A DNA stretch of 64,000 nucleotides from Adhaeribacter pallidiroseus (GTDB taxonomy: Bacteria; Bacteroidota; Bacteroidia; Cytophagales; Hymenobacteraceae): contig NZ_QASA01000001.1 of the NCBI RefSeq assembly GCF_003340495.1, forward strand, positions 4,340,001-4,404,000. The letters are read 5' to 3'. This document shows positions 1-64,000 of the stretch, one piece after another. The position numbers were made by a program, and so were the translations under genes. The number at the start of each line of letters is the position of its first letter. The first letter of the stretch is position 1. The notes under the pieces were generated by a model. The model did no database searches and had not been told where the DNA came from. It saw only the letters and a program-made list of their open reading frames with translations.

Positions 1-48
1 AATAGGAGCCGCGCAGATGTACACGAATTACATTTACCGCTGAGGACT

Positions 49-3000
49 ATGTTAAGATTTACTTGTTTCGTTTTAATTTTTTTCTGGACCACCGCGTTTA
101 CATTTGCCCAAACCGCAATTTCGGGTAAAATATCCGACGAAAAAGGCGAAGGAATCCCGGGAGCCACTGTTTTAGTGAAGGGTACCACCGCCGGGGCAAC
201 CACCGACCCTAACGGCAGTTTTACCCTGAATGCCCCGAATGGCACCGGCGTTTTAGTAGTATCTTTTATCGGGTATCAAACCAAAGAAGTGCCTATTAAT
301 AACCAGTCTACCATTAACGTAACCTTAGCTCCCGATACCAAAGCACTGGACGAAGTAGTGGTAATTGGTTACGGTACGCAACGTAAATCTGATTTAACCG
401 GAGCAGTAGCTACTGTAAAAGCCGAGCAATTGCAGGAACGGCCATCTCCTTCGTTAAACCAAGCTTTAGCCGGTCGTATGGCAGGAGTACAAGTTAACAA
501 CAACTCGGGGCGCCCGGGTGGCCGTACTACCGTGCGGGTGCGGGGCTTTAGCTCTATTAACTCCTCTAACAACCCATTATATGTGGTAGACGGCGTAATG
601 CTGCCCCAAGGGAACCAGGCGCAGTTTAGTAATGCCATCGACTACATTAACCCGAACGATATCGTATCGGTGGAAGTTTTGAAAGATGCTTCTTCTACGG
701 CTATTTACGGTGCCAGAGGTGCCAATGGGGTTATTCTGGTAACTACGAAACGCGGCAAAGCCGGCGAAGGCCAAGTAACCTATAATGCGGATTTTAGCGT
801 GAACACCATTGGTCCGAACCGCCCAGAAGTACTAAATGCCCGGGAATACCTGGCTACTGAGGATTTAGCCTATGCCAACATAGCTAAGTACGATCCTAAA
901 GGTTGGGCTGAAGGTAAATATGCTAATTTGGATCCCATAAAGAGAAGAACAGATTTCAGTAAACTTTATCCAGGTGTTTTCGACGCAAACCTACAACCTT
1001 TGTACGACACCGACTGGATGAAAGAAATTACCCAAAACAAAATTTCTCAGAACCATCAGTTAGGCTTTAGTGGCGGTAACGAACGCACCACTTATTCCTT
1101 CTCTTTAGGTTACCGCGACGACGAAGGCTTAGTAAAAACGTCGTACATGAAGCGCTACTCCGGCCGGTTTAGCATTGATGACCAGGTAAAAAAATGGTTA
1201 AAAGTAGGCGGTACCCTGAGCTATAATACGCAAACCGAAAACTTAGTGGATATTAACGATGCCGTAGCTCGCCAAATGGTAGAAGATTTCCCTTTCTTAC
1301 CGGTAAGATACGCGGATGGCACTTACGCCAATAACCGGGATTATCCGCAGGCGGAAGGTACCATGAGTTCGTATCACCGTTTAATGGGTCGCCGGTATAT
1401 TTTAAATACCCAAACCACCAACGGTAACGTGTACTCCAATATTACCTTCTTCCCGGGTTTAGAAATGCGTACGGTATTGGGTGCTAATATCCTGACCCAG
1501 GAAAACAATGAATCCAGCACCCGGACTTTATCTATCGCGGATCAAGGCTTTGCCGCGGCCCGTAACCGGAAAGAAACTTTCTGGTCTCTGGAAAATTATT
1601 TAACCTACAATAAAAAGTTTGCCGAAATCCACTCTATTACCGCATTAGCGGGTATTTCGTGGCAGGAAACCAACTTTTTTAATGTGGAAGCATTGATAAG
1701 AGGGTTTGCCACAGACTATTTTGGCTTTAACAATTTAGATGCTGGTTCCCTCCGGCCAGAAGTTTACTCAGATGCCAACCGGTTTGCCTTTAGCTCTTAC
1801 TTTGGCCGGATTAACTATAGCTTAATGGACAAATACCTCCTTACGGTAACTGGTCGGGCCGATGGTTCTTCTAAATTTGGAGCTAATAATAAATTTTCTT
1901 TCTTCCCTTCGGCGGCTTTAGCCTGGCGGGTATCCGAAGAAGAGTTCCTGAAAAGCAATCCCGTTATTTCTAATTTAAAAGTACGGACCAGCTTTGGTTT
2001 AACTGGTAACTCTGAAATCCCACCTTATCAATCCTTAGGTACGTTAAGTTCTTCTTACAACACAGTGTTTGGTGATGTACGGGTAGGGGGTACTGGCCTT
2101 GGTCGCTTGGCTAACCCCGATTTGCGTTGGGAAAAAACGGCACAATATGATGCCGGGGTAGAATTAGGATTATTACAGAACCGGATTAGCCTGGAGGCCG
2201 ATGTGTATTACCGCAAAACTACCGATATGTTATTGGATGCTCCGGCACCCCGTACCAGCGGATTCCCTTCTCTTCGGAAGAACGTAGGTTCCATGGAAAA
2301 TAAAGGAATTGAATTAACCTTGAATACCGTTAACGTGAATTCCGGCGATTTCTCCTGGAATACTACTTTCAACATTTCTTTAAACCGGAATAAGGTACTT
2401 ACCCTGGCAACTCCGGCTGATATATTTGGCGTAGGTGGACCTAACTTCACCAATCAAACCAGCATTATCCGGATTGGCGAACCCGTAGGTTCTTTCTGGG
2501 GACTGAATCGTTTGGGAGTTTGGAGCGAAGCCGAAAAAGACGAAGCTGCTAAATTCCGTAGCTACCGCAATGGTTTAACTATTTTACCGGGCGATATTAA
2601 ATACCAGGATGTAAATGGTGACTATGCGATCACGGATGCGGACCGGATGATTATTGGTAATGGTACGCCAAAAGCCTGGGGAGCTTTTATTAACACTTTC
2701 CGGTACAAAAACTTTGATTTAACCGCTGAATTGCAATACAATTACGGTAATGATATTTTGGATTTAACCTTGCACCCCAGCGAAGACCGACAGGCTTTAG
2801 CCAATAGCTACAAGACTGTATTGGATGCCTGGACTCCGCAAAACCAGAACACTGACATTGCCGAAATCCGGGATACCCGGGCCGGTTACGTTACCAACGT
2901 AGACTCCCGCTGGGTAAAAGACGGTTCCTTTATCCGGGGACGTAATATTTTACTAGGCTATACTGTACCTGCAACTGTGGCTAGTAAAATTCGCTTAAAC

Positions 3001-3183
3001 CGCTTGCGCGTGTATGGTTCCGTGCAGAACGCTTTCCTGATTACGGGTAAAGACATTATCGGCGACCCGGAAGCTACGCCCACTAATCAGGCTAACGAAA
3101 GCAGCGCTTTCTCACAAGGCATCATCTGGCACGGCTATCCCAAGCCCCGCACCTTTATGCTTGGTTTACAGGTTACATTGTAG
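49..3183 (+). CDS. SusC/RagA-family TonB-dependent outer-membrane receptor
   Basis: This 1044-residue protein should be an outer-membrane TonB-dependent transporter that imports a glycan or oligosaccharide together with the SusD-like lipoprotein encoded next to it. A signal peptide ends near AQT (residues 21-23). A carboxypeptidase-regulatory-like beta-sandwich follows (about 24-95), then the TonB plug, with the typical stretches EVVVIGYGTQRK near residue 105 and DASSTAIYGARGANGV near 215, and then a long 22-strand-type barrel ending in an aromatic-poor QVTL. The length is normal for the family. It has no STN domain, so it should not signal through a FecR protein. The ATG at 49 is directly followed by a good signal peptide. 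The SusD gene starts 26 bases after its stop. Only 48 bases upstream are visible, so its promoter cannot be judged. The substrate cannot be read from the sequence; the neighbouring ThuA and DUF1080 genes suggest a disaccharide or keto-sugar. Confidence 0.95.
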   Translation: MLRFTCFVLIFFWTTAFTFAQTAISGKISDEKGEGIPGATVLVKGTTAGATTDPNGSFTLNAPNGTGVLVVSFIGYQTKEVPINNQSTINVTLAPDTKALDEVVVIGYGTQRKSDLTGAVATVKAEQLQERPSPSLNQALAGRMAGVQVNNNSGRPGGRTTVRVRGFSSINSSNNPLYVVDGVMLPQGNQAQFSNAIDYINPNDIVSVEVLKDASSTAIYGARGANGVILVTTKRGKAGEGQVTYNADFSVNTIGPNRPEVLNAREYLATEDLAYANIAKYDPKGWAEGKYANLDPIKRRTDFSKLYPGVFDANLQPLYDTDWMKEITQNKISQNHQLGFSGGNERTTYSFSLGYRDDEGLVKTSYMKRYSGRFSIDDQVKKWLKVGGTLSYNTQTENLVDINDAVARQMVEDFPFLPVRYADGTYANNRDYPQAEGTMSSYHRLMGRRYILNTQTTNGNVYSNITFFPGLEMRTVLGANILTQENNESSTRTLSIADQGFAAARNRKETFWSLENYLTYNKKFAEIHSITALAGISWQETNFFNVEALIRGFATDYFGFNNLDAGSLRPEVYSDANRFAFSSYFGRINYSLMDKYLLTVTGRADGSSKFGANNKFSFFPSAALAWRVSEEEFLKSNPVISNLKVRTSFGLTGNSEIPPYQSLGTLSSSYNTVFGDVRVGGTGLGRLANPDLRWEKTAQYDAGVELGLLQNRISLEADVYYRKTTDMLLDAPAPRTSGFPSLRKNVGSMENKGIELTLNTVNVNSGDFSWNTTFNISLNRNKVLTLATPADIFGVGGPNFTNQTSIIRIGEPVGSFWGLNRLGVWSEAEKDEAAKFRSYRNGLTILPGDIKYQDVNGDYAITDADRMIIGNGTPKAWGAFINTFRYKNFDLTAELQYNYGNDILDLTLHPSEDRQALANSYKTVLDAWTPQNQNTDIAEIRDTRAGYVTNVDSRWVKDGSFIRGRNILLGYTVPATVASKIRLNRLRVYGSVQNAFLITGKDIIGDPEATPTNQANESSAFSQGIIWHGYPKPRTFMLGLQVTL

Positions 3184-3209
3184 TTCATTGATTTAAAAAG
3201 AGATTCACC

Positions 3210-4778
3210 ATGAAGTTGAAAATATTTAAAAAAGTAAGCACCGCCTTGTTATTAGGTGCTATTTTACTCGGGCCTACCTCCTGTAAAGATTTTCTGGAAG
3301 AAGAACCACCTGCCAACTTAACCCCCGAAAACTTTTATGATATCCCGGACCATGCCGAAGCCGCTTTAGCCGCTGTTTATGCCGATTTACGTCTACCTTA
3401 CGACGGAGCGGGTATTTTTTCGTCGAGTTGGCAAATGCTGGAAGCACCAACCGGTACTTCTACTACCGAGACCGCTCAGAACTCGGATTTAAACAACCTG
3501 TATTCCCTGGTATACGATGGCAATACCCAGCACATTATAAACTGGTGGAACGGTATGTACCGGATAATTGCCAATGCTAATTTGCTTTTGGCGAATGTAC
3601 CAGCTATCACCCCCATGGACGAAGGTCAAAAAACCAGAGTATTAGGACAGGCTCGGTTCCTGCGTGCCTGGGCATATTTTAATGCCGTGCGCTTATGGGG
3701 TGATGTACCTTTAATTACTGAACCACAAACCATTGAGTCCAAAGATTTCTTTCCGACCCGTGCTCCTCAGCAGGAAGTTTACAATTTAATTATTGAGGAT
3801 TTGAAAGCGGCGGAAGCAGCTGGCTTGCCCTGGATGGATGCGAGTGGCCGGGTTTCTACGGCGGCTGTAAAATCGCAATTAGCCCGGGTATACCTAACTA
3901 TGGCCGGCTTTCCTTTAAATAAAGGGGCGGAATATTATAAATTAGCGGCGGATAAGGCATTTGAGGTAATTACTTACGCCAATGCTAATCCCACCATGAT
4001 CAACCTGTTTCCTACCTACATGGATGTGCATAAAGAAAGTACCGAAAACAGGTTGGAGCACATTTTTATGATCCAGTATAATACTTTGATTACAGGAACA
4101 CCTGGGGGCGGTAACCCTATGGAAAACATGTATCCAAACTTTAAACCGGTAACCTTTTCAGGTCCTGGCGGTACGGGGAGCACTATTCCTACCCGAGAAT
4201 TTTATAATTCGTATGAGCCCAATGATTTACGGGCTAAGAACCAGGAAGGCTATTTTTACACCAGCTATTACACCAATGGTAACGGTGCTCCTTTCGATTT
4301 AGGTGCTCCTTACATCTTCAAGCACTTTAACACTACCTCCAGTGGTTTTAACGGTGTAGCTGGTACCCGTAATAACAACCTGAATGTGCCATTAATCCGT
4401 TACGCCGAAGTGCTTTTAATGTACGCCGAAGCACAGAACGAAGTAACTGGCAATCCTACTCCAGAAGCCTACGCCGCATTTAAAAAAATCCGGGACCGGG
4501 CGCAATTAACCACGCCGGATATAGGTACCTACACCCAAGCTAGTTTCCGGGAAGCAGTTTGGAAAGAACGCTGGCACGAATTAGCGTACGAACAAATTAC
4601 CTGGTTTGATATGGTTCGACTGCGTAAGGTTTATAATGAGAGCACTGATAAATTCGATGAATTTGTTGGCCACTTGAATCAAGGCCGTTTTCCATTGCAG
4701 GAAAAACATCTCTTATTCCCCATTCCAATACCAGAAATTCAAAATAGCCCGAATCTGGTTCAGAACCTTGGGTATTAA
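3210..4778 (+). CDS. SusD/RagB-family nutrient-binding lipoprotein
   Basis: This 522-residue outer-membrane lipoprotein acts as the lid and substrate-binding partner of the SusC-type receptor just upstream. The signal peptide ends in a lipobox with Cys25 (GPTSCKDFLEE), and the acidic residues after the Cys are typical of surface-exposed Bacteroidota lipoproteins. The N-terminal SusD-like helical repeats and the C-terminal RagB/SusD part are both present, including ARFLRAWAYFNAVRLWGDVP and the late ERWHELAYE-TWFDMVRLR signature. The C-terminus PNLVQNLGY is usual. The gene is co-transcribed with the receptor (26-base gap) and is followed by a strong terminator. The assignment to SusD is secure; the ligand is unknown. 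Confidence 0.95.
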   Translation: MKLKIFKKVSTALLLGAILLGPTSCKDFLEEEPPANLTPENFYDIPDHAEAALAAVYADLRLPYDGAGIFSSSWQMLEAPTGTSTTETAQNSDLNNLYSLVYDGNTQHIINWWNGMYRIIANANLLLANVPAITPMDEGQKTRVLGQARFLRAWAYFNAVRLWGDVPLITEPQTIESKDFFPTRAPQQEVYNLIIEDLKAAEAAGLPWMDASGRVSTAAVKSQLARVYLTMAGFPLNKGAEYYKLAADKAFEVITYANANPTMINLFPTYMDVHKESTENRLEHIFMIQYNTLITGTPGGGNPMENMYPNFKPVTFSGPGGTGSTIPTREFYNSYEPNDLRAKNQEGYFYTSYYTNGNGAPFDLGAPYIFKHFNTTSSGFNGVAGTRNNNLNVPLIRYAEVLLMYAEAQNEVTGNPTPEAYAAFKKIRDRAQLTTPDIGTYTQASFREAVWKERWHELAYEQITWFDMVRLRKVYNESTDKFDEFVGHLNQGRFPLQEKHLLFPIPIPEIQNSPNLVQNLGY

Positions 4779-4815
4779 TTAAAACCAACACGACAACCTC
4801 GTAAATTGGGCAACA

Positions 4816-4859
4816 AAGAAGCTATTACTTTTAAAAAAGTAATAGCTTCTTCTTTTTTT
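4816..4859 (+). terminator. Rho-independent terminator after susCD pair
   Basis: A perfect 15-bp stem (aagaagctattactt at 4816-4830 paired with 4837-4851) with a 6-base loop is followed by a run of T. It closes the SusC/SusD transcription unit. Confidence 0.9.
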
Positions 4860-5013
4860 AAATCTAGAACTTACCAACGCAAACTAATCTCCTCTTAATA
4901 AACACTTCTAGTATACCGGTTGCGTAAAAATTGTATTTGTTAATTTTAGTAATTAACTTGTTACAATTTTATAATAGAATTATAATAATTAGCTATTAAT
5001 AAATTTCGTTCCC

Positions 5014-5586
5014 TTGGTTGCCTCTACCGCAAAACAAACCAGTAACCCTTTATCTTTAAAAGATTTAACTGATTTCGACCAAATTTATCGCCACTACTGG
5101 TCTGAGTTGTTTGATAGGGCATACAAACGAATTCAGTCTGTGGAAAAAGCCGAAGAAATCATCCAGGATCTTTTCGTGGAACTTTGGGAAAAAAGGGAGC
5201 AAATCGAAATTCGGGAATCCTTAGAAGCTTATCTGTTTGGCGCTTTAAAATTCCGAATCTTAAATTATCTGCGACACGAAAAAACCCTGGAATCGCACTT
5301 ACGGATTATCCGGGAGCACGCCGTTAAAACTACTAATAACCTGGAAGAAGAAATTTATATAAATGATTTAGAAGCTGCTTACAAAAATCAAGTAGATAAT
5401 TTGCCTGAAAAATGCCGGGCCGTTTTTGAATTAAGCCGGCAAGAACAACTTTCTTTTAAAGAAATTGCCCTTCGGTTAAATGTCTCGGTTAATACAGTAG
5501 AAAAACACGTTGGTAAAGCTTTACGAGTTTTGCGGCTCCATTTAAAAGACTTTACTTTTTCCCTGCTGCTATTTTGGTTAAGCTAA
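5014..5586 (+). CDS. ECF-type RNA polymerase sigma-70 factor
   Basis: This 190-residue cytoplasmic sigma factor belongs to the Bacteroidota FecI-like / SusC-associated ECF group. Region 2 covers about residues 18-85 (DFDQIYRHYWSELFDRAYKR, EEIIQDLFVELWEKR). Region 4 covers about 128-178 with the helix-turn-helix LSFKEIALRLNVSVNTVEKH. The start chosen is the TTG at 5014; no in-frame ATG lies near the N-terminus, and region 2 starts soon after. The upstream 150 bases are very AT-rich. An anti-sigma FecR gene follows after 193 bases, with a possible weak terminator between them. The C-terminal tail FTFSLLLFWLS is hydrophobic, which is odd for a soluble factor but common in this group. It likely controls a sugar-uptake receptor; which one is uncertain, because the nearby candidate with an STN domain is truncated. 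Confidence 0.93.
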   Translation: MVASTAKQTSNPLSLKDLTDFDQIYRHYWSELFDRAYKRIQSVEKAEEIIQDLFVELWEKREQIEIRESLEAYLFGALKFRILNYLRHEKTLESHLRIIREHAVKTTNNLEEEIYINDLEAAYKNQVDNLPEKCRAVFELSRQEQLSFKEIALRLNVSVNTVEKHVGKALRVLRLHLKDFTFSLLLFWLS

Positions 5587-5660
5587 AATTCAAACGCCAG
5601 ATAACAGCGCCACTACTGCCCGCTTCTGATTACAAATAAACTTCTTATCTACCACAAAAG

Positions 5661-5696
5661 CCTTATTGCGTCTAAACAACGTAGTAAGGTTTTTTT
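5661..5696 (+). terminator. possible weak terminator between sigma and fecR genes
   Basis: An imperfect 10-bp stem (ccttattgcg at 5661-5670 with cgtagtaagg at 5680-5689, 8 of 10 paired) is followed by a run of seven T. It may partly uncouple the sigma gene from the fecR gene. Confidence 0.5.
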
Positions 5697-5779
5697 AAAA
5701 AAATTAAAATTTTTATTCATTGCAATGGCGGTAAGTAGTTGCCAAGCGTGTCCTGTAAATAGAACGCTAACTACGGGCA

Positions 5780-6751
5780 ATGAAACCGGCCATTCAAGAT
5801 CTCATTCAAAAATACCTGCAAGGACAAGCTACTGCTGAAGAACAAGTTTTAGTAGAACAATATTACAATTCGTTTTCGAACCAGAGGAATTATACGGAAA
5901 CCTTATCCCCACGCGACAAAAAGCTTTTAGAAGAAAAAATTTTAACCCGAATTCTAACAAAAGTTCAATCTGCTCCGGAAACGCAGCCAGCAACTCTCGT
6001 TAAACCCATTAAGGTATCTTTAAATAATTACTTAAAAGTAGCGGCCATATTTGTAGGTTTAGTAGCACTGGCTATTTCTTATAAATACTTTCTTGCTTCC
6101 GATAAAGTGGTACTCACGACTCATTTCGGGGAAGTAGCCACCTTTACCCTGCCCGATAGTTCTAGAGTTACTTTAAATGGCAATTCTGTGTTGGAATACA
6201 CTACCTGGAACAAAATTCAAGACCGCGAAGTAACGCTGCAAGGAGAAGCTTTCTTTTCGGTGAAGCACACCCAAAATCACCAGAAGTTTTTGGTGCATGT
6301 ACCAGGCAAAATGGAGGTGGAAGTACTGGGCACCGAATTTAATGTACTGGGACGGCAGCATAACTCCCGGGTAGTATTAAGCTCCGGTAAAGTACAATTA
6401 CACCTCCCTGCCTCCAACACCTCCGCTCAAACCGTTGTTATGCAGCCCGGCGAAATGGTTGAGTTAAAGCCACAAACCGCTCACGTTATTAAAACAAAAG
6501 TAAATCCCGAAAAATATACTTCGTGGAGCGGCCGGATGCTGGTTTTAGAACAAACTTCATTGCGCGATCTGATTCAGGATTTAGAAGATACTTATGGCTT
6601 ACAAGTAACCGTGAACGATACTAGTTTGCTCAGTCATACTTTCTCGGGCCGCTTACCTTCCCAGGATGTAGAGGTGCTGCTACTAGGTTTAAGCAAGGCT
6701 TTTGATTTAAAAATAACCAAAACAAACAACCAAGTAACCATTATCAAATAA
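5780..6751 (+). CDS. FecR-family anti-sigma factor
   Basis: This 323-residue inner-membrane anti-sigma factor would hold the ECF sigma factor upstream until an outer-membrane receptor with an STN domain signals. A cytoplasmic N-terminal part (about 1-80, including LIQKYLQGQATAEEQVLVEQ) is followed by one membrane helix (about 84-103). Next comes the periplasmic FecR domain (about 110-205, with DSSRVTLNGNSVLEY and VEVLGTEFNV), then a C-terminal DUF4974 domain (about 250-320, SLRDLIQDLEDTYGLQVTV). The length and order are normal. The ATG start at 5780 is the first after a stop. The next gene encodes only an isolated STN-like domain, so the expected receptor partner seems to be missing or elsewhere. 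Confidence 0.94.
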   Translation: MKPAIQDLIQKYLQGQATAEEQVLVEQYYNSFSNQRNYTETLSPRDKKLLEEKILTRILTKVQSAPETQPATLVKPIKVSLNNYLKVAAIFVGLVALAISYKYFLASDKVVLTTHFGEVATFTLPDSSRVTLNGNSVLEYTTWNKIQDREVTLQGEAFFSVKHTQNHQKFLVHVPGKMEVEVLGTEFNVLGRQHNSRVVLSSGKVQLHLPASNTSAQTVVMQPGEMVELKPQTAHVIKTKVNPEKYTSWSGRMLVLEQTSLRDLIQDLEDTYGLQVTVNDTSLLSHTFSGRLPSQDVEVLLLGLSKAFDLKITKTNNQVTIIK

Positions 6752-6837
6752 AATTTTAAAAAACACGAGGGCCGCAAGGCCCGAAAGGCTTTACTTACTC
6801 ATATAACCGTTGTAAATCTTTAATCTAAATTTTAATT

Positions 6838-7155
6838 ATGAAAGTTAAAATTCCCTACAAAAGCATGGTTTGCCTCACGGCACTCCTCAGCTTTCAGGTA
6901 AATGGGCAACACTTACTATCTTCCCAGCTTACCGCTCAAAACAAACAAACAAAAAATGCTGTACCGCTGGAAAAAAAGAGCAGTCTGATAGAAGCACTGC
7001 GTTTTCTGGAGAAGAAATACGATGTTGCCTTCTTCTACAAAGATGAGTTTGTGCAGGACAAATCGGTTTCATTTACCGAAGCGGCACAAACCGATGTAGA
7101 GGTTACTTTATTCTGCATGTTACTTAATAACCAAGAATCAGGTGGAAACACTTAA
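6838..7155 (+). pseudogene. truncated SusC-type receptor: signal peptide plus STN domain only
   Basis: The 105 residues match only the N-terminus of FecR-regulated SusC-type receptors. A signal peptide (MKVKIPYKSMVCLTALLSFQ and onward) leads into an STN-like domain, with SLIEALRFLEKKYDVAFFYK at about 50-69 and KSVSF after it. After TDVEVTLFCMLLNNQESGGNT the frame stops. No carboxypeptidase-like domain, plug or barrel follows in any frame before the next gene. It sits exactly where a sigma-FecR cassette would normally have its receptor (86 bases after fecR). The simplest reading is a deletion remnant. It could still be made as a small periplasmic STN protein able to touch FecR, which cannot be excluded. 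The region just upstream (6768-6795) is unusually G/C-rich for an intergenic stretch here. Confidence 0.7.
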
Positions 7156-7290
7156 TTTCTACACATGCCAGCCTTGTTAAAAAAGTATTATTTTCTGATA
7201 AATTTAGATTAGGTTACAATCTTTCGCGATTAAGTAATAAATTTAAGTCTTGTTTATTTTCAGTCATTTTTAATTTCTAATTCACCTTTT

Positions 7291-8766
7291 ATGACCATGA
7301 CTATTTCAGTGAAGGGCATCCGGCAAAAAGCAGCATTATTATGTGCGGGCTTACTGGCGCCACTTTACATGCAGGCGCAAACAGCTGCTACCAGCCAGCC
7401 CGCTACCATTCCGCTTACCGACTTATCTGCTTTTAAAAATCCGGGTAAAACCTGGCAGTTAGCAGGCGATGTTTCGGCGGATTTAGGTAAAGACAATAGC
7501 CTGTCTCTTTCTAAAGGAACAGGCGTATTAGTAAATCTTCCCGACAAAAAGAACCATGGCGAAGATTTGTACACTACCGCCGAGCACGGCGACGCCCAAG
7601 TGGAATTTGATTACATGATCGCCAAAGGCTCCAATTCTGGCGTTTACTTACAAGGCCGTTACGAGTTACAATTGCTCGATAGCTGGAATGTAAAAACCCC
7701 TAAAGCGAGCGATAATGGCGGCATCTACGAACGCTGGGACGACAGCAAGCCCGAAGGCCAGAAAGGTTACGAAGGTTACCCGCCCCGCCAGAATGCCAGC
7801 CGGGCACCCGGTTTATGGCAGCACCTGAAAGTAATGTTTCAGGCTCCCAAATTTGACGGCAGCGGCAAAAAAATGGCGAACGCCCGCATGCTGCGCGTAG
7901 AATTAAACGGCGTAGTAATCCACGAAGAATTAGAACTGCTGGGGCCCACCCGGGGCGCCATGGCCAACGACGAAAAGGCTACCGGCCCCTTGCGCTTCCA
8001 GGGCGATCACGGAGCGATTGCTTTCCGGAACATTTCTATTTCCAACCTTCCGGCCACGCCAATGCAGGCAAATTCCAGAAGAAACGATAACCCCGTAGAT
8101 CCCATTCTGGTGGAAGCCCCTACCAATACCATTTTACGCAGCTTTATGGATATTCCGGGCCAGCCGCGCACCCGGGTGGTACACGCCGTTTCGGTGGGTA
8201 GCCCGCAAAAAGTACATTATACCTACGATTTAGATAAAGGAGCCGTTATACAAGTATGGCGCGGTAACTTTTTAGATGCTACTCCCATGTGGCACGACCG
8301 CGGCGACGGTTCTTCGCGCCCGGCTGGCGCGGTGCAACGGTTTGGCTTACCTAAGTTTGCCCTGGCCAAGTTAGGCTCCGCCCAAGCTGCCTGGATTGCC
8401 GACAGTGCCGGTACCAGCTTCCGCCCGAAAGGCTATACGCTCGACGAAAATGACCAACCCACCTTCACCTACCGCATATACGGAGCCACTGTTTCTGATG
8501 CCATTCGGGTAATGGATAATGGGCAGGGTATTCACCGCGAAATTACCGTACAAAATCCGGCCGGTGGCGAATTATACGCCCGTTTAGCCGAAGGTACTAC
8601 CATTGAAGAAGACAAATCGAATGGTGCCTATTTAGTAGATGGCAAAGCGTATTACCTGCGTTTAGATGATGCGAAAGGAACCAAGCCGGTAGTACGCGAC
8701 GCAGATGGCCGCAAAGAACTAGTGGTACCGGTAAAAGGGAAAGTTGGCTATTCTATCTTATTCTAG
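7291..8766 (+). CDS. secreted DUF1080 (3-keto-disaccharide hydrolase family) protein with extra C-terminal domain
   Basis: This 491-residue exported protein has a signal peptide ending near MQAQT (residues 27-31). The DUF1080 / 3-keto-disaccharide hydrolase concanavalin-like fold covers about 35-255, with family-typical stretches such as AKGSNSGVYLQGRYELQLLD and GPLRFQGDHGAIAFRNI. A C-terminal region of about 230 residues (VIQVWRGNFLDATPMWHDRG) also occurs in the protein at 20386-22284 and in no other protein here; I do not recognise it. The next gene starts 20 bases downstream and encodes a beta-propeller/cytochrome c protein, so the two probably form an operon and act on the same sugar outside the cytoplasm. 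The start at 7291 or the second ATG at 7297 are both possible. The family fold is clear; the enzymatic activity is inferred from the family name only. Confidence 0.88.
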   Translation: MTMTISVKGIRQKAALLCAGLLAPLYMQAQTAATSQPATIPLTDLSAFKNPGKTWQLAGDVSADLGKDNSLSLSKGTGVLVNLPDKKNHGEDLYTTAEHGDAQVEFDYMIAKGSNSGVYLQGRYELQLLDSWNVKTPKASDNGGIYERWDDSKPEGQKGYEGYPPRQNASRAPGLWQHLKVMFQAPKFDGSGKKMANARMLRVELNGVVIHEELELLGPTRGAMANDEKATGPLRFQGDHGAIAFRNISISNLPATPMQANSRRNDNPVDPILVEAPTNTILRSFMDIPGQPRTRVVHAVSVGSPQKVHYTYDLDKGAVIQVWRGNFLDATPMWHDRGDGSSRPAGAVQRFGLPKFALAKLGSAQAAWIADSAGTSFRPKGYTLDENDQPTFTYRIYGATVSDAIRVMDNGQGIHREITVQNPAGGELYARLAEGTTIEEDKSNGAYLVDGKAYYLRLDDAKGTKPVVRDADGRKELVVPVKGKVGYSILF

Positions 8767-8786
8767 ATTTTTAAATTTTTGCATGC

Positions 8787-10919
8787 ATGAAGTATTCTAG
8801 TAAATATATCCGAAACAAATTTTTGCGCCGCACGGCTCTGCCGCTGTTGCTGGGCGCTTTTTCTTTAGCCAGTGTTTCGCCGGCCCAGGCGCAGAACGCG
8901 CCCAAAGAAGAAGATTTTTATAAAATAGTAAAAGTATCTGCTCCCGAAGGCACTATTCTGGAAGTAGGTGGTTTAGCCATGTTACCGAACGGTGACCTGG
9001 GTATTTCTACCCGTCGGGGCGATGTTTTTATCGTGGAAAATCCTACTGGTCCCCGTCCTTATTTCCGGAAGTTTGCCTCCGGGTTGCACGAAGTACTAGG
9101 TTTGGCTTACAAAGACGGAGCGCTGTATTGCGCGCAACGCGGCGAGCTTACTAAACTGGTAGATACCAACAAAGATGGCAAAGCCGATGTATTCGAAACG
9201 GTATACGCCTGGCCCCTTTCGGGTCATTACCATGAGTATTCCTTCGGACCGAAAATTGCGCCGGATGGTTCGTTTTTCGTAACGGGTAACGTGGCCTTCG
9301 GCGATGAGCAATGGTGGCGCGGCGAAAGCCGGGTGCCGTGGCGCGGCTGGACTTTAAAAATCAGCCCCGATGGTAAAGTAGAGCCTTGGGCTACCGGTAT
9401 GCGTTCACCGGCGGGTTTGGGTATGATCGACGGAGAATTGTTTTATTCGGATAACCAAGGTGAATACGTAGGTTCAGGTGGTATCTGGCACGTAAAAAAA
9501 GGTATTTTCGCGGGGCACCCGGCCGGATTAAAATGGACCGGTTTACCCGGTTCACCGGTTAAATATACTACCGAGCAGTTTAATGCCAAGTTAGATCCGC
9601 GCGATAAACGCGATGCGAACGACCGGGCCATTAAACCCGAAAACGTAGTCGACGAAAAGTTTGTCACCAAAGCCGATATAAAAAAGGACTTCCCCCAGTT
9701 GCAATTACAATCAGTAATATTACCGCACACCATTTTGGGTATTTCTAACTCCGAAATGGTAAAAATTCCGGAAGGCGCTTTTGGTCCGTTTGCGGGTCAA
9801 ATCTTAATCGGCGACCAGGGACAAAGCAAAATCTCCCGGGTTATGATGGAAAAAGTAAAAGGCGAATTCCAGGGTGCGGCTATTGAGTTCCGGAACGATT
9901 TTCAATCGGGCGTTATGCGCTTAGCCTGGGGACCGGATAATTCTTTGTTCGTAGGCGAAACCAACCGGGGTTGGGGATCGGCCGGCGAAGAAAACCAAGG
10001 CTTGCAGCGCTTGGTGTATAACAACCAGGTTCCTTTCGAAATGCTGAATGTACGCGCCATGCCCGATGGTTTTGAGATTGAATTTACCAAACCCGTGGAT
10101 CGCAGCTCCGCCGAAGATTTAGCTTCTTACGCCGTAGAAAGCTTTACCTATAAATACCACCCGGTTTACGGTAGCCCCCCGGTAAACATCGAAAACCCGA
10201 AAGTAAAAGGTGTTAAAGTATCGGAAGATGGCATGAAAGCCCGCATTATTGTGGATGGTTTACGCGAAGCTTACGTGCACAACATTTCCTTAGAAGGTGT
10301 ACGGGATAAAGAAAAATCGATGCCGCTGTTGCACACCAACGCGTTTTACACTTTGAACAACATTCCGGATGGTGCGAAGTTACCGTTGGCGCAGGCCAGC
10401 ACGAAAAACTCCGGTAAATCGGTCGCCATGAAAACGGTGCCCACCGAAATTATGGAAGACCGCTTTAATTTTAAATTACAATCGGCGGTAGTAGAAAGCG
10501 GTTTGAAAAACAATAACAAAACCGCGGCGAAAGGTGGCGCTAAAGGCAGCGCCAAAGGTACCGGCATTGTGGCCAAAGGCAGCGTACCATCTCAGCAACC
10601 GGTACTTTCTTTTGACCAGATTAAACCTATTCTGGCGAAAAACAACTGTTTAGCTTGCCACAACGCCGAAAAACGCCAGGTTGGTCCGGCTTACAAAGAT
10701 GTAGCGAAACGTAAATACACCAACGAGCAAATAGTGCAATTGATTTACAACCCGCAGCCTAAAAACTGGCCCGAGTACGCGACCGAAATGCCGCCCATGC
10801 CGCAGGTCCCCCGGGCTGATGCTTTAAAAATTGCCGCCTGGATTAATTCCCTCGACGGTAGCAATAATCAATCAGCTTCTAAGGCTACGATTAAAAATTC
10901 CGATAATCCTAATAATTAA
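8787..10919 (+). CDS. secreted beta-propeller dehydrogenase-like protein with C-terminal cytochrome c domain
   Basis: This 710-residue exported protein has a long signal peptide ending at AQAQN (about residue 35). Residues about 45-390 form a glucose/sorbosone-dehydrogenase-like beta-propeller (VGGLAMLPNGDLGISTRRGD, GLHEVLGLAYKDGALYCAQR, FVGDQGQ-type repeats). A region at about 410-545 (AMPDGFEIEFTKP) follows. After a Gly/Ala/Lys linker (about 575-600) there is a monoheme cytochrome c domain with the heme-binding motif CLACH at 621-625 and a likely axial Met in EMPPMP. The paralogue at 22317-24470 shares the propeller but ends in a copper domain. It is probably an oxidoreductase that passes electrons to its own heme. 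PQQ binding is not proven by anything I can see. Confidence 0.88.
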   Translation: MKYSSKYIRNKFLRRTALPLLLGAFSLASVSPAQAQNAPKEEDFYKIVKVSAPEGTILEVGGLAMLPNGDLGISTRRGDVFIVENPTGPRPYFRKFASGLHEVLGLAYKDGALYCAQRGELTKLVDTNKDGKADVFETVYAWPLSGHYHEYSFGPKIAPDGSFFVTGNVAFGDEQWWRGESRVPWRGWTLKISPDGKVEPWATGMRSPAGLGMIDGELFYSDNQGEYVGSGGIWHVKKGIFAGHPAGLKWTGLPGSPVKYTTEQFNAKLDPRDKRDANDRAIKPENVVDEKFVTKADIKKDFPQLQLQSVILPHTILGISNSEMVKIPEGAFGPFAGQILIGDQGQSKISRVMMEKVKGEFQGAAIEFRNDFQSGVMRLAWGPDNSLFVGETNRGWGSAGEENQGLQRLVYNNQVPFEMLNVRAMPDGFEIEFTKPVDRSSAEDLASYAVESFTYKYHPVYGSPPVNIENPKVKGVKVSEDGMKARIIVDGLREAYVHNISLEGVRDKEKSMPLLHTNAFYTLNNIPDGAKLPLAQASTKNSGKSVAMKTVPTEIMEDRFNFKLQSAVVESGLKNNNKTAAKGGAKGSAKGTGIVAKGSVPSQQPVLSFDQIKPILAKNNCLACHNAEKRQVGPAYKDVAKRKYTNEQIVQLIYNPQPKNWPEYATEMPPMPQVPRADALKIAAWINSLDGSNNQSASKATIKNSDNPNN

Positions 10920-11292
10920 TGTTTAGTCCATAGTCGATAGATTACAGTCCACAGCTATCCTGGTAGTGTAGGTCTGTTTGTTCTAAGCTCTATGAAATAT
11001 TAGTAAGTATAATTTCAGAAAGCATGAAGAGAAGCAAAATCTTTTCATGCTTTCTTTTTTAAAATTTAAAATTCTTTTGGTTTAGCAGCAAATTAAAACT
11101 GGCGCAAGTCTTAGCGAAGCGTGACTTGTGCCCAAATTACAAAAGAAAGTCTCCAGACTTCCGGATGTGAAAGAATGCAAGTCTGATAACTGTTTTTTTA
11201 TATTAGGCACTAGTAGATCTATTTTAAATTGACACCCAACTTTTAGAAAAAACGTAATAACCCCAACTATTTCTTCCCAAGATCACCTCACC
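10920..11292. other. intergenic region with terminator and structured repeat
   Basis: These 373 bases hold no supportable gene. They contain a terminator (11017-11060) and, at about 11097-11195, a structured repeat. One hairpin is ggcgcaagtc paired with gacttgtgcc across the loop ttagcgaagcgt, and a second is aagtct-cc-agactt. Related pieces occur near 44878 and 58171. Confidence 0.6.
11017..11060 (+). terminator. Rho-independent terminator
   Basis: A perfect 12-bp stem (agaaagcatgaa at 11017-11028 with ttcatgctttct at 11044-11055) is followed by six T. It closes the DUF1080/beta-propeller operon. Confidence 0.88.
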
Positions 11293-11976
11293 ATGAAAAA
11301 GCTATTTGCCGTTCTATTTTTTTTAAATTTTTTCTCTTTTGCGCAAGCGCAGGAAGGCACTAAAACGCACCCTAATACCAAACAGGCGGGCTGGCGCAAC
11401 TTATTTCAGCCGGATTTAACCAATGCCATTAAACCCGATAATGTCTGGACTTTTGAAAACGGCGTTTTAACGGCTTCCGAAGACAACAGCATTTGGTCAA
11501 ACAAAGAATACAATGATTTTATTCTGGACCTGGAATTTAAAACCGCCAATGGTACCAACAGCGGCGTAGTAGTACACGCCAGCGACATTAAAGATTGGAT
11601 TCCGAACAGTGTGGAAATTCAGATTGCCGATGATTACAGCGAAGAATGGTCGAAGGCGCCGAAAACCTGGCAGTGCGGCGCTATCTTTGGCCGTTTAGCT
11701 CCCAAGAAAAGTAACGTTAAAAAGCCCGGCGAATGGAATCACTACACGGTTACCTGCAAAGGCAAAAAAATCTATGTAATTCTGAATGGCGAACTGGTAA
11801 ACGAAATAGACATGAATCAATGGACCGATCCGAAAAAGAATCCCGATGGTTCCGACATTCCGGCCTGGCTGAACAAGCCATTGGCTACTTTACCGCTGAA
11901 AGGCTACGTGGGTTTACAAGGCAAACATGCCGGGGCGCCTATTTACTTCCGGAACGTAAAAATCAAAGAGCTATAA
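11293..11976 (+). CDS. secreted single-domain DUF1080 protein
   Basis: This 227-residue exported protein has a signal peptide ending AQAQE at about residue 20. The rest is one DUF1080 / 3-keto-disaccharide hydrolase-type lectin-like fold: GWRNLFQPDLTNAIKPDNVW near the start, NDFILDLEFKTANGTNSGVV in the middle, and GYVGLQGKHAGAPIYFRNVK at the end. The length is typical of the stand-alone family members found in Bacteroidota. It lies between two terminators and so forms its own transcription unit. The function is inferred as hydrolysis of 3-keto-glycosides by family; the substrate is unknown. The last codons and stop are part of an 18-bp tandem duplication that leaves the product unchanged. Confidence 0.92.
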   Translation: MKKLFAVLFFLNFFSFAQAQEGTKTHPNTKQAGWRNLFQPDLTNAIKPDNVWTFENGVLTASEDNSIWSNKEYNDFILDLEFKTANGTNSGVVVHASDIKDWIPNSVEIQIADDYSEEWSKAPKTWQCGAIFGRLAPKKSNVKKPGEWNHYTVTCKGKKIYVILNGELVNEIDMNQWTDPKKNPDGSDIPAWLNKPLATLPLKGYVGLQGKHAGAPIYFRNVKIKEL

Positions 11977-12004
11977 TCCGCCAACAAGCTATAATCCGCC
12001 AACA
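11969..12004 (+). repeat. perfect 18-bp tandem duplication over a stop codon
   Basis: The unit agctataatccgccaaca occurs twice without a gap (11969-11986 and 11987-12004). The first copy carries the stop codon of the DUF1080 gene. Confidence 0.95.
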
Positions 12005-12022
12005 TTGTTAATAATTTTAAAT

Positions 12023-12059
12023 AAAAATGCCTAAGACCACCTTAGGCATTTTTATTTTT
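12023..12059 (+). terminator. Rho-independent terminator
   Basis: A 13-bp stem (aaaaatgcctaag at 12023-12035 with cttaggcattttt at 12041-12053) is followed by a T-rich tail. It ends the single-gene DUF1080 unit. Confidence 0.9.
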
Positions 12060-12089
12060 GCGCATCTTTAAAAAAATTGTTTGTTCTTT

Positions 12090-12764
12090 ATGGTTCAAGT
12101 ATCCTGCCTTCAGCTGATTTGTAAAAAGTTTTGGCTATTCCTGATTTTTTCGATTATTTTTTTAAAAATCGAGGCGGTTGCTCAAACCCAGGACACCGTG
12201 GTGGTTCAGAAAGTATTTGTTCCTACTACTTCCATCGGGTTTAAAGCCGGCTACAATCTTGCGCAAACCGGCTTTAAACCTACTATCAAGCAAGAATTTA
12301 CCAGATCAATCACCGCGGGTTTCATTTTAAATCATTTTGCGCAACCTTACGCCGGCATTCAGGTGGAATTAAACTACATCCAAGCCGGCTGGACATTTTC
12401 TGACGTGGACCATTCCCAAGATATCAGCTACTTGGAAGTACCCGTATTTACGCATATTCAAATCGGCAAAAAAAACGGGGCTTTTTTGCTAAATCTGGGT
12501 CCGTACATTGCTTTTCTACTTACTAAACGCGACTCTCTTTCTATTCCCGAAACTCCGAACACGGACCTAATTACTACGGCACCTAACCGGTTGCACTACG
12601 GGCTTGCTTTTGGCTTGGGATATTTACAAAAAACCGCTATTGGCAACTTTCAGTTAGAGGCTCGTTATAACTTCGGGCTCGGCAATTTATTAAGCGCTAC
12701 TACTTCGCCTAGTCAGGCCATAACGGCTACTGTAGGCTACCTGCTGGAACGCAGAAAAAAATAA
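12090..12764 (+). CDS. PorT-type outer-membrane beta-barrel protein
   Basis: The protein has about 224 residues from the ATG at 12090; a TTG nine bases earlier is also open but adds nothing. The signal peptide (FWLFLIFSIIFLKIEAVAQT) is followed by alternating beta-strands typical of small outer-membrane barrels: IGFKAGYNLAQTG near the start, IQVELNYIQAGW in the middle, and LEARYNFGLGNLL then ATVGYLLERRKK at the end. It matches the general outer membrane protein beta-barrel (PorT-like) group common in Bacteroidota. It is monocistronic, after a terminator and before the promoter of the large ThuA fusion gene. Its precise role is unknown. Confidence 0.8.
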   Translation: MVQVSCLQLICKKFWLFLIFSIIFLKIEAVAQTQDTVVVQKVFVPTTSIGFKAGYNLAQTGFKPTIKQEFTRSITAGFILNHFAQPYAGIQVELNYIQAGWTFSDVDHSQDISYLEVPVFTHIQIGKKNGAFLLNLGPYIAFLLTKRDSLSIPETPNTDLITTAPNRLHYGLAFGLGYLQKTAIGNFQLEARYNFGLGNLLSATTSPSQAITATVGYLLERRKK

Positions 12765-12850
12765 CTTCTTATGGGTATATTGTTGATTCCCAGAAATCTT
12801 ACAGATTTTAAAAAATCATTATTCCAGTAGCTACGAATCGGCCCGGAAGA

Positions 12851-12882
12851 TTGGTGAAGTAAGCAAAAAAACCTTATTTTTG
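12851..12882 (+). promoter_or_regulatory. candidate Bacteroidota promoter for the first ThuA fusion gene
   Basis: A TATTTTTG box at 12875-12882 fits the TAnnTTTG -7 consensus. A TTG lies 21 bases upstream (12851-12853), close to the usual -33 spacing. It sits 56 bases before the ATG at 12939. Confidence 0.42.
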
Positions 12883-12938
12883 ATAATTGTAAATTCTACA
12901 ATAATCAACTAATATTAGTTTGCCACTAATCGTCTTAC

Positions 12939-15900
12939 ATGTTTACGAAAAAAACTACTTTTAAAATTTGGTTAAGCTTTTGCTGCTTATTAAGTGCCGG
13001 CAGCGTGTTTTATTCCTGTAAAACTACGAATGGGGTAGAGCCTAATAATGCTGCTAAGCCGCAAACTCCCCGCATCTTGGTTTTTTCAAAAACCAAAGGC
13101 TTTTACCACAACTCCATTCCGGAGGGCACCGCCGCTATCCAAAAAATGGGGCGTGATAACAACATTCGGGTAGATACGACTAAAAACGCCGCTTATTTTA
13201 CGGAAGATAGTTTAAAAAACTACCGGGCTGTTATTTTCATGAGCACTACCCAGGATGTTCTCAACAACGAGCAACAGGTTGCTTTTGAACGCTACATTCA
13301 GGCGGGCGGTGGTTATGCGGGCGTACACGCCGCGGCTGATACGGAATATGAATGGCCCTGGTACGGCAAATTAGTAGGCGGTTGGTTTTTAAGTCATCCG
13401 GGTAATCCCAATGTTCGGGCCGGAGCCATTGACGTGGTAGATGCCACTAGTCCCATGATGGCGGGCATACCGGCGCGCTGGGAACGAACCGACGAATGGT
13501 ACGATTACAAATCAGTAAGCTCCAACATCAAAGTTTTAGCAAAACTCGACGAAAGCACTTACGGCAACGTGGGCAAAATGGGCCGTAATCACCTGATTGC
13601 CTGGTACCAGGAGTTCGATGGCGGTCGCTCGTTTTACACCGGTGGGGGCCACACCAAAGAATCGTTCAGTGAGCCTTTATTTGTAAATCATTTGTGGGCC
13701 GGCATTCAATACGCCATAGGCGACGGCAAACCGCTGGATTACAGCAAATCGTACAGCATTGTAACACCCGAAGAAAACCGCTTTACCCGCAGCATCTTGG
13801 CCAACGACCTGAACGAACCCATGGAGCTAACCGTAACCCCCGATGGTCGCGTGTATTACGTGGAACGGACCGGTAAATTCTCGGTGTACGATCCCAAAAC
13901 GAAAAAAAACACGGTGGTCCGCGAGTTCCCGGTGTTTACCGATGAAGGGAATGGTTTACTGGGCATTACCTTTGATCCGGATTTCGCCCAAAACCATTGG
14001 TTGTATTTCTTCCATACGCCCGTTCCGAAAGATAAAACCAAGTTAAAACAACACGTATCGCGGTTTACCTTAACCGATCAAGGATTAGATTTAGCCTCTG
14101 AGAAAGTATTACTGGAAATTCCGATTGACTTAGAATCGAGTGCGCATACCGGGGGTTCTTTAACTTTCGACCGCAAAAAAGATTTATTTATTTCGGTAGG
14201 CGATAACACCGTACCGTTTAAATCGGATGGCTTTGCTCCTATCGACGAAATCCTGGGCCGGCATACTTTTGATGCCCAGCGTTCGGCAGGTAACCCGAAC
14301 GATTTACGCGGAAAGATTTTACGCATTCACCCCTTAGCCGACGGTACGTACACCATTCCGGAAGGAAACTTATTCCCGAAAGGCACGCCGGGCACTCGCC
14401 CCGAAATTTACACCATGGGCTGCCGCAACCCGTACCGCATTTCCGTAGACCCCGCTACGTCTATCGTGTATTGGGGCGAAATTGGTCCGGATTCCGGCAA
14501 AGATAGCTTGGCGGTATTTGGTCCGCGGGGTTACGATGAATTTAACCAGGCTAAAAAAGCGGGTAACTATGGCTGGCCGTATTTTGTAGGCGACAGTAAA
14601 CCTTACCGCGATTATGATTTTGCCACTAAAAAATCTGGTGATTTTTTTAACGTAAACGCCCCTGTAAACAATTCGCCCAATAATACCGGTGCCAAAACTT
14701 TACCGCCAGCTACCAAAGCCATGGTGTGGTATCCGTATAATGCCTCCAAAGAATTCCCGATTTTAGGTACCGGTGGTCGTAGTGCCATGGCCGGACCGGT
14801 GTACCATTTTGATCCGAACTTAAACTCGGCGGGTAAATTGCCGCAGTTTTACGACAAAGGCTTGTTCGTGTACGATTGGATGCGGAACTGGGTAATGGTT
14901 ATTCGCCTGGATAAAGACAACAACTTCGAACGGATGGAGCCCTTCTTACCTGGCACCGGCGATTTTAAACGCCCCGTAGATATGGAACTGGGTCCGGATG
15001 GAGCTTTGTACGTGCTGGAATACGGCTCGGTATACGGCATTGATAACGACGATGCCCGGGTAGTAAAAATTGAATTTAACGGCGGTAACCGTGCCCCATT
15101 AGCCGTAGCCGGTACCCGCGATAGTGTAGGCGTGGCCCCACTAAAAGTAGCCTTCTACAGCCGTGGCACCAAAGACCTGGACGAAGACGATAAAATTACT
15201 TACGAATGGTTGTTTGATGGTAAAACGGTAGGTTCTACCGAGCGTAATCCAACCTATACCTACACCCAAAATGGCGTGTACCAGGCTATTATGCGCGTAA
15301 AAGATAAGGCGGGTCTAACTAACGCCGATACCGTTCAAATTAAAGTAGGTAACACTTTACCCGAAGTAGCCATTAACTTACCCGGTAATCAATCGTTTTA
15401 TTGGGATAACAACCCGGTGAAATACGCGGTAAAAATCAGCGACAAAGAAGACCAGAAAGTAGATCCCAAAAATATAAAAGTGTTCTTCGATTACATGGCG
15501 CAACCACCCAAGAATCAGCCGCAAATGGGTCACCAGATCTTAACCACTGTCGAGACGAATACTTTAGGTAAATCCTTAATTGCCGGTTCCGACTGCAAAG
15601 CCTGCCACCAGATCGAGAAAAAATCGGTAGGTCCGGCTTTTGTATTAGTAGCCCGCCGTTATAAAGGCCAATCCGGAGCAGTGGACAAACTGGCTACTAA
15701 AATTATTAACGGTGGCGGTGGTAACTGGGGCGAACACGCCATGAGCGCGCACCCGCAGTTATCTAAGTCCGATGCTTCCGAAATGGTGAAGTACATCTTA
15801 TCCTTAGGCGATGTAAAGAAAGAAAAAGCGAACCTGCCATTGCAAGGAGCCTTAGCGTTTAAAGAACACAATCCGAAAGAGGCGAAGGGCATGTACACGC

Positions 15901-16346
15901 TACTGGCCGCTTACACCGACAAAGGTGGTAATGCGGTAGGACCATTAACCAATAGCGCCGTTATAACTTTCCGGAGCCCGAAACTTTCCGCCGTAGATGC
16001 TGACGAAATTTTCCAGATTGACCGTTGGGGAAATTCTCTGGGTGATGCCAGCAACGGTTCGTATTTGCTGTTTAAAGGGATTGATTTAACCAACATTAAA
16101 GAACTCTCTTACCGCCTAGCACCCAAAGGCCAGGGAGCCCGCTTGGAGGTGCACCTCGATTCGCCGGGTGGTCCTGTTGTTAGTTCGGCCGAGTGCCAAT
16201 CTACCGAAAGTGGCGACAAGAAAATAAACATCACGGCCCCGGTAAAACCAACCACTGGCCGCCACGATTTGTACTTTGTTGTGGCGAAAGATACTCAGCC
16301 CGATAAGAACCTGCTGGCTCTGGAATCGATAGAATTTAAAAAATAA
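12939..16346 (+). CDS. giant lipoprotein: ThuA + sugar dehydrogenase + PKD + cytochrome c
   Basis: This 1135-residue exported lipoprotein has a lipobox Cys at residue 27 (FYSCKTT). Domains in order: a ThuA (trehalose-utilisation, glutamine-amidotransferase-like) domain at about 43-270, with ILVFSKTKGFYHNSIPEG, VHAAADTEYEWPWY and FYTGGGHT; a glucose/sorbosone-dehydrogenase beta-propeller at about 280-715, with GLLGITFDPDF and MGCRNPYRISVD; a PKD domain at about 718-805; a cytochrome c domain at about 880-960 with heme motif CKACH at 886-890; and a C-terminal beta domain resembling a carbohydrate-binding module at about 1010-1135. The protein would oxidise a sugar at the cell envelope, pass electrons to its own heme, and perhaps bind the substrate at its end. 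A tandem paralogue follows. The domain calls are strong; the substrate is inferred. Confidence 0.9.
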   Translation: MFTKKTTFKIWLSFCCLLSAGSVFYSCKTTNGVEPNNAAKPQTPRILVFSKTKGFYHNSIPEGTAAIQKMGRDNNIRVDTTKNAAYFTEDSLKNYRAVIFMSTTQDVLNNEQQVAFERYIQAGGGYAGVHAAADTEYEWPWYGKLVGGWFLSHPGNPNVRAGAIDVVDATSPMMAGIPARWERTDEWYDYKSVSSNIKVLAKLDESTYGNVGKMGRNHLIAWYQEFDGGRSFYTGGGHTKESFSEPLFVNHLWAGIQYAIGDGKPLDYSKSYSIVTPEENRFTRSILANDLNEPMELTVTPDGRVYYVERTGKFSVYDPKTKKNTVVREFPVFTDEGNGLLGITFDPDFAQNHWLYFFHTPVPKDKTKLKQHVSRFTLTDQGLDLASEKVLLEIPIDLESSAHTGGSLTFDRKKDLFISVGDNTVPFKSDGFAPIDEILGRHTFDAQRSAGNPNDLRGKILRIHPLADGTYTIPEGNLFPKGTPGTRPEIYTMGCRNPYRISVDPATSIVYWGEIGPDSGKDSLAVFGPRGYDEFNQAKKAGNYGWPYFVGDSKPYRDYDFATKKSGDFFNVNAPVNNSPNNTGAKTLPPATKAMVWYPYNASKEFPILGTGGRSAMAGPVYHFDPNLNSAGKLPQFYDKGLFVYDWMRNWVMVIRLDKDNNFERMEPFLPGTGDFKRPVDMELGPDGALYVLEYGSVYGIDNDDARVVKIEFNGGNRAPLAVAGTRDSVGVAPLKVAFYSRGTKDLDEDDKITYEWLFDGKTVGSTERNPTYTYTQNGVYQAIMRVKDKAGLTNADTVQIKVGNTLPEVAINLPGNQSFYWDNNPVKYAVKISDKEDQKVDPKNIKVFFDYMAQPPKNQPQMGHQILTTVETNTLGKSLIAGSDCKACHQIEKKSVGPAFVLVARRYKGQSGAVDKLATKIINGGGGNWGEHAMSAHPQLSKSDASEMVKYILSLGDVKKEKANLPLQGALAFKEHNPKEAKGMYTLLAAYTDKGGNAVGPLTNSAVITFRSPKLSAVDADEIFQIDRWGNSLGDASNGSYLLFKGIDLTNIKELSYRLAPKGQGARLEVHLDSPGGPVVSSAECQSTESGDKKINITAPVKPTTGRHDLYFVVAKDTQPDKNLLALESIEFKK

Positions 16347-16370
16347 CTTATTTTTAGTATTAAGCTGAAT

Positions 16371-16403
16371 AAAGAGCCGCTATTTTAAAAATAGCGGCTC
16401 TTT
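16371..16403 (+). terminator. hairpin between the two ThuA fusion genes
   Basis: A long stem (aaagagccgctattt at 16371-16385 with aaatagcggctcttt at 16389-16403) has almost no loop. The T-tract after it is short and interrupted (tttcgcgttt), so termination may be partial. Confidence 0.7.
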
Positions 16404-16526
16404 CGCGTTTAGGTGCGCTTTAGGGCAAAGGGGTTTACTATTTTAAAAAAGTATAGGCCGAATTTTCCTTAAAAAATAGTACATTTAAAAACTGTAAATC
16501 TGTATCTATCGCATTAGTCTTTACAC

Positions 16527-19500
16527 ATGAACCTTCTTAAACTTACCTCTAAGCTTTGGCTGTATTTCTTTGGCTTATTAGGAGCCAGCATTGGTTTATA
16601 CTCTTGTTTAAATACCAAGCAGCAAACGGCAGGTCAGGCAAAAAAGCCCGCCCGCGTGTTAGTTTTTTCAAAAACCATGGGCTGGAAACATACTTCTATT
16701 CCGTTCGCCAATAAAGCCATCCAGAAAATGGGCCAGGATAATAACTTCCGGGTAGATACCACCAAGAATGCCGCTTATTTCACCGATGATAGTTTACGAA
16801 ATTACGAGGCCGTAGTATTTAACAGTACTACCGGCAATGTCTTAAATCCGGAGCAGCAAGCCGCCTTTGAACGATACATTCAGGCGGGCGGCGGTTACTT
16901 GGGCATTCACTCGGCCGCTGATACGGAGTACGAGTGGCCCTGGTATAACAAGTTAATGGGGGCTCATTTCTCAAGCCACCCCTTGCAACCCGGCGAACGT
17001 AAAGCCACCGTGGAAGTACTCGATAAAAGCCATATAGCCAGCGCCGGTTTACCCGACAAATGGGAACGCACCGACGAGTGGTACAGCTACCGATCTTTTT
17101 ACCCTGGCTTAAAAGTATTGGCTAACCTCGACGAAAACACCTACGATGCCGGAACCAACGGGGCTAACCACCCCATTATGTGGTATCACGAATTTGATGG
17201 GGGCCGGGCCTTTTATACTGGGGGCGGCCATACACCGGAGAGCTACGATGAGCCTTTATTTTACAATCATTTACTGGGCGGTTTAAAATACGCCATGGGC
17301 ACCGGCAAGCCGCTGGATTACAGAAAATCGTACGCCGTGGTAGTGCCCGAAGAAAACCGTTTTGTAAAAACCATTCTGGTAAATGACTTAGCCGTACCTA
17401 TGGAACTGGCTGTGGCGCCGGATGGTCGGGTATTCTTCACCGAATTTGCAGGTAAATTGTCCGTTTACGACCCCCAAAATAAGCAACTAACACAGGTACA
17501 TAAATTTGATGTAGTACAGAAAGGCGGCACAGGTTTAATTGGCTTAACCCTGGACCCTAATTTTGCTACCAATAACCAGTTGTATGTGTATTACAGTCCG
17601 CCTAAAGCCGAAGAACCCTATTTATTTAACTTATCCCGATTTACTATAAAACCCGATAATACGTTGGATGTAGCTTCGGAGAAAGTGTTGTTGCAAGTAC
17701 CGGTGCAGGAGAAAAGCGGCGCACACCACGGTGGCTCTTTAGCCTGGGACAAAGAAGGAAACCTATACTTGTCCACCGGCGATGGAACCACTCCTTTCCC
17801 GTCTTTGGGTTATGCACCTATTGATGAACGGCCCGAGCCGGAACATTATAGCGAAGATGCCCAGCGCTCCGCTTCTAATACCAATGATTTTAAAGGTAAA
17901 ATATTACGCATCCATCCGGAGGCGGATGGTTCCTATACCATTCCGGCAGGAAACTTATTCCCGAAAGGCACACCTAAAACCAAGCCGGAGATATTTGTAA
18001 TGGGCTGCCGCAACCCCTATCGAATCGCGTTAAATCCAAAAACTTCCGTATTATACTGGGGTGAAATCGGTCCGGATGCCGGCGTCGATAGCTTACGCGG
18101 TCCGAAAGGTTATGATGAATTTAACCAAGCCAGAAAAGCAGGTAATTACGGTTGGCCTTATTTCGTTGGGAACAATATTGCTTATCCCGAATGGGATTTT
18201 GCTACTAAAAAAGCAGGCGCCCTTTATGAGGCCAAAGCTCCCGTAAACAATTCACCCAATAATACTGGTTTAAATAAATTACCGCCAGCCGTTCCAGCTA
18301 TGATTTGGTACCCTTATGATGCATCCAAGGAGTTTCCGGAACTTGGCATTGGCGGCCGCAGCGCCATGGCAGGCGAGTTTTATACGTTCAATAAGAGTTC
18401 AACCTCTAAATTCAAATTTCCAGAATTTTACGATGGCACTTTGTTCGTGATGGATTGGATGCGGAACTGGGTAATGGCGCTCCGGTTTGATGCGAACGAA
18501 AACTTTGTCCGGGCCGAACCTTTTATGGCTCTGAACGGCGATTTTCGTCGCCCGATAGATTTGGCTTTCGGTAAGAATGGGGTAATGTATATGTTGGAAT
18601 ACGGTTCGGTTTACGGAGCTGATAACGAAGATGCGCGCCTGGTTAAAATTGAATATAATACGGATAATCGAGCTCCTATTGCCAAAGCCTATGCTACCGA
18701 TTCTGTTGCTATGGCCCAAGCTAGTGCCCGTTCGTATCTTACTTCAGACCCGCGCATGGGGCCGGAATTAACCGAAGTAACCGGGCCGGCACCACTCCGG
18801 GTTAAATTTGCCAGCCGTGGCACCCGCGATTTGGATGATAACGACAAGTTAACTTACCAATGGTTATTCGATGGCAAGACGGTAGGCGCTACTTCGCCTA
18901 ATCCAACTTATACTTACACCCAACCCGGTATTTACCAAACTGTTTTAAAAGTAACTGACAAATCCGGTTTGTCCGCGACCGATACTGTTGCGGTTAAAGT
19001 AGGCAATGCCTCGCCGGAAGTAACCATTGCTACTACGGGTAATAAATCTTTTTACTGGGAGAATAAGCCTTTTGCCTATAACGTTCAAATAAAAGATAAA
19101 GAAGACAAAACCATTGATCCGAAAAATTTAAAAGTGTATTTCGATTACAATCCGCAGCCCAGCACCAGCACTAAAGAACCGGTAGCGGGCCACCAGGTAG
19201 TTACTACCATCGAAATTAATTCTTTAGGTAAAACGCTGGTAGCAAACAGTGATTGTAAGGCCTGCCACACCATTGATAAAGTTTCGGTAGGACCAGCTTT
19301 TGTTGCCGTAGCTACCCGTTATAAGAAGCAAAGCGGCGCCGTAGAAATGTTAGCGAAGAAAATTATTGCGGGCGGTGGCGGTAATTGGGGTACCGAGCAC
19401 GTAATGAGTGCGCACCCGCAAATTGCCGAGAAAGATGCGCAGGAAATGGTAAAATACATCTTCTCGCTTACGGACGCCAAAAAGCAAAAAACCAACTTGC

Positions 19501-20012
19501 CAGCTAAAGGTACGGTTGCTTTAAAAGAGCATAAAGAAGACGAACCACGGGGCATGTACACCTTGCTCGCTACCTACACCGATAAAGGAGGTAAAGCCGT
19601 AGGCCCCCTAACCGGCACCGAAGTAGTAACACTGCGCAACGCTAAAGTTAGAAGCATTGATGCCGATGCCTATACTGGGTTCCGACGTTTTGGCAATAAC
19701 CTGAGTACCGGCGACCACAAAGCTTTTATCTTGCTAAAAAATACCGATTTAACCAACATCAAAGGATTTACCTACGATTATTCAGCCCCGGACAAAGACG
19801 GCGAAATAGAACTACGCATTGGCTCTTTTGCCGGTCCCGTAATTAGCCGAACAGCCTTTAAAGCAAATGGTGGTGGCAAAGGACCCAAGCAAGTAACCGG
19901 CACCTTAGATAAGCCAATCACCGGCAAACACGACTTGTATTTCATTATTGTGAAACGCGAAAAACCCAACGATAAACTAGCGGCACTATCGGCTATTACA
20001 TTTAATGAGTAA
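16527..20012 (+). CDS. giant lipoprotein, tandem paralogue: ThuA + sugar dehydrogenase + PKD + cytochrome c
   Basis: This 1161-residue protein has the same architecture as its upstream neighbour. The lipobox Cys is residue 27 (GLYSCLN). ThuA covers about 43-265 (HSAADTEYEWPWY), the dehydrogenase beta-propeller about 280-715 (MGCRNPYRIALN) and PKD about 745-830. The cytochrome c heme motif CKACH is at 910-914 with MSAHP downstream, and the C-terminal beta domain covers about 1035-1161. Against the neighbour it carries an insertion of about 30 residues just before PKD (TDSVAMAQASARSYLTSDPR and onward), which lengthens the linker. Sequence similarity runs over the full length, so it arose by whole-gene tandem duplication that is old enough for clear divergence. 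It may be co-transcribed, since the hairpin between the genes lacks a good T-run. Confidence 0.9.
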   Translation: MNLLKLTSKLWLYFFGLLGASIGLYSCLNTKQQTAGQAKKPARVLVFSKTMGWKHTSIPFANKAIQKMGQDNNFRVDTTKNAAYFTDDSLRNYEAVVFNSTTGNVLNPEQQAAFERYIQAGGGYLGIHSAADTEYEWPWYNKLMGAHFSSHPLQPGERKATVEVLDKSHIASAGLPDKWERTDEWYSYRSFYPGLKVLANLDENTYDAGTNGANHPIMWYHEFDGGRAFYTGGGHTPESYDEPLFYNHLLGGLKYAMGTGKPLDYRKSYAVVVPEENRFVKTILVNDLAVPMELAVAPDGRVFFTEFAGKLSVYDPQNKQLTQVHKFDVVQKGGTGLIGLTLDPNFATNNQLYVYYSPPKAEEPYLFNLSRFTIKPDNTLDVASEKVLLQVPVQEKSGAHHGGSLAWDKEGNLYLSTGDGTTPFPSLGYAPIDERPEPEHYSEDAQRSASNTNDFKGKILRIHPEADGSYTIPAGNLFPKGTPKTKPEIFVMGCRNPYRIALNPKTSVLYWGEIGPDAGVDSLRGPKGYDEFNQARKAGNYGWPYFVGNNIAYPEWDFATKKAGALYEAKAPVNNSPNNTGLNKLPPAVPAMIWYPYDASKEFPELGIGGRSAMAGEFYTFNKSSTSKFKFPEFYDGTLFVMDWMRNWVMALRFDANENFVRAEPFMALNGDFRRPIDLAFGKNGVMYMLEYGSVYGADNEDARLVKIEYNTDNRAPIAKAYATDSVAMAQASARSYLTSDPRMGPELTEVTGPAPLRVKFASRGTRDLDDNDKLTYQWLFDGKTVGATSPNPTYTYTQPGIYQTVLKVTDKSGLSATDTVAVKVGNASPEVTIATTGNKSFYWENKPFAYNVQIKDKEDKTIDPKNLKVYFDYNPQPSTSTKEPVAGHQVVTTIEINSLGKTLVANSDCKACHTIDKVSVGPAFVAVATRYKKQSGAVEMLAKKIIAGGGGNWGTEHVMSAHPQIAEKDAQEMVKYIFSLTDAKKQKTNLPAKGTVALKEHKEDEPRGMYTLLATYTDKGGKAVGPLTGTEVVTLRNAKVRSIDADAYTGFRRFGNNLSTGDHKAFILLKNTDLTNIKGFTYDYSAPDKDGEIELRIGSFAGPVISRTAFKANGGGKGPKQVTGTLDKPITGKHDLYFIIVKREKPNDKLAALSAITFNE

Positions 20013-20211
20013 ATAAATCAGACGCTAGTATCCAGACACTCGATGCTAGCGTCTAGATGCTGTGTTATTAGATAATTGATGGTACTGGTATCAATAGTAA
20101 TAAGACAACAAGAAGCCATTTCAAATGCAAGAAAAGGGCTAAACCGTTTTGTTATTTAGTATTCTTTGGTAACTGGTAAATGGCACTTGGTAAATGTAAA
20201 AAGCGTCCTCT

Positions 20212-20246
20212 CCTTCCCTGTTTTTAGGGAAGGTGCCCTTTAGGGC
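20212..20246. repeat. double-palindrome element of REP type
   Basis: Two small hairpins lie side by side: ccttccct/agggaagg with loop gttttt (20212-20233) and gccc-ttta-gggc (20235-20246). The layout resembles short palindromic intergenic repeats; only this copy was recognised in the window. Confidence 0.45.
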
Positions 20247-20321
20247 GGAAGGGTAAAACAGCTAGCTATGCCAACTAAAATTTAAAAAAATCACCTACTA
20301 TAATTCCAAAATCACCAAGCT

Positions 20322-20350
20322 TATTGTTATAAAAACAATAACTATATTTG
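20322..20350 (+). promoter_or_regulatory. candidate promoter with TATATTTG box
   Basis: TATATTTG at 20343-20350 fits the TAnnTTTG consensus. TATTG at 20322-20326 could be the -33 part, although the 16-base spacer is a little short. The ATG follows 35 bases later. The box is flanked by a small inverted repeat (attgtt, aacaat). Confidence 0.4.
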
Positions 20351-20385
20351 TAAAATTAACTAATTTATTCTCTTTACTTTATCGC

Positions 20386-22284
20386 ATGAAATTCAAAATG
20401 AAATTAAAATTCCTGCTTACTGTTTTATGTTCTTTCTTATGGCAGTATTCAGGAATGGCTCAAACCGGTTTGCCAACCGCTACTTTAACGCCCATTCCGC
20501 TAACGGATTTAAGCGCCTTTAAACCGGTGACCAATAACTGGAAGTTGGCAAAAGATGTGTTTTTTGACCCGATAAAAGGGGGAGACGGCAAAATAACGGA
20601 TGGTACTGGCATTTTGGTAAACACTCCGGGTAAAGGCACCAACGGCCATTTATTTACCACCATGGAGCACGGCGATGTAGAACTGGAACTAGATTTTATG
20701 ATGGCCAAAGGTTCTAATGCGGGCGTTTACCTGCAAGGCCGTTACGAAGTGCAAATGTTTGATTCCTGGGGCGAAAAAGACCCTAAATATTCGGATGCCG
20801 GCGCTATTTACCAGCGTTGGGATGAGAAACGCGGTGCTGGCCGGGAAGGATACGAAGGGCACCCCCCGTTAGTAAACGTAAGCAAAGCTCCCGGACTATG
20901 GCAACATTATAAAATTATATTTCGGGCCCCGCGGTTTAACGCACAAGGCCAGAAAATTCAAAATGCCCGTTTTGTAGAAGTATACCAAAACGGTGTGTTG
21001 GTGCAAAAGAACATTGAAGTAACCGGCCCTACCCGCGCCGCCGCTTTTGAAGATGAAAAACCACTGGGCCCACTCATGATTCAAGGTGATCACGGGGCAG
21101 TAGCCATTCGGAATATTAGATATCAAGCGTATGGCACCGAAGAAGTAAAATTGATCGACCTGAAATTAACGTCTTATGACAATATTAAAGCTTTAACCGA
21201 TTTCACGACGAGTGCTCCTAAATCCGAAATGGATATTGACGTATTGGCGCACCTGGCTCCGGCTACCCGCGACCAGTTTGCCGGTAAAATCACCGGTACC
21301 ATTCAGGTGCCAGCTTCTGGCGATTATAATTTTAATTTAAACTTGGCCTGGATTCCGATGGATACTAACCCCAATTACATTAACGGGGCGGGCGAATTAA
21401 CCATTGGCGATAAAAAAGTTTTAACAGTAACGGGTAAAACCGGCATAGCTACTGGTACTGTAAATTTAGCAGCCGGTACGTACCCCCTTACTTTAGCTTA
21501 TTTTAAAAGTTCTTCGTACTGGTACGCCCGCCGCAACGATATTATCCTGACGGTAAGCGGTCCGGGTGTGGCCCTAACTACTTTAAAAGCACCATTAAAA
21601 GTAGTGGAACCAGTAGGAGCCATAACCTTAGCCGTAGAAGATGAACCGCGCATGCAGCGCGGCTTTTTAGAACACCTGGGTAAAAAGAAAACCCACGTTA
21701 TTTCGGTAGGAGAACCGGGCGGCGCTAATTACGCTGTGGATGTGAGCCGGGGCCAGTTTTTACAAGTATGGCGGGGCGATTTCCTGGAAACCACTCCTAT
21801 GTGGTACGGTCGCGGCGAAACGCAACTAGAAGTACCCATGGGCAGTGTTACCTCCTTCCCAGCCAAACCTTCCCTCACCTTTTTAGCCGACCAAAATGCC
21901 GTCTGGCCCGATTCTAACGCCGCCTACAACAATTTAGGGTACGATGTAAGCAAAGCAGGCCGCCCGGTATTTAAATATACTTTAGGCAGCGCAAACATTC
22001 GGGAAACCTTGGAACCAGAAGATAATGGCCGCAAGTTAACGCATACTTTCACCGTAACGCCAGGCCAGGAGAAACAAGCCATCTGGTGCCGGGTAGCCGA
22101 AGGCAGCACCATTACCAAGCTGCCGAATGGCCTATATGCAGTTGGTGATAAAGAGTATTTTGTGGAACTAGTTGGCAAAGAAAAACCCGTAATTCGTAAA
22201 ACGGCCCAGAACACCGAAGAAATGCTGCTACCAGTTAAAGCCAAAGATGCTACGGGTGTAGTAAAATACGCCATTGTGTGGTAA
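20386..22284 (+). CDS. secreted DUF1080 protein with PA14-like insertion
   Basis: This 632-residue exported protein has a signal peptide ending GMAQT at about residue 26. The DUF1080 fold covers about 35-250 (AKGSNAGVYLQGRYEVQMFD, GPLMIQGDHGAVAIRNIRYQ). A beta-rich segment at about 255-395 resembles PA14 (GKITGTIQVPASGDYNFNL, LAAGTYPLTLAYFKSSSYWY). The C-terminal domain at about 420-632 is shared with the protein at 7291-8766 (FLQVWRGDFLETTPMWYGRG). Compared with that paralogue the PA14-like block is extra, so the pair differ by a domain insertion. PA14 domains usually bind carbohydrate, so it may help target the glycan. The next gene overlaps or follows closely, as in the first cassette. Confidence 0.88.
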   Translation: MKFKMKLKFLLTVLCSFLWQYSGMAQTGLPTATLTPIPLTDLSAFKPVTNNWKLAKDVFFDPIKGGDGKITDGTGILVNTPGKGTNGHLFTTMEHGDVELELDFMMAKGSNAGVYLQGRYEVQMFDSWGEKDPKYSDAGAIYQRWDEKRGAGREGYEGHPPLVNVSKAPGLWQHYKIIFRAPRFNAQGQKIQNARFVEVYQNGVLVQKNIEVTGPTRAAAFEDEKPLGPLMIQGDHGAVAIRNIRYQAYGTEEVKLIDLKLTSYDNIKALTDFTTSAPKSEMDIDVLAHLAPATRDQFAGKITGTIQVPASGDYNFNLNLAWIPMDTNPNYINGAGELTIGDKKVLTVTGKTGIATGTVNLAAGTYPLTLAYFKSSSYWYARRNDIILTVSGPGVALTTLKAPLKVVEPVGAITLAVEDEPRMQRGFLEHLGKKKTHVISVGEPGGANYAVDVSRGQFLQVWRGDFLETTPMWYGRGETQLEVPMGSVTSFPAKPSLTFLADQNAVWPDSNAAYNNLGYDVSKAGRPVFKYTLGSANIRETLEPEDNGRKLTHTFTVTPGQEKQAIWCRVAEGSTITKLPNGLYAVGDKEYFVELVGKEKPVIRKTAQNTEEMLLPVKAKDATGVVKYAIVW

Positions 22285-22316
22285 GTCCGGAAACTTGGGA
22301 AAGATTTAAAAATATC

Positions 22317-24470
22317 ATGAAAAGAATACACAGAATTAACCATATAGCCAAAGCTACTCTGGTAGCCGCGGGACTTTTATTTTTACAACATACCGGCGAA
22401 GCCCAGACCAAGATAAATCCGGCTACGGGCAGTAAACAACCCGCACCGGCTCCTAAAGGCTTAACTAAAGTAGAAGCGGCTCCGGCCAAAGAAGAGGACT
22501 ATTATACCTTAATTTCGTTGCCGGTACCGGAAGACGTTATTCTGGAAGTAGGCGGTATGGCTACTTTACCCGATGGCAGTATTGCTATTTGTACCCGCCG
22601 CGGCGAAGTATGGATCGTAGCGAATCCGACTGTATCCGGCGAGGACCGGCCTACCTATAAACGCTTTGCGCAAGGTTTGCACGAGCCGCTGGGTTTAGCC
22701 TATAAAGATGGTGATATTTATGTAACGCAACGTAGCGAAATTACGCGTTTACGCGATGCTGACGGTGATGGCAAAGCCGATTCGTACGACAAAATATATT
22801 CTTGGCCTTTATCGGGTAATTACCACGAATATTCTTACGGACCTACTTTTTTACCGAACGGCAATATGTTAGTGACGCTTAATGTGGGTTGGAGTAACAG
22901 TTTAGGTCACGGCGTAAGCTTGGTGCCTTGGCGTGGCTGGACTTTAGAAATCACCCCGGATGGTAAAATGACCCCGTTTGCAGCGGGCATGCGGTCGCCG
23001 GCGGGTTACGGTTTTAACGCCGCTGGCGATTTCTTCTACACCGAAAATCAAGGCGACTGGGTTGGTTCCGGCCGGCTTTCACACGTGGAAAAAGGCGATT
23101 TCCTGGGCAATGCCGAAAGCTTAAACTGGTCGGGCTTGCCTGGTTCGCCGTTGAAATTAAAACCAAAGGATGTACCAAATACCGGCGAGCCTTTGTACGA
23201 TGTGGCTAAGCGGGTACCGGAATTAAAAGCGCCGGCTATCTGGATGCCCCACGGCATTTTTGGAATTTCTACTTCGGCGTTCTTAAGCGACAATACCAAC
23301 GGTAAATTCGGACCTTTCCAGAACCAGATTTTCGTGGGTGACCAGGGACAAAGCAAAATCATGCGCGTTGACCTGGAAAAAGTAAAAGGCGAATACCAAG
23401 GCGTAGCTTTTGGGTTCCGCGAAGGTTTTTCGTCGGGAATTCTGCGGCAGATTTGGGGCAACGATGGCTCTATGTTTGTAGGCATGACTAGTCGCGGCTG
23501 GTCTTCTACGGGTAAAGAACTATTTAGCTTGCAACGTTTGGTTTGGACGGGAAGAACCCCTTTCGAGATGAAAACCATTCATGCCATGCCCGACGGTTTC
23601 GAAATTGAATTTACCCAACCCGTTGACAAAGCAACGGCCGCGGCTTTAGCTTCTTATAAAGTAACTGGCTTTAACTATAAATACCACGCTACTTATGGCA
23701 GCCCGGTAATCAACAACAAAGAATGTTCGATAAGGGGCGTAGTGGTTTCGCCGGACGGTATGAAGGCTCGCCTGGTAGTAGACGATTTACGCTTAGGTTA
23801 CATCCACGAAATTAATACGGACGGGGTTCGCTCCGCCACTGGTCAGCCTTTGTTGCACAACGTGGGTTATTATACCCTAAATAACCTACCAGACGGTGAA
23901 AAATTAAGTATTGCCCGAACTGCTGCTCCAGCTCACGACCATGCGGCTATGATGGCTTCGGCGGGTAAAGCTGCTGGTAGTACCAAAACGGCTACTAAAT
24001 CCAGCACTGCCGCAACCGCTTCGGCCAGTACAACCGCAACTGGCACAAAAATGGCCAAACGTATAACCGAAATGCCCGCTGAGTGGAACGGTACCGCCGA
24101 TTATACCATTAACCTGGGTACAAAGCCCGGCCTTAAATTTGAGCCGGCACAGTTTCAAGTAAAAGCTGGCAGCAAGATTCGGGTTGTGTTTCAGAACGAC
24201 GACGACATGCTGCATAACTTCGTAGTGGTAATGCCCGGTACCGCCATTGAGGTAGGTAACTTAGCCATGAAGTTAGGCTTAGAAGGCCAGCAACGAAACT
24301 ACATTCCGTCTACCAACAAGGTGTTGTATCATACCAACTTGCTGCAGCCCCAATCTACCGAAACTATTTATTTTATTGCGCCTGACAAGCCCGGTAATTA
24401 CAACTATGAGTGCTCCGTACCCGGCCACTTCTACTCCATGCAAGGCACCATGAAAGTGTTGCCAAAATAA
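22317..24470 (+). CDS. secreted beta-propeller dehydrogenase-like protein with C-terminal cupredoxin
   Basis: The protein has 717 residues from the ATG at 22317, which gives a clean signal peptide (MKRIHRINHIAKATLVAAGL and onward, ending GEAQT). A GTG at 22278 overlapping the previous gene is less likely. The propeller at about 45-390 is closely related to the protein at 8787-10919 (LPDGSIAICTRRGEVWIV, GLHEPLGLAYKDGDIYVTQR). A Ala/Ser/Thr-rich linker (about 540-580) leads to an azurin/plastocyanin-like type-1 copper domain: His633 in MLHNF, Cys699, His704 and Met708 in YECSVPGHFYSM, which is the C-x4-H-x3-M spacing of azurins. The heme tail of the paralogue is thus replaced by a blue-copper tail. 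The gene is in an operon with the DUF1080 gene, 32 bases downstream of its stop. Confidence 0.9.
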   Translation: MKRIHRINHIAKATLVAAGLLFLQHTGEAQTKINPATGSKQPAPAPKGLTKVEAAPAKEEDYYTLISLPVPEDVILEVGGMATLPDGSIAICTRRGEVWIVANPTVSGEDRPTYKRFAQGLHEPLGLAYKDGDIYVTQRSEITRLRDADGDGKADSYDKIYSWPLSGNYHEYSYGPTFLPNGNMLVTLNVGWSNSLGHGVSLVPWRGWTLEITPDGKMTPFAAGMRSPAGYGFNAAGDFFYTENQGDWVGSGRLSHVEKGDFLGNAESLNWSGLPGSPLKLKPKDVPNTGEPLYDVAKRVPELKAPAIWMPHGIFGISTSAFLSDNTNGKFGPFQNQIFVGDQGQSKIMRVDLEKVKGEYQGVAFGFREGFSSGILRQIWGNDGSMFVGMTSRGWSSTGKELFSLQRLVWTGRTPFEMKTIHAMPDGFEIEFTQPVDKATAAALASYKVTGFNYKYHATYGSPVINNKECSIRGVVVSPDGMKARLVVDDLRLGYIHEINTDGVRSATGQPLLHNVGYYTLNNLPDGEKLSIARTAAPAHDHAAMMASAGKAAGSTKTATKSSTAATASASTTATGTKMAKRITEMPAEWNGTADYTINLGTKPGLKFEPAQFQVKAGSKIRVVFQNDDDMLHNFVVVMPGTAIEVGNLAMKLGLEGQQRNYIPSTNKVLYHTNLLQPQSTETIYFIAPDKPGNYNYECSVPGHFYSMQGTMKVLPK

Positions 24471-24502
24471 AAATTTAAAAAAGTAACGCATAAATTATTT
24501 TG

Positions 24503-24542
24503 GAAACCCGTTAAGACTTCACTCTGACGGGTTTCATTCTTT
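24503..24542 (+). terminator. terminator after cupredoxin gene
   Basis: A 9-bp stem (gaaacccgt at 24503-24511 with acgggtttc at 24527-24535) is followed by a T-rich stretch. It ends the second DUF1080/propeller cassette. Confidence 0.75.
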
Positions 24543-24700
24543 ATAATACTATAATTACTTTAAACAGAAAAGTTAAGTTTGTACCATGTACCTATTCTTC
24601 TAAAGGAAACTATATAGTCTTGTACTAAAAAATTCCGGCGGAAGAACCTTATGGTAGATTACCATTTTTTTATTAACTCATTAAATGTACTTAAATCAGT

Positions 24701-25573
24701 ATGGCGTTAAAATTTACCATTCGTATGTCCGCGGTTAGATATTTATTTCTGTTCTTTATTTTTTTAAATTTTCATGCCGTTCAGGCCGCGCATGTAGATA
24801 CTTTAGAAATAAATAGTAGCGCTATGAACACCAGGCTGCACGCGGGTATTGTGGTGCCGGATAGTTATAAAAAACAAAAAAAGACTACTTACCCGGTGCT
24901 TTATTTACTACATGGTTACAGCGGCAACTTCCGGGATTGGTTAACCAAAGTACCGGATAAAACAGTATTAACCAGCCTCGCGGACCAGTACCAAATGATT
25001 ATTGTTACACCGGATGGCGGATTTGGTAGCTGGTACCTGGATAGTCCACTGGATAAAGCAAGCCAGTACGAAACTTTTATTACCAAGGAACTGGTGCAGG
25101 AGGTTCAAACAAAGTATCGCACCATTACAACGCGCGAGGGCCGATTTATCTCTGGTTTAAGTATGGGTGGCCACGGCGCACTGTACTTATCGGCCCGCCA
25201 CCCCGATTTATATCTGGCGGCAGCCAGCATGAGCGGTGCCCTGGACATAGCCTCTATTCAGGGAGATTTAGTAAAAAGCATGGAAACATTGCTGGGTCAG
25301 AAAGCGCAGAACTACGAAAAATTTGCGCAGAACTCCGTTGTAAATATGGTGCCGCAATTAAAAGCCAGTCCGGTAAAAATCTTATTTGATTGCGGCGTAG
25401 ATGATTTTTTGATTGAAAGCAATCGTGAACTACACCGGCGTTTAGTAGTGGAAAAAGTGCCGCACGAATACATAGAACGGCCGGGGGCTCATACCTGGCC
25501 ATACTGGGGCAATGCCTTACCTTATCACTTGTTGTTTTTCCAGAAAGCGCGGCAAGAAGCTGCGAGTAAGTAA
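24701..25573 (+). CDS. exported esterase-D-like alpha/beta hydrolase
   Basis: This 290-residue exported hydrolase belongs to the putative-esterase / S-formylglutathione-hydrolase-like family. The signal peptide is MSAVRYLFLFFIFLNFHAVQ if translation begins at the second ATG (24725); the first ATG at 24701 adds eight residues. The core shows TYPVLYLLHGYSGNFRDWL (oxyanion region), the nucleophile elbow GLSMGGHG, an acid candidate in DCGVDDFLI, and the late His in PGAHTWPYW. The length is normal. Secreted members of this family often deacylate xylan or other glycans (acetyl or feruloyl esters), which fits the sugar-oxidation neighbourhood, but the substrate is not visible. It appears monocistronic. 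Confidence 0.88.
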   Translation: MALKFTIRMSAVRYLFLFFIFLNFHAVQAAHVDTLEINSSAMNTRLHAGIVVPDSYKKQKKTTYPVLYLLHGYSGNFRDWLTKVPDKTVLTSLADQYQMIIVTPDGGFGSWYLDSPLDKASQYETFITKELVQEVQTKYRTITTREGRFISGLSMGGHGALYLSARHPDLYLAAASMSGALDIASIQGDLVKSMETLLGQKAQNYEKFAQNSVVNMVPQLKASPVKILFDCGVDDFLIESNRELHRRLVVEKVPHEYIERPGAHTWPYWGNALPYHLLFFQKARQEAASK

Positions 25574-25685
25574 GGTGCTAATCTCTTCCCTTGCTATTCG
25601 AGATTCCAATTAATCGTAACTTATTTGTGGTTAGCATCTTGGTTTAAGCTCTTTTTTTAAATTTTTGCCCCGAAGCACCTGAAAC

Positions 25686-26294
25686 ATGTACCGGATTTTA
25701 CTTTTTCTAACTTTCTTTTCCGTACTGCAATGGAAGCCGGCACCAATTCCTAAAAAGGTCTTGCTCGTTTATGACCAAACTTTTTCTAACCAGATTCCGC
25801 ACATCGATCGCATCCAGGCCATACAAAAGTTAGCGAAAGAAAATAACTTTATTCTTGATACCATCCGGATAAATGCTAAGTTCTCCGAAAAATATTTAAA
25901 AAAATACGCTGCCCTGATTTTTATTAATCCAATAAATGAACACCTAAACTACCAGCAACGCAACCAACTGGAACGCTATTTACAGGCCGGTGGCGGCCTA
26001 CTCCAAATAAGTTTGCCTCCTGCCTCAGATTCAGACTGGCCCTGGTACACCCGCTTACAGGAAGCCGGCTTAAAAGCGCAATACGTAAAAAGTTTCCAGG
26101 TGGCGGATAAAGATCAATTAAAGTACTGGCGCACAGCCTTCGACGGGGGACTTTATTCTCAAATTACTTTAACCAACAACAGCCAATCTTTCCCAGACAG
26201 TAACTGGTTTGAGTTTCTGCCGGATGAGTTAGATTTTGTAACCAATCACCCGCCACTAAACTACCAAAAAGCAACTCTCCAAGAAATCCCGTAA
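25686..26294 (+). CDS. degenerate stand-alone ThuA-like protein
   Basis: This 202-residue protein has a hydrophobic N-terminus (MYRILLFLTFFSVLQWKPAP) that may be a signal peptide or anchor. The rest aligns with the ThuA part of the two giant lipoproteins: KVLLVYDQTFSNQIPHIDRI with their ILVFSKT-type start, IQKLAKENNFILDTIRINAK with IQKMGQDNNFRVDTTKNA, then LERYLQAGGGLLQISLPP and DWPWYTRL. The conserved HxAADTEYEWPWY block has become SLPPASDSDWPWY, and the His in the first loop is also lost, so any catalytic or binding function of the ThuA fold is probably altered. It is likely a divergent paralogue left from duplication within this island. It is intact, so it may have a binding role. Confidence 0.72.
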   Translation: MYRILLFLTFFSVLQWKPAPIPKKVLLVYDQTFSNQIPHIDRIQAIQKLAKENNFILDTIRINAKFSEKYLKKYAALIFINPINEHLNYQQRNQLERYLQAGGGLLQISLPPASDSDWPWYTRLQEAGLKAQYVKSFQVADKDQLKYWRTAFDGGLYSQITLTNNSQSFPDSNWFEFLPDELDFVTNHPPLNYQKATLQEIP

Positions 26295-26358
26295 AATACT
26301 GTTTTAGCTAAAATTCTTTAAAACTTCGCAAATGAAATAAACTGGCAAGTAACAACTT

Positions 26359-26802
26359 ATGGAAATAATAAAATTAAGCCCGATAGATATTGATAAATTT
26401 GTTCAATTGATTTTAGTTTTTGCGGACGTTTTTGAAATGCAAAACTTTACGATACCAAAGCAAGAGCATCTGGTGCATAATTTAGGAAAATCCGACTTTA
26501 TCGTTTTTGTTGCGCAGAAAGATGATTGTATTATTGGTGGCTTAACCGCATATACGCTTCACTCCTATTATTCCGAGAAACCGCTCGCCTACATCTACGA
26601 TCTGGCTATCCAGACGCATTATCAACGACAAGGAATAGGCAAAAAATTAATAGCTGCTATAAAAATGTATTGCCAGGAAAATAATTACGAAGAAGTTTTT
26701 GTTCAAGCAGATAAAGTAGATGGCTATGCCCTAGATTTTTATCGTGCAACCAAGCCAACCGATGAGGAACAAGTGGTTCACTTTTATTACACGCTAGGTT
26801 AA
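26359..26802 (+). CDS. AAC(3)-I-family GNAT acetyltransferase
   Basis: This 147-residue cytoplasmic acetyl-CoA-dependent transferase shows the AAC(3)-I aminoglycoside 3-N-acetyltransferase pattern: IGGLTAYTLHSYYSEKPLAY, YDLAIQTHYQRQGIGKKLI (the acetyl-CoA loop is QRQGIGKKL) and EVFVQADKVDGYALDFYR. The length matches the family. The last lines (KPTDEEQVVHFYYTLG) are also typical. Chromosomal copies are widespread in environmental Bacteroidota, so resistance cannot be assumed. It stands alone between the sugar island and the efflux operon. Confidence 0.85.
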   Translation: MEIIKLSPIDIDKFVQLILVFADVFEMQNFTIPKQEHLVHNLGKSDFIVFVAQKDDCIIGGLTAYTLHSYYSEKPLAYIYDLAIQTHYQRQGIGKKLIAAIKMYCQENNYEEVFVQADKVDGYALDFYRATKPTDEEQVVHFYYTLG

Positions 26803-27204
26803 ATAAGTAAGAATTTTCACGAACCAATATCAACTGCAAAAAACATTAAAACAAAGTTCAGCTGCAGCCGGCCTGGTTAACGCTGCAATCTCCAGGTTCT
26901 GGAAGGATCTACACACTAGTTGCATGGGAATGGTACTGCCAACTACCGAAATTTTAAATTTTGATATGGCTACAGCTAAAATAATTCACCTTGCTACAAG
27001 AGCCTTCGGTGAATGAATTACGCCAAAAGAGCTAAAGTGATTTTTTCAAAAATAACAGGTAACTATTACCTTAAGACGAGCAGTTGATTTGGTACAGAAT
27101 AAGAATAATTAAAAAAACCATTCTATACGTATATAGAATGGTTTTTTTAAATTTTGAGCCGGTTTTTCTTTTTAGTGATGGCTCATCAACTGGCTATTAT
27201 CTTA
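26803..27204. other. intergenic region between convergent genes
   Basis: In these 402 bases I see no gene. There is a small inverted repeat (attcacc near 26984 with ggtgaat near 27010) and a bidirectional terminator at the end. Confidence 0.55.
27111..27148. terminator. bidirectional terminator
   Basis: A 17-bp perfect stem (aaaaaaaccattctata at 27111-27127 with tatagaatggttttttt at 27132-27148) has a 4-base loop. A-rich and T-rich flanks let it stop both the efflux operon and anything from the left. Confidence 0.9.
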
Positions 27205-28635
27205 TTAATTCCAGCCACCACCTAAGGCCCGGTAAATATTAACTACAGCATTCATTTGCTGCATTTTAGTTTCTACCAAATCAAATCTAGATTCTAAGGC
27301 ATCTCGTTGCGTCATTAGCACTTCCATGTAATCGGCCCGGGCTGAGGTAAACAAGGTGTTTGAAATAGCAACCGACTGCGTGAGTGCCTCCACTTCTTGC
27401 GATTTTAAGCTATAACTTTTTTCCAGGTTGCCAATTTTTGCCAGTTGGTTGGCTACCTCCATGTTGGCGTTTAAAATGGCCCGCTCGTAGTTGTATACTG
27501 CTTGTATTTGTTGCGCATTGGCCGTAATGTAAACCGATTTTATCGCATTTCTGTTAACCAGTGGAGCAGCCAAATCACCGGCCAGCGTATAAAGCAACGA
27601 TTCGGGTTTTAGCAGATAAGTGGGATTAAAAGCTTGATAACCAATACCCGCCGAAATGCCTAAAGATGGATAGAACCGGGCTTTAGCCACTTTCACATCT
27701 AGCTTGGCCGCCGCTAGGTTCAACTCAGCCTGTTTAATATCCGGGCGGTTAAATAATAACTGCGCTGGAATACCCGCTTGGATGGTAGACGGCACTAAAT
27801 TTTCAAAATTTTGAGTACTTCTTATTACCGGTTGCGGATACCGGCCTACCAGAAAGTTGATCCGATTCTCGGTTTCGGTAATTCTTTGCTGAATGTCGTA
27901 CTGCAAGCTTTGGGTGTTCAGTACCTGAGCCTGAAAACGGCGGACGGCCAGCTCCGTTACCCGGGTAGATTCTTTTTGCAGTTTTACAATTTGCAAGGCA
28001 TTGCTTTGAATCTCAATGTTCTGTTTTACAATTGCTAATTGGTTATCCAGTGCCAATAATTCGAAATAAGAATTAGCTATTTCGGAAATAAGGTTGGTAA
28101 TCATAAAGTTTCTGCCTTCTACACTGGCTAAATACCGGCTTATGGCCGATCTTTTGGCATTGTGCAGCTTATTCCAGATATCTACTTCCCAAGTAGCATA
28201 GGCTCCGATCAGAAAATCCGGCAGTGGTTCGGGCATTTCTTTTTCCGGTTTTATTTCGGTATTCGCCTCCATGGCGCCTATGTTGGTAAACCGGGCCACT
28301 TTGTCGAGGCCAGCGCCTGCCTTTATACCCACAAAAGGCATGTACTCGCCTTTTCTGGCTCGTATTTCGTTTCGGGCAATCTGAATTTCCTGTAAAGTAA
28401 TATTTAGTTCCTGGTTATGCTGCAGGGCGGTATCAATCAGGGCTGTTAAGTTGGGGTCAGTAAAAAAATCTTTCCACCGGAGCTTGGCCGTATTTACAGT
28501 ATCCTGCGAGTTATTATAACTCGCAGGTACTATTGTATTTGCATTTCTTTGCACTAAAGCCGGCACACTACAAGCCGTATAGGTTAGGGAGATAAAAGCT
28601 AGTCCTACCCATTTTAATATATCTTTCTTAAACAT
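27205..28635 (-). CDS. RND efflux outer-membrane channel (TolC/NodT family lipoprotein)
   Basis: This 476-residue outer-membrane factor is the exit channel of the tripartite pump encoded here. Its lipobox Cys is at residue 22 (LTYTACSVP). Two repeats of long alpha-helices with periplasmic coiled coils are visible ([56 protein letters not shown]), and the protein ends LGGGWN, all typical of the NodT/OprM group. The start ATG overlaps the stop of the permease gene by eight bases, so translation is coupled. It is the third gene of the operon adaptor, permease, channel. Drug or metal specificity cannot be told from the channel. Confidence 0.93.
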
Positions 28636-31600
28636 GATTTACTTTTTCTTCAACTTGGGGAAAACTATCCATAACATAATTATAATCTTCCGTTAACGGA
28701 GTTTCATGCTCATCTTTAATCAGATGACGGCCATCTGCCAAATGAGCAAATATATAGTACAATCCAGGAATGATGACCACTCCGAAAATTGTTCCGAATA
28801 GCATGCCACCTAAGGCAGAAGCACCAATGGTGCGGTTACCAATGGCTCCGGCACCAGTAGCACCAATCAACGGTATCAAACCAGCCACAAAAGCGAAAGA
28901 GGTCATTAGGATAGGACGGAAACGCACCTTGGCGCCTTCAATAGCGGCGTCGAGGATAGTGGCACCCTGTTGGCGCTTCTGAACGGCAAACTCTACAATC
29001 AGTACGGCATTTTTACCCAGTAAACCAATCAGCATGATTAAACCTACCTGGGCATAAATGTTGTTCTCTAAACTCATCAGCTTAAGCAACAGAAACGAAC
29101 CAAATACCCCTACTGGTAGCGAGAATACCACCGCCAACGGAATAATGAAACTCTCGTATTGGGCCGCTAACACAAAGTAAACAAATACCAGTACGATAAT
29201 GAACACGTAAAGCGATTCGTTTCCGCGGATGGATTCATCGTAAGAAAGGCCTTCCCAAGCAATATCGTACCCTTTTGGCAAAGTCTTAGCGGCAACTTCC
29301 TGGATGGCTTGGATAGCATCGGCGGTGGTATACCCTTTAGCCGGCAGCCCTTGGATGGAAGCGGAATTGTACAAATTGAAACGGGTAACTTCATTAGGCC
29401 CCTGGGTTTTTTTGAGCTTCATAAAGGCCGAGTAGGGCACCATTTCTCCTGCCTCATTTTTAACAAAAAGGTTTAAAACATCGGATGGAAGCCTTCTGAA
29501 TTTAGGATCGGATTGCACGTAAACTTTAAAAAACTGATTAAATTTTATAAATCCTTGTTCGTAGGTACTGCCAATTAGAATATTGAGGTTTTCCATCGCT
29601 TTTCCGATCGATACCCCTTTTTGCATAGCCAGGTTATTGTCTATTTGTAATTCATACTGCGGATAATTAGCCGCGAAAAAGGTAAATAAGCCCGTAAGCT
29701 CTTTACGCTTGCTTAAATTATCCATGAACTCCTTGTTTATTTTATCAAACTCATGATAATCGGTATCAGAATTTTTATCCAATAAACGCATAGAGAAACC
29801 ACCGGAAGAACCGAATCCCGGGATGGCCGGTGGTTCGAAGAATTCTATAACGGCTCCCAGGCCTCTCGACTTTTCTTCTAATTCTTCCATGATTTCTTTC
29901 ACGGTATGTTTCCGGTCCGACCAACCTTTCAGGTTGATCAAACAAGTACCCGCATTAGATCCCCGACCTTCCGTCATAATCTCGTAGCCGGCCAAAGAAG
30001 ATACGGACTCTACCCCCTGCACTTCTTCACAGACTTTCTGAAGGCGTTGCGAAACCTGGTTGGTTGTTTCCAGAGTAGAACCCGGTGGGGTTTGAATAAT
30101 GGCATAAATGGTACCTTGGTCTTCATTAGGAATAAAGCCGGCCGGAAGAACTTTATTTTCGTAGAATATTCCCGCCCCAAAGGCCAGCAATATTCCAAAA
30201 GTAAGCACTCTTCGACTCACGATGGCTCTTAACAAGCCTACGTATTTTCCGGTAAGTTTTTCAAACCCACTATTAAAACTATCGAGCGCTTTGGAAAGCA
30301 GGTTTTTCTTTTTTGGTTTACCATGATTATTTTTTAATAACATGGCACATAATACCGGGGTGAGCGTAAGCGCTATCACGGCCGAAATAATAATGGAACT
30401 GGCCATGGTAATGGAAAACTGCTTATAGAAAATACCTACCGGGCCTGACATAAACATTAAAGGGATAAATACCGCAGTCATTACCAATGTAATAGCAATA
30501 ATAGCCCCTCCTATTTCCCGCAGTACCTCTATGGTAGCTTTATATGGAGAAAGATTTTTTTCTTCCATTTTGGCGTGTACCGCCTCCACCACCACAATGG
30601 CATTATCTACCACAATACCAATGGCCAGTACCAGTGCAAATAAGGTAATCAGGTTGATAGAAAGTCCAAATAATTGAATTACAAAAAACGCTCCTATCAA
30701 AGATACCGGAACCGCCAGGATCGGGATTAAGGTAGAGCGCCAATCACCCAGAAATATAAAAACAACGATGGCAACCAGTATAAAGGCATCCCGCAACGTA
30801 TGAAGTACCTGCTCGATAGAAGCATCCAGGAACTGTGACACATCATAACTGATCTTATAATCCACTCCCGGAGGAAAGGATTCTTTCATCACATCTAGCT
30901 TGGCTTTTACTTCCGCAATTACATCACTGGCATTACTGCCATAGTTCTGCTTTAACACGATGGCGGCCGAAGGATGACCATCCAGGTTAGAATAAATATC
31001 AAAAAACTCACTTCCCAGTTCTACTGTGCCTATATCTTTCAGGTGGATGCTCTCGCCTTCCGCATTAGCCCGGATGATGATATTTTCATATTCTTCCGGT
31101 TTATTGTACCTTCCTTTATACGTGAGTACATATTCCAGCGATTGAGCGGCTATACCGGAGCTTTGCCCTAACCGACCCGGACGGCCAATAATACTTTGCT
31201 CGCCTAAAGCCTCCATTACTTCCTCTACGGATATTTTATAGGCCCGCATGCGGTCCGGATTGAGCCAAACGCGCATTGCGTATCTCCGGCTACCCAAGAT
31301 CTGGGCCCGAGCTACCCCTTTGATCCGCTGTATTTCCGGAATCATTTTAACGGTGGCGTAGTTAAACAAAAACTTTTCGTCTATACTTTTTTCCTTAGAA
31401 TAAAGATTGACGTACATCAACATACTGGGCTGAATGGGAGTAATTACTACCCCTTCCCGCTGCACCAATTCGGGCAAGAGCGGCATTACCTGATCCACCC
31501 GCGTTTTCACCCGGATAACGGCATCATTAGGATTGGTTCCCGGTTCAAAAATTATCCGGAGGGTAGCCTCGCCAGCACTGGTTGCATCTGATGCTATATA

Positions 31601-31828
31601 CCGCATTCCTTCCACGCCATTAATAGCCTGTTCTAAGGTAATCAGGGTGGACTGCACCAATACATCCGCACTGGATCCGGGGTAAGCAATAAAAATATTT
31701 ACGGTGGTGGGGGCAATATCCGGGAATTGAGAAATAGGCAACTTCTTGATAGCCAATCCCCCTATAAAAACAATCATGACCGATATTACAATAGCGAATA
31801 CGGGCCTATGCATAAATTTACTAAACAT
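28628..31828 (-). CDS. RND (HAE1/AcrB-type) inner-membrane efflux permease
   Basis: This 1066-residue proton-driven permease has the duplicated 6+6 transmembrane layout. The N-terminal helix is [20 protein letters not shown], with porter-domain motifs [12 protein letters not shown] and GARAQILGS-type stretches. The central transmembrane block carries [20 protein letters not shown], where the Asp pair used for proton relay lies. The second half has [17 protein letters not shown] and [19 protein letters not shown]. This is the HAE1 (hydrophobe/amphiphile) type, not the heavy-metal type, judging from these motifs. It is 25 bases downstream of the adaptor gene and overlaps the channel gene. Confidence 0.95.
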
Positions 31829-31853
31829 GTCTTCTGCTTTTTAGAATGTTTTA

Positions 31854-32954
31854 TTATTCAGCGTATAATTCCAACTGCGACATAGCAGAACTAGGATCCA
31901 CAAACTTGTAGTGGATTTTTTCATTTTCTCTTACCAGACGTAAGCCTTCCAAAAGGATTTTATCATCTTTAGCTAAACCTTTTTGAACTACATAGATGTG
32001 CGGCAACTCCGCCGCGATGGACACCTCCTTAGAGCGGATTACATTGTTTTTATCCACCACATACACATACTTCTTTTCCAGTACCTCATAAGTGGCTTTT
32101 TGCGGAATTAACAAGGCATTCTGCATGGGCACTTCCATTAAAATATTACCGGTTTCGCCGTGGCGCAACAGGCCTTTATTGTTAGGAAAGGTTGCCCGGA
32201 AAGCAATGTTACCGGTTTCATTGTCGAAGTTAGCTTCAATGGTTTCTACCACTCCTGGGTACTCGAACAATTTATTATTAGCCATTAACAGATTTACTTT
32301 AGTTTTGCTTTCTTTTTTAAATTGCGATTGAAAATCCAGGTACTCTGCTTCCGGTACATTGTAGTAAACCCACATTTTGCTATTGTCGGAGAGTTCGGTT
32401 AACAATTCGCCTTCTTCTACCAAACTGCCTGGGCGTACATGAAAGCGGTCGATGATGCCACTAAACGGAGCCCGGATTTCGGTGAACTGTAAATGCACCT
32501 TGGTTAAAGCTAGTTCGGCTTTTGCTTTATCCAGTTTAGCTTTCGCCATGGCTAATTCATTGGGAGCCACTACCTTACTATCGGCCAGCTTTTTAGTGTT
32601 TTGGTATTCAATATCCGCGAAACTAGCTTCAGCCTGCGCTCTTTGCTGCTCGGCTTCGTACAGGTTGGGCATAATTTGAAATAACAATTGCCCTTCTTTT
32701 ACAAACTGGCCTTCGTCCACGTAAATTTTTTGTAAGTAGCCTTTTTCCTGGGCTCTTAACTCAATGTGGCGGATAGACCGGATTTGGCTAACGTACTCTT
32801 TAGTAAGTAAGGTGTCTTTTTTTAAGGGGCTGGTAACTAAAAAATTAGTCTCTTTTTCCCCTTCTGCTTTTGCATTTTCTGATTGACAACTTGTTTGAAA
32901 AAAGACGGCAACCAAGCCCATAAGCAGCAGCATGGGCATGAATATTCTTTTCAT
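31854..32954 (-). CDS. RND efflux periplasmic adaptor lipoprotein
   Basis: This 366-residue membrane-fusion protein is anchored by a lipobox Cys at residue 23 (FFQTSCQSE). A barrel-sandwich (lipoyl-like) half-motif EKGYLQKIYVDEGQFVKEGQ is followed by an alpha-hairpin coiled coil (EAEQQRAQAEASFADIEYQN and onward). The second lipoyl half comes next, with EIRAPFSGIIDRFHVRPGSL, then the beta-barrel and membrane-proximal domains. It is the first gene of the pump operon and links permease and channel. No regulator gene of the usual TetR type is adjacent. Upstream (about 33009-33023) is a small palindrome caccat-acc-atggtg that could be an operator, though that is only a guess. Confidence 0.93.
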   Translation of the reverse strand: MKRIFMPMLLLMGLVAVFFQTSCQSENAKAEGEKETNFLVTSPLKKDTLLTKEYVSQIRSIRHIELRAQEKGYLQKIYVDEGQFVKEGQLLFQIMPNLYEAEQQRAQAEASFADIEYQNTKKLADSKVVAPNELAMAKAKLDKAKAELALTKVHLQFTEIRAPFSGIIDRFHVRPGSLVEEGELLTELSDNSKMWVYYNVPEAEYLDFQSQFKKESKTKVNLLMANNKLFEYPGVVETIEANFDNETGNIAFRATFPNNKGLLRHGETGNILMEVPMQNALLIPQKATYEVLEKKYVYVVDKNNVIRSKEVSIAAELPHIYVVQKGLAKDDKILLEGLRLVRENEKIHYKFVDPSSAMSQLELYAE

Positions 32955-33163
32955 GATAATTTAAGTTTAAAACAATATGAGTTTTTGGAAATTCTTGTGG
33001 GAGTATGTGTAACACCATACCATGGTGCATTCCTGGAAAGGTATTTAACACAATACAATGGCGTAGTCTTTTTAGCTTAATGTGCTATTAGGACGAGGAA
33101 TAATTGAAAAAATGAAAGGAGAAATGAATAGGCAATGTTGATGCGCCTATTTGCAGCATGAAA

Positions 33164-33589
33164 TCATATTCGGATAACCCGAAATAGAAGATACCACTTA
33201 TAAGAAGAGAAATACAGAGCGTGCTTACCAGAAGGTAAGCGTTTTTTTAAAAAAAGACCGAAACAGCTTAATGTTAAGCCATAAAGAAGCGTAGTAAAGT
33301 AATTACTAGTGGCTAAATATTTTTTAAAAGAAACCCATCCGTGTTTTTCTTCTTCAATTTCCGCCGCAATTAGTTTACAATTTTCGTTTTCCGTACCGGA
33401 TAAGGTAGCTTTGATGATCTTGGAAGAGCCACCATTAGCAATACCATCGCTGACATGAGCATACCTCGCCAGAGTTCTTTTCGAAGAATGACAGATACAC
33501 TCCTGACTCGTAGAGGCATACAGCTGGCTATATACACTCAACAGGAGTATACATAAGCTAAGGAGATATTGGAGTACTGCCCTTGACAT
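33164..33589 (-). CDS. hypothetical exported/membrane protein
   Basis: About 141 residues follow from the ATG at 33589, which gives a good signal peptide (MSRAVLQYLLSLCILLLSVY, ending LYAS); the frame is open up to an earlier ATG at 33640. A Cys/His-containing segment (SQECICHSSKRTLARYAHVS) follows, then EIEEEKHGWVSFKKYL and one hydrophobic helix (YFTTLLYGLTLSCFGLFLKK) with a basic, aromatic tail. I do not recognise a family. It lies about 210 bases upstream of the efflux operon in the same direction and might be its first gene. A small inverted repeat (33127-33151) lies between. Existence is moderately supported by the signal peptide and helix. Confidence 0.5.
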   Translation of the reverse strand: MSRAVLQYLLSLCILLLSVYSQLYASTSQECICHSSKRTLARYAHVSDGIANGGSSKIIKATLSGTENENCKLIAAEIEEEKHGWVSFKKYLATSNYFTTLLYGLTLSCFGLFLKKRLPSGKHALYFSSYKWYLLFRVIRI

Positions 33590-33640
33590 TCTAGTTGCAA
33601 AACTATAACAGGTTAATGATAAAGGCAAGTAATTTAACAT

Positions 33641-34145
33641 TAAAAATTGTAGATATAATTAAAATTTTATTTATTCCGGCGTAAATTGTTACAACATTAC
33701 CAATCAGGGCACTAATTAAATTAAAAAATTTAAATATTATTGTTTAACATACTGGTAATAAAAGTAAAAAATAAAGTTGCTACTTGTTTAATAAGAAAAA
33801 TAAACAGTGCTAATGCTAATACTTGCTTTAACAAAATTAGCCAGCCTTATTATCTCTCCGTTGGAAACCAATACACGGGTTGGTTTACAAAAGAGCAAAA
33901 GCCCGTAAAGAATAATATTTGCCTGTTGCTTAATTTTTTAGGCTTTCCGGCAGCAGCTTTAAAGCCTTATGAAAAAAGACATTTGGTAAGTAAATTACAG
34001 ACAAGTGTTTTGCAAGATACGAGAAAACAAAGTAAACTGATCTTTGCTGGTACATAAATAGGATTGGCAAAACGATGGCTGGTTGCTTGATTGCCGCCGC
34101 TAGGCAACCAACACGCGAAATTGTTATTATCTGGAAAAAAAAGCT
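33641..34145. other. AT-rich intergenic region
   Basis: These 505 bases are AT-rich with no coding sequence I can support. An open frame of 105 codons on the + strand at 33740-34057 has no recognisable features. The left part should hold promoters for the - strand gene, but no clear TAnnTTTG pair stood out. Confidence 0.5.
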
Positions 34146-35096
34146 TTGACAAACAGAAAGATCAATCTGAAAAAGGTTTTCCGGACATTTTTAATAAATT
34201 TTATTGCCTTAAATAGTGTGGCTTTTTTTCATGCTTACAGATTCACCCACTTCGTGGATAAAGCAGCCGAAAAAACAGAACAATCCAGTAATCTCTCGGC
34301 ATTTGAGAAAGGTAAAACTTTACTATTGGGGGTAAATAACCCGAGGCCAGAGAATAACGAACTTCCTTTACAAGCTTTCCAGAATATAACTTTAAAAAGT
34401 AATCGAAGCATTGCCTGTTGGCATATTAAAACAAACCACTCTAAAGGCACTGTTATTCTTTTTCACGGTTACGGTGGTCAAAAATCTACCATGCTCGATA
34501 AATCTAACAAATTTATTAAACTCGGCTATAGTACTCTACTTGTTGATTTTATGGGTTCCGGTGGTTCTGAAGGAAACCAAACAACCATCGGGTTTTTAGA
34601 AGCAGCGCAAGTAAAAACTTGTTTTAACTATTTAAAAGACCAAGGAGAAAGCCCAATTTATTTATTCGGGACTTCTATGGGGGCAGTGGCCATTTTAAAA
34701 GCTATTAAAGATTATTCTATTTCGCCTAAAGCCATTATCCTAGAATGTCCGTTTGGTTCTATGTACGAAACAGTAGGTGCGCGATTTAAAATGATGAATG
34801 TCCCAATTTTTCCTATAGCGGGTTTTCTGGTTTTTTGGGGTGGCGTACAAAATGGTTACTGGGCTTTTAGCCATAATCCGAAAGAATATGCAAAAAGTAT
34901 TAGTTGCCCAACCTTACTATTATACGGCGCGCAAGATCTTAAAGTAAGCAGAAGAGAAATCAAGGAGATATACGCTAACTTAAACGGCAAGAAAAAATTA
35001 AAAATATATCTAGAAGCAGGACATGAAAACTATTTAATAAAATACCAAAAACAGTGGCTTGCAGATGTACAAAATTTTCTGCTCCAAAACTCCTAA
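34146..35096 (+). CDS. alpha/beta hydrolase
   Basis: This 316-residue protein has an N-terminal hydrophobic helix (FRTFLINFIALNSVAFFHAY), so it is probably membrane-anchored or exported. The alpha/beta-hydrolase core follows: GTVILFHGYGGQKSTM (oxyanion loop), DFMGSGGSEGNQT, nucleophile elbow GTSMGA, acid candidate LLYGAQDLKVS, and the terminal His in LEAGHENYL. The start is the TTG at 34146; no ATG lies before the conserved core, so a TTG start is the best choice. It is monocistronic and slightly more AT-rich than the sugar island. The substrate is unknown; the fold resembles serine aminopeptidase / lysophospholipase-like hydrolases. Confidence 0.82.
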   Translation: MTNRKINLKKVFRTFLINFIALNSVAFFHAYRFTHFVDKAAEKTEQSSNLSAFEKGKTLLLGVNNPRPENNELPLQAFQNITLKSNRSIACWHIKTNHSKGTVILFHGYGGQKSTMLDKSNKFIKLGYSTLLVDFMGSGGSEGNQTTIGFLEAAQVKTCFNYLKDQGESPIYLFGTSMGAVAILKAIKDYSISPKAIILECPFGSMYETVGARFKMMNVPIFPIAGFLVFWGGVQNGYWAFSHNPKEYAKSISCPTLLLYGAQDLKVSRREIKEIYANLNGKKKLKIYLEAGHENYLIKYQKQWLADVQNFLLQNS

Positions 35097-35522
35097 AAGT
35101 CAACTAAAACAGTTTACGAAAAACATAGTACTTGTAAGCAAAGCTCTTACATTAAGTTCCTGCGGGATCAGGAGTAAAGTGAACTACTTACTCTACAATC
35201 GCAAAAACAAGTTTTAAAATAGCAAAATAAAGCATACGTTATTTTAGCAAGAACAATAACCAAACGAACTTTTCTTCTTTATTTTGCCAGTGGCTACGCA
35301 CTCAACTTTTCTAGATACCGCAGGCATTATACTTTATTTACGCTTACCGCCACAGAAAAATTTAAAAAAGCAGTTAATACGGACAAGATTCTGCAAAAAA
35401 TAATACCTTTCACAAAAGGGTACTGGGGTATTTTAAATCCTCACTCCAAGATAAGTACTGGCAGTACTAGCCCAGAACAGCTAACAGCAAGAAATATAAA
35501 ATAAACCTGAAAGCAGCAATAC
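35097..35522. other. intergenic region without recognisable features
   Basis: Across these 426 bases no intact gene, strong hairpin or promoter pair was found. Short open stretches look like decayed sequence. Confidence 0.45.
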
Positions 35523-35936
35523 ATGAAAATACATAGCACCAACTACCAAAACACTTTTATACAAGTCGCCGACGATTGCCCGGCTACCAAGGGAGAAATT
35601 CCGCTGGGGAAAAAAGACACTAAAACGGTAGCCCAGCTGCAATTTGAATTAATAAGCCAAAACCCTTATAGATTCACCTCCGACGACGTGCTTTTTCAAG
35701 TTTTTGCCCAACGTAACAACTTAACCGCCACCGAACAACCAACAGCCCGGGAACAATTCTTTGCAAAAGGGCAACCATGCTTTCGGGCATCTCCTTTAAC
35801 GAAGCAATATGGCTGGGGTATTCACCACAACCAAGAAAGTAAAATTGCCCTGTACGGGCGGGAAACCACCGCGTACGAAGCGTTTACAACCGATAAGGCG
35901 CTTAAAGTGGTAAAGGCCATGAAGATCAGCAAGTAA
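35523..35936 (+). CDS. DUF6157 family protein
   Basis: This 137-residue cytoplasmic protein matches the DUF6157 family: HSTNYQNTFIQVADDCPATK at the start, TVAQLQFELISQNPYRFTSD in the middle, CFRASPLTKQYGWGIHHN, and IALYGRETTAYEAF near the end. The length is normal. No function is known for this family. It has an ATG start, no close neighbours, and is probably monocistronic. No signal peptide or membrane segment is visible. Confidence 0.85.
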   Translation: MKIHSTNYQNTFIQVADDCPATKGEIPLGKKDTKTVAQLQFELISQNPYRFTSDDVLFQVFAQRNNLTATEQPTAREQFFAKGQPCFRASPLTKQYGWGIHHNQESKIALYGRETTAYEAFTTDKALKVVKAMKISK

Positions 35937-36382
35937 TTTGGCGGCAATATTGCCGATGATTATACAATATAATTTTTTAAAATTTTCACAAAAAATACTG
36001 AAAGCCGTTTATAAAGACACAAACAACGGCACCAGCTAGGAGCAAGACCTACTTAACTTGCTTGTGCGAAAGGCATTTTTTAATAGATCATCTCCGGAAC
36101 CTAAACGCCCTCACAAACCTGACCGAAGCACCCGAAATGGGCCTTATTCTACTTTTTTTACTCACTTAATAATTGTTTTCCGTCGTTACTGGCGCAAAGC
36201 AGAACAATACGTTACTACTACTAATAGTAACGCTTACCATTACCGGCACTTCTTGTTTTGCTTGCGGCGTAAAACAGTAGTTTAAAAAGAAATAAGGCTA
36301 AGCCGATTAAATAAAAGCTAGCGGAAACTGCCCCCATTCTAAGTTTTTTTTAAATTTAAGGGGAATACTAAAGCAACCCACC
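35937..36382. other. intergenic region with one small hairpin
   Basis: The 446 bases hold no supportable gene. A perfect 8-bp stem (cgttacta at 36210-36217 with tagtaacg at 36225-36232) is the only structure seen. Confidence 0.5.
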
Positions 36383-37270
36383 ATGGACGAAATAAAAAAA
36401 GAAGCTATTAAACAAGAAGTTTTTGACCTATATGACGATTACGCGCACAACCGGGTAGACCGGCGCGAGTTTATGCAGCAGTTATCCGCGTATGCCGTGG
36501 GTGGTTTAACTGTGGCCTCCCTCATGAGTTTTCTGATGCCTGATTACCAGGGTGCCGTTCAAATTAAACCTAATGATCCGCGTTTAAAATCGGAGTACGT
36601 AAACTACTCTTCGCCGCAAGGGGGTGGCACGATAAAGGCTTTATTATCGCAACCCGCCGATGTTAAAAAGAAACTAGGCGGCATAGTGGTAGTACACGAA
36701 AACCGGGGCTTAAATCCGCACATTAAAGATGTAGCCCGGCGGGCTGCGTTGGCCGGGTTTGTTTCCATAGCGCCCGATGCCTTAACGCCCCTGGGCGGTT
36801 ATCCGGGTAATGACGACCAAGGCCGGGAACTGCAAAGTAAACGCGACCGCAACGAAATGCTAACTGATTTTATTGCGGCCGCTGATTTTTTAAAAAATCA
36901 TAAAGATTGTAATGGCAAAGTAGGGGTAGTTGGCTTTTGTTTTGGTGGCTGGATCGCCAACATGATGGCCGTGCGCCTACCCGATTTAGGAGCAGCCGTG
37001 CCGTTTTACGGTGGCCAACCAGCTGCCGAAGATGTACCTAAAATTAAAGCGCCGCTCTTGCTGCACTACGCCGCCTTAGACACCCGGGTAAACGAGGGTT
37101 GGCCGGCTTACGAAACCGCACTTAAAAACAATAAAAAAGCTTATACCGCTTACATGTACGAAAACGCGAACCACGGCTTCCATAACGATACCACGCCCCG
37201 TTACGACAAAGCCGCTGCCGAACTAGCCTGGAAACGAACTATTGACTTTTTCCACGATAAGTTGAAGTAA
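36383..37270 (+). CDS. dienelactone hydrolase family protein
   Basis: This 295-residue alpha/beta hydrolase has the dienelactone-hydrolase triad: the Cys nucleophile in [10 protein letters not shown], Asp in [11 protein letters not shown], and His in NANHGFHND. An N-terminal extension contains a twin-arginine-like stretch, [20 protein letters not shown], followed by a hydrophobic helix. It may therefore be exported by Tat or anchored in the membrane, although the motif starts at about residue 25. The ATG at 36383 is in a purine-rich context. A strong terminator follows. The substrate is unknown, as members act on varied lactones and esters. Confidence 0.88.
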
Positions 37271-37298
37271 TATTAGAGAACGTAGGCGTTACAAAATG

Positions 37299-37338
37299 AA
37301 CAGCCATTTTTCCGGGAGGAAAAATGGCTGCTTTTTAA
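37299..37338 (+). terminator. Rho-independent terminator
   Basis: A stem of 13 bp (cagccatttttcc at 37301-37313 with ggaaaaatggctg at 37318-37330) is followed by a T-run. It closes the dienelactone hydrolase unit. Confidence 0.85.
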
Positions 37339-37489
37339 AAATAAGCTAAGCAGGGTTAATATTCGGTAGAATTTAATAGAACTACGTTTACAAGTTCTGT
37401 TAACGCTTGGTAAGTAATTGTTCGCTAGTAGTTACTCGTTTTCGGCTCATTAAGTTTAGTACTAGACCGGGGTTATTACACTTAATTCG

Positions 37490-38340
37490 CTAATTCTTTA
37501 TAAGTAAGGCATTAAATTTTTCCCAGGAAATCTCACCGCAGGCCAATCTGTTTTCCAGCATTATTCTGTTTTCTGTTCCGGACAAAGGTCTCGCATAGAT
37601 TGATTTAATCAAACTTTCTTCCTTTTCTAAGGGCTCTAATACATGCCTTTGATTATTGAAAGCTTCAAAATATCTTATACCAAATATGCGCTGTGACACC
37701 GCATTAAAATGAATCCCGACCGGGTTGAAGGTGAGACCTGAAGCTGTTACAAAAAAGCAGTTAGGCTGTGCGGTGGCAAACGCCTGAAGGGCCTGGTTAA
37801 CGTTTGAATATGCGGTAAAATATTACCCTAACCTTCCACTGGTTAAAAAATCACCTAACCCACCTACAATAAGCGGAATGTCCGGCACCCGGAGTTCCTG
37901 GCGAAAGGCATTGACAATAACACTAAATTTTTTACCGTATTGGCTGGCAAGCTCTACCGAGCAATCGTTTTCGCCCTGATGCCATAAAATGCCGGCCAAC
38001 TTGCTTTCCCGTTGAGCCAACTTTGCCTGAAACAGCGCATTTTCAAAAAGCGCTTCTTCAACCGCCCATCATCCAGACTCGTACCACCGTCGGCACAGGG
38101 AATCAGCCCGATTTTTTCTTTCCCGTTTTTTAAACGCCAGGCGGCCGCGAAAGAAGCAGCCAAGCCAACACCGGAAGATGGGCGATCATAGCTGATGGGC
38201 TCAAACATTGTTTGCCAGCGTCCGTTTCGCAGTATTTTTATATGTTCATCACAAATAGAGCGTAATATCCTTGAGAGAACCACGTCCAGCCATATTTAAT
38301 TGCCCGATCATCAAGCAAGAATAAATCATGTTTTGTGTCT
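37490..38340 (-). pseudogene. sialate O-acetylesterase (SASA family) pseudogene with several lesions
   Basis: Read on the - strand, pieces of one carbohydrate esterase can be joined. The start is LMIGQLNMAGRGSLKDIT at about 38315-38260. The piece ICDEHIKILRNGRWQTMFEP to ADGGTSLDD follows, then LAQRESKLAGILWHQGENDC to LTSGRLG, then YFTAYSNVNQALQAF, and finally SQRIFGIRYFEAF near the end. The lesions I can place are frame changes near 38310 and 38258, a one-base loss near 38067 (GATGATGGG where GATGATTGGG restores the W-containing frame), and an in-frame TAA at 37823-37825 where AAA (Lys) fits the family. The catalytic Ser of the GQSNM motif is Leu (TTA at 38297-38299). The N-terminus is missing or unrecognisable. 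Several independent lesions make sequencing error an unlikely full explanation. Confidence 0.85.
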
Positions 38341-38638
38341 CTTGATTATATAGATAAATACGTACACGTAGAAACAGTCCAACTCCGCTACGACCAGATC
38401 TATGCGGCCATGATTGCTCCTGTTTTTTAAATTTTACTGATGATCGTGTTTTCTTTTGGGATCGCTGTTGCTGGTGTTGCCCATGAGCCTGAATAATATA
38501 ACCCGGAAGTAAGCATATGATTCAGGTTAAATTTGGCCGTTTTATACGGCAGCCCGCAAAAATAATAAATACCCGAACAATGCATTTACTCCGCGGTTAT
38601 TATGTTTCCTGGAAAACAATAGTTATTTACCCTATCCT
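38341..38638. other. intergenic region upstream of map, decayed sequence
   Basis: About 300 bases hold no intact gene. A short + strand open stretch (YVHVETVQLRYDQIYAAM near 38350-38410) could be a remnant of another gene, but I cannot name it. Confidence 0.4.
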
Positions 38639-39397
38639 ATGTCCATAACCAAAGAAGCCGAACTAACCGGCCTGAAAATAATCAGTGAAGCTGTGGCAAC
38701 TACTTTAAAAGAAATGCGCGAGTACGCCCGCCCCGGCCTGACCACCAAACAAATAGATGCTTTTGGCGGTAAAATTTTACAAAAATTTGGGGCGAAATCG
38801 GCCCCGGCGCTTACATATAATTTCCCCGGTTGGACCTGCATCAGCGTGAATCACGAAATTGCACACGGTATTCCCTCCGCTAGTCGGGTACTACAGGAAG
38901 GTGATTTAATAAACATTGATGTATCGGCGGAGCTAAACGGTTTTTGGGCCGATAATGGCGGTTCCTTTGTTTTGGGTCAGGATATAAACCAACACCAGCC
39001 CTTGGTAGAAGCTTCTAAACAAATACTGGCAAAAGCTATTAACTCCATTAAAGGCGGCATGCGGGTAGCCGAATTAGGCCGTTTAATTGAGACGGAATCT
39101 AAAAAAGCCGGCTATAAAGTAATTAAAAATTTAACGGGCCATGGTATCGGTCGTAAACTGCACGAAGAACCACACGAAATTGCGAACTACTACGACCGGT
39201 TTAACTTAACCCGTTTCCGGAAAAACGCCGTAGTGGCCATCGAAACTTTTATCTCCACCAGCTCTACCTACGCCGAAACGCAAAACGATGGCTGGACATT
39301 AATGGGCAACAAAGGTGGTTTTGTGGCGCAGCACGAACATACCATTGTTATAACCGACGATAAACCCTTGGTGCTTACCCACATGAACGGGATTTAA
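38639..39397 (+). CDS. map: type I methionine aminopeptidase
   Basis: This 252-residue cytosolic metallopeptidase removes the initiator Met from new proteins. The five metal ligands are visible: Asp in INIDVSAEL, Asp in WADNGGSF, His in TGHGIGRKLHEEP, Glu in AIETFIS, and Glu in AQHEHT. The substrate His in NHEIAHGIP is also present. The length is typical of the short type I enzyme without an N-terminal extension. It is not within a ribosomal-protein operon, where the housekeeping copy of Bacteroidota often lies, so this may be a second copy. The ATG start follows a short AT-rich leader. Confidence 0.93.
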   Translation: MSITKEAELTGLKIISEAVATTLKEMREYARPGLTTKQIDAFGGKILQKFGAKSAPALTYNFPGWTCISVNHEIAHGIPSASRVLQEGDLINIDVSAELNGFWADNGGSFVLGQDINQHQPLVEASKQILAKAINSIKGGMRVAELGRLIETESKKAGYKVIKNLTGHGIGRKLHEEPHEIANYYDRFNLTRFRKNAVVAIETFISTSSTYAETQNDGWTLMGNKGGFVAQHEHTIVITDDKPLVLTHMNGI

Positions 39398-39561
39398 AAT
39401 AACTAATGCCCTTAGTAGTTGTTAGTTGTTTGTGGTTAGAATTTTACATACTGTACTGTACTGTACTTAGGTTTAAGTAATTATTGACCTTTTGAGGCCG
39501 TCTTTCACAGATTTCCCCGTGATACAGCTCAAAAACAGAAGATAAAAAAGTAATTTAGCGT

Positions 39562-40458
39562 ATGGCTCCTACCGAAACTTTAATTGAATTTTATCAACAC
39601 AAAATACACGATTTACCCGCCAACTTACCGAAAGAAACCGGGCATTTTAATGTATTCCGGATGGAGGATTGTCCGGTAAATACCCCGGTAACGTACAACC
39701 GACGCGATTTTTTTAAAATTACGCTCTTGCGCGGACATTTTATTTATCATTATGCCGATAAAAGTATTGAGCTTTCGGGCGCCAATCTGCTTTTTTTTAA
39801 CCCAAAAGTGCCTTACACCTGGGAAATGGTAGCGGGTACGGCAACGGGTTATTTTTGCATTTTTACGGAAGCTTTTTTCACCGAAAAAATACGCGGCAGC
39901 CTGCACGACTTACCCATGTTTGCTTTAGGCGGCAAAACGGCTTATTCTTTAACCGAAAGCCAGGACCAGGAAGTAAGCCAATTTTTCGAGAAGATGCTCG
40001 CGGAAATCAACTCCGATTATTTATTTAAATATGATTTATTACGCAACTACGTAACCGAACTTACCCACTTTGCGCTTAAAACGCAGCCTTCCGAAACGCT
40101 GTACGAACAGACTGATGCCAATGCCCGGCTCACGGCGGTGTTCCACGAGTTGCTGGAAAGGCAGTTCCCCATTGAAACCCCGGCGCAACGTTTTCGCATG
40201 CGATCGGCCAAAAACTTTGCCGACCAGTTAGCCGTGCATGTTAATCATTTAAACCGAGCCATCCGGAAAGCAACCGGTAAAACCACAACCGAGCTTATCT
40301 CCGACCGGCTGGTGAGCGAGGCCAAAGCCCTGCTCAAACACACCGACTGGAATGTTTCGGAAATCAGTTACAGCTTAGGTTTTGAAGAACCGGCGCATTT
40401 CAGCCATTTTTTTAAAAAACATACTTCCTTCCCGCCTTCTTATTTTCGGCGTGTTTGA
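39562..40458 (+). CDS. AraC-family transcriptional regulator
   Basis: This 298-residue DNA-binding regulator has a cupin-like N-terminal sensor domain (about 20-110, with DFFKITLLRGHFIYHYADKS and LLFFNPKVPYTWEM). The double helix-turn-helix AraC domain is at about 195-295 (FADQLAVHVNHLNRAIRKAT; WNVSEISYSLGFEEPAHFSH). The ATG at 39562 gives the normal family length. A short-chain dehydrogenase gene follows on the same strand after 84 bases, and this regulator probably controls it. The pairing AraC regulator + SDR is frequent in Bacteroidota. The effector is unknown. Confidence 0.9.
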   Translation: MAPTETLIEFYQHKIHDLPANLPKETGHFNVFRMEDCPVNTPVTYNRRDFFKITLLRGHFIYHYADKSIELSGANLLFFNPKVPYTWEMVAGTATGYFCIFTEAFFTEKIRGSLHDLPMFALGGKTAYSLTESQDQEVSQFFEKMLAEINSDYLFKYDLLRNYVTELTHFALKTQPSETLYEQTDANARLTAVFHELLERQFPIETPAQRFRMRSAKNFADQLAVHVNHLNRAIRKATGKTTTELISDRLVSEAKALLKHTDWNVSEISYSLGFEEPAHFSHFFKKHTSFPPSYFRRV

Positions 40459-40481
40459 ATTTTGTAAGCTTTGGTTTGAAA

Positions 40482-40518
40482 GGCGCAAACACTAGCGCCA
40501 AAGAGGCCCGTATCTTTG
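40482..40518 (+). promoter_or_regulatory. candidate promoter/operator of the SDR gene
   Basis: A TATCTTTG box (40511-40518) fits TAnnTTTG and lies 24 bases before the SDR ATG. A short inverted repeat ggcgc-n8-gcgcc (40482-40499) sits just upstream where an activator such as the AraC protein could bind. No good -33 box is seen. Confidence 0.4.
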
Positions 40519-40542
40519 TTCTGTACAAAAATTAAACGCCTT

Positions 40543-41397
40543 ATGAATAAGCAAGAGAACAAAGTATGGTTTATTACGGGAGCTTCGCAAGGGATAGGAT
40601 TATCGTTAACCCGCCAACTCCTGCAGCAAGGGCAAATGGTAGCGGCCACGTCCCGGAATGTGACCCAGTTGCAACAAGCCGTTGGTACCTACCCGCAATT
40701 TCTACCTTTAGCCCTAGATATAACCGACGAAACCAGCGTGGCGCAGGCCATTACTCAAATCCTGGAGAAATTTGGCCGGATAGACTGCGTGGTAAATAAT
40801 GCCGGTTACGGCTTAATCGGTAGCCTGGAAGAACTTACCGACCAGGAAGCACGGCAAAATTTCGACGTAAATGTGTTTGGTTCTTTAAACATTATCCGGG
40901 CTGCCTTGCCGCACTTACGCCAGCAAGCCTCGGGGCATATTTTTAATATTTCGTCGATTGGCGGTATGTCCGGCGATTTTCCGGGGTTTGGCGTTTACTG
41001 CGCTACCAAGTTTGCCGTGGTTGGTTTCACCGAATCGCTGGCCATGGAGGTAAAAGATTTTAACATAAAAGTTACCGCCGTAATGCCGGGTTATATCCGG
41101 ACTAACTTTTTAACGGCCGGTTCGGTAGTAACCGCCAAAAACCAATTAGCCGAATACCAGAGTACCCGCGAGTCGCAAGCTTTGCACCAGGAACAAATTA
41201 ACGGCAACCAGCCCGGCGACCCCGAGAAAGCTGTTGCGGCTATTATCCAAGCCGCGCAGGAAGAAAATCCGCCGTTGCATTTGCTGCTGGGCAGCGACGC
41301 CCTGCAACTAGCCACCGATAAGTTAAACGCTTTGCAAACCGAATTCGCGCAATGGGCCACCGTGAGCCAATCCGTAGATTTCGCCGTAGAAGCTTAA
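40543..41397 (+). CDS. short-chain dehydrogenase/reductase
   Basis: The protein has 284 residues from the ATG at 40543; a TTG at 40516 is open but adds only nine residues that overlap the promoter box. It is a classical SDR with a Rossmann fold: cofactor motif TGASQGIG (about 12-19), NNAG at about 85-88, catalytic Ser in SSIGGMSG, and the YCATK catalytic Tyr/Lys pair. The first loop (TSRN after the second strand) suggests NADP(H) preference. Size and C-terminal sequence fit the subgroup of oxidoreductases often paired with AraC regulators. The substrate is unknown. A terminator-like hairpin follows. Confidence 0.9.
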   Translation: MNKQENKVWFITGASQGIGLSLTRQLLQQGQMVAATSRNVTQLQQAVGTYPQFLPLALDITDETSVAQAITQILEKFGRIDCVVNNAGYGLIGSLEELTDQEARQNFDVNVFGSLNIIRAALPHLRQQASGHIFNISSIGGMSGDFPGFGVYCATKFAVVGFTESLAMEVKDFNIKVTAVMPGYIRTNFLTAGSVVTAKNQLAEYQSTRESQALHQEQINGNQPGDPEKAVAAIIQAAQEENPPLHLLLGSDALQLATDKLNALQTEFAQWATVSQSVDFAVEA

Positions 41398-41468
41398 TTT
41401 AACGATTACCTATCCGATTTTAAGTTTTGCTGCGGTTGTAGTTAATGGCAAATTCTTTTATATCCCCG

Positions 41469-41506
41469 ATGGAGGCTCGAAGCAAAAGATTGGAGCCTTC
41501 ATTTTT
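41469..41506 (+). terminator. terminator after the SDR gene
   Basis: A 13-position stem with two mismatches (41469-41481 with 41490-41502) is followed by five T. Confidence 0.65.
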
Positions 41507-41510
41507 CTAC

Positions 41511-41567
41511 GTCATTCTAGGAGGAACCTATTTAACTACGTAGCGAAATAGGTTCCTCCTGAATGAC
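41511..41567. repeat. palindromic repeat family A, full copy
   Basis: The left arm gtcattctaggaggaaccta runs into ttt (41511-41533), and the right arm aaataggttcctcctgaatg runs into ac (41546-41567). The centre is ctacgtag, itself a palindrome. Further copies are at 53891-53946 (full) and 45024-45056 (one arm). Confidence 0.9.
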
Positions 41568-41745
41568 GCTCACAACTTATTCTCTTGCTGAGAATCACTA
41601 CTTCCATTCTGGCCAACAAAATTTCATATAGCTTGCAACCAGAACACACCATTCTGGGTCAATTATTTACAAGGCGAGCAGGCCTAAAATATTGGTCTTG
41701 CAATCTTCATTGAAACCGGAAGTAGAAATTTTAAAAATTTAAAAA

Positions 41746-41919
41746 ATGAATCTGCCAAAAGCTTTACTCAGCGCAATTTTATTAGGCATTACCGTGCACA
41801 CCACTACGAGTTGCACCGACAAAAACGAACTACCCGGACCCAAAACGGAAAAAGAAAAAACTAGTAAAACTCCCGAAAAAAACGATCCCGGCAATTGCCC
41901 GGGTTGCGGTATGGGTTAA
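41746..41919 (+). CDS. candidate RiPP precursor: 57-residue lipoprotein-like peptide ending CPGCGMG
   Basis: This small gene (57 codons plus TAA) lies 35 bases before a DUF692 iron-oxygenase gene. The N-terminus MNLPKALLSAILLGITVHTT has a lysine, a hydrophobic core and then TTSC, a possible lipobox with Cys23. The middle (about 24-48) is Lys/Glu/Pro-rich and looks unstructured. The C-terminus is NDPGNCPGCGMG, with Cys51 and Cys54 in a CPGC arrangement. DUF692 enzymes (TglH, MbnB, ChrH, bufferin enzymes) act on Cys-containing peptides encoded beside them, and bufferin-type precursors also begin with export signals. So this is probably the substrate peptide, modified at one or both C-terminal Cys and then exported. 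That is inference; the sequence shows only the layout. It could alternatively be an unmodified small lipoprotein. Confidence 0.78.
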   Translation: MNLPKALLSAILLGITVHTTTSCTDKNELPGPKTEKEKTSKTPEKNDPGNCPGCGMG

Positions 41920-41954
41920 GGATTAATTTTATCTAAATTAAAGAACCCATAACG

Positions 41955-43082
41955 GTGCCGGAAAAAGTTTTAGCCGCGGTAGCTTGTAACTTAGATGTAG
42001 ACATTCTGGCGGCGGCCTTGCCCTTGTTTGCGGCCGGCCAGGTCGAAGCCATTGAATGGTCGTTTGATACGCTTTTCCGCACGCCCCAGATGCCCGACTG
42101 GTTTGCGGAGTTATTACAAACATATAGTCAGCAAAACCGGCTAATTGGCCACGGCGTGTATTTTTCGCTTTTTTCGGGGCAATGGAGTGTGAACCAGCAA
42201 AACTGGCTGCAACACCTGCGCGAGCTTTCCAAACTATATACTTTCGACCATATTACCGAACATTTTGGCTTTATGACCGGCCAGAATTTTCACCATGGCG
42301 CTCCCCTGCCCATTCCGTATTCCGAAACTACTTTGGCTATTGGCCAGGACCGGTTGGCCCGCATTCAGGATGCCTGCCAATGCCCGGTGGGTCTGGAGAA
42401 CCTGGCTTTTTCTTATTCCCTCGACGAAGTAAAACAACACGGTCAGTTTCTGGAACAGCTCATTACGCCGGTTAACGGCTTTCTTATCCTGGATCTACAC
42501 AATCTGTATTGCCAGCTGCACAACTTTCAGGCTTCTTACAACGAGATTATTAATCTGTATCCGCTGGATAGAGTTCGGGAAATTCATGTTTCGGGCGGCA
42601 GTTGGGAAAGCTCAGCCGTAGAACCCGACCGCAAAATCAGAAGAGACACCCACGACGAAGCTGTACCCGAAGAAGTTTTGGAGTTGCTGGCCCAAATTAT
42701 AGAAAAATGCCCGAACTTAAAATACGTGGTGCTGGAACAATTAGGCAACGCCCTGAAAAGCGAAAAAAGCAAGCAGTTGTTTTATGCCGACTTTTTAAAA
42801 ATGGAAGCTATTCTCCGGCAAAAAAACCAAAAATCCCGAACAAACGCGGGTAAAACTTTTCTCCCGGCTCCTTTTAAATTACCCGAGCAGCCCATAGAAG
42901 ATCAAACTTTAGCCGCGCAACAAATCTATTTATCCGAGATATTAGAAAATGCCGCATCGGCTGAAGAAGCCATTCATCTGCTGCAAACCTCTCCTCTGGC
43001 CCACTCCGACTGGCAGATTGAGACCTGGGAACCTTATATGATCGAAACGGCGCACAACATTGCCCGCAAATGGAAGAAGTAA
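41955..43082 (+). CDS. DUF692-family multinuclear iron oxygenase (MNIO) with C-terminal extension
   Basis: This 375-residue cytoplasmic protein has a DUF692 TIM-barrel at about 1-285, the family of multinuclear non-heme iron enzymes that modify peptide Cys or neighbouring residues. Ligand-type stretches are visible: GHGVYFSL, DHITEHFGFMTGQNFHHG, GLENLAFSYSL, LDLHNLYCQLHN, REIHVSGGSW, DTHDEAVP and VVLEQLGN. After about residue 290 a charged linker leads to about 80 helical residues (EQPIEDQTLAAQQIYLSEIL; AHSDWQIETWEPYMIETAHN) not usual for the family. I do not recognise this part; it might replace the separate partner protein other systems use. The start is the GTG at 41955, since an in-frame stop lies 21 bases upstream and no ATG intervenes. 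The precursor-like peptide gene immediately upstream is the likely substrate source. Confidence 0.87.
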   Translation: MPEKVLAAVACNLDVDILAAALPLFAAGQVEAIEWSFDTLFRTPQMPDWFAELLQTYSQQNRLIGHGVYFSLFSGQWSVNQQNWLQHLRELSKLYTFDHITEHFGFMTGQNFHHGAPLPIPYSETTLAIGQDRLARIQDACQCPVGLENLAFSYSLDEVKQHGQFLEQLITPVNGFLILDLHNLYCQLHNFQASYNEIINLYPLDRVREIHVSGGSWESSAVEPDRKIRRDTHDEAVPEEVLELLAQIIEKCPNLKYVVLEQLGNALKSEKSKQLFYADFLKMEAILRQKNQKSRTNAGKTFLPAPFKLPEQPIEDQTLAAQQIYLSEILENAASAEEAIHLLQTSPLAHSDWQIETWEPYMIETAHNIARKWKK

Positions 43083-43208
43083 TCTTTTTTTAAATTTCTT
43101 TATTCCAATCTTCTTCCGGGATTGAAATTATCACCTAATAAGTGAATACCGATAGCGATTTCATTTCCAGCAGTAGAAATTTTAAAAAATTCAACGTCAT
43201 TCAGGATT

Positions 43209-43811
43209 TTACTTGGCTTTACTGGTCCAGCGGCTGTTTTTCAGCCGGAAACGCCAGGGCAGCAAAGCATCTTCGCCGGCATAATCCACCCCTACCCGCG
43301 GACTGGAGATAATTTGGTTTTCCGGTATTAATTCGCCCAGGTCTTCCAGCCAGATCAAGTCGCCGGTTAAATCGGTGCCGTAGTGTTTTTTAGAAATTCC
43401 GAGCGCCAGGGTAACCAGGCCGGGACCGGCAGTGAGTTTGGGCGTAACCTGGGTGTGGTTGCGGCGCAATAGCATTTCCGGAATACCTTCCGTGGGTTCA
43501 ATGGCTCGGATTAACACCGCATCGGCTTTTTCGGCCACGTTGGTAATAATGTTAAATAGGCAATAAATGCCGTAAATTAAATACACGTACGCCATCCCGC
43601 CTTCCTGAAACATAATTTCGGTACGCGTAGTCCGGCGACCGCTGTGCGAGTGGCAGGCTAAATCATTTTCGCCGCAATACGCCTCAGTTTCTACAATTCG
43701 GCCGCCGGTTAATACGCCATCCATCCGGGTAAAAATATACTTCCCGATTAACTCGCGGCTAATTTGCACCACATCCGGGCGCGTGTAAAACGGTTTTGCT
43801 AGTTTGGTCAT
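43209..43811 (-). CDS. DNA-3-methyladenine glycosylase (AAG/MPG type)
   Basis: The protein has about 200 residues from the ATG at 43811. A frame extends to 43892 but would leave only six bases to the divergent frame on the other strand, and the family begins at KLAKPFYTRPDVVQISRELI. It is a base-excision-repair enzyme that removes alkylated purines. Family motifs are RIVETEAYCGENDLACHSHS (with the catalytic Glu), GMAYVYLIYGIYCLFNIITN, and the late LTAGPGLVTLALGI. Size and order are typical of the bacterial MPG type. The gene is alone on this strand. Confidence 0.9.
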   Translation of the reverse strand: MTKLAKPFYTRPDVVQISRELIGKYIFTRMDGVLTGGRIVETEAYCGENDLACHSHSGRRTTRTEIMFQEGGMAYVYLIYGIYCLFNIITNVAEKADAVLIRAIEPTEGIPEMLLRRNHTQVTPKLTAGPGLVTLALGISKKHYGTDLTGDLIWLEDLGELIPENQIISSPRVGVDYAGEDALLPWRFRLKNSRWTSKAK

Positions 43812-43943
43812 GGGGTAATTGGGTGAGCTTTCAGCTTTTTTAAATTTTTCCGTTTTGGATTCTGTATTTATTCCGCAAACTCCTTTTCGCAATTTCGTAT
43901 GAAAACCAGATACGAACAGTTTCTTATTCTGAATTATAAAACG

Positions 43944-44477
43944 ATGAAAAATATATTTTTAATTTTCTTTAGCCTGATAGGTTTGTTTGGTTGCAGCGCG
44001 GCCCGGGTCACGAACGTGGATGCGGCCGACAACTTTGCTTTAACTAATTACAAAACGTTTAACTTCTACGAAATTACCAACAACGGCGAACCCGTAGATG
44101 CGCAGTACAACAACCGTATTGCAATTTTAAAAAACGCCATTCAGCAACAATTAACGGCTAAAGGCTTAACCTTAACTTCCACTAACCCGGATTTACTTGT
44201 GAACCTAGGCATTGTTACCACCGAGAAAGTCCAAACCCGCCAAACCGATTTCCGGACGGATGCGCCCAAGTACATCGGGCAGCGCCGTTATTCCTGGAAA
44301 AGTCAGCAAGTAGAAGTAGGCCGTTACCGCCAGGGCACCGCCTCCGTGCACCTCGTGGACCCCACCAAAGACGAACTGGTTTGGCAAGGGGCCATTGAAG
44401 GCGTTATTCCAAAAAAAGATGCGGCTTTGGAAAAAGAAGTAAATGCTGGGGTAAGCAAGTTATTTAGTAAATTGTAG
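43944..44477 (+). CDS. DUF4136 domain lipoprotein
   Basis: The protein has 177 residues from the ATG at 43944 (MKNIFLIFFSLIGLFGCSAA), with a lipobox ending in Cys17; the frame is open 15 codons further up but that would spoil the signal peptide. A DUF4136 domain covers the rest: FALTNYKTFNFYEITNNGE, LKNAIQQQLTAKGLTLTSTN, DLLVNLGIVTTEK, and TASVHLVDPTKDELVWQGAI with a conserved Trp near the end. It is probably attached to a membrane facing the periplasm. Function is unknown for this widespread Bacteroidota/Proteobacteria family. A hairpin follows directly. Confidence 0.88.
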   Translation: MKNIFLIFFSLIGLFGCSAARVTNVDAADNFALTNYKTFNFYEITNNGEPVDAQYNNRIAILKNAIQQQLTAKGLTLTSTNPDLLVNLGIVTTEKVQTRQTDFRTDAPKYIGQRRYSWKSQQVEVGRYRQGTASVHLVDPTKDELVWQGAIEGVIPKKDAALEKEVNAGVSKLFSKL

Positions 44478-44898
44478 TTGGTAGTAAGATGAAAGCTTAA
44501 ACTTTCGTCTTACTATTTGCATAAAGGTTCTATAGGGTTAATCCGCAATGATGCTTTGTTCTTAAATTCTAATTCTTAATTTTTGTTCGCATAGCTTTTG
44601 CTTTATTTCCTTGTTGATTTTCGTTCGCATAGCTGGCTGAGTAGCTTTGGTTTCTGATTAAAGTTGTTTCATTGCTCGCTTCTTGTTCTTTTTGTCTTGA
44701 TACAAAAAGAACCAAAAAAATCAAGACGCTAAAAACTCGCTGAACGCTCGAACAGTTTAGCGTCATCTCTTGCACATGGTTAAGGCTAATTGTTGCATAG
44801 TTAACTGGCAAAATTTTAGAAAAATTTAAAATCTCAATCTTGATTTTACCCTCTCAGGTTATGCGGCGAGTTCGCGTAAGCGGTCTCTCCGCATTTTT

Positions 44899-44964
44899 GG
44901 ACAGCCAATCTCTGATTGGCGTAACGCTAAATGCTGGTAAATGCCAATCAGCGATTGGCTGTCC
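44899..44964. repeat. long inverted repeat, 22-bp arms
   Basis: Arms 44899-44920 (ggacagccaatctctgattg then gc) and 44943-44964 pair in 21 of 22 positions around a 22-base loop. Each arm is itself a small hairpin (gccaat/attggc). It belongs to the structured-repeat group also seen near 11097 and 58171. Confidence 0.85.
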
Positions 44965-45023
44965 GGGAGTGCTTAGAGCGCTGCGCTAACTCTATGCACA
45001 ACAATTGGAAATCTGAACAAGTT

Positions 45024-45056
45024 GTCATTCAGGAGGAACCTATTTGGCTACGCAGC
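45024..45056. repeat. palindromic repeat family A, half copy
   Basis: gtcattcaggaggaacctat through ttggctacgcagc matches the left arm and centre of the repeats at 41511 and 53891; the right arm is missing. Confidence 0.8.
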
Positions 45057-45176
45057 AACAATGCAATAGAGTAGTAATCGCTTATTTCGGTTTTCAATTT
45101 CAAACACCAAATTCATTTTGCCCGTTAAGCCAGTTGAAGCATTACGCGCCGCAGTAGTTAATCTTAAACTTTTGCC

Positions 45177-45184
45177 TATCTTTG
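45177..45184 (+). promoter_or_regulatory. -7 promoter box of the cobalamin riboswitch transcript
   Basis: TATCTTTG fits the TAnnTTTG consensus and lies immediately before the riboswitch aptamer, where the transcript should start. No clear -33 box was found. Confidence 0.5.
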
Positions 45185-45189
45185 TGCCG

Positions 45190-45368
45190 GATTGGTGGCC
45201 TGCCTGCAACCGCAAGCAAGCCTTAAAAGGGAATCAGGTGTAATACCTGGGCTGTTCCCGCAACTGTAATCTTCTTTAAAAAGGTTGTTTACTCCTTTTG
45301 CCACTGTTCTGTAAGCAGAATGGGAAGGCCAAACAACTTGAAGAAAGCCAGGAGACCTGCCAATCGGA
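45190..45368 (+). ncRNA. cobalamin (B12) riboswitch
   Basis: The leader shows the class signature. A variable first stem (gattggtggcctgcctgcaa) is followed by gggaatcaggtg, then the core gctgttcccgcaactgtaat, and finally the B12 box gccaggagacctgcc at 45347-45361, whose end can pair with the first stem. The aptamer lies about 110 bases before the receptor gene and should repress the receptor and the following lipoprotein when adenosylcobalamin is plentiful. An expression platform was not resolved. Confidence 0.93.
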
Positions 45369-45480
45369 AATATTGTTACATGCTTTCGGGTAAAAAGCTA
45401 AGGACCAGACAAATGAATAATTATTCTACTTTATGGCTGCGCCTTTCTCCCCCGACGGATTTTATTCGGAGGGATTACAG

Positions 45481-47397
45481 ATGCGCGTAGTACTTTTTTT
45501 AAATTTTTTCTTAGCCAGCTTGTTTATACCGGCGGTGCAGGCGCAGGTTGCTCCGGATACGTTAACCGGCGAAGATCTGGCCGAAGTGCAGATTATTGGA
45601 CAGCACCATCCGCGCTATACTTTGGGCTCCCGCGAAACCCACCTGGATTCGGCGTATTTACAGATAAACAACGCCAACTCGCTGGCCGAGGTGTTGCAAA
45701 GCCGCACGCCGGTTTACTTAAAAACTTACGGCAACGGCATGCTGTCTACTATTTCGTTTCGGGGTACCTCGGCCAGCCAAACGGCGGTTTTGTGGAACGG
45801 CTTTAACATTAACTTACCCACCCTGGGGCAAACCGATTTCTCGCTGATTCCGCTAACGGCCGTGCAAGGCGTACAATTGCAGCACGGATCGGGCGGAGCT
45901 AATTTTGGCACCAGCGCCATTGGCGGCGCCGTTATTTTATCATCCCGTACTAATTGGCAACCTGGCTGGCAACTACAAGCCCAACAAGATGCAGGAAGCT
46001 TTGACTCGTACTTTAGCCAGTTGGCCGGCAAGTACAGCACTAAAAAAGTAAGCCTAGAAACCAGCTTTTTCCGCCGCGAGGCCCAGAATAACTTTAAATT
46101 TAAAAATACTACCCAATTTGGCGCGCCGGTTCAACGCCAGGAAAATGCCGCGCTGCACCAATCCGGTTTTACCACCAATCTGAGCTGGCGGATAAATGCC
46201 CGCAATACCTTGGCTATCCGGAACTGGTACACTGATAACGATAATCAATCGCAGTCCAACATGGTGGCCGCTAATACGCACGCCCAACTGGCCAACCGCA
46301 ACTGGCGGCTTATGAGCGAATGGAACCACCACAGTAATGTAGGTTTAACGGCTATCCGGGCGGCTTACTTTGCCGATTACATGCTTTACCGCGACGATAA
46401 TACCAACTCCGAAACCCAGGTAAATACCTACCAAATTCAAGGCGAGCAAAACTTTATTCTGGCGAAAAAAATAAACGTAGATGCGGGGGGCGAATTACAA
46501 TATTTTACCGCCGACGTAGATGGCTACGGTAAAAAAGTAAACGAAACCCGTGCTTCCGGTTTTCTATTGTTTCGCTACGATCCTTTAAATTTTCTGCACC
46601 TGAATTTAAATCTGCGGCAGGCTTTTGTGACCGGATTTAATCCGCCGCTGGCGCCAACTACCGGTTTTACCCTAGATGTATTTTCCCGCAATCATTATAC
46701 CTTGGGCTGGAAAGGATCGGTTTCGCGGGGCTACCGGGTGCCGACTTTAAACGACCGGTACTGGCCCACCGGCAATGCCGCTTTAAAACCCGAAAACAGC
46801 TACAACTACGAAACCGGCCTCACCTACAAATATACCCGAGGCATATTCACCGCCGAATCCGAAGTAACTGCTTACCGCATGCCAGTCGAAAACTGGATTC
46901 AGTGGTTACCTTCGGCCAGTACGGGAGTGTGGTCGCCGCAAAATTTAAAAAAAGTACTGGCTACCGGGGCCGAGGTATCGGGCAAAGCTTCGTGGCTGCT
47001 CTCCACGGGCAAAATAAGTACGGGCTTTAACTACAGTTACACGTCATCCAAGCAACAGGAATCGTACACGAGTTCAACGGAACCTACCGGCAAGCAGCTG
47101 ATTTACGTGCCTTACCATACGGCCACCGCTTACGCCGATTTAACTTACAAATTGTGGTTGCTGACGGCTAATTACCAGCTTACCGGCCAGCGGTTTACTA
47201 CCGCCGAAAACACCCGCACGTTGCCGGCTTACGGCTTATTTACGCTTTACGGCGGTAAAACCATCCGGTACCACAAAGCCCGGTTCCAAATTATGGGCCG
47301 CGTCAATAACCTGACAAATAAAGTGTATCAGAATTTAGAATACTACGCCATGCCGGGCCGCCATTATAACCTGAGCCTGCGGTTCTTTTTGCATTAA
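45481..47397 (+). CDS. BtuB-like TonB-dependent vitamin B12 receptor
   Basis: This outer-membrane transporter has about 638 residues from the ATG at 45481, which gives the signal peptide MRVVLFLNFFLASLFIPAVQ followed by AQ. An ATG at 45433 is in frame but adds a non-signal-like stretch. The plug domain is visible as LAEVQIIGQHHPRYTLGSRE (TonB-box region), SISFRGTSA-type and LWNGFNINLPTLG, and GSGGANFGTSAIGGAVIL. A 22-strand barrel follows, with the conserved LKPENSYNYETGL and the C-terminal RFFLH with aromatic residues. The B12 riboswitch in front makes cobalamin or a cobinamide the likely substrate. A BtuG-like gene follows after 81 bases. Confidence 0.92.
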   Translation: MRVVLFLNFFLASLFIPAVQAQVAPDTLTGEDLAEVQIIGQHHPRYTLGSRETHLDSAYLQINNANSLAEVLQSRTPVYLKTYGNGMLSTISFRGTSASQTAVLWNGFNINLPTLGQTDFSLIPLTAVQGVQLQHGSGGANFGTSAIGGAVILSSRTNWQPGWQLQAQQDAGSFDSYFSQLAGKYSTKKVSLETSFFRREAQNNFKFKNTTQFGAPVQRQENAALHQSGFTTNLSWRINARNTLAIRNWYTDNDNQSQSNMVAANTHAQLANRNWRLMSEWNHHSNVGLTAIRAAYFADYMLYRDDNTNSETQVNTYQIQGEQNFILAKKINVDAGGELQYFTADVDGYGKKVNETRASGFLLFRYDPLNFLHLNLNLRQAFVTGFNPPLAPTTGFTLDVFSRNHYTLGWKGSVSRGYRVPTLNDRYWPTGNAALKPENSYNYETGLTYKYTRGIFTAESEVTAYRMPVENWIQWLPSASTGVWSPQNLKKVLATGAEVSGKASWLLSTGKISTGFNYSYTSSKQQESYTSSTEPTGKQLIYVPYHTATAYADLTYKLWLLTANYQLTGQRFTTAENTRTLPAYGLFTLYGGKTIRYHKARFQIMGRVNNLTNKVYQNLEYYAMPGRHYNLSLRFFLH

Positions 47398-47478
47398 AGC
47401 TAACCCCCATTAAAATTTAAATTTTACGCTTACACCAATCAAATTACACCTTACTAATTTTATTTAACCCAATTAACT

Positions 47479-48567
47479 ATGAACAAAAATTTAGTAAACC
47501 GGTCGTTTCTTCTGGGTATTTACCTAACGGGCAGTATTTTCTTGAGCAGTTGCCAGGACGATGACTCGGGCAGCACGGTTACGCCTCTTAAAGGTGCCTA
47601 CGAATCGGGCGTTTTGGTAGTAAACGAAGGCAATTTTCAAAAAGGAAACGGCGAAATCAGCTTTATCAATAAGCAAAGTAAAACCGTAGTAGACGATGTG
47701 TTTCTGACTGAAAATAACCGGCCTTTGGGCGATGTGGTACAATCCATAACGGTAAACAACGACAAGGCTTACGTGGTGGTAAACAACAGCAACAAAATAG
47801 AAATTGCTGATGCCAATACGTTTAAATCGCTGGGCGTAATTAATAATCTGCAATTACCCCGCTACATGGTAGTGGCTAACAACAAAGGTTACGTAACCGA
47901 GTGGGTTAGCTTTAGCGGCAACGGCCGGGTTGCGGTGATTGATTTAGCTACCAATGCTGTTACCAAAACCATAGCGGTAGGCGTTTTACCGGAAAAGCTA
48001 CTAGCCTTAAATAACAAAGTTTACGTGGTTAACTCCGGCGAAAACACCGTTTCGGTAATCAACCCTACTTCGGATGCCGTGGAAACCACCATAACCGTAG
48101 ATGGATCGCCGAACAGCCTGGTGGCGGATGCGAACAAAAAGTTGTGGGTATTGTGCGGCGGCGAAAAAAATTACAACTCGGATTATACCATCGACGAAAA
48201 CACCAGCACTCCCGGCAGTTTCGTGCGGCTTAACCCGGCTACCAACACCAAAGAAGCTACCTTAACTTTTACTTCCAAAACTTTATCGCCGGGCGATTTA
48301 GTAGCCAATGGCGCGGGAAACAAATTATATTACCAATACGGTGGCAAAGTTTACCAACAAGATATTACCGCTACTGCATTATTAACTACTCCTTTCATAA
48401 ACCGCAACTTTTACGGCATTGGCGTAGACCCCACCGATAATTTAATCTACGGCGGCGATGCCGGCGGTTTTGCCGCGGCGGGCAAAGTAGTACGCTTTAA
48501 CCCTACTGGAGCAGCGGTAGATTCTTTTACCGTAAGTATTGGCCCGAGCGAGTTCTTATTTAAGTAA
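47479..48567 (+). CDS. BtuG-like surface beta-propeller lipoprotein (YncE/DUF5074 type)
   Basis: This 362-residue lipoprotein has a lipobox Cys at residue 25 (IFLSSCQDDD) followed by acidic residues, as in surface-exposed proteins. The body is a seven-bladed YncE-like propeller (GVLVVNEGNFQKGNGEISFI, VDDVFLTENNRPLGDVVQSI, NKVYVVNSGENTVSVINPTS, ISIGPSEF-type end). In Bacteroides, BtuG proteins of this kind sit on the BtuB receptor and bind B12 extremely tightly. The position after a BtuB-like gene under a cobalamin riboswitch supports the same role here, by analogy. A strong terminator follows. Confidence 0.85.
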   Translation: MNKNLVNRSFLLGIYLTGSIFLSSCQDDDSGSTVTPLKGAYESGVLVVNEGNFQKGNGEISFINKQSKTVVDDVFLTENNRPLGDVVQSITVNNDKAYVVVNNSNKIEIADANTFKSLGVINNLQLPRYMVVANNKGYVTEWVSFSGNGRVAVIDLATNAVTKTIAVGVLPEKLLALNNKVYVVNSGENTVSVINPTSDAVETTITVDGSPNSLVADANKKLWVLCGGEKNYNSDYTIDENTSTPGSFVRLNPATNTKEATLTFTSKTLSPGDLVANGAGNKLYYQYGGKVYQQDITATALLTTPFINRNFYGIGVDPTDNLIYGGDAGGFAAAGKVVRFNPTGAAVDSFTVSIGPSEFLFK

Positions 48568-48582
48568 AAATTTAAAAAAAGT

Positions 48583-48627
48583 AAAAAAGAAACCCGGCTG
48601 ATTATGTACCAGCCGGGTTTCTTTTTT
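48583..48627. terminator. strong bidirectional terminator
   Basis: A stem of 17-18 bp (aaaaaagaaacccggctg at 48583-48600 with cagccgggtttctttttt at 48610-48627) has a 9-base loop. It separates the B12 operon from the small lipoprotein gene on the other strand. Confidence 0.92.
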
Positions 48628-48656
48628 ACTTTTTTGGTAAAATCAAGAATACTTTC

Positions 48657-48935
48657 CTACTGATCTACCTTACCGTCGTTATCCGCATCGCGCGCTCCAC
48701 TGTCTGGGTCAACTTTCTGGTAGGTTTTATTTTTGTCCATATCCAGGCTATCTGGTCTGCCCGATACCTCTGTTTCCGTGTTATTCATATTTTCCGGATC
48801 TTTATCTTTGGCCCCGCTATCTTCTACATTGGTGTCTCCGTCTTTGGTGCCGGTGCTACAGGCCGAAAAACTAAGCGCAGTTCCTAGTATCAGTACCAAA
48901 CCGAATTGTTTTAGGGTTTGCCGTATTTTTTTCAT
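48657..48935 (-). CDS. small acidic lipoprotein of unknown function
   Basis: These 92 residues start with MKKIRQTLKQFGLVLILGTA and end the signal peptide in a lipobox with Cys26 (LSFSACSTG). The mature part is very acidic and Asp/Asn/Lys-rich (NVEDSGAKDKDPENMNNTE; PDSGARDADNDGKVDQ) and ends in a DxDxDG-like stretch, DADNDGKVDQ. That resembles a calcium-binding EF-hand/dockerin-type loop but is a single motif. I do not recognise a family. The ATG start and signal peptide make it a real gene. Terminator at its 3' side is shared with the B12 operon. Confidence 0.8.
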   Translation of the reverse strand: MKKIRQTLKQFGLVLILGTALSFSACSTGTKDGDTNVEDSGAKDKDPENMNNTETEVSGRPDSLDMDKNKTYQKVDPDSGARDADNDGKVDQ

Positions 48936-49143
48936 GGTCTTTTTTTAGTTAAGCTGAACGTTAAATCTGGTGCGAAGCCCGGTTTACAGGCACACCGGGT
49001 TTATTCGGTTATGTACGGCAGCCCGGTTGAATAGTTGAAGCGGTATTTTCCCAGGCAAGTTATAAACCCGGACAAGCGCAATCTGAGCGGAATCTGTTAA
49101 TTTTGGGAACGGTCTTTTTGTGGCAACCGTAAAATTTAACTCG

Positions 49144-49419
49144 ATGAAGAAGCAAAACGTACCCAAAGTTGCAGCCAAAAAACCAGCGCGTAAAAGCCGG
49201 CCGCTTATAGATAAAGCTAACTTGCGGCGGCAAGTGCTTATTATTTTCATCATTAGCTTCTTTATTGCCACCGCTTTAATTTTGTACGTTTTCGGTTTTC
49301 CGCCCGGATTTTTTAAACGTTTATTCAGCGCTACTTTTGTCTTTTTTCTGTTGATTAGCATTACCGTTCTGGGAATTATTCCGCTGGTAAACTATGTTTT
49401 TAATCGCTGGCTGCGCTAA
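49144..49419 (+). CDS. small two-helix membrane protein
   Basis: The protein has 91 residues from the ATG at 49144 (a GTG at 49120 is also open). A very basic N-terminal tail (KKQNVPKVAAKKPARKSRPL) is followed by two membrane helices, VLIIFIISFFIATALILYVF and FVFFLLISITVLGIIPLVNY, separated by a short loop, and ends in NRWLR. The tail would stay in the cytoplasm. No family is recognised. It has no obvious operon partner. Confidence 0.7.
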   Translation: MKKQNVPKVAAKKPARKSRPLIDKANLRRQVLIIFIISFFIATALILYVFGFPPGFFKRLFSATFVFFLLISITVLGIIPLVNYVFNRWLR

Positions 49420-49526
49420 CCGGTATAAACAATTACTTGAATTTCGGGTTTTAATAGTTGTTAAGAATGGCATTTAACCTGGTTGCCTCTTAATATCGTA
49501 TATTATTAGAGCATAGCTCTTAAACC

Positions 49527-50092
49527 TTGGAAACAACTACTCTATATATTAAAAACATGGTTTGTCCGCGCTGCATCAGCACGGTAACCCGTGTTTTACA
49601 GGAACAAGGCTTACAGGTAAATGAGGTACAATTAGGTTACGCTGAAGTGGCGGGTCACCCGGATTTAGCCCAAATTGATGCCGCCTTACAGCCCGAAGGT
49701 TTTACTTTATTACAAGACCGGGACCGGCAATTAGTCGAAAAAATTAAAAATACCTTAATCGATTATTTACAGCATTTCGAAACAGCCTACCAACCCGTTA
49801 CTACCTCGGTGTATTTAGCCGAAAAACTCGATACTGATTATTCTTACTTGAGCAAAGTGTTCTCGCGCCTGGAACCTTTTACCATCGAGAAGTATTTTAT
49901 TTTATTGAAAATTGAGCGGGTAAAAGAGTTGTTGTCTTATGGCCAATTAACTTTAAGCGAAATTGCGCACCAATTGCAATACAGCAGCGTGCAGCACTTA
50001 TCCAATCAGTTTAAAAAATTACCGGCCACTCGGTAAGTGAGTATAAAAACGCCATTCAACCAATGCGTACCCCTTTGGATGCTATTGGTTAG
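49527..50092 (+). pseudogene. HMA + AraC-type regulator, C-terminus lost by a frameshift in an A-run
   Basis: The open frame from the TTG at 49527 gives 169 residues: an N-terminal heavy-metal-associated-like domain (YIKNMVCPRCISTVTRVLQE, with Cys-x-x-Cys) and an AraC-type helix-turn-helix part (LAEKLDTDYSYLSKVFSRLE; LTLSEIAHQLQYSSVQHLSN). It ends abruptly as QFKKLPATR. If one more A is read in the run of six A at 50013-50018, the frame continues as KKITGHSVSEYKNAIQPM and so on to a TAG at 50090-50092, which is what this family should look like. So the gene is either truncated by a one-base loss, rescued by -1 slippage on the A-run, or affected by a sequencing error. The role is likely sensing copper or a similar metal, given the His/Met-rich protein and CDF exporter downstream. 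Confidence 0.82.
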
Positions 50093-50140
50093 ATTAGCGA
50101 TTCAGAAAAAAACCTTTTCTAGCTTTTGGTTAGTGTTATT

Positions 50141-50176
50141 TAGTAGCAAACGGGAAACTAGTAGCAAACGGGAAAC
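50141..50176. repeat. perfect 18-bp tandem duplication
   Basis: The unit tagtagcaaacgggaaac occurs at 50141-50158 and again at 50159-50176. Confidence 0.95.
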
Positions 50177-50220
50177 AAGCTACCATCGTCTTACTGGTAA
50201 TTAAATCTCCTCTGGCTGAT

Positions 50221-50430
50221 TTTTGGAGCCTTTGCAAGTCTCCAAGCACTGGTGCTACCTAGGTTGATCAGTAACCCGTTTGCCTCGTAGCCGGCGGGCC
50301 CCGTTTGGCTCTTCCGCACTCGCTAGCCTCTCTTTCCTCGACTCCGTCTGCGGAATTTTGCTGCGCAAAACCGAAACCCTAGCAGGTGCTCCACAGCCAA
50401 ACTGATGTCAGTTGCTCTTAGCTACCGTAA
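50221..50430 (+). repeat. dispersed ~200-bp repeat, copy 1
   Basis: The copy is recognisable by tttgcctcgtagccggcggg, cgtttggctcttccg, ctctttcctcgactccgtct, gctgcgcaaaaccgaaaccc and agccaaactgatgtcagttg. The pieces gtttggct and agccaaac are complementary about 95 bases apart. A close copy is at 58250-58470 and an inverted, more diverged one at 50591-50795. Confidence 0.85.
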
Positions 50431-50590
50431 TTACCTTTTTTAGAGTATTAAAACCTGAGTGTTCTAACCAATTTTTTAAAAATTTCTTAGGAAAAGGAAC
50501 CAGGAGATTCAATTTTAACGCTTCTGCTATTAGATTACATAGTAAATATTATTTCTACATTCTCCTGTTTAAACTATTTAAGTCAGAATA

Positions 50591-50795
50591 GCCGGAGCTC
50601 AGAGAAGATGACATCAGTTTGGCTCAGGAGGGCCTTCTAAGGTTGTGGTGCGCAGCATTGTGAGGCACGAACAAAACAAGCTTAGACCCGCCCGGAAGAG
50701 CCAAACGGGGCCCGCCGGCCAGGAGGCAAACTCAGCCTGTGCCAACACGATGGAACCTGTGAATGGGGACGGGAACCGGCTCCAAAGAACTGCGC
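50591..50795 (-). repeat. dispersed ~200-bp repeat, inverted copy 2
   Basis: On the - strand it reads ttctttggagccggttcccg, tttgcctcctggccggcggg, cgtttggctcttccgggcgg, accttagaaggccctcctga and gccaaactgatgtcatcttc. Its middle (about 50640-50680) differs from the other two copies. Confidence 0.8.
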
Positions 50796-50994
50796 CTAAT
50801 TAATGAAAGCTAACTAGCACCTGAGCCTGGAGACTTGAAAAGGCTTCAAAGAACAACCGTAAATGATAAAGCTCCATTCTATTCGCTCACATACTACATT
50901 CTTAAAAATGTAGTTGAACCCGGATTTTATACATTGTTGCCTGAATTGTGTTAAACTCTTAAGGCCTGGTAGCGTTAATTTTACAACAGAATTA

Positions 50995-52545
50995 ATGCTT
51001 AATCTTATGCTTCAGAATACCCTAATAACTGCTCTTATTTTGTTGACTCTGAGTAGCTTTTCGGTGCAGGCCCAGCACGAACATCACCAGCACCAACCTG
51101 CCACGAACCAAACTAAACCAGCTGAAACCACGAAGCCCACGGCACCGGCCGAGAAGAAAACGGCTCCAGAAGCTACTCCGGCCAACCACGAGCATTACCA
51201 GGCCCAGCCAGCTGCTCCGGTCACGGATACCACGCACCAACACCATCAGGGTACGATGCCCAACCATCAGGCTGGCACCGATACCACCAAAGTAGACCAT
51301 AGCCACCACAGCAGCATGATGCCGGGCGGCAAGCACGATATGCCCGCCATGACCCACGCGTTCTCGCGCAGCTTGCCCATGAACCGGAACGGCTCCGGTA
51401 CTGCCTGGAACCCCGACGAAACGCCCATGTATATGTACATGAAACACGCCGGCAACTGGAACATGATGTTTCACGGAAGTTTGTATTTGCGCTACACCAG
51501 CCAGGACCTGTTTAACACGGGCAACCGGGGCAGTAGTAAACTGGATGCGCCTAACTGGTTTATGGCCATGATTCAGCGGCCGGTAGGCAAACGTGGGTTG
51601 TTTAATTTCAACGCCATGCTTTCCCTGGACCCCATTACCGAAGGCAAACAAGGCTACCCTCTGTTATTTCAGTCCGGCGAAACGTATAAAGGCCAGCGGC
51701 TCGTGGACCGGCAGCACCCCCACGATCTTTTCTCGGAATTATCCGTTGCTTACACCCACCAAATTAATCCGGATGTAGATGTTACCGCTTACTTTGGTTT
51801 ACCCGGCGAACCGGCTTTGGGTCCGGTGGCGTTTATGCACCGTATTTCCAGCTTTAACAACCCCGACGCGGTATTGGGCCACCACTGGCAGGATGCCACC
51901 CACATTACTTTTGGCGTAGCTACCTTGGGGGTACGATACAAAAACTGGAAACTGGAAGGCTCCAGCTTTACCGGCCGCGAACCCAACGAAAACCGTTACG
52001 GCATTGATAAACCGTTGTTTGATTCGCATTCGTACCGTTTAAGTTACAACCCCACCCGCAGTTTAGCGTTGCAAGTATCTAGGGGTTTTATTCATTCGCC
52101 GGAAGCTTTGGAACCCGAAACCAACGTAGACCGTACCACGGCATCGGTGCTGCACAGCAAAATGCTGGGCGATAACAAGCACATCACGTCGGCGCTGGTT
52201 TGGGGCTTAAACGATGCCGGCCACGACCACCGGGAACATTCTGTTCTGGCTGAGAGCAACTTGCAACTGAACAAAACCGGCATTTACGGCCGCTACGAAT
52301 GGATTCAGAAAACACCCGAAGAACTAAGTTTACCGCAGTTTGAACACGACGAAATTTTTAACGTGCACGCCTTCACCTTAGGCGTAAGCCGCATAGTAGC
52401 CCAGCAATGGAACACCGATCTAAGCCTGGGTTTGCAAGGCAGCGTGTACGCGCCGGGTGCTGAGTTAAAGCCTATTTACGGCAAGGTACCCGTATCCGGC
52501 GAAGTTTACCTGCGGATAAATCCTTCGCTGATGCGCATGCATTAG
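50995..52545 (+). CDS. His/Met-rich outer-membrane-type protein, probably copper-linked
   Basis: The protein has about 516 residues from the ATG at 50995 (signal peptide MLNLMLQNTLITALILLTLS to VQAQ; the ATG at 51007 is also possible). An open frame back to a TTG at 50914 adds no signal. The mature N-terminus is strikingly rich in His (HEHHQHQPA, THQHHQGTMPNHQ, VDHSHHSSMMPGGKHDMPAM) and Pro/Thr. The rest looks like a beta-barrel (MMFHGSLYLRYTSQD, HDLFSELSVAYTHQINPD, FTLGVSRIVAQQW, VYLRINPSLMRMH). Such His/Met-rich tails bind copper or zinc ions. The neighbours, an HMA-AraC regulator before and a CDF exporter after, fit a metal-handling group. The exact function is not known to me. Confidence 0.8.
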   Translation: MLNLMLQNTLITALILLTLSSFSVQAQHEHHQHQPATNQTKPAETTKPTAPAEKKTAPEATPANHEHYQAQPAAPVTDTTHQHHQGTMPNHQAGTDTTKVDHSHHSSMMPGGKHDMPAMTHAFSRSLPMNRNGSGTAWNPDETPMYMYMKHAGNWNMMFHGSLYLRYTSQDLFNTGNRGSSKLDAPNWFMAMIQRPVGKRGLFNFNAMLSLDPITEGKQGYPLLFQSGETYKGQRLVDRQHPHDLFSELSVAYTHQINPDVDVTAYFGLPGEPALGPVAFMHRISSFNNPDAVLGHHWQDATHITFGVATLGVRYKNWKLEGSSFTGREPNENRYGIDKPLFDSHSYRLSYNPTRSLALQVSRGFIHSPEALEPETNVDRTTASVLHSKMLGDNKHITSALVWGLNDAGHDHREHSVLAESNLQLNKTGIYGRYEWIQKTPEELSLPQFEHDEIFNVHAFTLGVSRIVAQQWNTDLSLGLQGSVYAPGAELKPIYGKVPVSGEVYLRINPSLMRMH

Positions 52546-52767
52546 AAAACCAGCGGGCGGGTATACGCAGTTTTTTAGATCATAAGTTTACCTGCCCTAC
52601 GCAGATTTTTTTTAAATTTTACCGTAATTTAACCCTTATTATCCGCCTTTTGCGTTATTAAATTAAAGCTTAAAAGGCTTCGCGAAAGTTAGTTTAACTT
52701 ATCATTTACTTTAATTAGTAATTTACATAGCTAACAACGAACAACTAATAACCAACAACTACTTAAC

Positions 52768-53688
52768 ATGCACTCCCACGATCATTCTCACGGCGCCCAT
52801 CACCACCACGAGGTGCCTACCAATTTAACGCGGGCTTTTGTTATTGGTATTGCTTTAAACGTAGTATTTGTTATGTTGGAAGCAGTTACCGGTTTCTGGT
52901 TGCACTCGTTGGCTTTGCTCACCGATGCCGGCCATAATTTAAGCGATGTGGCCAGTCTGGTTTTAGCTTTACTGGCTACCCGGTTAGCCACCAAAAAAGC
53001 CACCGACGATTATACCTACGGTTTTAAAAAATCAACTACACTAGTATCGCTGTTTAATGCGGTGTTGTTGCTGGTAGCCGTGGGCGCCATTGGCTGGGAA
53101 GCTTTTCAACGTTTGGGGCAACCGCAGGAAGTAGGCGGTCAGTACATTGCGTACGTGTCGGGAATTGGCATTTTGGTGAACGCCGGTACGGCTTTACTTT
53201 TCTTGCGCGATAAAGACAAAGATTTAAACGTCAAAGGCGCGTACCTGCACATGGCCGCCGACGCGCTGGTATCGTTGGGGGTAGTAATTGCGGGTATTGC
53301 CATTTACTTTACCAACTGGTTCTGGATAGATTCCGTGATTAGTCTGGTTATTATTGCGGTAATATTGTGGAGTACCTGGAGCTTACTCACCGAATCTTTA
53401 AAACTTTCCCTGGATGGTGTACCCAGTGGCGTAAACTTACCGGCGATCCGGCAATTGCTAATTAATTTTCCGGGCGTAAAAAATGTGCACGATTTACACA
53501 TCTGGGCCATGAGTACTACCGAAAATGCGCTCACGGCTCACCTGGTAGTACAGGAAAACACCTCCGATACTTTACTGGCGCACATCCGCGAAGAGCTGGC
53601 CCATCATCACCAGATTAACCACGCCACCATCCAGATCGAAAAAGTAAACCAACCCGTTTGCGAACAAACCTGCGAACACGCTCATTAG
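52768..53688 (+). CDS. cation diffusion facilitator (CzcD/ZitB-type) exporter
   Basis: This 306-residue inner-membrane metal/proton antiporter has six helices. A His-rich N-terminus (HSHDHSHGAHHHHE) is followed by transmembrane segments with the metal site LALLTDAGHNLSDVASLVLA (HxxxD type) and the second site AYLHMAADALVSLGVVIAGI (again H and D). The C-terminal cytoplasmic domain is about 210-300 (VKNVHDLHIWAMSTTENALT). These motifs match the zinc/cobalt/cadmium CDF group. The ATG start at 52768 is clear. A 222-base gap separates it from the His/Met-rich gene, so it probably has its own promoter. Confidence 0.94.
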   Translation: MHSHDHSHGAHHHHEVPTNLTRAFVIGIALNVVFVMLEAVTGFWLHSLALLTDAGHNLSDVASLVLALLATRLATKKATDDYTYGFKKSTTLVSLFNAVLLLVAVGAIGWEAFQRLGQPQEVGGQYIAYVSGIGILVNAGTALLFLRDKDKDLNVKGAYLHMAADALVSLGVVIAGIAIYFTNWFWIDSVISLVIIAVILWSTWSLLTESLKLSLDGVPSGVNLPAIRQLLINFPGVKNVHDLHIWAMSTTENALTAHLVVQENTSDTLLAHIREELAHHHQINHATIQIEKVNQPVCEQTCEHAH

Positions 53689-54035
53689 AGTAATTTTTTA
53701 AATTTTTATGAATTAGCCGAAGCTTCCAGGCGCTTTAACGGGAATCTATATTCTTCAGAAACTATCGTACCCGCAAGTTTCACAATAATTAAAAAATGGA
53801 GATTCGAGATAGGCAATGCTTGATACAAACAGCCAATAAGAGTACTTGCTAGCAGGATGATTTTAAATGGTTTTTTATCATTTAATGTCGGCATTCAGAA
53901 GTAACCTATTTCGCTACGTAGCCAAATAGGTTACTTCTGAATGACGAAAAAGAGGCAGAATAGCACTGTTTTTAATTTTATTATCTCGAAAGCCCATTAA
54001 ACATAAGGTAAAGTTCGACTCTCGGTTAATTTTAT
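53689..54035. other. intergenic region with a full palindromic repeat
   Basis: These 347 bases lie between convergent genes. The only clear structure is the repeat at 53891-53946. A 62-codon frame on the - strand (53706-53894) has a hydrophobic start but no other support. Confidence 0.5.
53891..53946. repeat. palindromic repeat family A, full copy with compensatory changes
   Basis: The left arm cattcagaagtaacctattt and right arm aaataggttacttctgaatg pair perfectly around cgctacgtagcc. Relative to the copy at 41511 the left arm has gaagtaacc instead of gaggaacc-type bases, and the right arm carries the matching changes. Confidence 0.9.
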
Positions 54036-54758
54036 TTACTTAATACCTCCAAAAGCAGCGAAACAGTTGTTTTTATGAAGCACCTCGGTATGTCTAAAAC
54101 CTACTTTTTTTAATAATTCAAGCTGATAGGTTAAAGAACGGGGTGAATCTTCTTTCTCGATATAGGCCAAAACTTTTTCCTTATAGGCCGCACCGCCTAA
54201 TTGTTCCAGGTAATCGGCGTATTTATCCCACATCAGTTTGTTTATGGGCGTGGCATCGTGCGTAATCAAATCCGAAATCCAGAAGGTACCGCCCGGTTTT
54301 AAAGTACGGTATAATTTCGTAAAAACTGCTTCCCATTCTTCGTCGGTGCGTAGGTGGTGCAGCACGGCCCCGGCCAAAATGGTGCAGTAATAGTTTTCCG
54401 GTAAATCTAATTCGCGTACATCGGCTTGCTTTATTTCTACGGTACCGGTAGTAGCATCTGTAACTCTTTCCCGGGCTTTCTGGAGCATGGGTTGGCTTAA
54501 ATCCACCAGGGTGCAGTGCATATCCGGTATTTTGGTTAACAACTTTAAGGTATAATTGCCGGCACCGCAGCCAATATCCAGTAACCGCGAGGCTTTAGGC
54601 GTGGCGTACTTTACGGCATCGGTAATTAATTCTAAACTAATTGGGGCATCCACGGTTGATTGCTGACCCGTGTCCAGGTTAGAAAACCGGTCTACGTCCT
54701 GATCAAACCGTTGTCTTATTTCCGCCACGCTCGATTTACCATTTGTATTTTGTTCCAT
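54036..54758 (-). CDS. class I SAM-dependent methyltransferase
   Basis: This 240-residue cytoplasmic methyltransferase has the Rossmann-type SAM fold: motif I LLDIGCGAGNYTLKLL (about residues 60-75), TLVDLSQPMLQKARERV (acidic end of strand 2), QADVRELDLPENYYC (motif II region), AGAVLHHLRTDEEWEAVF, and FWISDLITHDATP. The acceptor is not visible. The gene starts 127 bases from a LysR regulator gene on the other strand, a layout in which the regulator often controls the divergent gene. ATG at 54758 is the first start with a normal family N-terminus. Confidence 0.9.
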   Translation of the reverse strand: MEQNTNGKSSVAEIRQRFDQDVDRFSNLDTGQQSTVDAPISLELITDAVKYATPKASRLLDIGCGAGNYTLKLLTKIPDMHCTLVDLSQPMLQKARERVTDATTGTVEIKQADVRELDLPENYYCTILAGAVLHHLRTDEEWEAVFTKLYRTLKPGGTFWISDLITHDATPINKLMWDKYADYLEQLGGAAYKEKVLAYIEKEDSPRSLTYQLELLKKVGFRHTEVLHKNNCFAAFGGIK

Positions 54759-54885
54759 TGTTCCTCAGGTTATTGGTTATTTATACGGCATCCACTATCC
54801 CTTTTTTGGCAAATCTAAAGCAACCAACGATATTTGTAAAGGATCAATTTTATCAATAATCCATACTTTATAAGTATCGAGCAGC

Positions 54886-55797
54886 ATGGAGTTACGCCAT
54901 TTACTTTATTTTAAAACGGTAGCCGAAGAATTACATTTCCGGAAAGCCGCCAACAAATTGTTTATCTCGCAGCCACCGCTGAGCCGCCAAATAAAAGAAC
55001 TGGAAGATGAATTAGGGGCGATTTTATTTACGCGCAGCAACAAACAGGTTAGCTTAACTCCGGCCGGTAAGTTTTTTAAAAAAGAAATAGACACGCTCTT
55101 CTCGCACCTCGCAGAAAGCAAAAATGTGGTAAAGCAAATGCACGGGGCTATTCCTACACCGCTCCGGATCGGTTATATTAGCTCTACTTACCAACAACAT
55201 CTGGTACCTATTTTAAAAGAGTTGCCGGCTTTTTTTCCTTTCGCCAAAACCCGCTTGTACGAAGTACCTACGGTAAAGCAAGTTCGGGCGCTGGAAGAAG
55301 GCAAGCTGGATGTAGGCATCATGCGGGCACCCGTACAATCTGAAAAATTAAAAATTATAACTTTGTTTCCGGATCCTTTTGTGGTAGTACTGCCGGCGCA
55401 GGAACAAAATTTTTCCGGGACGGAATCTTTAGCTGAATTTTTAAAAAATCAGCCGTTTATCTTCTTTAACCAGAATTACGCGCCCGATTACTACCGGAAG
55501 TTAGTAGAAATTTGCCAGCGGTTGGGTTTTGTGCCGGAGGTAGCACACGAACCTAATAACATCCATTCTATTCTGCGGTTGGTGGAAAGCGGGATGGGCG
55601 TTTCGATTGTGCCGGCATCGGTGCAGGAACAATACCCTTACTTAAAGCTTTCGTATTACGGGTTGCCGGGAATACCCATAACCACGGAAGTAGTTTTGGC
55701 TTACAAGCCTTCGGCTTCTAATGCGGTGGTAGACTGGTTTATTCAAAAATTTACGGCAAAGTTTAACACTGAGAATCCAGTTGGGCAGCCCAATTAA
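54886..55797 (+). CDS. LysR-family transcriptional regulator
   Basis: This 303-residue regulator has an N-terminal winged helix (MELRHLLYFKTVAEELHFRK; AANKLFISQPPLSRQIKELE; LGAILFTRSNKQVSLTPAGK) and a C-terminal two-lobed effector domain (LRIGYISSTYQQHLVPILKE; LDVGIMRAP; LVESGMGVSIVPASVQE). The pattern is that of the BenM/CatM-like LysR group. It lies divergently from the methyltransferase gene, so the shared 127 bases should contain its operator and both promoters. The effector is unknown. Confidence 0.92.
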   Translation: MELRHLLYFKTVAEELHFRKAANKLFISQPPLSRQIKELEDELGAILFTRSNKQVSLTPAGKFFKKEIDTLFSHLAESKNVVKQMHGAIPTPLRIGYISSTYQQHLVPILKELPAFFPFAKTRLYEVPTVKQVRALEEGKLDVGIMRAPVQSEKLKIITLFPDPFVVVLPAQEQNFSGTESLAEFLKNQPFIFFNQNYAPDYYRKLVEICQRLGFVPEVAHEPNNIHSILRLVESGMGVSIVPASVQEQYPYLKLSYYGLPGIPITTEVVLAYKPSASNAVVDWFIQKFTAKFNTENPVGQPN

Positions 55798-55884
55798 TTT
55801 TTAGATAAGAACCCGCTCTTTTCCGTTATAAATTGCCCATGAAAGCAGTAATTTTGCCTCAGGTAAACTTCTGCGGGTTCGCGA

Positions 55885-58122
55885 ATGTTCTTAACCTGCA
55901 CTAAGCCCGAAACCTTGTTACCTGCACCTAAAATCTTACTTATTACGCCGCCGCTCACGCAATTAAATACGCCTTACCCGGCCACCGCGTACATAAAAGG
56001 TTTTTTGCAACAATACCACTACCCCGTAGCGCAAGCCGATTTTGGCATTGAACTGGTTTTAAAACTTTTTTCCCGGGCCGGACTTACGCGGGTGTTTCAC
56101 GCCATTGAGCAGCAGAATCTGCCGCTTTCGGATAACTGCAAACGGATGCTGCGCTTAAAGCGGTTTTATCTGGCTACCATTGAGCCTACCATTCGCTTTC
56201 TACAGAATACCGATACCACGCTGGCCCAGCAAATCTGTTACAACGGCTTTTTACCCGAAGCGTCGCGGTTTGACCAAATCGGTGATTTAGAATTTGCTTT
56301 TGGCGCCATGGGCATTAACGATAAAGCCCGCCACCTGGCCACCCTGTACCTCGAAGATCTCGGCGATTTAATAAAAGAAACTATTTGCCCGTATTTTGGC
56401 TTCAGCCGCTACGCCGAAAAACTAGCTTTATCGGCTACTTCTTTTGATCCGTTGCAAACGGCCTTGGACGAAAAACCAAACCTGGTAGATGAGCTGTTAC
56501 TGGAGATTTTAGCCGAACGTCTGGCGCAGGTAAAACCCGATATTGTTGGCTTTTCGGTGCCTTTTCCGGGTAATTTATACGGCGCGTTGCGTTGCGCCCA
56601 GTTCATCAAACAACACTTCCCGGCGGTAAAAACCATAATGGGTGGCGGTTACCCCAACACGGAGTTGCGCAGTTTAAAAGAACCTCGTTTTTTTAATTTT
56701 ATTGATTTTGTAACCCTCGACGATGGCGAAGGTCCGTGGTTAAAGCTGCTGGAATACTTACAGAATAATCGGCCTAAAGAATTATTGCAACGCACTTTTC
56801 TACGGGAAGCGGGTGAGGTGAAATACCTAAACGGCTGTCAGGATGCCAACATCCCGCATACCGAAGTAGGCACCCCGGATTACGCGGGTTTGCCCCTGGA
56901 TAAATACTTGTCGGTAATTGAGGTAATGAACCCCATGCACCGGCTGTGGAGCGATGGCCGTTGGAATAAATTAACGGTGGCGCACGGCTGCTACTGGAAG
57001 CGTTGCTCGTTCTGCGACGTTACCCTGGATTACATTGCCCGCTACGAAACCGCCCCGGCCACTTTGTTAGTGGATCGCATCGAAGCCATTGTGGCACAAA
57101 CCGGCCAAACGGGTTTTCATTTTGTAGACGAAGCCGCTCCTCCTTTGGCCCTCCGGGATTTAGCCATTGAGCTAATCCGGCGCGGCGTAAAAATAACCTG
57201 GTGGGGAAACATCCGCTTCGAGAAAACTTTCACGCCTGATATTTGCCGTTTACTCGCCGCTTCGGGTTGCATTGCGGTTTCGGGTGGTTTGGAAGTAGCT
57301 TCAGATCGGTTGCTGGCGAAGATGGAGAAGGGCGTAACCATTGCGCAGGTAGCCCGGGTTACTGATGGCTTTACCCAGGCTGGCATTATGGTGCACGCTT
57401 ACCTCATGTACGGCTTCCCGACGCAAACCGCTCAGGAAACCATTGACTCCTTAGAGGTAGTACGGCAATTATTTTTAAATAATGTGATTCAATCGGGTTT
57501 CTGGCACCGCTTTTCCATGACGGCGCACAGCCCGGTGGGTAAAAACCCCGAAAAGTACGGGGTACGTCAGATTGGTCCGCCGGCCGGTAACTTTGCCCAC
57601 AACGATTTGTGGCACGACGACCCGCAAGGCTGCGACCACGAGTTATTTGGCACCGGCTTAGCCAAAGCCATTTACAATTACATGCACGGCATTGGCCTGG
57701 AGGAACCGCTTTCTTTCTGGTTCGATTTTAAAGTACCCCGGCCCACTATTAGCCCGGTTTTGATCGAACAAGCGATTGTGGCCCCTATTAAGCCCGACAG
57801 TGAAAAACAAAACTTGCGCGTGCTTTGGCTGGGTAATATGCCGGAGCTAGAAGTAATTACTTTCGTTAAAAAAGGAAAGAACACGGAAAAAGCAGTACTC
57901 ACTTTTTACGAGAAAGCCGAAGATTTTCAGATCAAGACTACTCCAGTTATTGGGCAATGGTTAGTGGAAATGCTTACGCAGGTAAGTTGCGATGCGGCGC
58001 AAACTACCCGGTTAAAAGATTTGGCGCAACAGTTTCCTAGCCAAGCTGGTTTTACTTTTTCTGAATTCTTGATATCGCCTACGTGGTTGTTGCTTCGGGA
58101 GAAAGGCTTATTGCTGGTTTAA
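55885..58122 (+). CDS. B12-binding-domain radical SAM protein
   Basis: The 745-residue protein carries an N-terminal cobalamin-binding-like Rossmann part (about 10-300: KILLITPPLTQLNTPYPATA; DIVGFSVPFPGNLYGALRCA; TIMGGGYPNTELRSLKE; DFVTLDDGEGPWLKLLEYL). A radical SAM core follows at about 355-600, with the cluster Cys in GCYWKRCSFC (C369, C374, C377; C-x4-C-x2-C rather than the usual x3 spacing), GFHFVDEAAPPLALRDLAIE, GGLEVASDRLLAKMEKGV and AYLMYGFPTQTAQETIDSLE. The C-terminus of about 140 residues is unassigned. It uses a 4Fe-4S cluster and SAM, possibly with cobalamin. The product is unknown, and no peptide or lipid gene next to it hints at the substrate. Confidence 0.9.
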   Translation: MFLTCTKPETLLPAPKILLITPPLTQLNTPYPATAYIKGFLQQYHYPVAQADFGIELVLKLFSRAGLTRVFHAIEQQNLPLSDNCKRMLRLKRFYLATIEPTIRFLQNTDTTLAQQICYNGFLPEASRFDQIGDLEFAFGAMGINDKARHLATLYLEDLGDLIKETICPYFGFSRYAEKLALSATSFDPLQTALDEKPNLVDELLLEILAERLAQVKPDIVGFSVPFPGNLYGALRCAQFIKQHFPAVKTIMGGGYPNTELRSLKEPRFFNFIDFVTLDDGEGPWLKLLEYLQNNRPKELLQRTFLREAGEVKYLNGCQDANIPHTEVGTPDYAGLPLDKYLSVIEVMNPMHRLWSDGRWNKLTVAHGCYWKRCSFCDVTLDYIARYETAPATLLVDRIEAIVAQTGQTGFHFVDEAAPPLALRDLAIELIRRGVKITWWGNIRFEKTFTPDICRLLAASGCIAVSGGLEVASDRLLAKMEKGVTIAQVARVTDGFTQAGIMVHAYLMYGFPTQTAQETIDSLEVVRQLFLNNVIQSGFWHRFSMTAHSPVGKNPEKYGVRQIGPPAGNFAHNDLWHDDPQGCDHELFGTGLAKAIYNYMHGIGLEEPLSFWFDFKVPRPTISPVLIEQAIVAPIKPDSEKQNLRVLWLGNMPELEVITFVKKGKNTEKAVLTFYEKAEDFQIKTTPVIGQWLVEMLTQVSCDAAQTTRLKDLAQQFPSQAGFTFSEFLISPTWLLLREKGLLLV

Positions 58123-58808
58123 AGCACTAGCTAATAGGACGCAGAACATTCAAATACTTTCTCATTCATCTGGCGCCAGTGTTTAGCTTAGCGTCACTGG
58201 GGACTTTTGGACAAGAGCCAGTCTCCGGACTGGCGCATTTGCTTTTGTAATTCCTTCTTTGGAGCCGGTTCCCGTCGCCAGGCGTTGGTGCTATCAAGTT
58301 TGATACAGCTGAGTTTGCCTCGTGGCCGACGGGCCTCGTTTGGCTCTTTCGGGCGGTCTAAGCTCTCTTTCCTCGACTCCGTCTGCGGAATTTTGCTGCG
58401 CAAAACCGAAACCTTAGAAGGCCCTCAACAGCCAAACTGGTGTCAGTTGCGCTTAGCTACTGATGATCTAGCCTTACCCGTTATCAATTGAATCGGTTTG
58501 TTTCAATCTTCTTAGTAAAACTATGGCGCGGATTTACTTGCGTGACTTTCCTCATTTTGCTCAAGCCTAGAGCAATGGATTTTTTTAATTTTTGCTGATT
58601 TTACGATCAGATAATCAGAAAAAATTAATATTAGAAGATGCTGAACGGGATTTGCAATGCCGTTTGTCGGAGCGCTCGGATTGGTAATAGGACAAAATTA
58701 ACATTTCATTTAAAGCCATACCAATTCTGAATTTAGAATTAGTACCTCAGACGATTTTCTCCTTAGTAGATTTCAACTACAATCAGCTAAGCTTTACAAT
58801 ACCTTTTC
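58123..58808. other. repeat-containing intergenic region
   Basis: About 690 bases hold a structured repeat with two hairpins (about 58171-58240; gccagtc-tccg-gactggc at 58217-58234) and the best-preserved copy of the long dispersed repeat (about 58250-58470). The rest is AT-rich. A 94-codon frame on the + strand (58207-58491) lies wholly inside the repeats and is not supported as a gene. Confidence 0.6.
58250..58470 (+). repeat. dispersed ~200-bp repeat, copy 3
   Basis: It shares ctctttcctcgactccgtct, gcggaattttgctgcgcaaa and accgaaacc with copy 1 (50221) and ttctttggagccggttcccg, gctgagtttgcctc and ttagaaggccctc with inverted copy 2 (50591). It looks the least decayed of the three. Confidence 0.85.
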
Positions 58809-59330
58809 TTATAATGATTTTACCATTATATAATCCAGTTGTACATCATCGCCTACGGCAAAATCGTCGGTACCAGCCTGGTAAAAGCCCCATTTTTCGT
58901 AAAAAGAGATTGCTCTGGGGTTATGTTCCCAAACGGTGAGCCATATGGCATCGCAACCTAATAATTTCGCTTTTTCGACGCTGAAATGCATAAGTTGGTC
59001 GCCGAGCCCCAAACCTAAATACTGGCGCAACAAATAAAGCCGGTTAATTTTTAACGGATTTGCAAAAGGCAGTTGGGCATCCGGAGCGGGGAATTCTAAT
59101 TTCAAATAACCCACTGGTTCGTCGGCCAGTTCGGCAATATAAAATTCAAAATCGGGCTCCACTAATTCAGCCGCAATTGCCTCCGGGGTAAAATGCTTGT
59201 TTAGAAAAGCCGCCATGTTTTCGGGAGTGTTGTCTGCCCCAAATGCTTCTTCAAAAGATTGCCAGCTTAGCCGGGCCAGTAATTCGGCGTCTTGGCTGGT
59301 AACGCGACGGAGGGTTACTGTTTTTTTCAA
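58809..59330 (-). CDS. GNAT family N-acetyltransferase
   Basis: The 173-residue protein has the GNAT fold: TLRRVTSQDAELLARLSWQS at the start, EFYIAELADEPVGYLKLEFP (strand 4), INRLYLLRQYLGLGLGDQLM (acetyl-CoA loop, Q-x-L-G-L-G variant), and AIWLTVWEHNPRAISFYEKW. This arrangement resembles spermidine/PaiA-like acetyltransferases. The loop lacks the common Arg (Q/RxxGxG/A has Leu here), which is tolerated in some members. The gene is monocistronic or the last of a short - strand series. Substrate unknown. Confidence 0.87.
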   Translation of the reverse strand: MKKTVTLRRVTSQDAELLARLSWQSFEEAFGADNTPENMAAFLNKHFTPEAIAAELVEPDFEFYIAELADEPVGYLKLEFPAPDAQLPFANPLKINRLYLLRQYLGLGLGDQLMHFSVEKAKLLGCDAIWLTVWEHNPRAISFYEKWGFYQAGTDDFAVGDDVQLDYIMVKSL

Positions 59331-59355
59331 AAAAATACTATAGTTTAACCGGTGT

Positions 59356-59730
59356 TTATTGCGGCAAAGATAAGGAAGCCGGCCGATTTACAAAACGGTA
59401 GAAAAACCAGGCGCCTAATACATAAGCCAGAATATCCCAGAAATCGCGGGTATATTTTCCGGAAAAAGTGGGCAGAACGCCTTCAAACCACACGCTTACG
59501 TAAACCACCGCAAAAATTACCTGTATTTTAGAAAGTACGTACTGCGGATTGCGGTAAACCCATTGCCGCTGCACAGCTACCGCTAACGTTAAAATTACGG
59601 GCATCGCCAGCAAATCGTCGAGGTAATGATGCACGAAAGGCAGGGTGAAAATTTTAAAAAATTCCAGGATATAAGTTACCCAAAACAGGCTCGCCGAGAA
59701 CAAAAAAAATGGATTACGTAAGATGCGCAT
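59356..59730 (-). CDS. small multi-helix membrane protein
   Basis: The protein has 124 residues from the ATG at 59730, whose first base pair overlaps the stop of the upstream gene as TGATG. An ATG at 59757 is also in frame. At least three or four helices are visible: FFLFSASLFWVTYILEFFKI, LLAMPVILTLAVAVQRQWVY, VIFAVVYVSVWFEGVLPTFS and FWDILAYVLGAWFFYRFVNR. Similar small proteins are widespread in Bacteroidota and are sometimes annotated as magnesium-citrate transporters, a name I would not rely on. The tight coupling means it is made together with the zinc-ribbon protein encoded upstream. Confidence 0.75.
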   Translation of the reverse strand: MRILRNPFFLFSASLFWVTYILEFFKIFTLPFVHHYLDDLLAMPVILTLAVAVQRQWVYRNPQYVLSKIQVIFAVVYVSVWFEGVLPTFSGKYTRDFWDILAYVLGAWFFYRFVNRPASLSLPQ

Positions 59731-60035
59731 CAGCCAGCGAGCATGGTTAAAAACCACAGAATAAACGACAAGATGGCAATAAAAGAAATTTGCACAGCTT
59801 GCACCCCGCGTTTACCCATTTTCACCAAAAAAGAATCGGTTGGATAAATCTTAATCAACTCCATGTTGATCTGGTAGGGCTTTTTCTCGTTGGCTTCGGC
59901 TTCGGATTTAGCCTGCGCCAGAAAAGCTTTTTCATCGAGCAAATGCCCGCAAAACTCACAGGTGTCATTAACTTGCTGATTCCAATGCGACCACTTTCCG
60001 CAATTTTTGCATTTTTTAGTCGACTGTAACGCCAT
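59730..60035 (-). CDS. zinc-ribbon membrane protein
   Basis: This 101-residue protein has an N-terminal zinc ribbon of two Cys pairs (KCKNCGKW and CEFCGHLL, about residues 9-32). A charged middle (AQAKSEAEANEKKPYQINME) follows, then one C-terminal membrane helix (VQISFIAILSFILWFLTMLA). It is likely a tail-anchored inner-membrane protein with the ribbon in the cytoplasm. The stop overlaps the start of the next gene (TGATG), so both probably work together. Function unknown. Confidence 0.8.
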   Translation of the reverse strand: MALQSTKKCKNCGKWSHWNQQVNDTCEFCGHLLDEKAFLAQAKSEAEANEKKPYQINMELIKIYPTDSFLVKMGKRGVQAVQISFIAILSFILWFLTMLAG

Positions 60036-60158
60036 TCTTGTGAGAGATATATTTTTTACTTGTTAAAATAAAGTTAATTATTAAAACAGAGCTAATTTTT
60101 AAAATTTAATTATTTCTACCGACTTTTAAAGGTAAAATCTACCTGAGTTGGTGGTTCA

Positions 60159-60728
60159 TCAAACCTGGTATTTGGTAGGAACCTCGTCAGTTGCGCGCAT
60201 GGTACGCAAGAATGATTCCATAAGGACTTCGATTTGACTGATGGTGGCTTGATCCTGAATAGTGCCAGTAGCGCTAACTTTTCCTTTCACGCCTTTTATC
60301 AAAAGCCTGGATTCTTCGGGTAGCCGGGCTTCGATTGTAGTCATGATTAATGCCAGCGATTCCAAGGCTTTTTCGCCGGAAGCTGCGGCCACAATAATAG
60401 CGGTTGGTTTGTTCGAGAAATTCGTGGTGGACACATTCCACTCCAAAGCGTTTTTTAAACTACCGGGCAAGCTAAACACGTACTCCGGCGTACAGATTAG
60501 TATCCCATCGGCTTTTTGAATTTTTTCTCTGAAATTTACTACAACCACGGGCGGCTCCTCCTGATCTAGCTCCGGATTGAAATGCGGCAAGGTATCAATG
60601 CCGTCGAATAGCTCTACATTAATCTCGTTTTTAAAATAATCGGCGATAAACCGGATAATGGCTTCGTTCGAAGATTTTTTTTTAGTACTACCGGAAATAG
60701 CCAGTATATGCTTTTTGCTCTCGGCCAT
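60159..60728 (-). CDS. NADPH-dependent FMN reductase family protein
   Basis: The 189-residue flavodoxin-like protein begins with the FMN phosphate loop ILAISGSTKKKSSNEAIIRF, then LFDGIDTLPHFNPELDQEEP and ILICTPEYVFSLPGSLKNAL, the usual P-E-Y/NxS-x-PG-x-LKNA/W motif. It probably reduces quinones, azo dyes, metals or free FMN with NAD(P)H. A later stretch (IIVAAASGEKALESLALIMT) also fits. It starts 23 bases after the stop of the GNAT gene upstream, so they may share a transcript. Confidence 0.9.
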   Translation of the reverse strand: MAESKKHILAISGSTKKKSSNEAIIRFIADYFKNEINVELFDGIDTLPHFNPELDQEEPPVVVVNFREKIQKADGILICTPEYVFSLPGSLKNALEWNVSTTNFSNKPTAIIVAAASGEKALESLALIMTTIEARLPEESRLLIKGVKGKVSATGTIQDQATISQIEVLMESFLRTMRATDEVPTKYQV

Positions 60729-60751
60729 AAGTTTAAATTATTTACGGATGG

Positions 60752-61174
60752 TTAATGTAAAGCGGCATCTCCGTCTAACATCCACGCCTGCGGACGGTGG
60801 GTAAAGCCAAGGTGCGGGTAATATTGTTCGGCCGCGGGAGCCGCCAGTAAAACAACTTTGGCGTGTGGTCCCCCGGCTAATTGCGTTTGCCGGATTAACT
60901 CTTTGCCAATGCCTTGCTTCTGAAAATCGCGGTGCACCGCTAAGTCCGATAAATACGTAACAAAAGCAAAATCAGAAAACGCCCGCGAAATACCAACTAG
61001 CTGCGTATGGGCCCAAGCTGTAATCACCAGATTAGCGTGCTGCAACATCGCCTGCATCCGGGTCTGGTCTTGAATAGGCCGGCGCTCCCCGAGCGTAGAC
61101 GCTTCGTATAAAGCAGTTACTTCATTTAAATCAAGATCGTTTCCGGTTCTATAGACAATTAGCGGCCTGGGCAT
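60752..61174 (-). CDS. GNAT family N-acetyltransferase
   Basis: This 140-residue protein is a short GNAT: RPLIVYRTGNDLDLNEVTAL at the start, WAHTQLVGISRAFSDFAFVT, LAVHRDFQKQGIGKELIRQT (acetyl-CoA loop QKQGIGKEL) and VVLLAAPAAEQYYPHLGF. The length fits the small YhbS/AAC-like group. It is 88 bases after uvrB in the same direction, with a terminator between. The substrate is unknown. Confidence 0.9.
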   Translation of the reverse strand: MPRPLIVYRTGNDLDLNEVTALYEASTLGERRPIQDQTRMQAMLQHANLVITAWAHTQLVGISRAFSDFAFVTYLSDLAVHRDFQKQGIGKELIRQTQLAGGPHAKVVLLAAPAAEQYYPHLGFTHRPQAWMLDGDAALH

Positions 61175-61231
61175 GACGCAAAAAATTAAAAAATTTAAAA
61201 AAACGATGAGACAACAGCTAAAAGAAGAAAG

Positions 61232-61262
61232 CAGCCTTCTGGTTTTCAGAAGGCTGTGTCCT
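61232..61262 (-). terminator. terminator after uvrB
   Basis: A 10-bp stem (cagccttctg at 61232-61241 with cagaaggctg at 61247-61256) begins about six bases after the uvrB stop. A T-rich tract follows on the - strand (about 61231-61218). Confidence 0.8.
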
Positions 61263-63287
61263 TTAATCGCGTTTACTCTTTAGTAATTTGCGCAGCTCAG
61301 CCAGTTCGTCGCGGAATTTGGCGGCTTGCAAAAAGTCGAGTTCCTTGGCGGCGCCTTCCATTTGCTTTTCTGTTTTCTTGATCAGCTTTTCGAGTTCCTC
61401 GCGCTTCATGTACTGTATAACCGGTTCCGCCGCGATCGATACTTCCGTTGGTCCGGCGTACACTTTTGGCATAGCCCGCGAATCGGCAACCGTGGTTTGT
61501 TCAAATATTTCTTCTTTGGATTTCCGTACCGTAGTTGGGGTAATACCGTGCGCCTCGTTATAAGCCATCTGCACGGCTCGCCGACGGTTGGTTTCGTCGA
61601 TGGTACGCTGCATGGAACCCGTCATCCGATCGGCGTACATTATTACTTTGCCTTTGCTGTTCCGGGCCGCCCGGCCGGTGGTTTGTATCAGGGAGCGTTG
61701 ATCGCGCAGGAAACCTTCTTTATCGGCATCCAGCACCGCTACCAACGATACTTCCGGTAAATCCAAACCTTCGCGCAGCAGATTAACGCCAATTAACACG
61801 TCGATGTGGCCCAGGCGCAGTTCCCGTAAAATCTCCACCCGGTCCAGGGATTTAATTTCCGAGTGAATGTACTTTACTTTGATGTTGAGTTTCTCCATGT
61901 ACTTGGAAAGCTCTTCGGCCATGCGTTTGGTAAGCGTAGTCACGAGTATCCGGTCGCCCATTTTAATGCGCTCGTCAATTTCGTCGAGTAAATCATCTAC
62001 CTGGTTCAGGCTAGGCCGTATTTCAATTTCCGGATCTAATAAACCGGTTGGCCGGATAATTTGCTCCACCACTACCCCACCCGATTTTTGCAATTCGTAA
62101 TCGCCGGGCGTGGCGCTCACAAATATGGTTTGGCGCATCATCGACTCAAACTCGTTAAAAGTCAGCGGCCGGTTATCCATGGCAGATGGCAACCGGAAAC
62201 CCCATTCTACCAGGGCCGTTTTCCGGGAACGGTCGCCGCCCCACATGGCCCGTACCTGCGGCGTAGTGGCGTGGCTTTCGTCAATCACCATCAAATAATC
62301 TTCCGGAAAATAATCCAGCAAACAGAAAGGCCGGGCGCCGGGAGTGCGCCGGTCGAAATAACGCGAATAGTTCTCAATGCCGGAGCAATAGCCCAGTTCC
62401 CGAATCATTTCCAGGTCGAATTCGGTGCGTTCTTTTATGCGTTTGGCTTCTTCGTCGCGGCTGTCTTTTAAAAAATACTCGTGTTGCGCCACTAAATCAA
62501 ACTGGATTTCGCGGATAGCTTGCTGCATCACATCCTGGCCAGTCACGAATAAGTTAGCCGGATACAAAGCGACTTGTTCTTCTTCGGCTATTTTTTTACC
62601 CGAAGCCGGGTCAATGCGCTGAATCGACTCAATCTCGTCGCCGAAAAAGTAGATGCGGTAAGCAAAGTCAGCATAGGCCGGGAAGATATCTACCGTATCG
62701 CCTTTCACCCGGAACGTGCCGCGGGTAAATTCTACCTCGGTACGGCTATACAAAATTTGCACAAACTGGTACAACAGCTGGTTGCGGCTAAATTTACGCC
62801 CCGGTTGCAGGTAAATCACGTTTTTCCCAAATTCTTCGGGGTTACCAATACCGTAAATACACGACACCGAAGCCACCACAATAATATCGCGCCGGCCGGA
62901 TAATAACGAAGAGGTGCAATGCAAACGTAGCTTTTCAATTTCTTCGTTAATCGCTAAGTCTTTCTCTATAAAGGTGTTGGAAGAAGCAATGTACGCTTCG
63001 GGCTGGTAATAATCGTAGTACGAGATAAAATACTCGACAGCATTCTGCGGAAAAAACTGCTTGAACTCTCCGTAAAGCTGGGCCGCCAGCGTTTTGTTAT
63101 GGCACAATACCAAAGCGGGCCGTTGCACCTGTTGGATAACGTTGGCTACGGTAAAGGTTTTACCGGTACCCGTAGCTCCCAAAAGCACTTGCGCGGGCTC
63201 GCCGTTTTGCACACCCTCTACTAACTGGGCAATGGCTTTGGGCTGGTCGCCGGTAGGTTTAAATTCTGAAGTTAATTTAAAATCCAT
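61263..63287 (-). CDS. uvrB: excinuclease ABC subunit B
   Basis: This 674-residue DNA-repair helicase-like protein verifies damage and loads UvrC. The Walker A motif is GATGTGKT at 37-44. The damage-verifying beta-hairpin region is YYDYYQPEAYIASSNTFIEK (about 92-111), Walker B includes MVIDESH, the helicase motifs VTTLTKRMAEELSKYM and QTTGRAARNSKGKVIMYADR are present, and a C-terminal UVR coiled-coil (ELEKLIKKTEKQMEGAAKEL) ends the protein. The length and all motifs are normal, so it should be functional. The start ATG at 63287 gives the typical N-terminus FKLTSEFKPTGDQPKAI. Confidence 0.98.
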   Translation of the reverse strand: MDFKLTSEFKPTGDQPKAIAQLVEGVQNGEPAQVLLGATGTGKTFTVANVIQQVQRPALVLCHNKTLAAQLYGEFKQFFPQNAVEYFISYYDYYQPEAYIASSNTFIEKDLAINEEIEKLRLHCTSSLLSGRRDIIVVASVSCIYGIGNPEEFGKNVIYLQPGRKFSRNQLLYQFVQILYSRTEVEFTRGTFRVKGDTVDIFPAYADFAYRIYFFGDEIESIQRIDPASGKKIAEEEQVALYPANLFVTGQDVMQQAIREIQFDLVAQHEYFLKDSRDEEAKRIKERTEFDLEMIRELGYCSGIENYSRYFDRRTPGARPFCLLDYFPEDYLMVIDESHATTPQVRAMWGGDRSRKTALVEWGFRLPSAMDNRPLTFNEFESMMRQTIFVSATPGDYELQKSGGVVVEQIIRPTGLLDPEIEIRPSLNQVDDLLDEIDERIKMGDRILVTTLTKRMAEELSKYMEKLNIKVKYIHSEIKSLDRVEILRELRLGHIDVLIGVNLLREGLDLPEVSLVAVLDADKEGFLRDQRSLIQTTGRAARNSKGKVIMYADRMTGSMQRTIDETNRRRAVQMAYNEAHGITPTTVRKSKEEIFEQTTVADSRAMPKVYAGPTEVSIAAEPVIQYMKREELEKLIKKTEKQMEGAAKELDFLQAAKFRDELAELRKLLKSKRD

Positions 63288-63588
63288 GCAGATTTTTTAA
63301 AATTCGTTAATAGATTATAACAATTTACAACCTCGCAGAGTTGCCAAGCTTCCAGAATATTTTAGGAGAAAAGACGCATTTGGCCGTGCTAAAATAACTG
63401 TTTTAGATAACGAATTTATTCTTCTGTTCTGATCTTTTTGGTTTGCTCATAAACCAGATTATGTGGTTCTGTTCTCCTTATTTGGTACGTTATCATTAAA
63501 AGATGCCCGGGTAAAAGTAAACGAAGTAAAAAAGCCATTCGGGTAGAATGGCTTTATATTTTTAAATCCTTTAAAATTTAAGATTTGT
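63288..63588. other. intergenic region upstream of uvrB
   Basis: About 300 AT-rich bases hold the uvrB promoter region, where no clear box was found, and the terminator of the gene to the right (63527-63558). Confidence 0.5.
63527..63558 (-). terminator. terminator of the outer-membrane-type gene
   Basis: A stem (aaagccattc at 63531-63540 with gaatggcttt at 63546-63555) gives on the - strand a hairpin followed by a run of T. Confidence 0.8.
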
Positions 63589-64000
63589 TTACAGCCTTAC
63601 CGAAAAGCCAACGTTTACGGTATAATCCGAGAAAGCCGCATCGCCTTGCACGAAGGTTTGCCGGATCACGGAATTTTCTTTGTCGGTTACGCTTTGCGTA
63701 CGATTACGCACCAAAGCCACGGGTACTGTCGCAAATAAATTTACTTTTTTAAATTGATACGTTAAACCCGGTTCCGCGGACTAAATATAACCGGGTCGCC
63801 GGAAATCGCCACTGCCGCCAATCAGGTCGTACACTGGTATACCTTCTAAGCGCATTCCTGCCGATACAACCAGGCTGCGGCGCGAATAATTGATCCCGGC
63901 CCGGCCCATGTACTGGTCGGGCACACTCATAATTGCTTCGTTGGCTAAGGTAGCGCTTACTAACTCACGGTAGGTGCGCACGCCGTTTTGTTCCCGGGGG
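63589..64000 (-). pseudogene. 3' end of an outer-membrane-type protein gene with in-frame TAG
   Basis: Only the C-terminal part is in the window. On the - strand the protein reads VRTYRELVSATLANEAIMSV, YMGRAGINYSRRSLVVSAGM, GGSGDFRRPGYI, then a TAG at 63781-63783. In the same frame it continues SAEPGLTYQFKKVNLFATVP, ALVRNRTQSVTD, GDAAFSDYTVNVGFSVRL and a TAA at 63589-63591. The part after TAG clearly belongs to the same protein: alternating strands, barrel-like end. The single stop suggests a nonsense mutation or a sequencing error. The family is a Bacteroidota outer-membrane or periplasmic beta-strand protein that I cannot name. Confidence 0.7.

Follow-up and report, generated by a model that had tools for sequence, protein, structure and literature searches.

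A probable DybA/DybH-type RiPP-lipoprotein locus in Adhaeribacter pallidiroseus and the conserved start of its export signal

What is the function of a very small lipoprotein-like gene placed directly ahead of a gene for a DUF692 (MNIO) enzyme? The question is raised by a 64,000-nucleotide stretch of the Adhaeribacter pallidiroseus genome (the window), in which a sequence-only reading had noted a 57-codon lipoprotein-like gene, ending in CPGCGMG, 35 bases 5′ of a DUF692 gene. The ORF coordinates and the translation confirmed this arrangement, with both genes on the same strand (Table 1). In our assessment the locus is very probably a RiPP-lipoprotein hybrid of the DybA/DybH type, a group that its discoverers named DAG-RiPPs (PMC12636315). 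The locus has the CPxCGxG tail, the lipobox Cys, the MNIO enzyme with C-terminal helices, and the minimal two-gene unit without a conserved partner that mark this type. The unit is thus not a new system but another genome for a class described in late 2025; what we add is the conservation of a leader-like element in the signal peptide.

Table 1. Features of the two-gene locus, in window coordinates
Feature	Coordinates	Strand	Basis
Precursor peptide gene, 57 aa, DybA-type ('chryseobasin-related MNIO class RiPP peptide')	41746..41919	+	NF050125 match
Leader-like element, signal-peptide residues 1-16, pattern MK[LI][SP]KxLLxAIxxG	41746..41793	+	Between-genus identity vs control lipoproteins
Lipobox Cys23 (T20-T21-S22-C23), predicted diacylglyceryl site	41812..41814	+	Motif
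Variable Lys/Glu/Pro linker, residues 24-50	41815..41895	+	Alignment of order precursors
Core CPGCGMG (C51, C54), predicted macrocycle and hydantoin site	41896..41916	+	Invariant core residues
MNIO (DUF692) enzyme, DybH-type, 375 aa, TIM barrel and C-terminal helices	41955..43082	+	PF05114 match
C-terminal helical extension, enzyme residues 316-375	42900..43079	+	Helices in model

Precursor, enzyme and predicted maturation

The precursor (MNLPKALLSAILLGITVHTTTSCTDKNELPGPKTEKEKTSKTPEKNDPGNCPGCGMG) consists of an export signal, a lipobox reaching to Cys23, a linker rich in Lys, Glu and Pro, and the tail, in the layout MNLPKALLSAILLGITVHTTTSC(23)TDKNELPGPKTEKEKTSKTPEKNDPGN-C51-P-G-C54-G-M-G. The NF050125 model matched it over its full length with 87 bits (cut-off 40, E = 1e-24). 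Judged from this E value and from the constant pairing with the enzyme described below, the 57-aa ORF is real, far above chance. By its motif, the third Cys lies within a lipobox behind the export signal (TTSC, residues 20-23), from which lipidation of Cys23 is predicted; in 106 of 107 distinct precursors collected across the phylum, the residue ahead of the first Cys past position 17 was G, A or S. The linker varied from 19 to 49 aa in these 107 and showed about 30% between-genus identity once aligned. At the C-terminus, C51, P52, C54, G55 and G57 were unchanged in all 25 aligned precursors from the host's order. Core variants without Pro at the second place (CGPCGMG, CITCGRG, CQGCGMG and CLSCGMG) also occurred, in single precursors.

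Eight places in the genome, the precursor among them, matched a DNA pattern that encodes C-x-x-C-G-x-G with a stop-like codon after it. The other seven were considered as extra substrates of the enzyme and rejected; judged by eye, none ends a secreted-looking ORF. The view of the small gene as an ordinary lipoprotein with an accidental CPGCGMG end conflicts with the invariant tail Cys residues and with the strict pairing of gene and enzyme, one to one, across the order sample; we give this explanation practically no weight.

The enzyme ORF begins with GTG and encodes a protein without a signal peptide. PF05114 matched it with 117 bits (cut-off 25), the sole match to this model in the 6.4-Mb genome. 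The best NCBIfam model was ChrH (NF050165), with 422 bits against a cut-off of 600. Because all 25 strong enzyme copies of the order likewise fell below this cut-off, we read the score as a split between ChrH and DybH rather than as a failure of the assignment. An AlphaFold2 model built with 24 aligned sequences had a mean pLDDT of 88 and a pTM of 0.90, and its top PDB matches were TglHI (8hi7, 8hci) and MbnB complexes (7fc0, 7tcr, 7dz9), all of them MNIOs. Residues H66, E148, D180/H182/N183, H211, H233/D234 and E261, which we take from the family literature to be the metal ligands, aligned with identical residues of TglH and were invariant in 24 of 24 enzymes. The C-terminal extension formed three helices in the model (residues 317-332, 336-344 and 360-374), and the NF050165 match extended to profile position 361 of 363. 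Mean pairwise identity was 56% in the extension (316-375) and 27% in the preceding linker (about 285-315). Such a helical extension is described as a feature of the ChrH subfamily in the preprint that characterised the class (PMC12636315).

That work concerns DybA/DybH of Dyadobacter crusticola (Chen et al. 2025, bioRxiv, PMC12636315). There, DybH alone converts the CPACGMG tail of DybA, with a loss of 4 Da, into a macrocycle and a hydantoin with one free thiol, and it does so also in vitro; the evidence is an NMR structure for DybA and a shift of -4 Da for ChsA and HymA, the latter a Hymenobacter peptide (tail CPGCGLG) that showed the shift on co-expression (PMC12636315). The lipobox supplies the third Cys, at which DybA was triacylated in E. 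coli, as an S-diacylglyceryl, N-acyl Cys (PMC12636315).

By analogy with these relatives, on whose published experiments our view of both the chemistry and the lipidation at the window locus is based, the iron enzyme would act in the cytoplasm and, without a partner, oxidise the C-terminal CPGCGMG by four electrons. This would join C51 and C54 in a small macrocycle and leave, in addition, a hydantoin and one free thiol (-4 Da). The modified peptide would then leave through Sec, Cys23 would receive diacylglycerol, and signal peptidase II would cut the precursor, with N-acylation probable. The end state would be a modified head on a tether of about 27 residues at the envelope. The sequence-only reading had placed modification of the tail Cys residues in the cytoplasm, followed by export and lipidation, a sequence of events that agrees with published DybA and, as regards the modification, also with HymA and ChsA.

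In a true chryseobasin-type maturation, the enzyme would additionally S-methylate a thiohemiaminal (+10 Da), as ChrH does. The window enzyme belongs to the same subfamily as ChrH and its substrate has the same sort of core motif as chryseobasin; moreover, an Archangium enzyme of the subfamily yields both products (PMC12636315). However, the precursor misses the chryseobasin model NF050124 (ChrA; 13.4 bits, cut-off 50), the enzyme misses the ChrH cut-off as given above, and the Dyadobacter, Chitinophaga and Hymenobacter enzymes in print give the unmethylated product (PMC12636315). We therefore consider methylation at this locus improbable and retain the DybA/DybH-type assignment.

Pairing and neighbourhood of the two genes

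To describe the distribution of the pair, we used 291 genomes of the host's order and counted an enzyme match of more than 350 bits as strong. Strong enzymes were present in 24 genomes (25 copies), and precursors over the NF050125 cut-off were found in exactly the same 24 (25 copies); each of the 25 enzyme copies was immediately preceded by the precursor gene on its own strand. Fourteen further genomes of the order contained weak MNIO matches only (70.3 bits at most). Six weak NF050125 matches (22-25 bits) that we inspected in other genomes look like generic signals. The sequence-only reading had named an unconserved pair, or tail Cys residues that vary freely, as grounds for giving up its proposal; with 25 of 25 enzymes paired and the Cys residues invariant, the proposal stands on both counts.

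In a collection of named genomes, 281 stretches encode relatives, and the best 80 of these 281 were used for all counts of named loci; at least 5 of the 80 seem to belong to genomes that the order set also contains. A precursor-like ORF lay upstream of the enzyme in 79 of the best 80, within 150 bases in 78 of them, with a median distance of 39 bases for the 79. The precursor of one locus (L161) lay 644 bases upstream. At L118 and L173 the ORF caller missed a full enzyme ORF, though tblastn matched one. A DybH-type enzyme of a Chitinophagales MAG (L151:5995-7125) had no recognisable precursor on its 7.4-kb stretch. Nine of the 80 loci had two precursor genes before one enzyme (L134, L139, L142, L145, L154, L156, L157, L158 and L164).

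Upstream of the pair, the window contains genes for an AraC regulator (39562-40458) and an SDR enzyme; downstream are an oppositely oriented methylpurine-DNA glycosylase gene and a DUF4136 gene, and beyond these a TonB receptor gene, a DUF5074 gene and, farther out, a cation efflux gene. No partner-like gene adjoins the pair among its nearest neighbours. When the ORFs of the 25 order loci (the window among them) and those of the 80 named loci were clustered, no third conserved gene was detected within the flanks. These comprised about 8-10 kb on each side for the order loci (3.5 kb in all for L066) and no more than 6 kb for the named ones, with some ended by the contig, and a conserved gene beyond them would escape this clustering. 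Just one other cluster was present in at least three genera of the order set, at three loci and in scattered places, and the commonest other cluster of the named loci was a sigma factor (9/80). Homologues of the AraC regulator were found at 1 of 24 order loci and 5 of 80 named loci, and those of the SDR enzyme at 2 and 3, respectively; as members of common families with low recurrence, both were judged to be there by chance and were rejected as functional partners. The earlier description of the system as unusually compact does not hold, since the bare precursor and MNIO pair is the norm of the subfamily (PMC12636315).

Two repeats lie close to the pair. A near-perfect inverted repeat, GTCATTCTAGGAGGAACCTATTT / AAATAGGTTCCTCCTGAATGAC, occupies 41511-41567 between the SDR gene and the precursor and is perhaps a terminator hairpin. 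Its left arm had no second genomic match at up to 3 mismatches, and a 14-base partial copy lies at 45032. The 17-mer AGTAGAAATTTTAAAAA occurs just twice in the window, at 41721 and 43172; the two copies, which share one orientation, lie on either side of the two-gene unit, perhaps as a trace of its insertion. In Hymenobacter volaticus, the pair is on a 330-kb plasmid beside replication-initiation and ParA genes (L301, NZ_CP095062.1 264231-277343); this copy has a full-length precursor ORF, which is absent from the incomplete gene table. Because of the plasmid copy and the patchy distribution, the two-gene unit may be mobile.

The start of the signal peptide

The signal sequences of lipoproteins normally keep their physics only, not their sequence. 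As controls for the precursor, we took BamD, GldB and GldH, whose signal peptides were extracted from the same genomes and compared in 181 between-genus pairs. Because a usable lipobox was present in 22 of 24 GldB and 22 of 23 GldH sequences (one genome had no GldH match), the comparison covered the 21 of the 24 pair-bearing genomes that had all four proteins. A second copy in one genome (G096, on a short contig, L066) was omitted from this comparison and from alignments A1 and A3. When residues 2-16 were aligned from the N-terminus, between-genus identity was 50% for the precursor and 16, 11 and 16% for BamD, GldB and GldH, respectively, and in all 36 genus pairs the precursor lay above every control. 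The between-family values were 43% for the precursor and 10-15% for the controls, or 25-29% when sliding was allowed. In contrast, the ten residues ahead of the lipobox Cys did not differ (24% for the precursor vs 23, 19 and 24%), indicating that the difference from the controls is confined to the front of the signal. The three controls fit signals that conserve physics only.

The starts of the precursors were chosen by a motif on residues 1-4 or 1-5 and those of the controls by hydrophobicity and lipobox, a difference that favours the precursor at residues 2-5. The motif lost no precursor (112 before and 107 after removal of duplicates), and in the order set 11 of the 25 chosen Met codons were the first start of their ORF, whereas 24 of the 25 had no further Met between them and the hydrophobic stretch. 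Since the start motif covered residues 1-5, we recounted on residues 6-16, where identity was 45% for the precursor vs 16, 13 and 17% for the controls, and 46% vs 29, 28 and 33% when sliding of up to 4 was allowed. Third bases at four-fold degenerate sites agreed less often in the signal front (300/1042, 0.29) than in the enzyme (8667/23193, 0.37), indicating selection on the protein rather than on the DNA; a cause at the RNA level was ruled out by the same figures.

The conservation extends across the 107 precursors of the phylum: 96% have Leu at position 8, 94% Ala at position 10, 83% Lys at position 5, and 98% either Gly or Ala at position 14. The pattern contains a small-xxx-small pair, A10/G14. 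A profile of the leader, searched against 12 genomes (10 with and 2 without the pair), recovered the precursor from every pair-bearing genome (E 6e-11 to 1.3e-7) and found the leader stretch on no other protein of the 12, the best other match having an E of 0.0398. The 107 precursors, including the 24 that built the profile, scored 14.6-49.2 bits, whereas 311 other signal-like N-termini from the neighbourhoods reached at most 5.6 bits (277 of the 311 were reported at all). ChrA starts from 30 Chryseobacterium loci had a median of 6.3 bits (lowest -3.3), with 16 of 30 above the null maximum of 5.6; by a second position-specific score that allowed one deletion, all 30 (lowest -0.4) were above all 311 null sequences (highest -2.0). 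These scores are suggestive of the ChrA start, MKIPxxLMA, as a weak echo of the DybA-type leader.

In the published view, the enzyme subfamily reads the seven-residue tail, which frees the N-terminus, and the authors inferred that throughout the subfamily selection on this end has been relaxed (Chen et al. 2025, PMC12636315), whereas within the DybA type we find it conserved. The pattern of conservation suggests that something in nature reads the front of the signal. We infer that the front half of this signal serves as a further recognition element beside the tail, read before export. More specifically, we tentatively propose that residues 1 to about 16 of the export signal double as a RiPP leader that holds the peptide back from Sec until the tail has been oxidised. 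A dedicated site would bind MK[LI][SP]KxLLxAIxxG, possibly in the C-terminal helices of the ChrH subfamily or in an inner-membrane partner, and the leader would delay export, or dock the peptide on the enzyme, before oxidation of the tail. This proposal arises from two facts: the enzyme lacks a signal and must act before Sec, and lipidated DybA was partly unmodified in E. coli (PMC12636315). The main alternative for the reader of the leader would be an inner-membrane or sorting partner.

It is also possible, if short of probable, that the conserved start reflects shared ancestry or slow evolution of the gene alone and is no recognition element. Leader sub-type tracks the lineage of the enzyme rather than the host (L065 and L068, of one genus, differ, and the nearest enzymes carry matching types), as linked descent alone would also predict. 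A GFP-CPACGMG fusion was modified in E. coli without the leader (PMC12636315), and the whole mature part of the precursor, with the fixed tail counted, is conserved like that of the controls (46% vs 50, 41 and 49%). Against descent alone, the same gene is less conserved in other parts, namely in the last ten residues of the signal, which are at control level, and in the linker; the lower third-base agreement indicates that there has been time enough for change; and a weakly related start is found in ChrA, a protein with a type I signal. If the leader is indeed read before export, it would constitute a checkpoint for the order of processing within a signal peptide. The conserved start bears on how the cell ensures that modification precedes export and on where to seek the function of the system. 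In a search of literature listings and of the papers cited here, we found no account of a conserved leader in these signals; the precursor logos in Figure 1c of PMC12636315 may already show the conservation.

Surface location, metal binding and relation to known systems

The optimal signal for surface export of lipoproteins in Capnocytophaga is C-x-K-(D/E)2 (PMC5080379). An exact match was present in 18 of 107 precursors, compared with 1 of 66 lipoprotein-like N-termini from the neighbourhoods and 0 of 68 controls. At least two acidic residues at +2 to +6 were found in 54 of 107 precursors, 10 of 66 neighbours, 11 of 22 GldH, 4 of 22 GldB and 0 of 24 BamD sequences. Surface exposure is, on these sequence motifs, likely for part of the family only. 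The modified tail at the cell surface that the sequence-only reading had pictured is plausible but supported in part only, by the 18 precursors; the CTDKNE of the window precursor is not an exact match to the Capnocytophaga optimum.

The same reading had guessed at metal binding from nearby metal genes. In the window, the cation-efflux gene, an AraC-type gene at 49527 and a His-rich gene at 50914 lie 6.4 to 10 kb from the pair. Within the limited flanks, homologues of these three were absent from the other order loci (0/24) and from the named loci (0/80). The named loci test this only weakly, because their flanks of at most 6 kb are shorter than these distances, and the order set, with about 8-10 kb, is better suited. 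Since the metal genes recur at none of these loci within the flanks, the argument from their proximity is without support. A surface metal chelator, like bufferins or oxazolins, is in our view an unlikely product. Bufferins, another family of MNIO products, bind copper (PMC12452194), and a script counted extra Cys residues in the linker of 23 of the 107 precursors (one of them, L140, a lipobox miscall), some as C-x3-C with His nearby. On the other hand, besides the lack of recurring metal genes, the linker of the window precursor contains no Cys, and the DybA product showed no absorbance feature like those of methanobactins or bufferins (PMC12636315). The precursors with extra Cys are mostly from Saprospiraceae (also Lewinella) or from Flavobacteriales such as Fluviicola, within L122-L173; examples are L136:5794-5979, L156:114-538, L161:5123-5356 and L169:5690-5920, and CDEACEVDH is one of the C-x3-C stretches. 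For that branch only, the linker sequence makes a metal-binding tether possible.

Among known MNIO systems, methanobactin is distant, the MbnB model giving the window enzyme 30.5 of the required 325 bits. Bufferins and oxazolins (BufABC, HvfABC) share with the window locus an MNIO enzyme and an exported precursor, which in some is lipidated; unlike the window locus, they have a partner protein, other cores and a link to copper. The window enzyme scored 99 of 310 bits with the BufB model and 82 of 360 with the HvfB model, and the 57-aa peptide gave no Pfam match to DUF2282; we know of no Pfam model for Buf2. Chryseobasin (ChrA/ChrH, Chryseobacterium; PMC10214503) is closer: its MNIO belongs to the same subfamily, its precursor starts in a weakly similar way (MKIPx[ILV]LMA), and its core, CPACGMG, is one that we count as a likeness to CPGCGMG. 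ChrA differs from the window peptide in its greater length, its type I signal without a lipobox and its S-methylated product, and its operon is longer, with chrI, chrE and chrP (PMC10214503); genes of a chryseobasin-type operon (DUF1772 protein, epimerase, M42 peptidase) were not found among the nearest neighbours of the window pair. With DybAH, ChsAH and HymAH the window locus has in common the two genes, CPxCGxG, the third Cys in a lipobox, the helical extension of the MNIO and the lack of a partner. It differs from them in its species, a member of the Hymenobacteraceae, and in its core, CPGCGMG, and not in kind.
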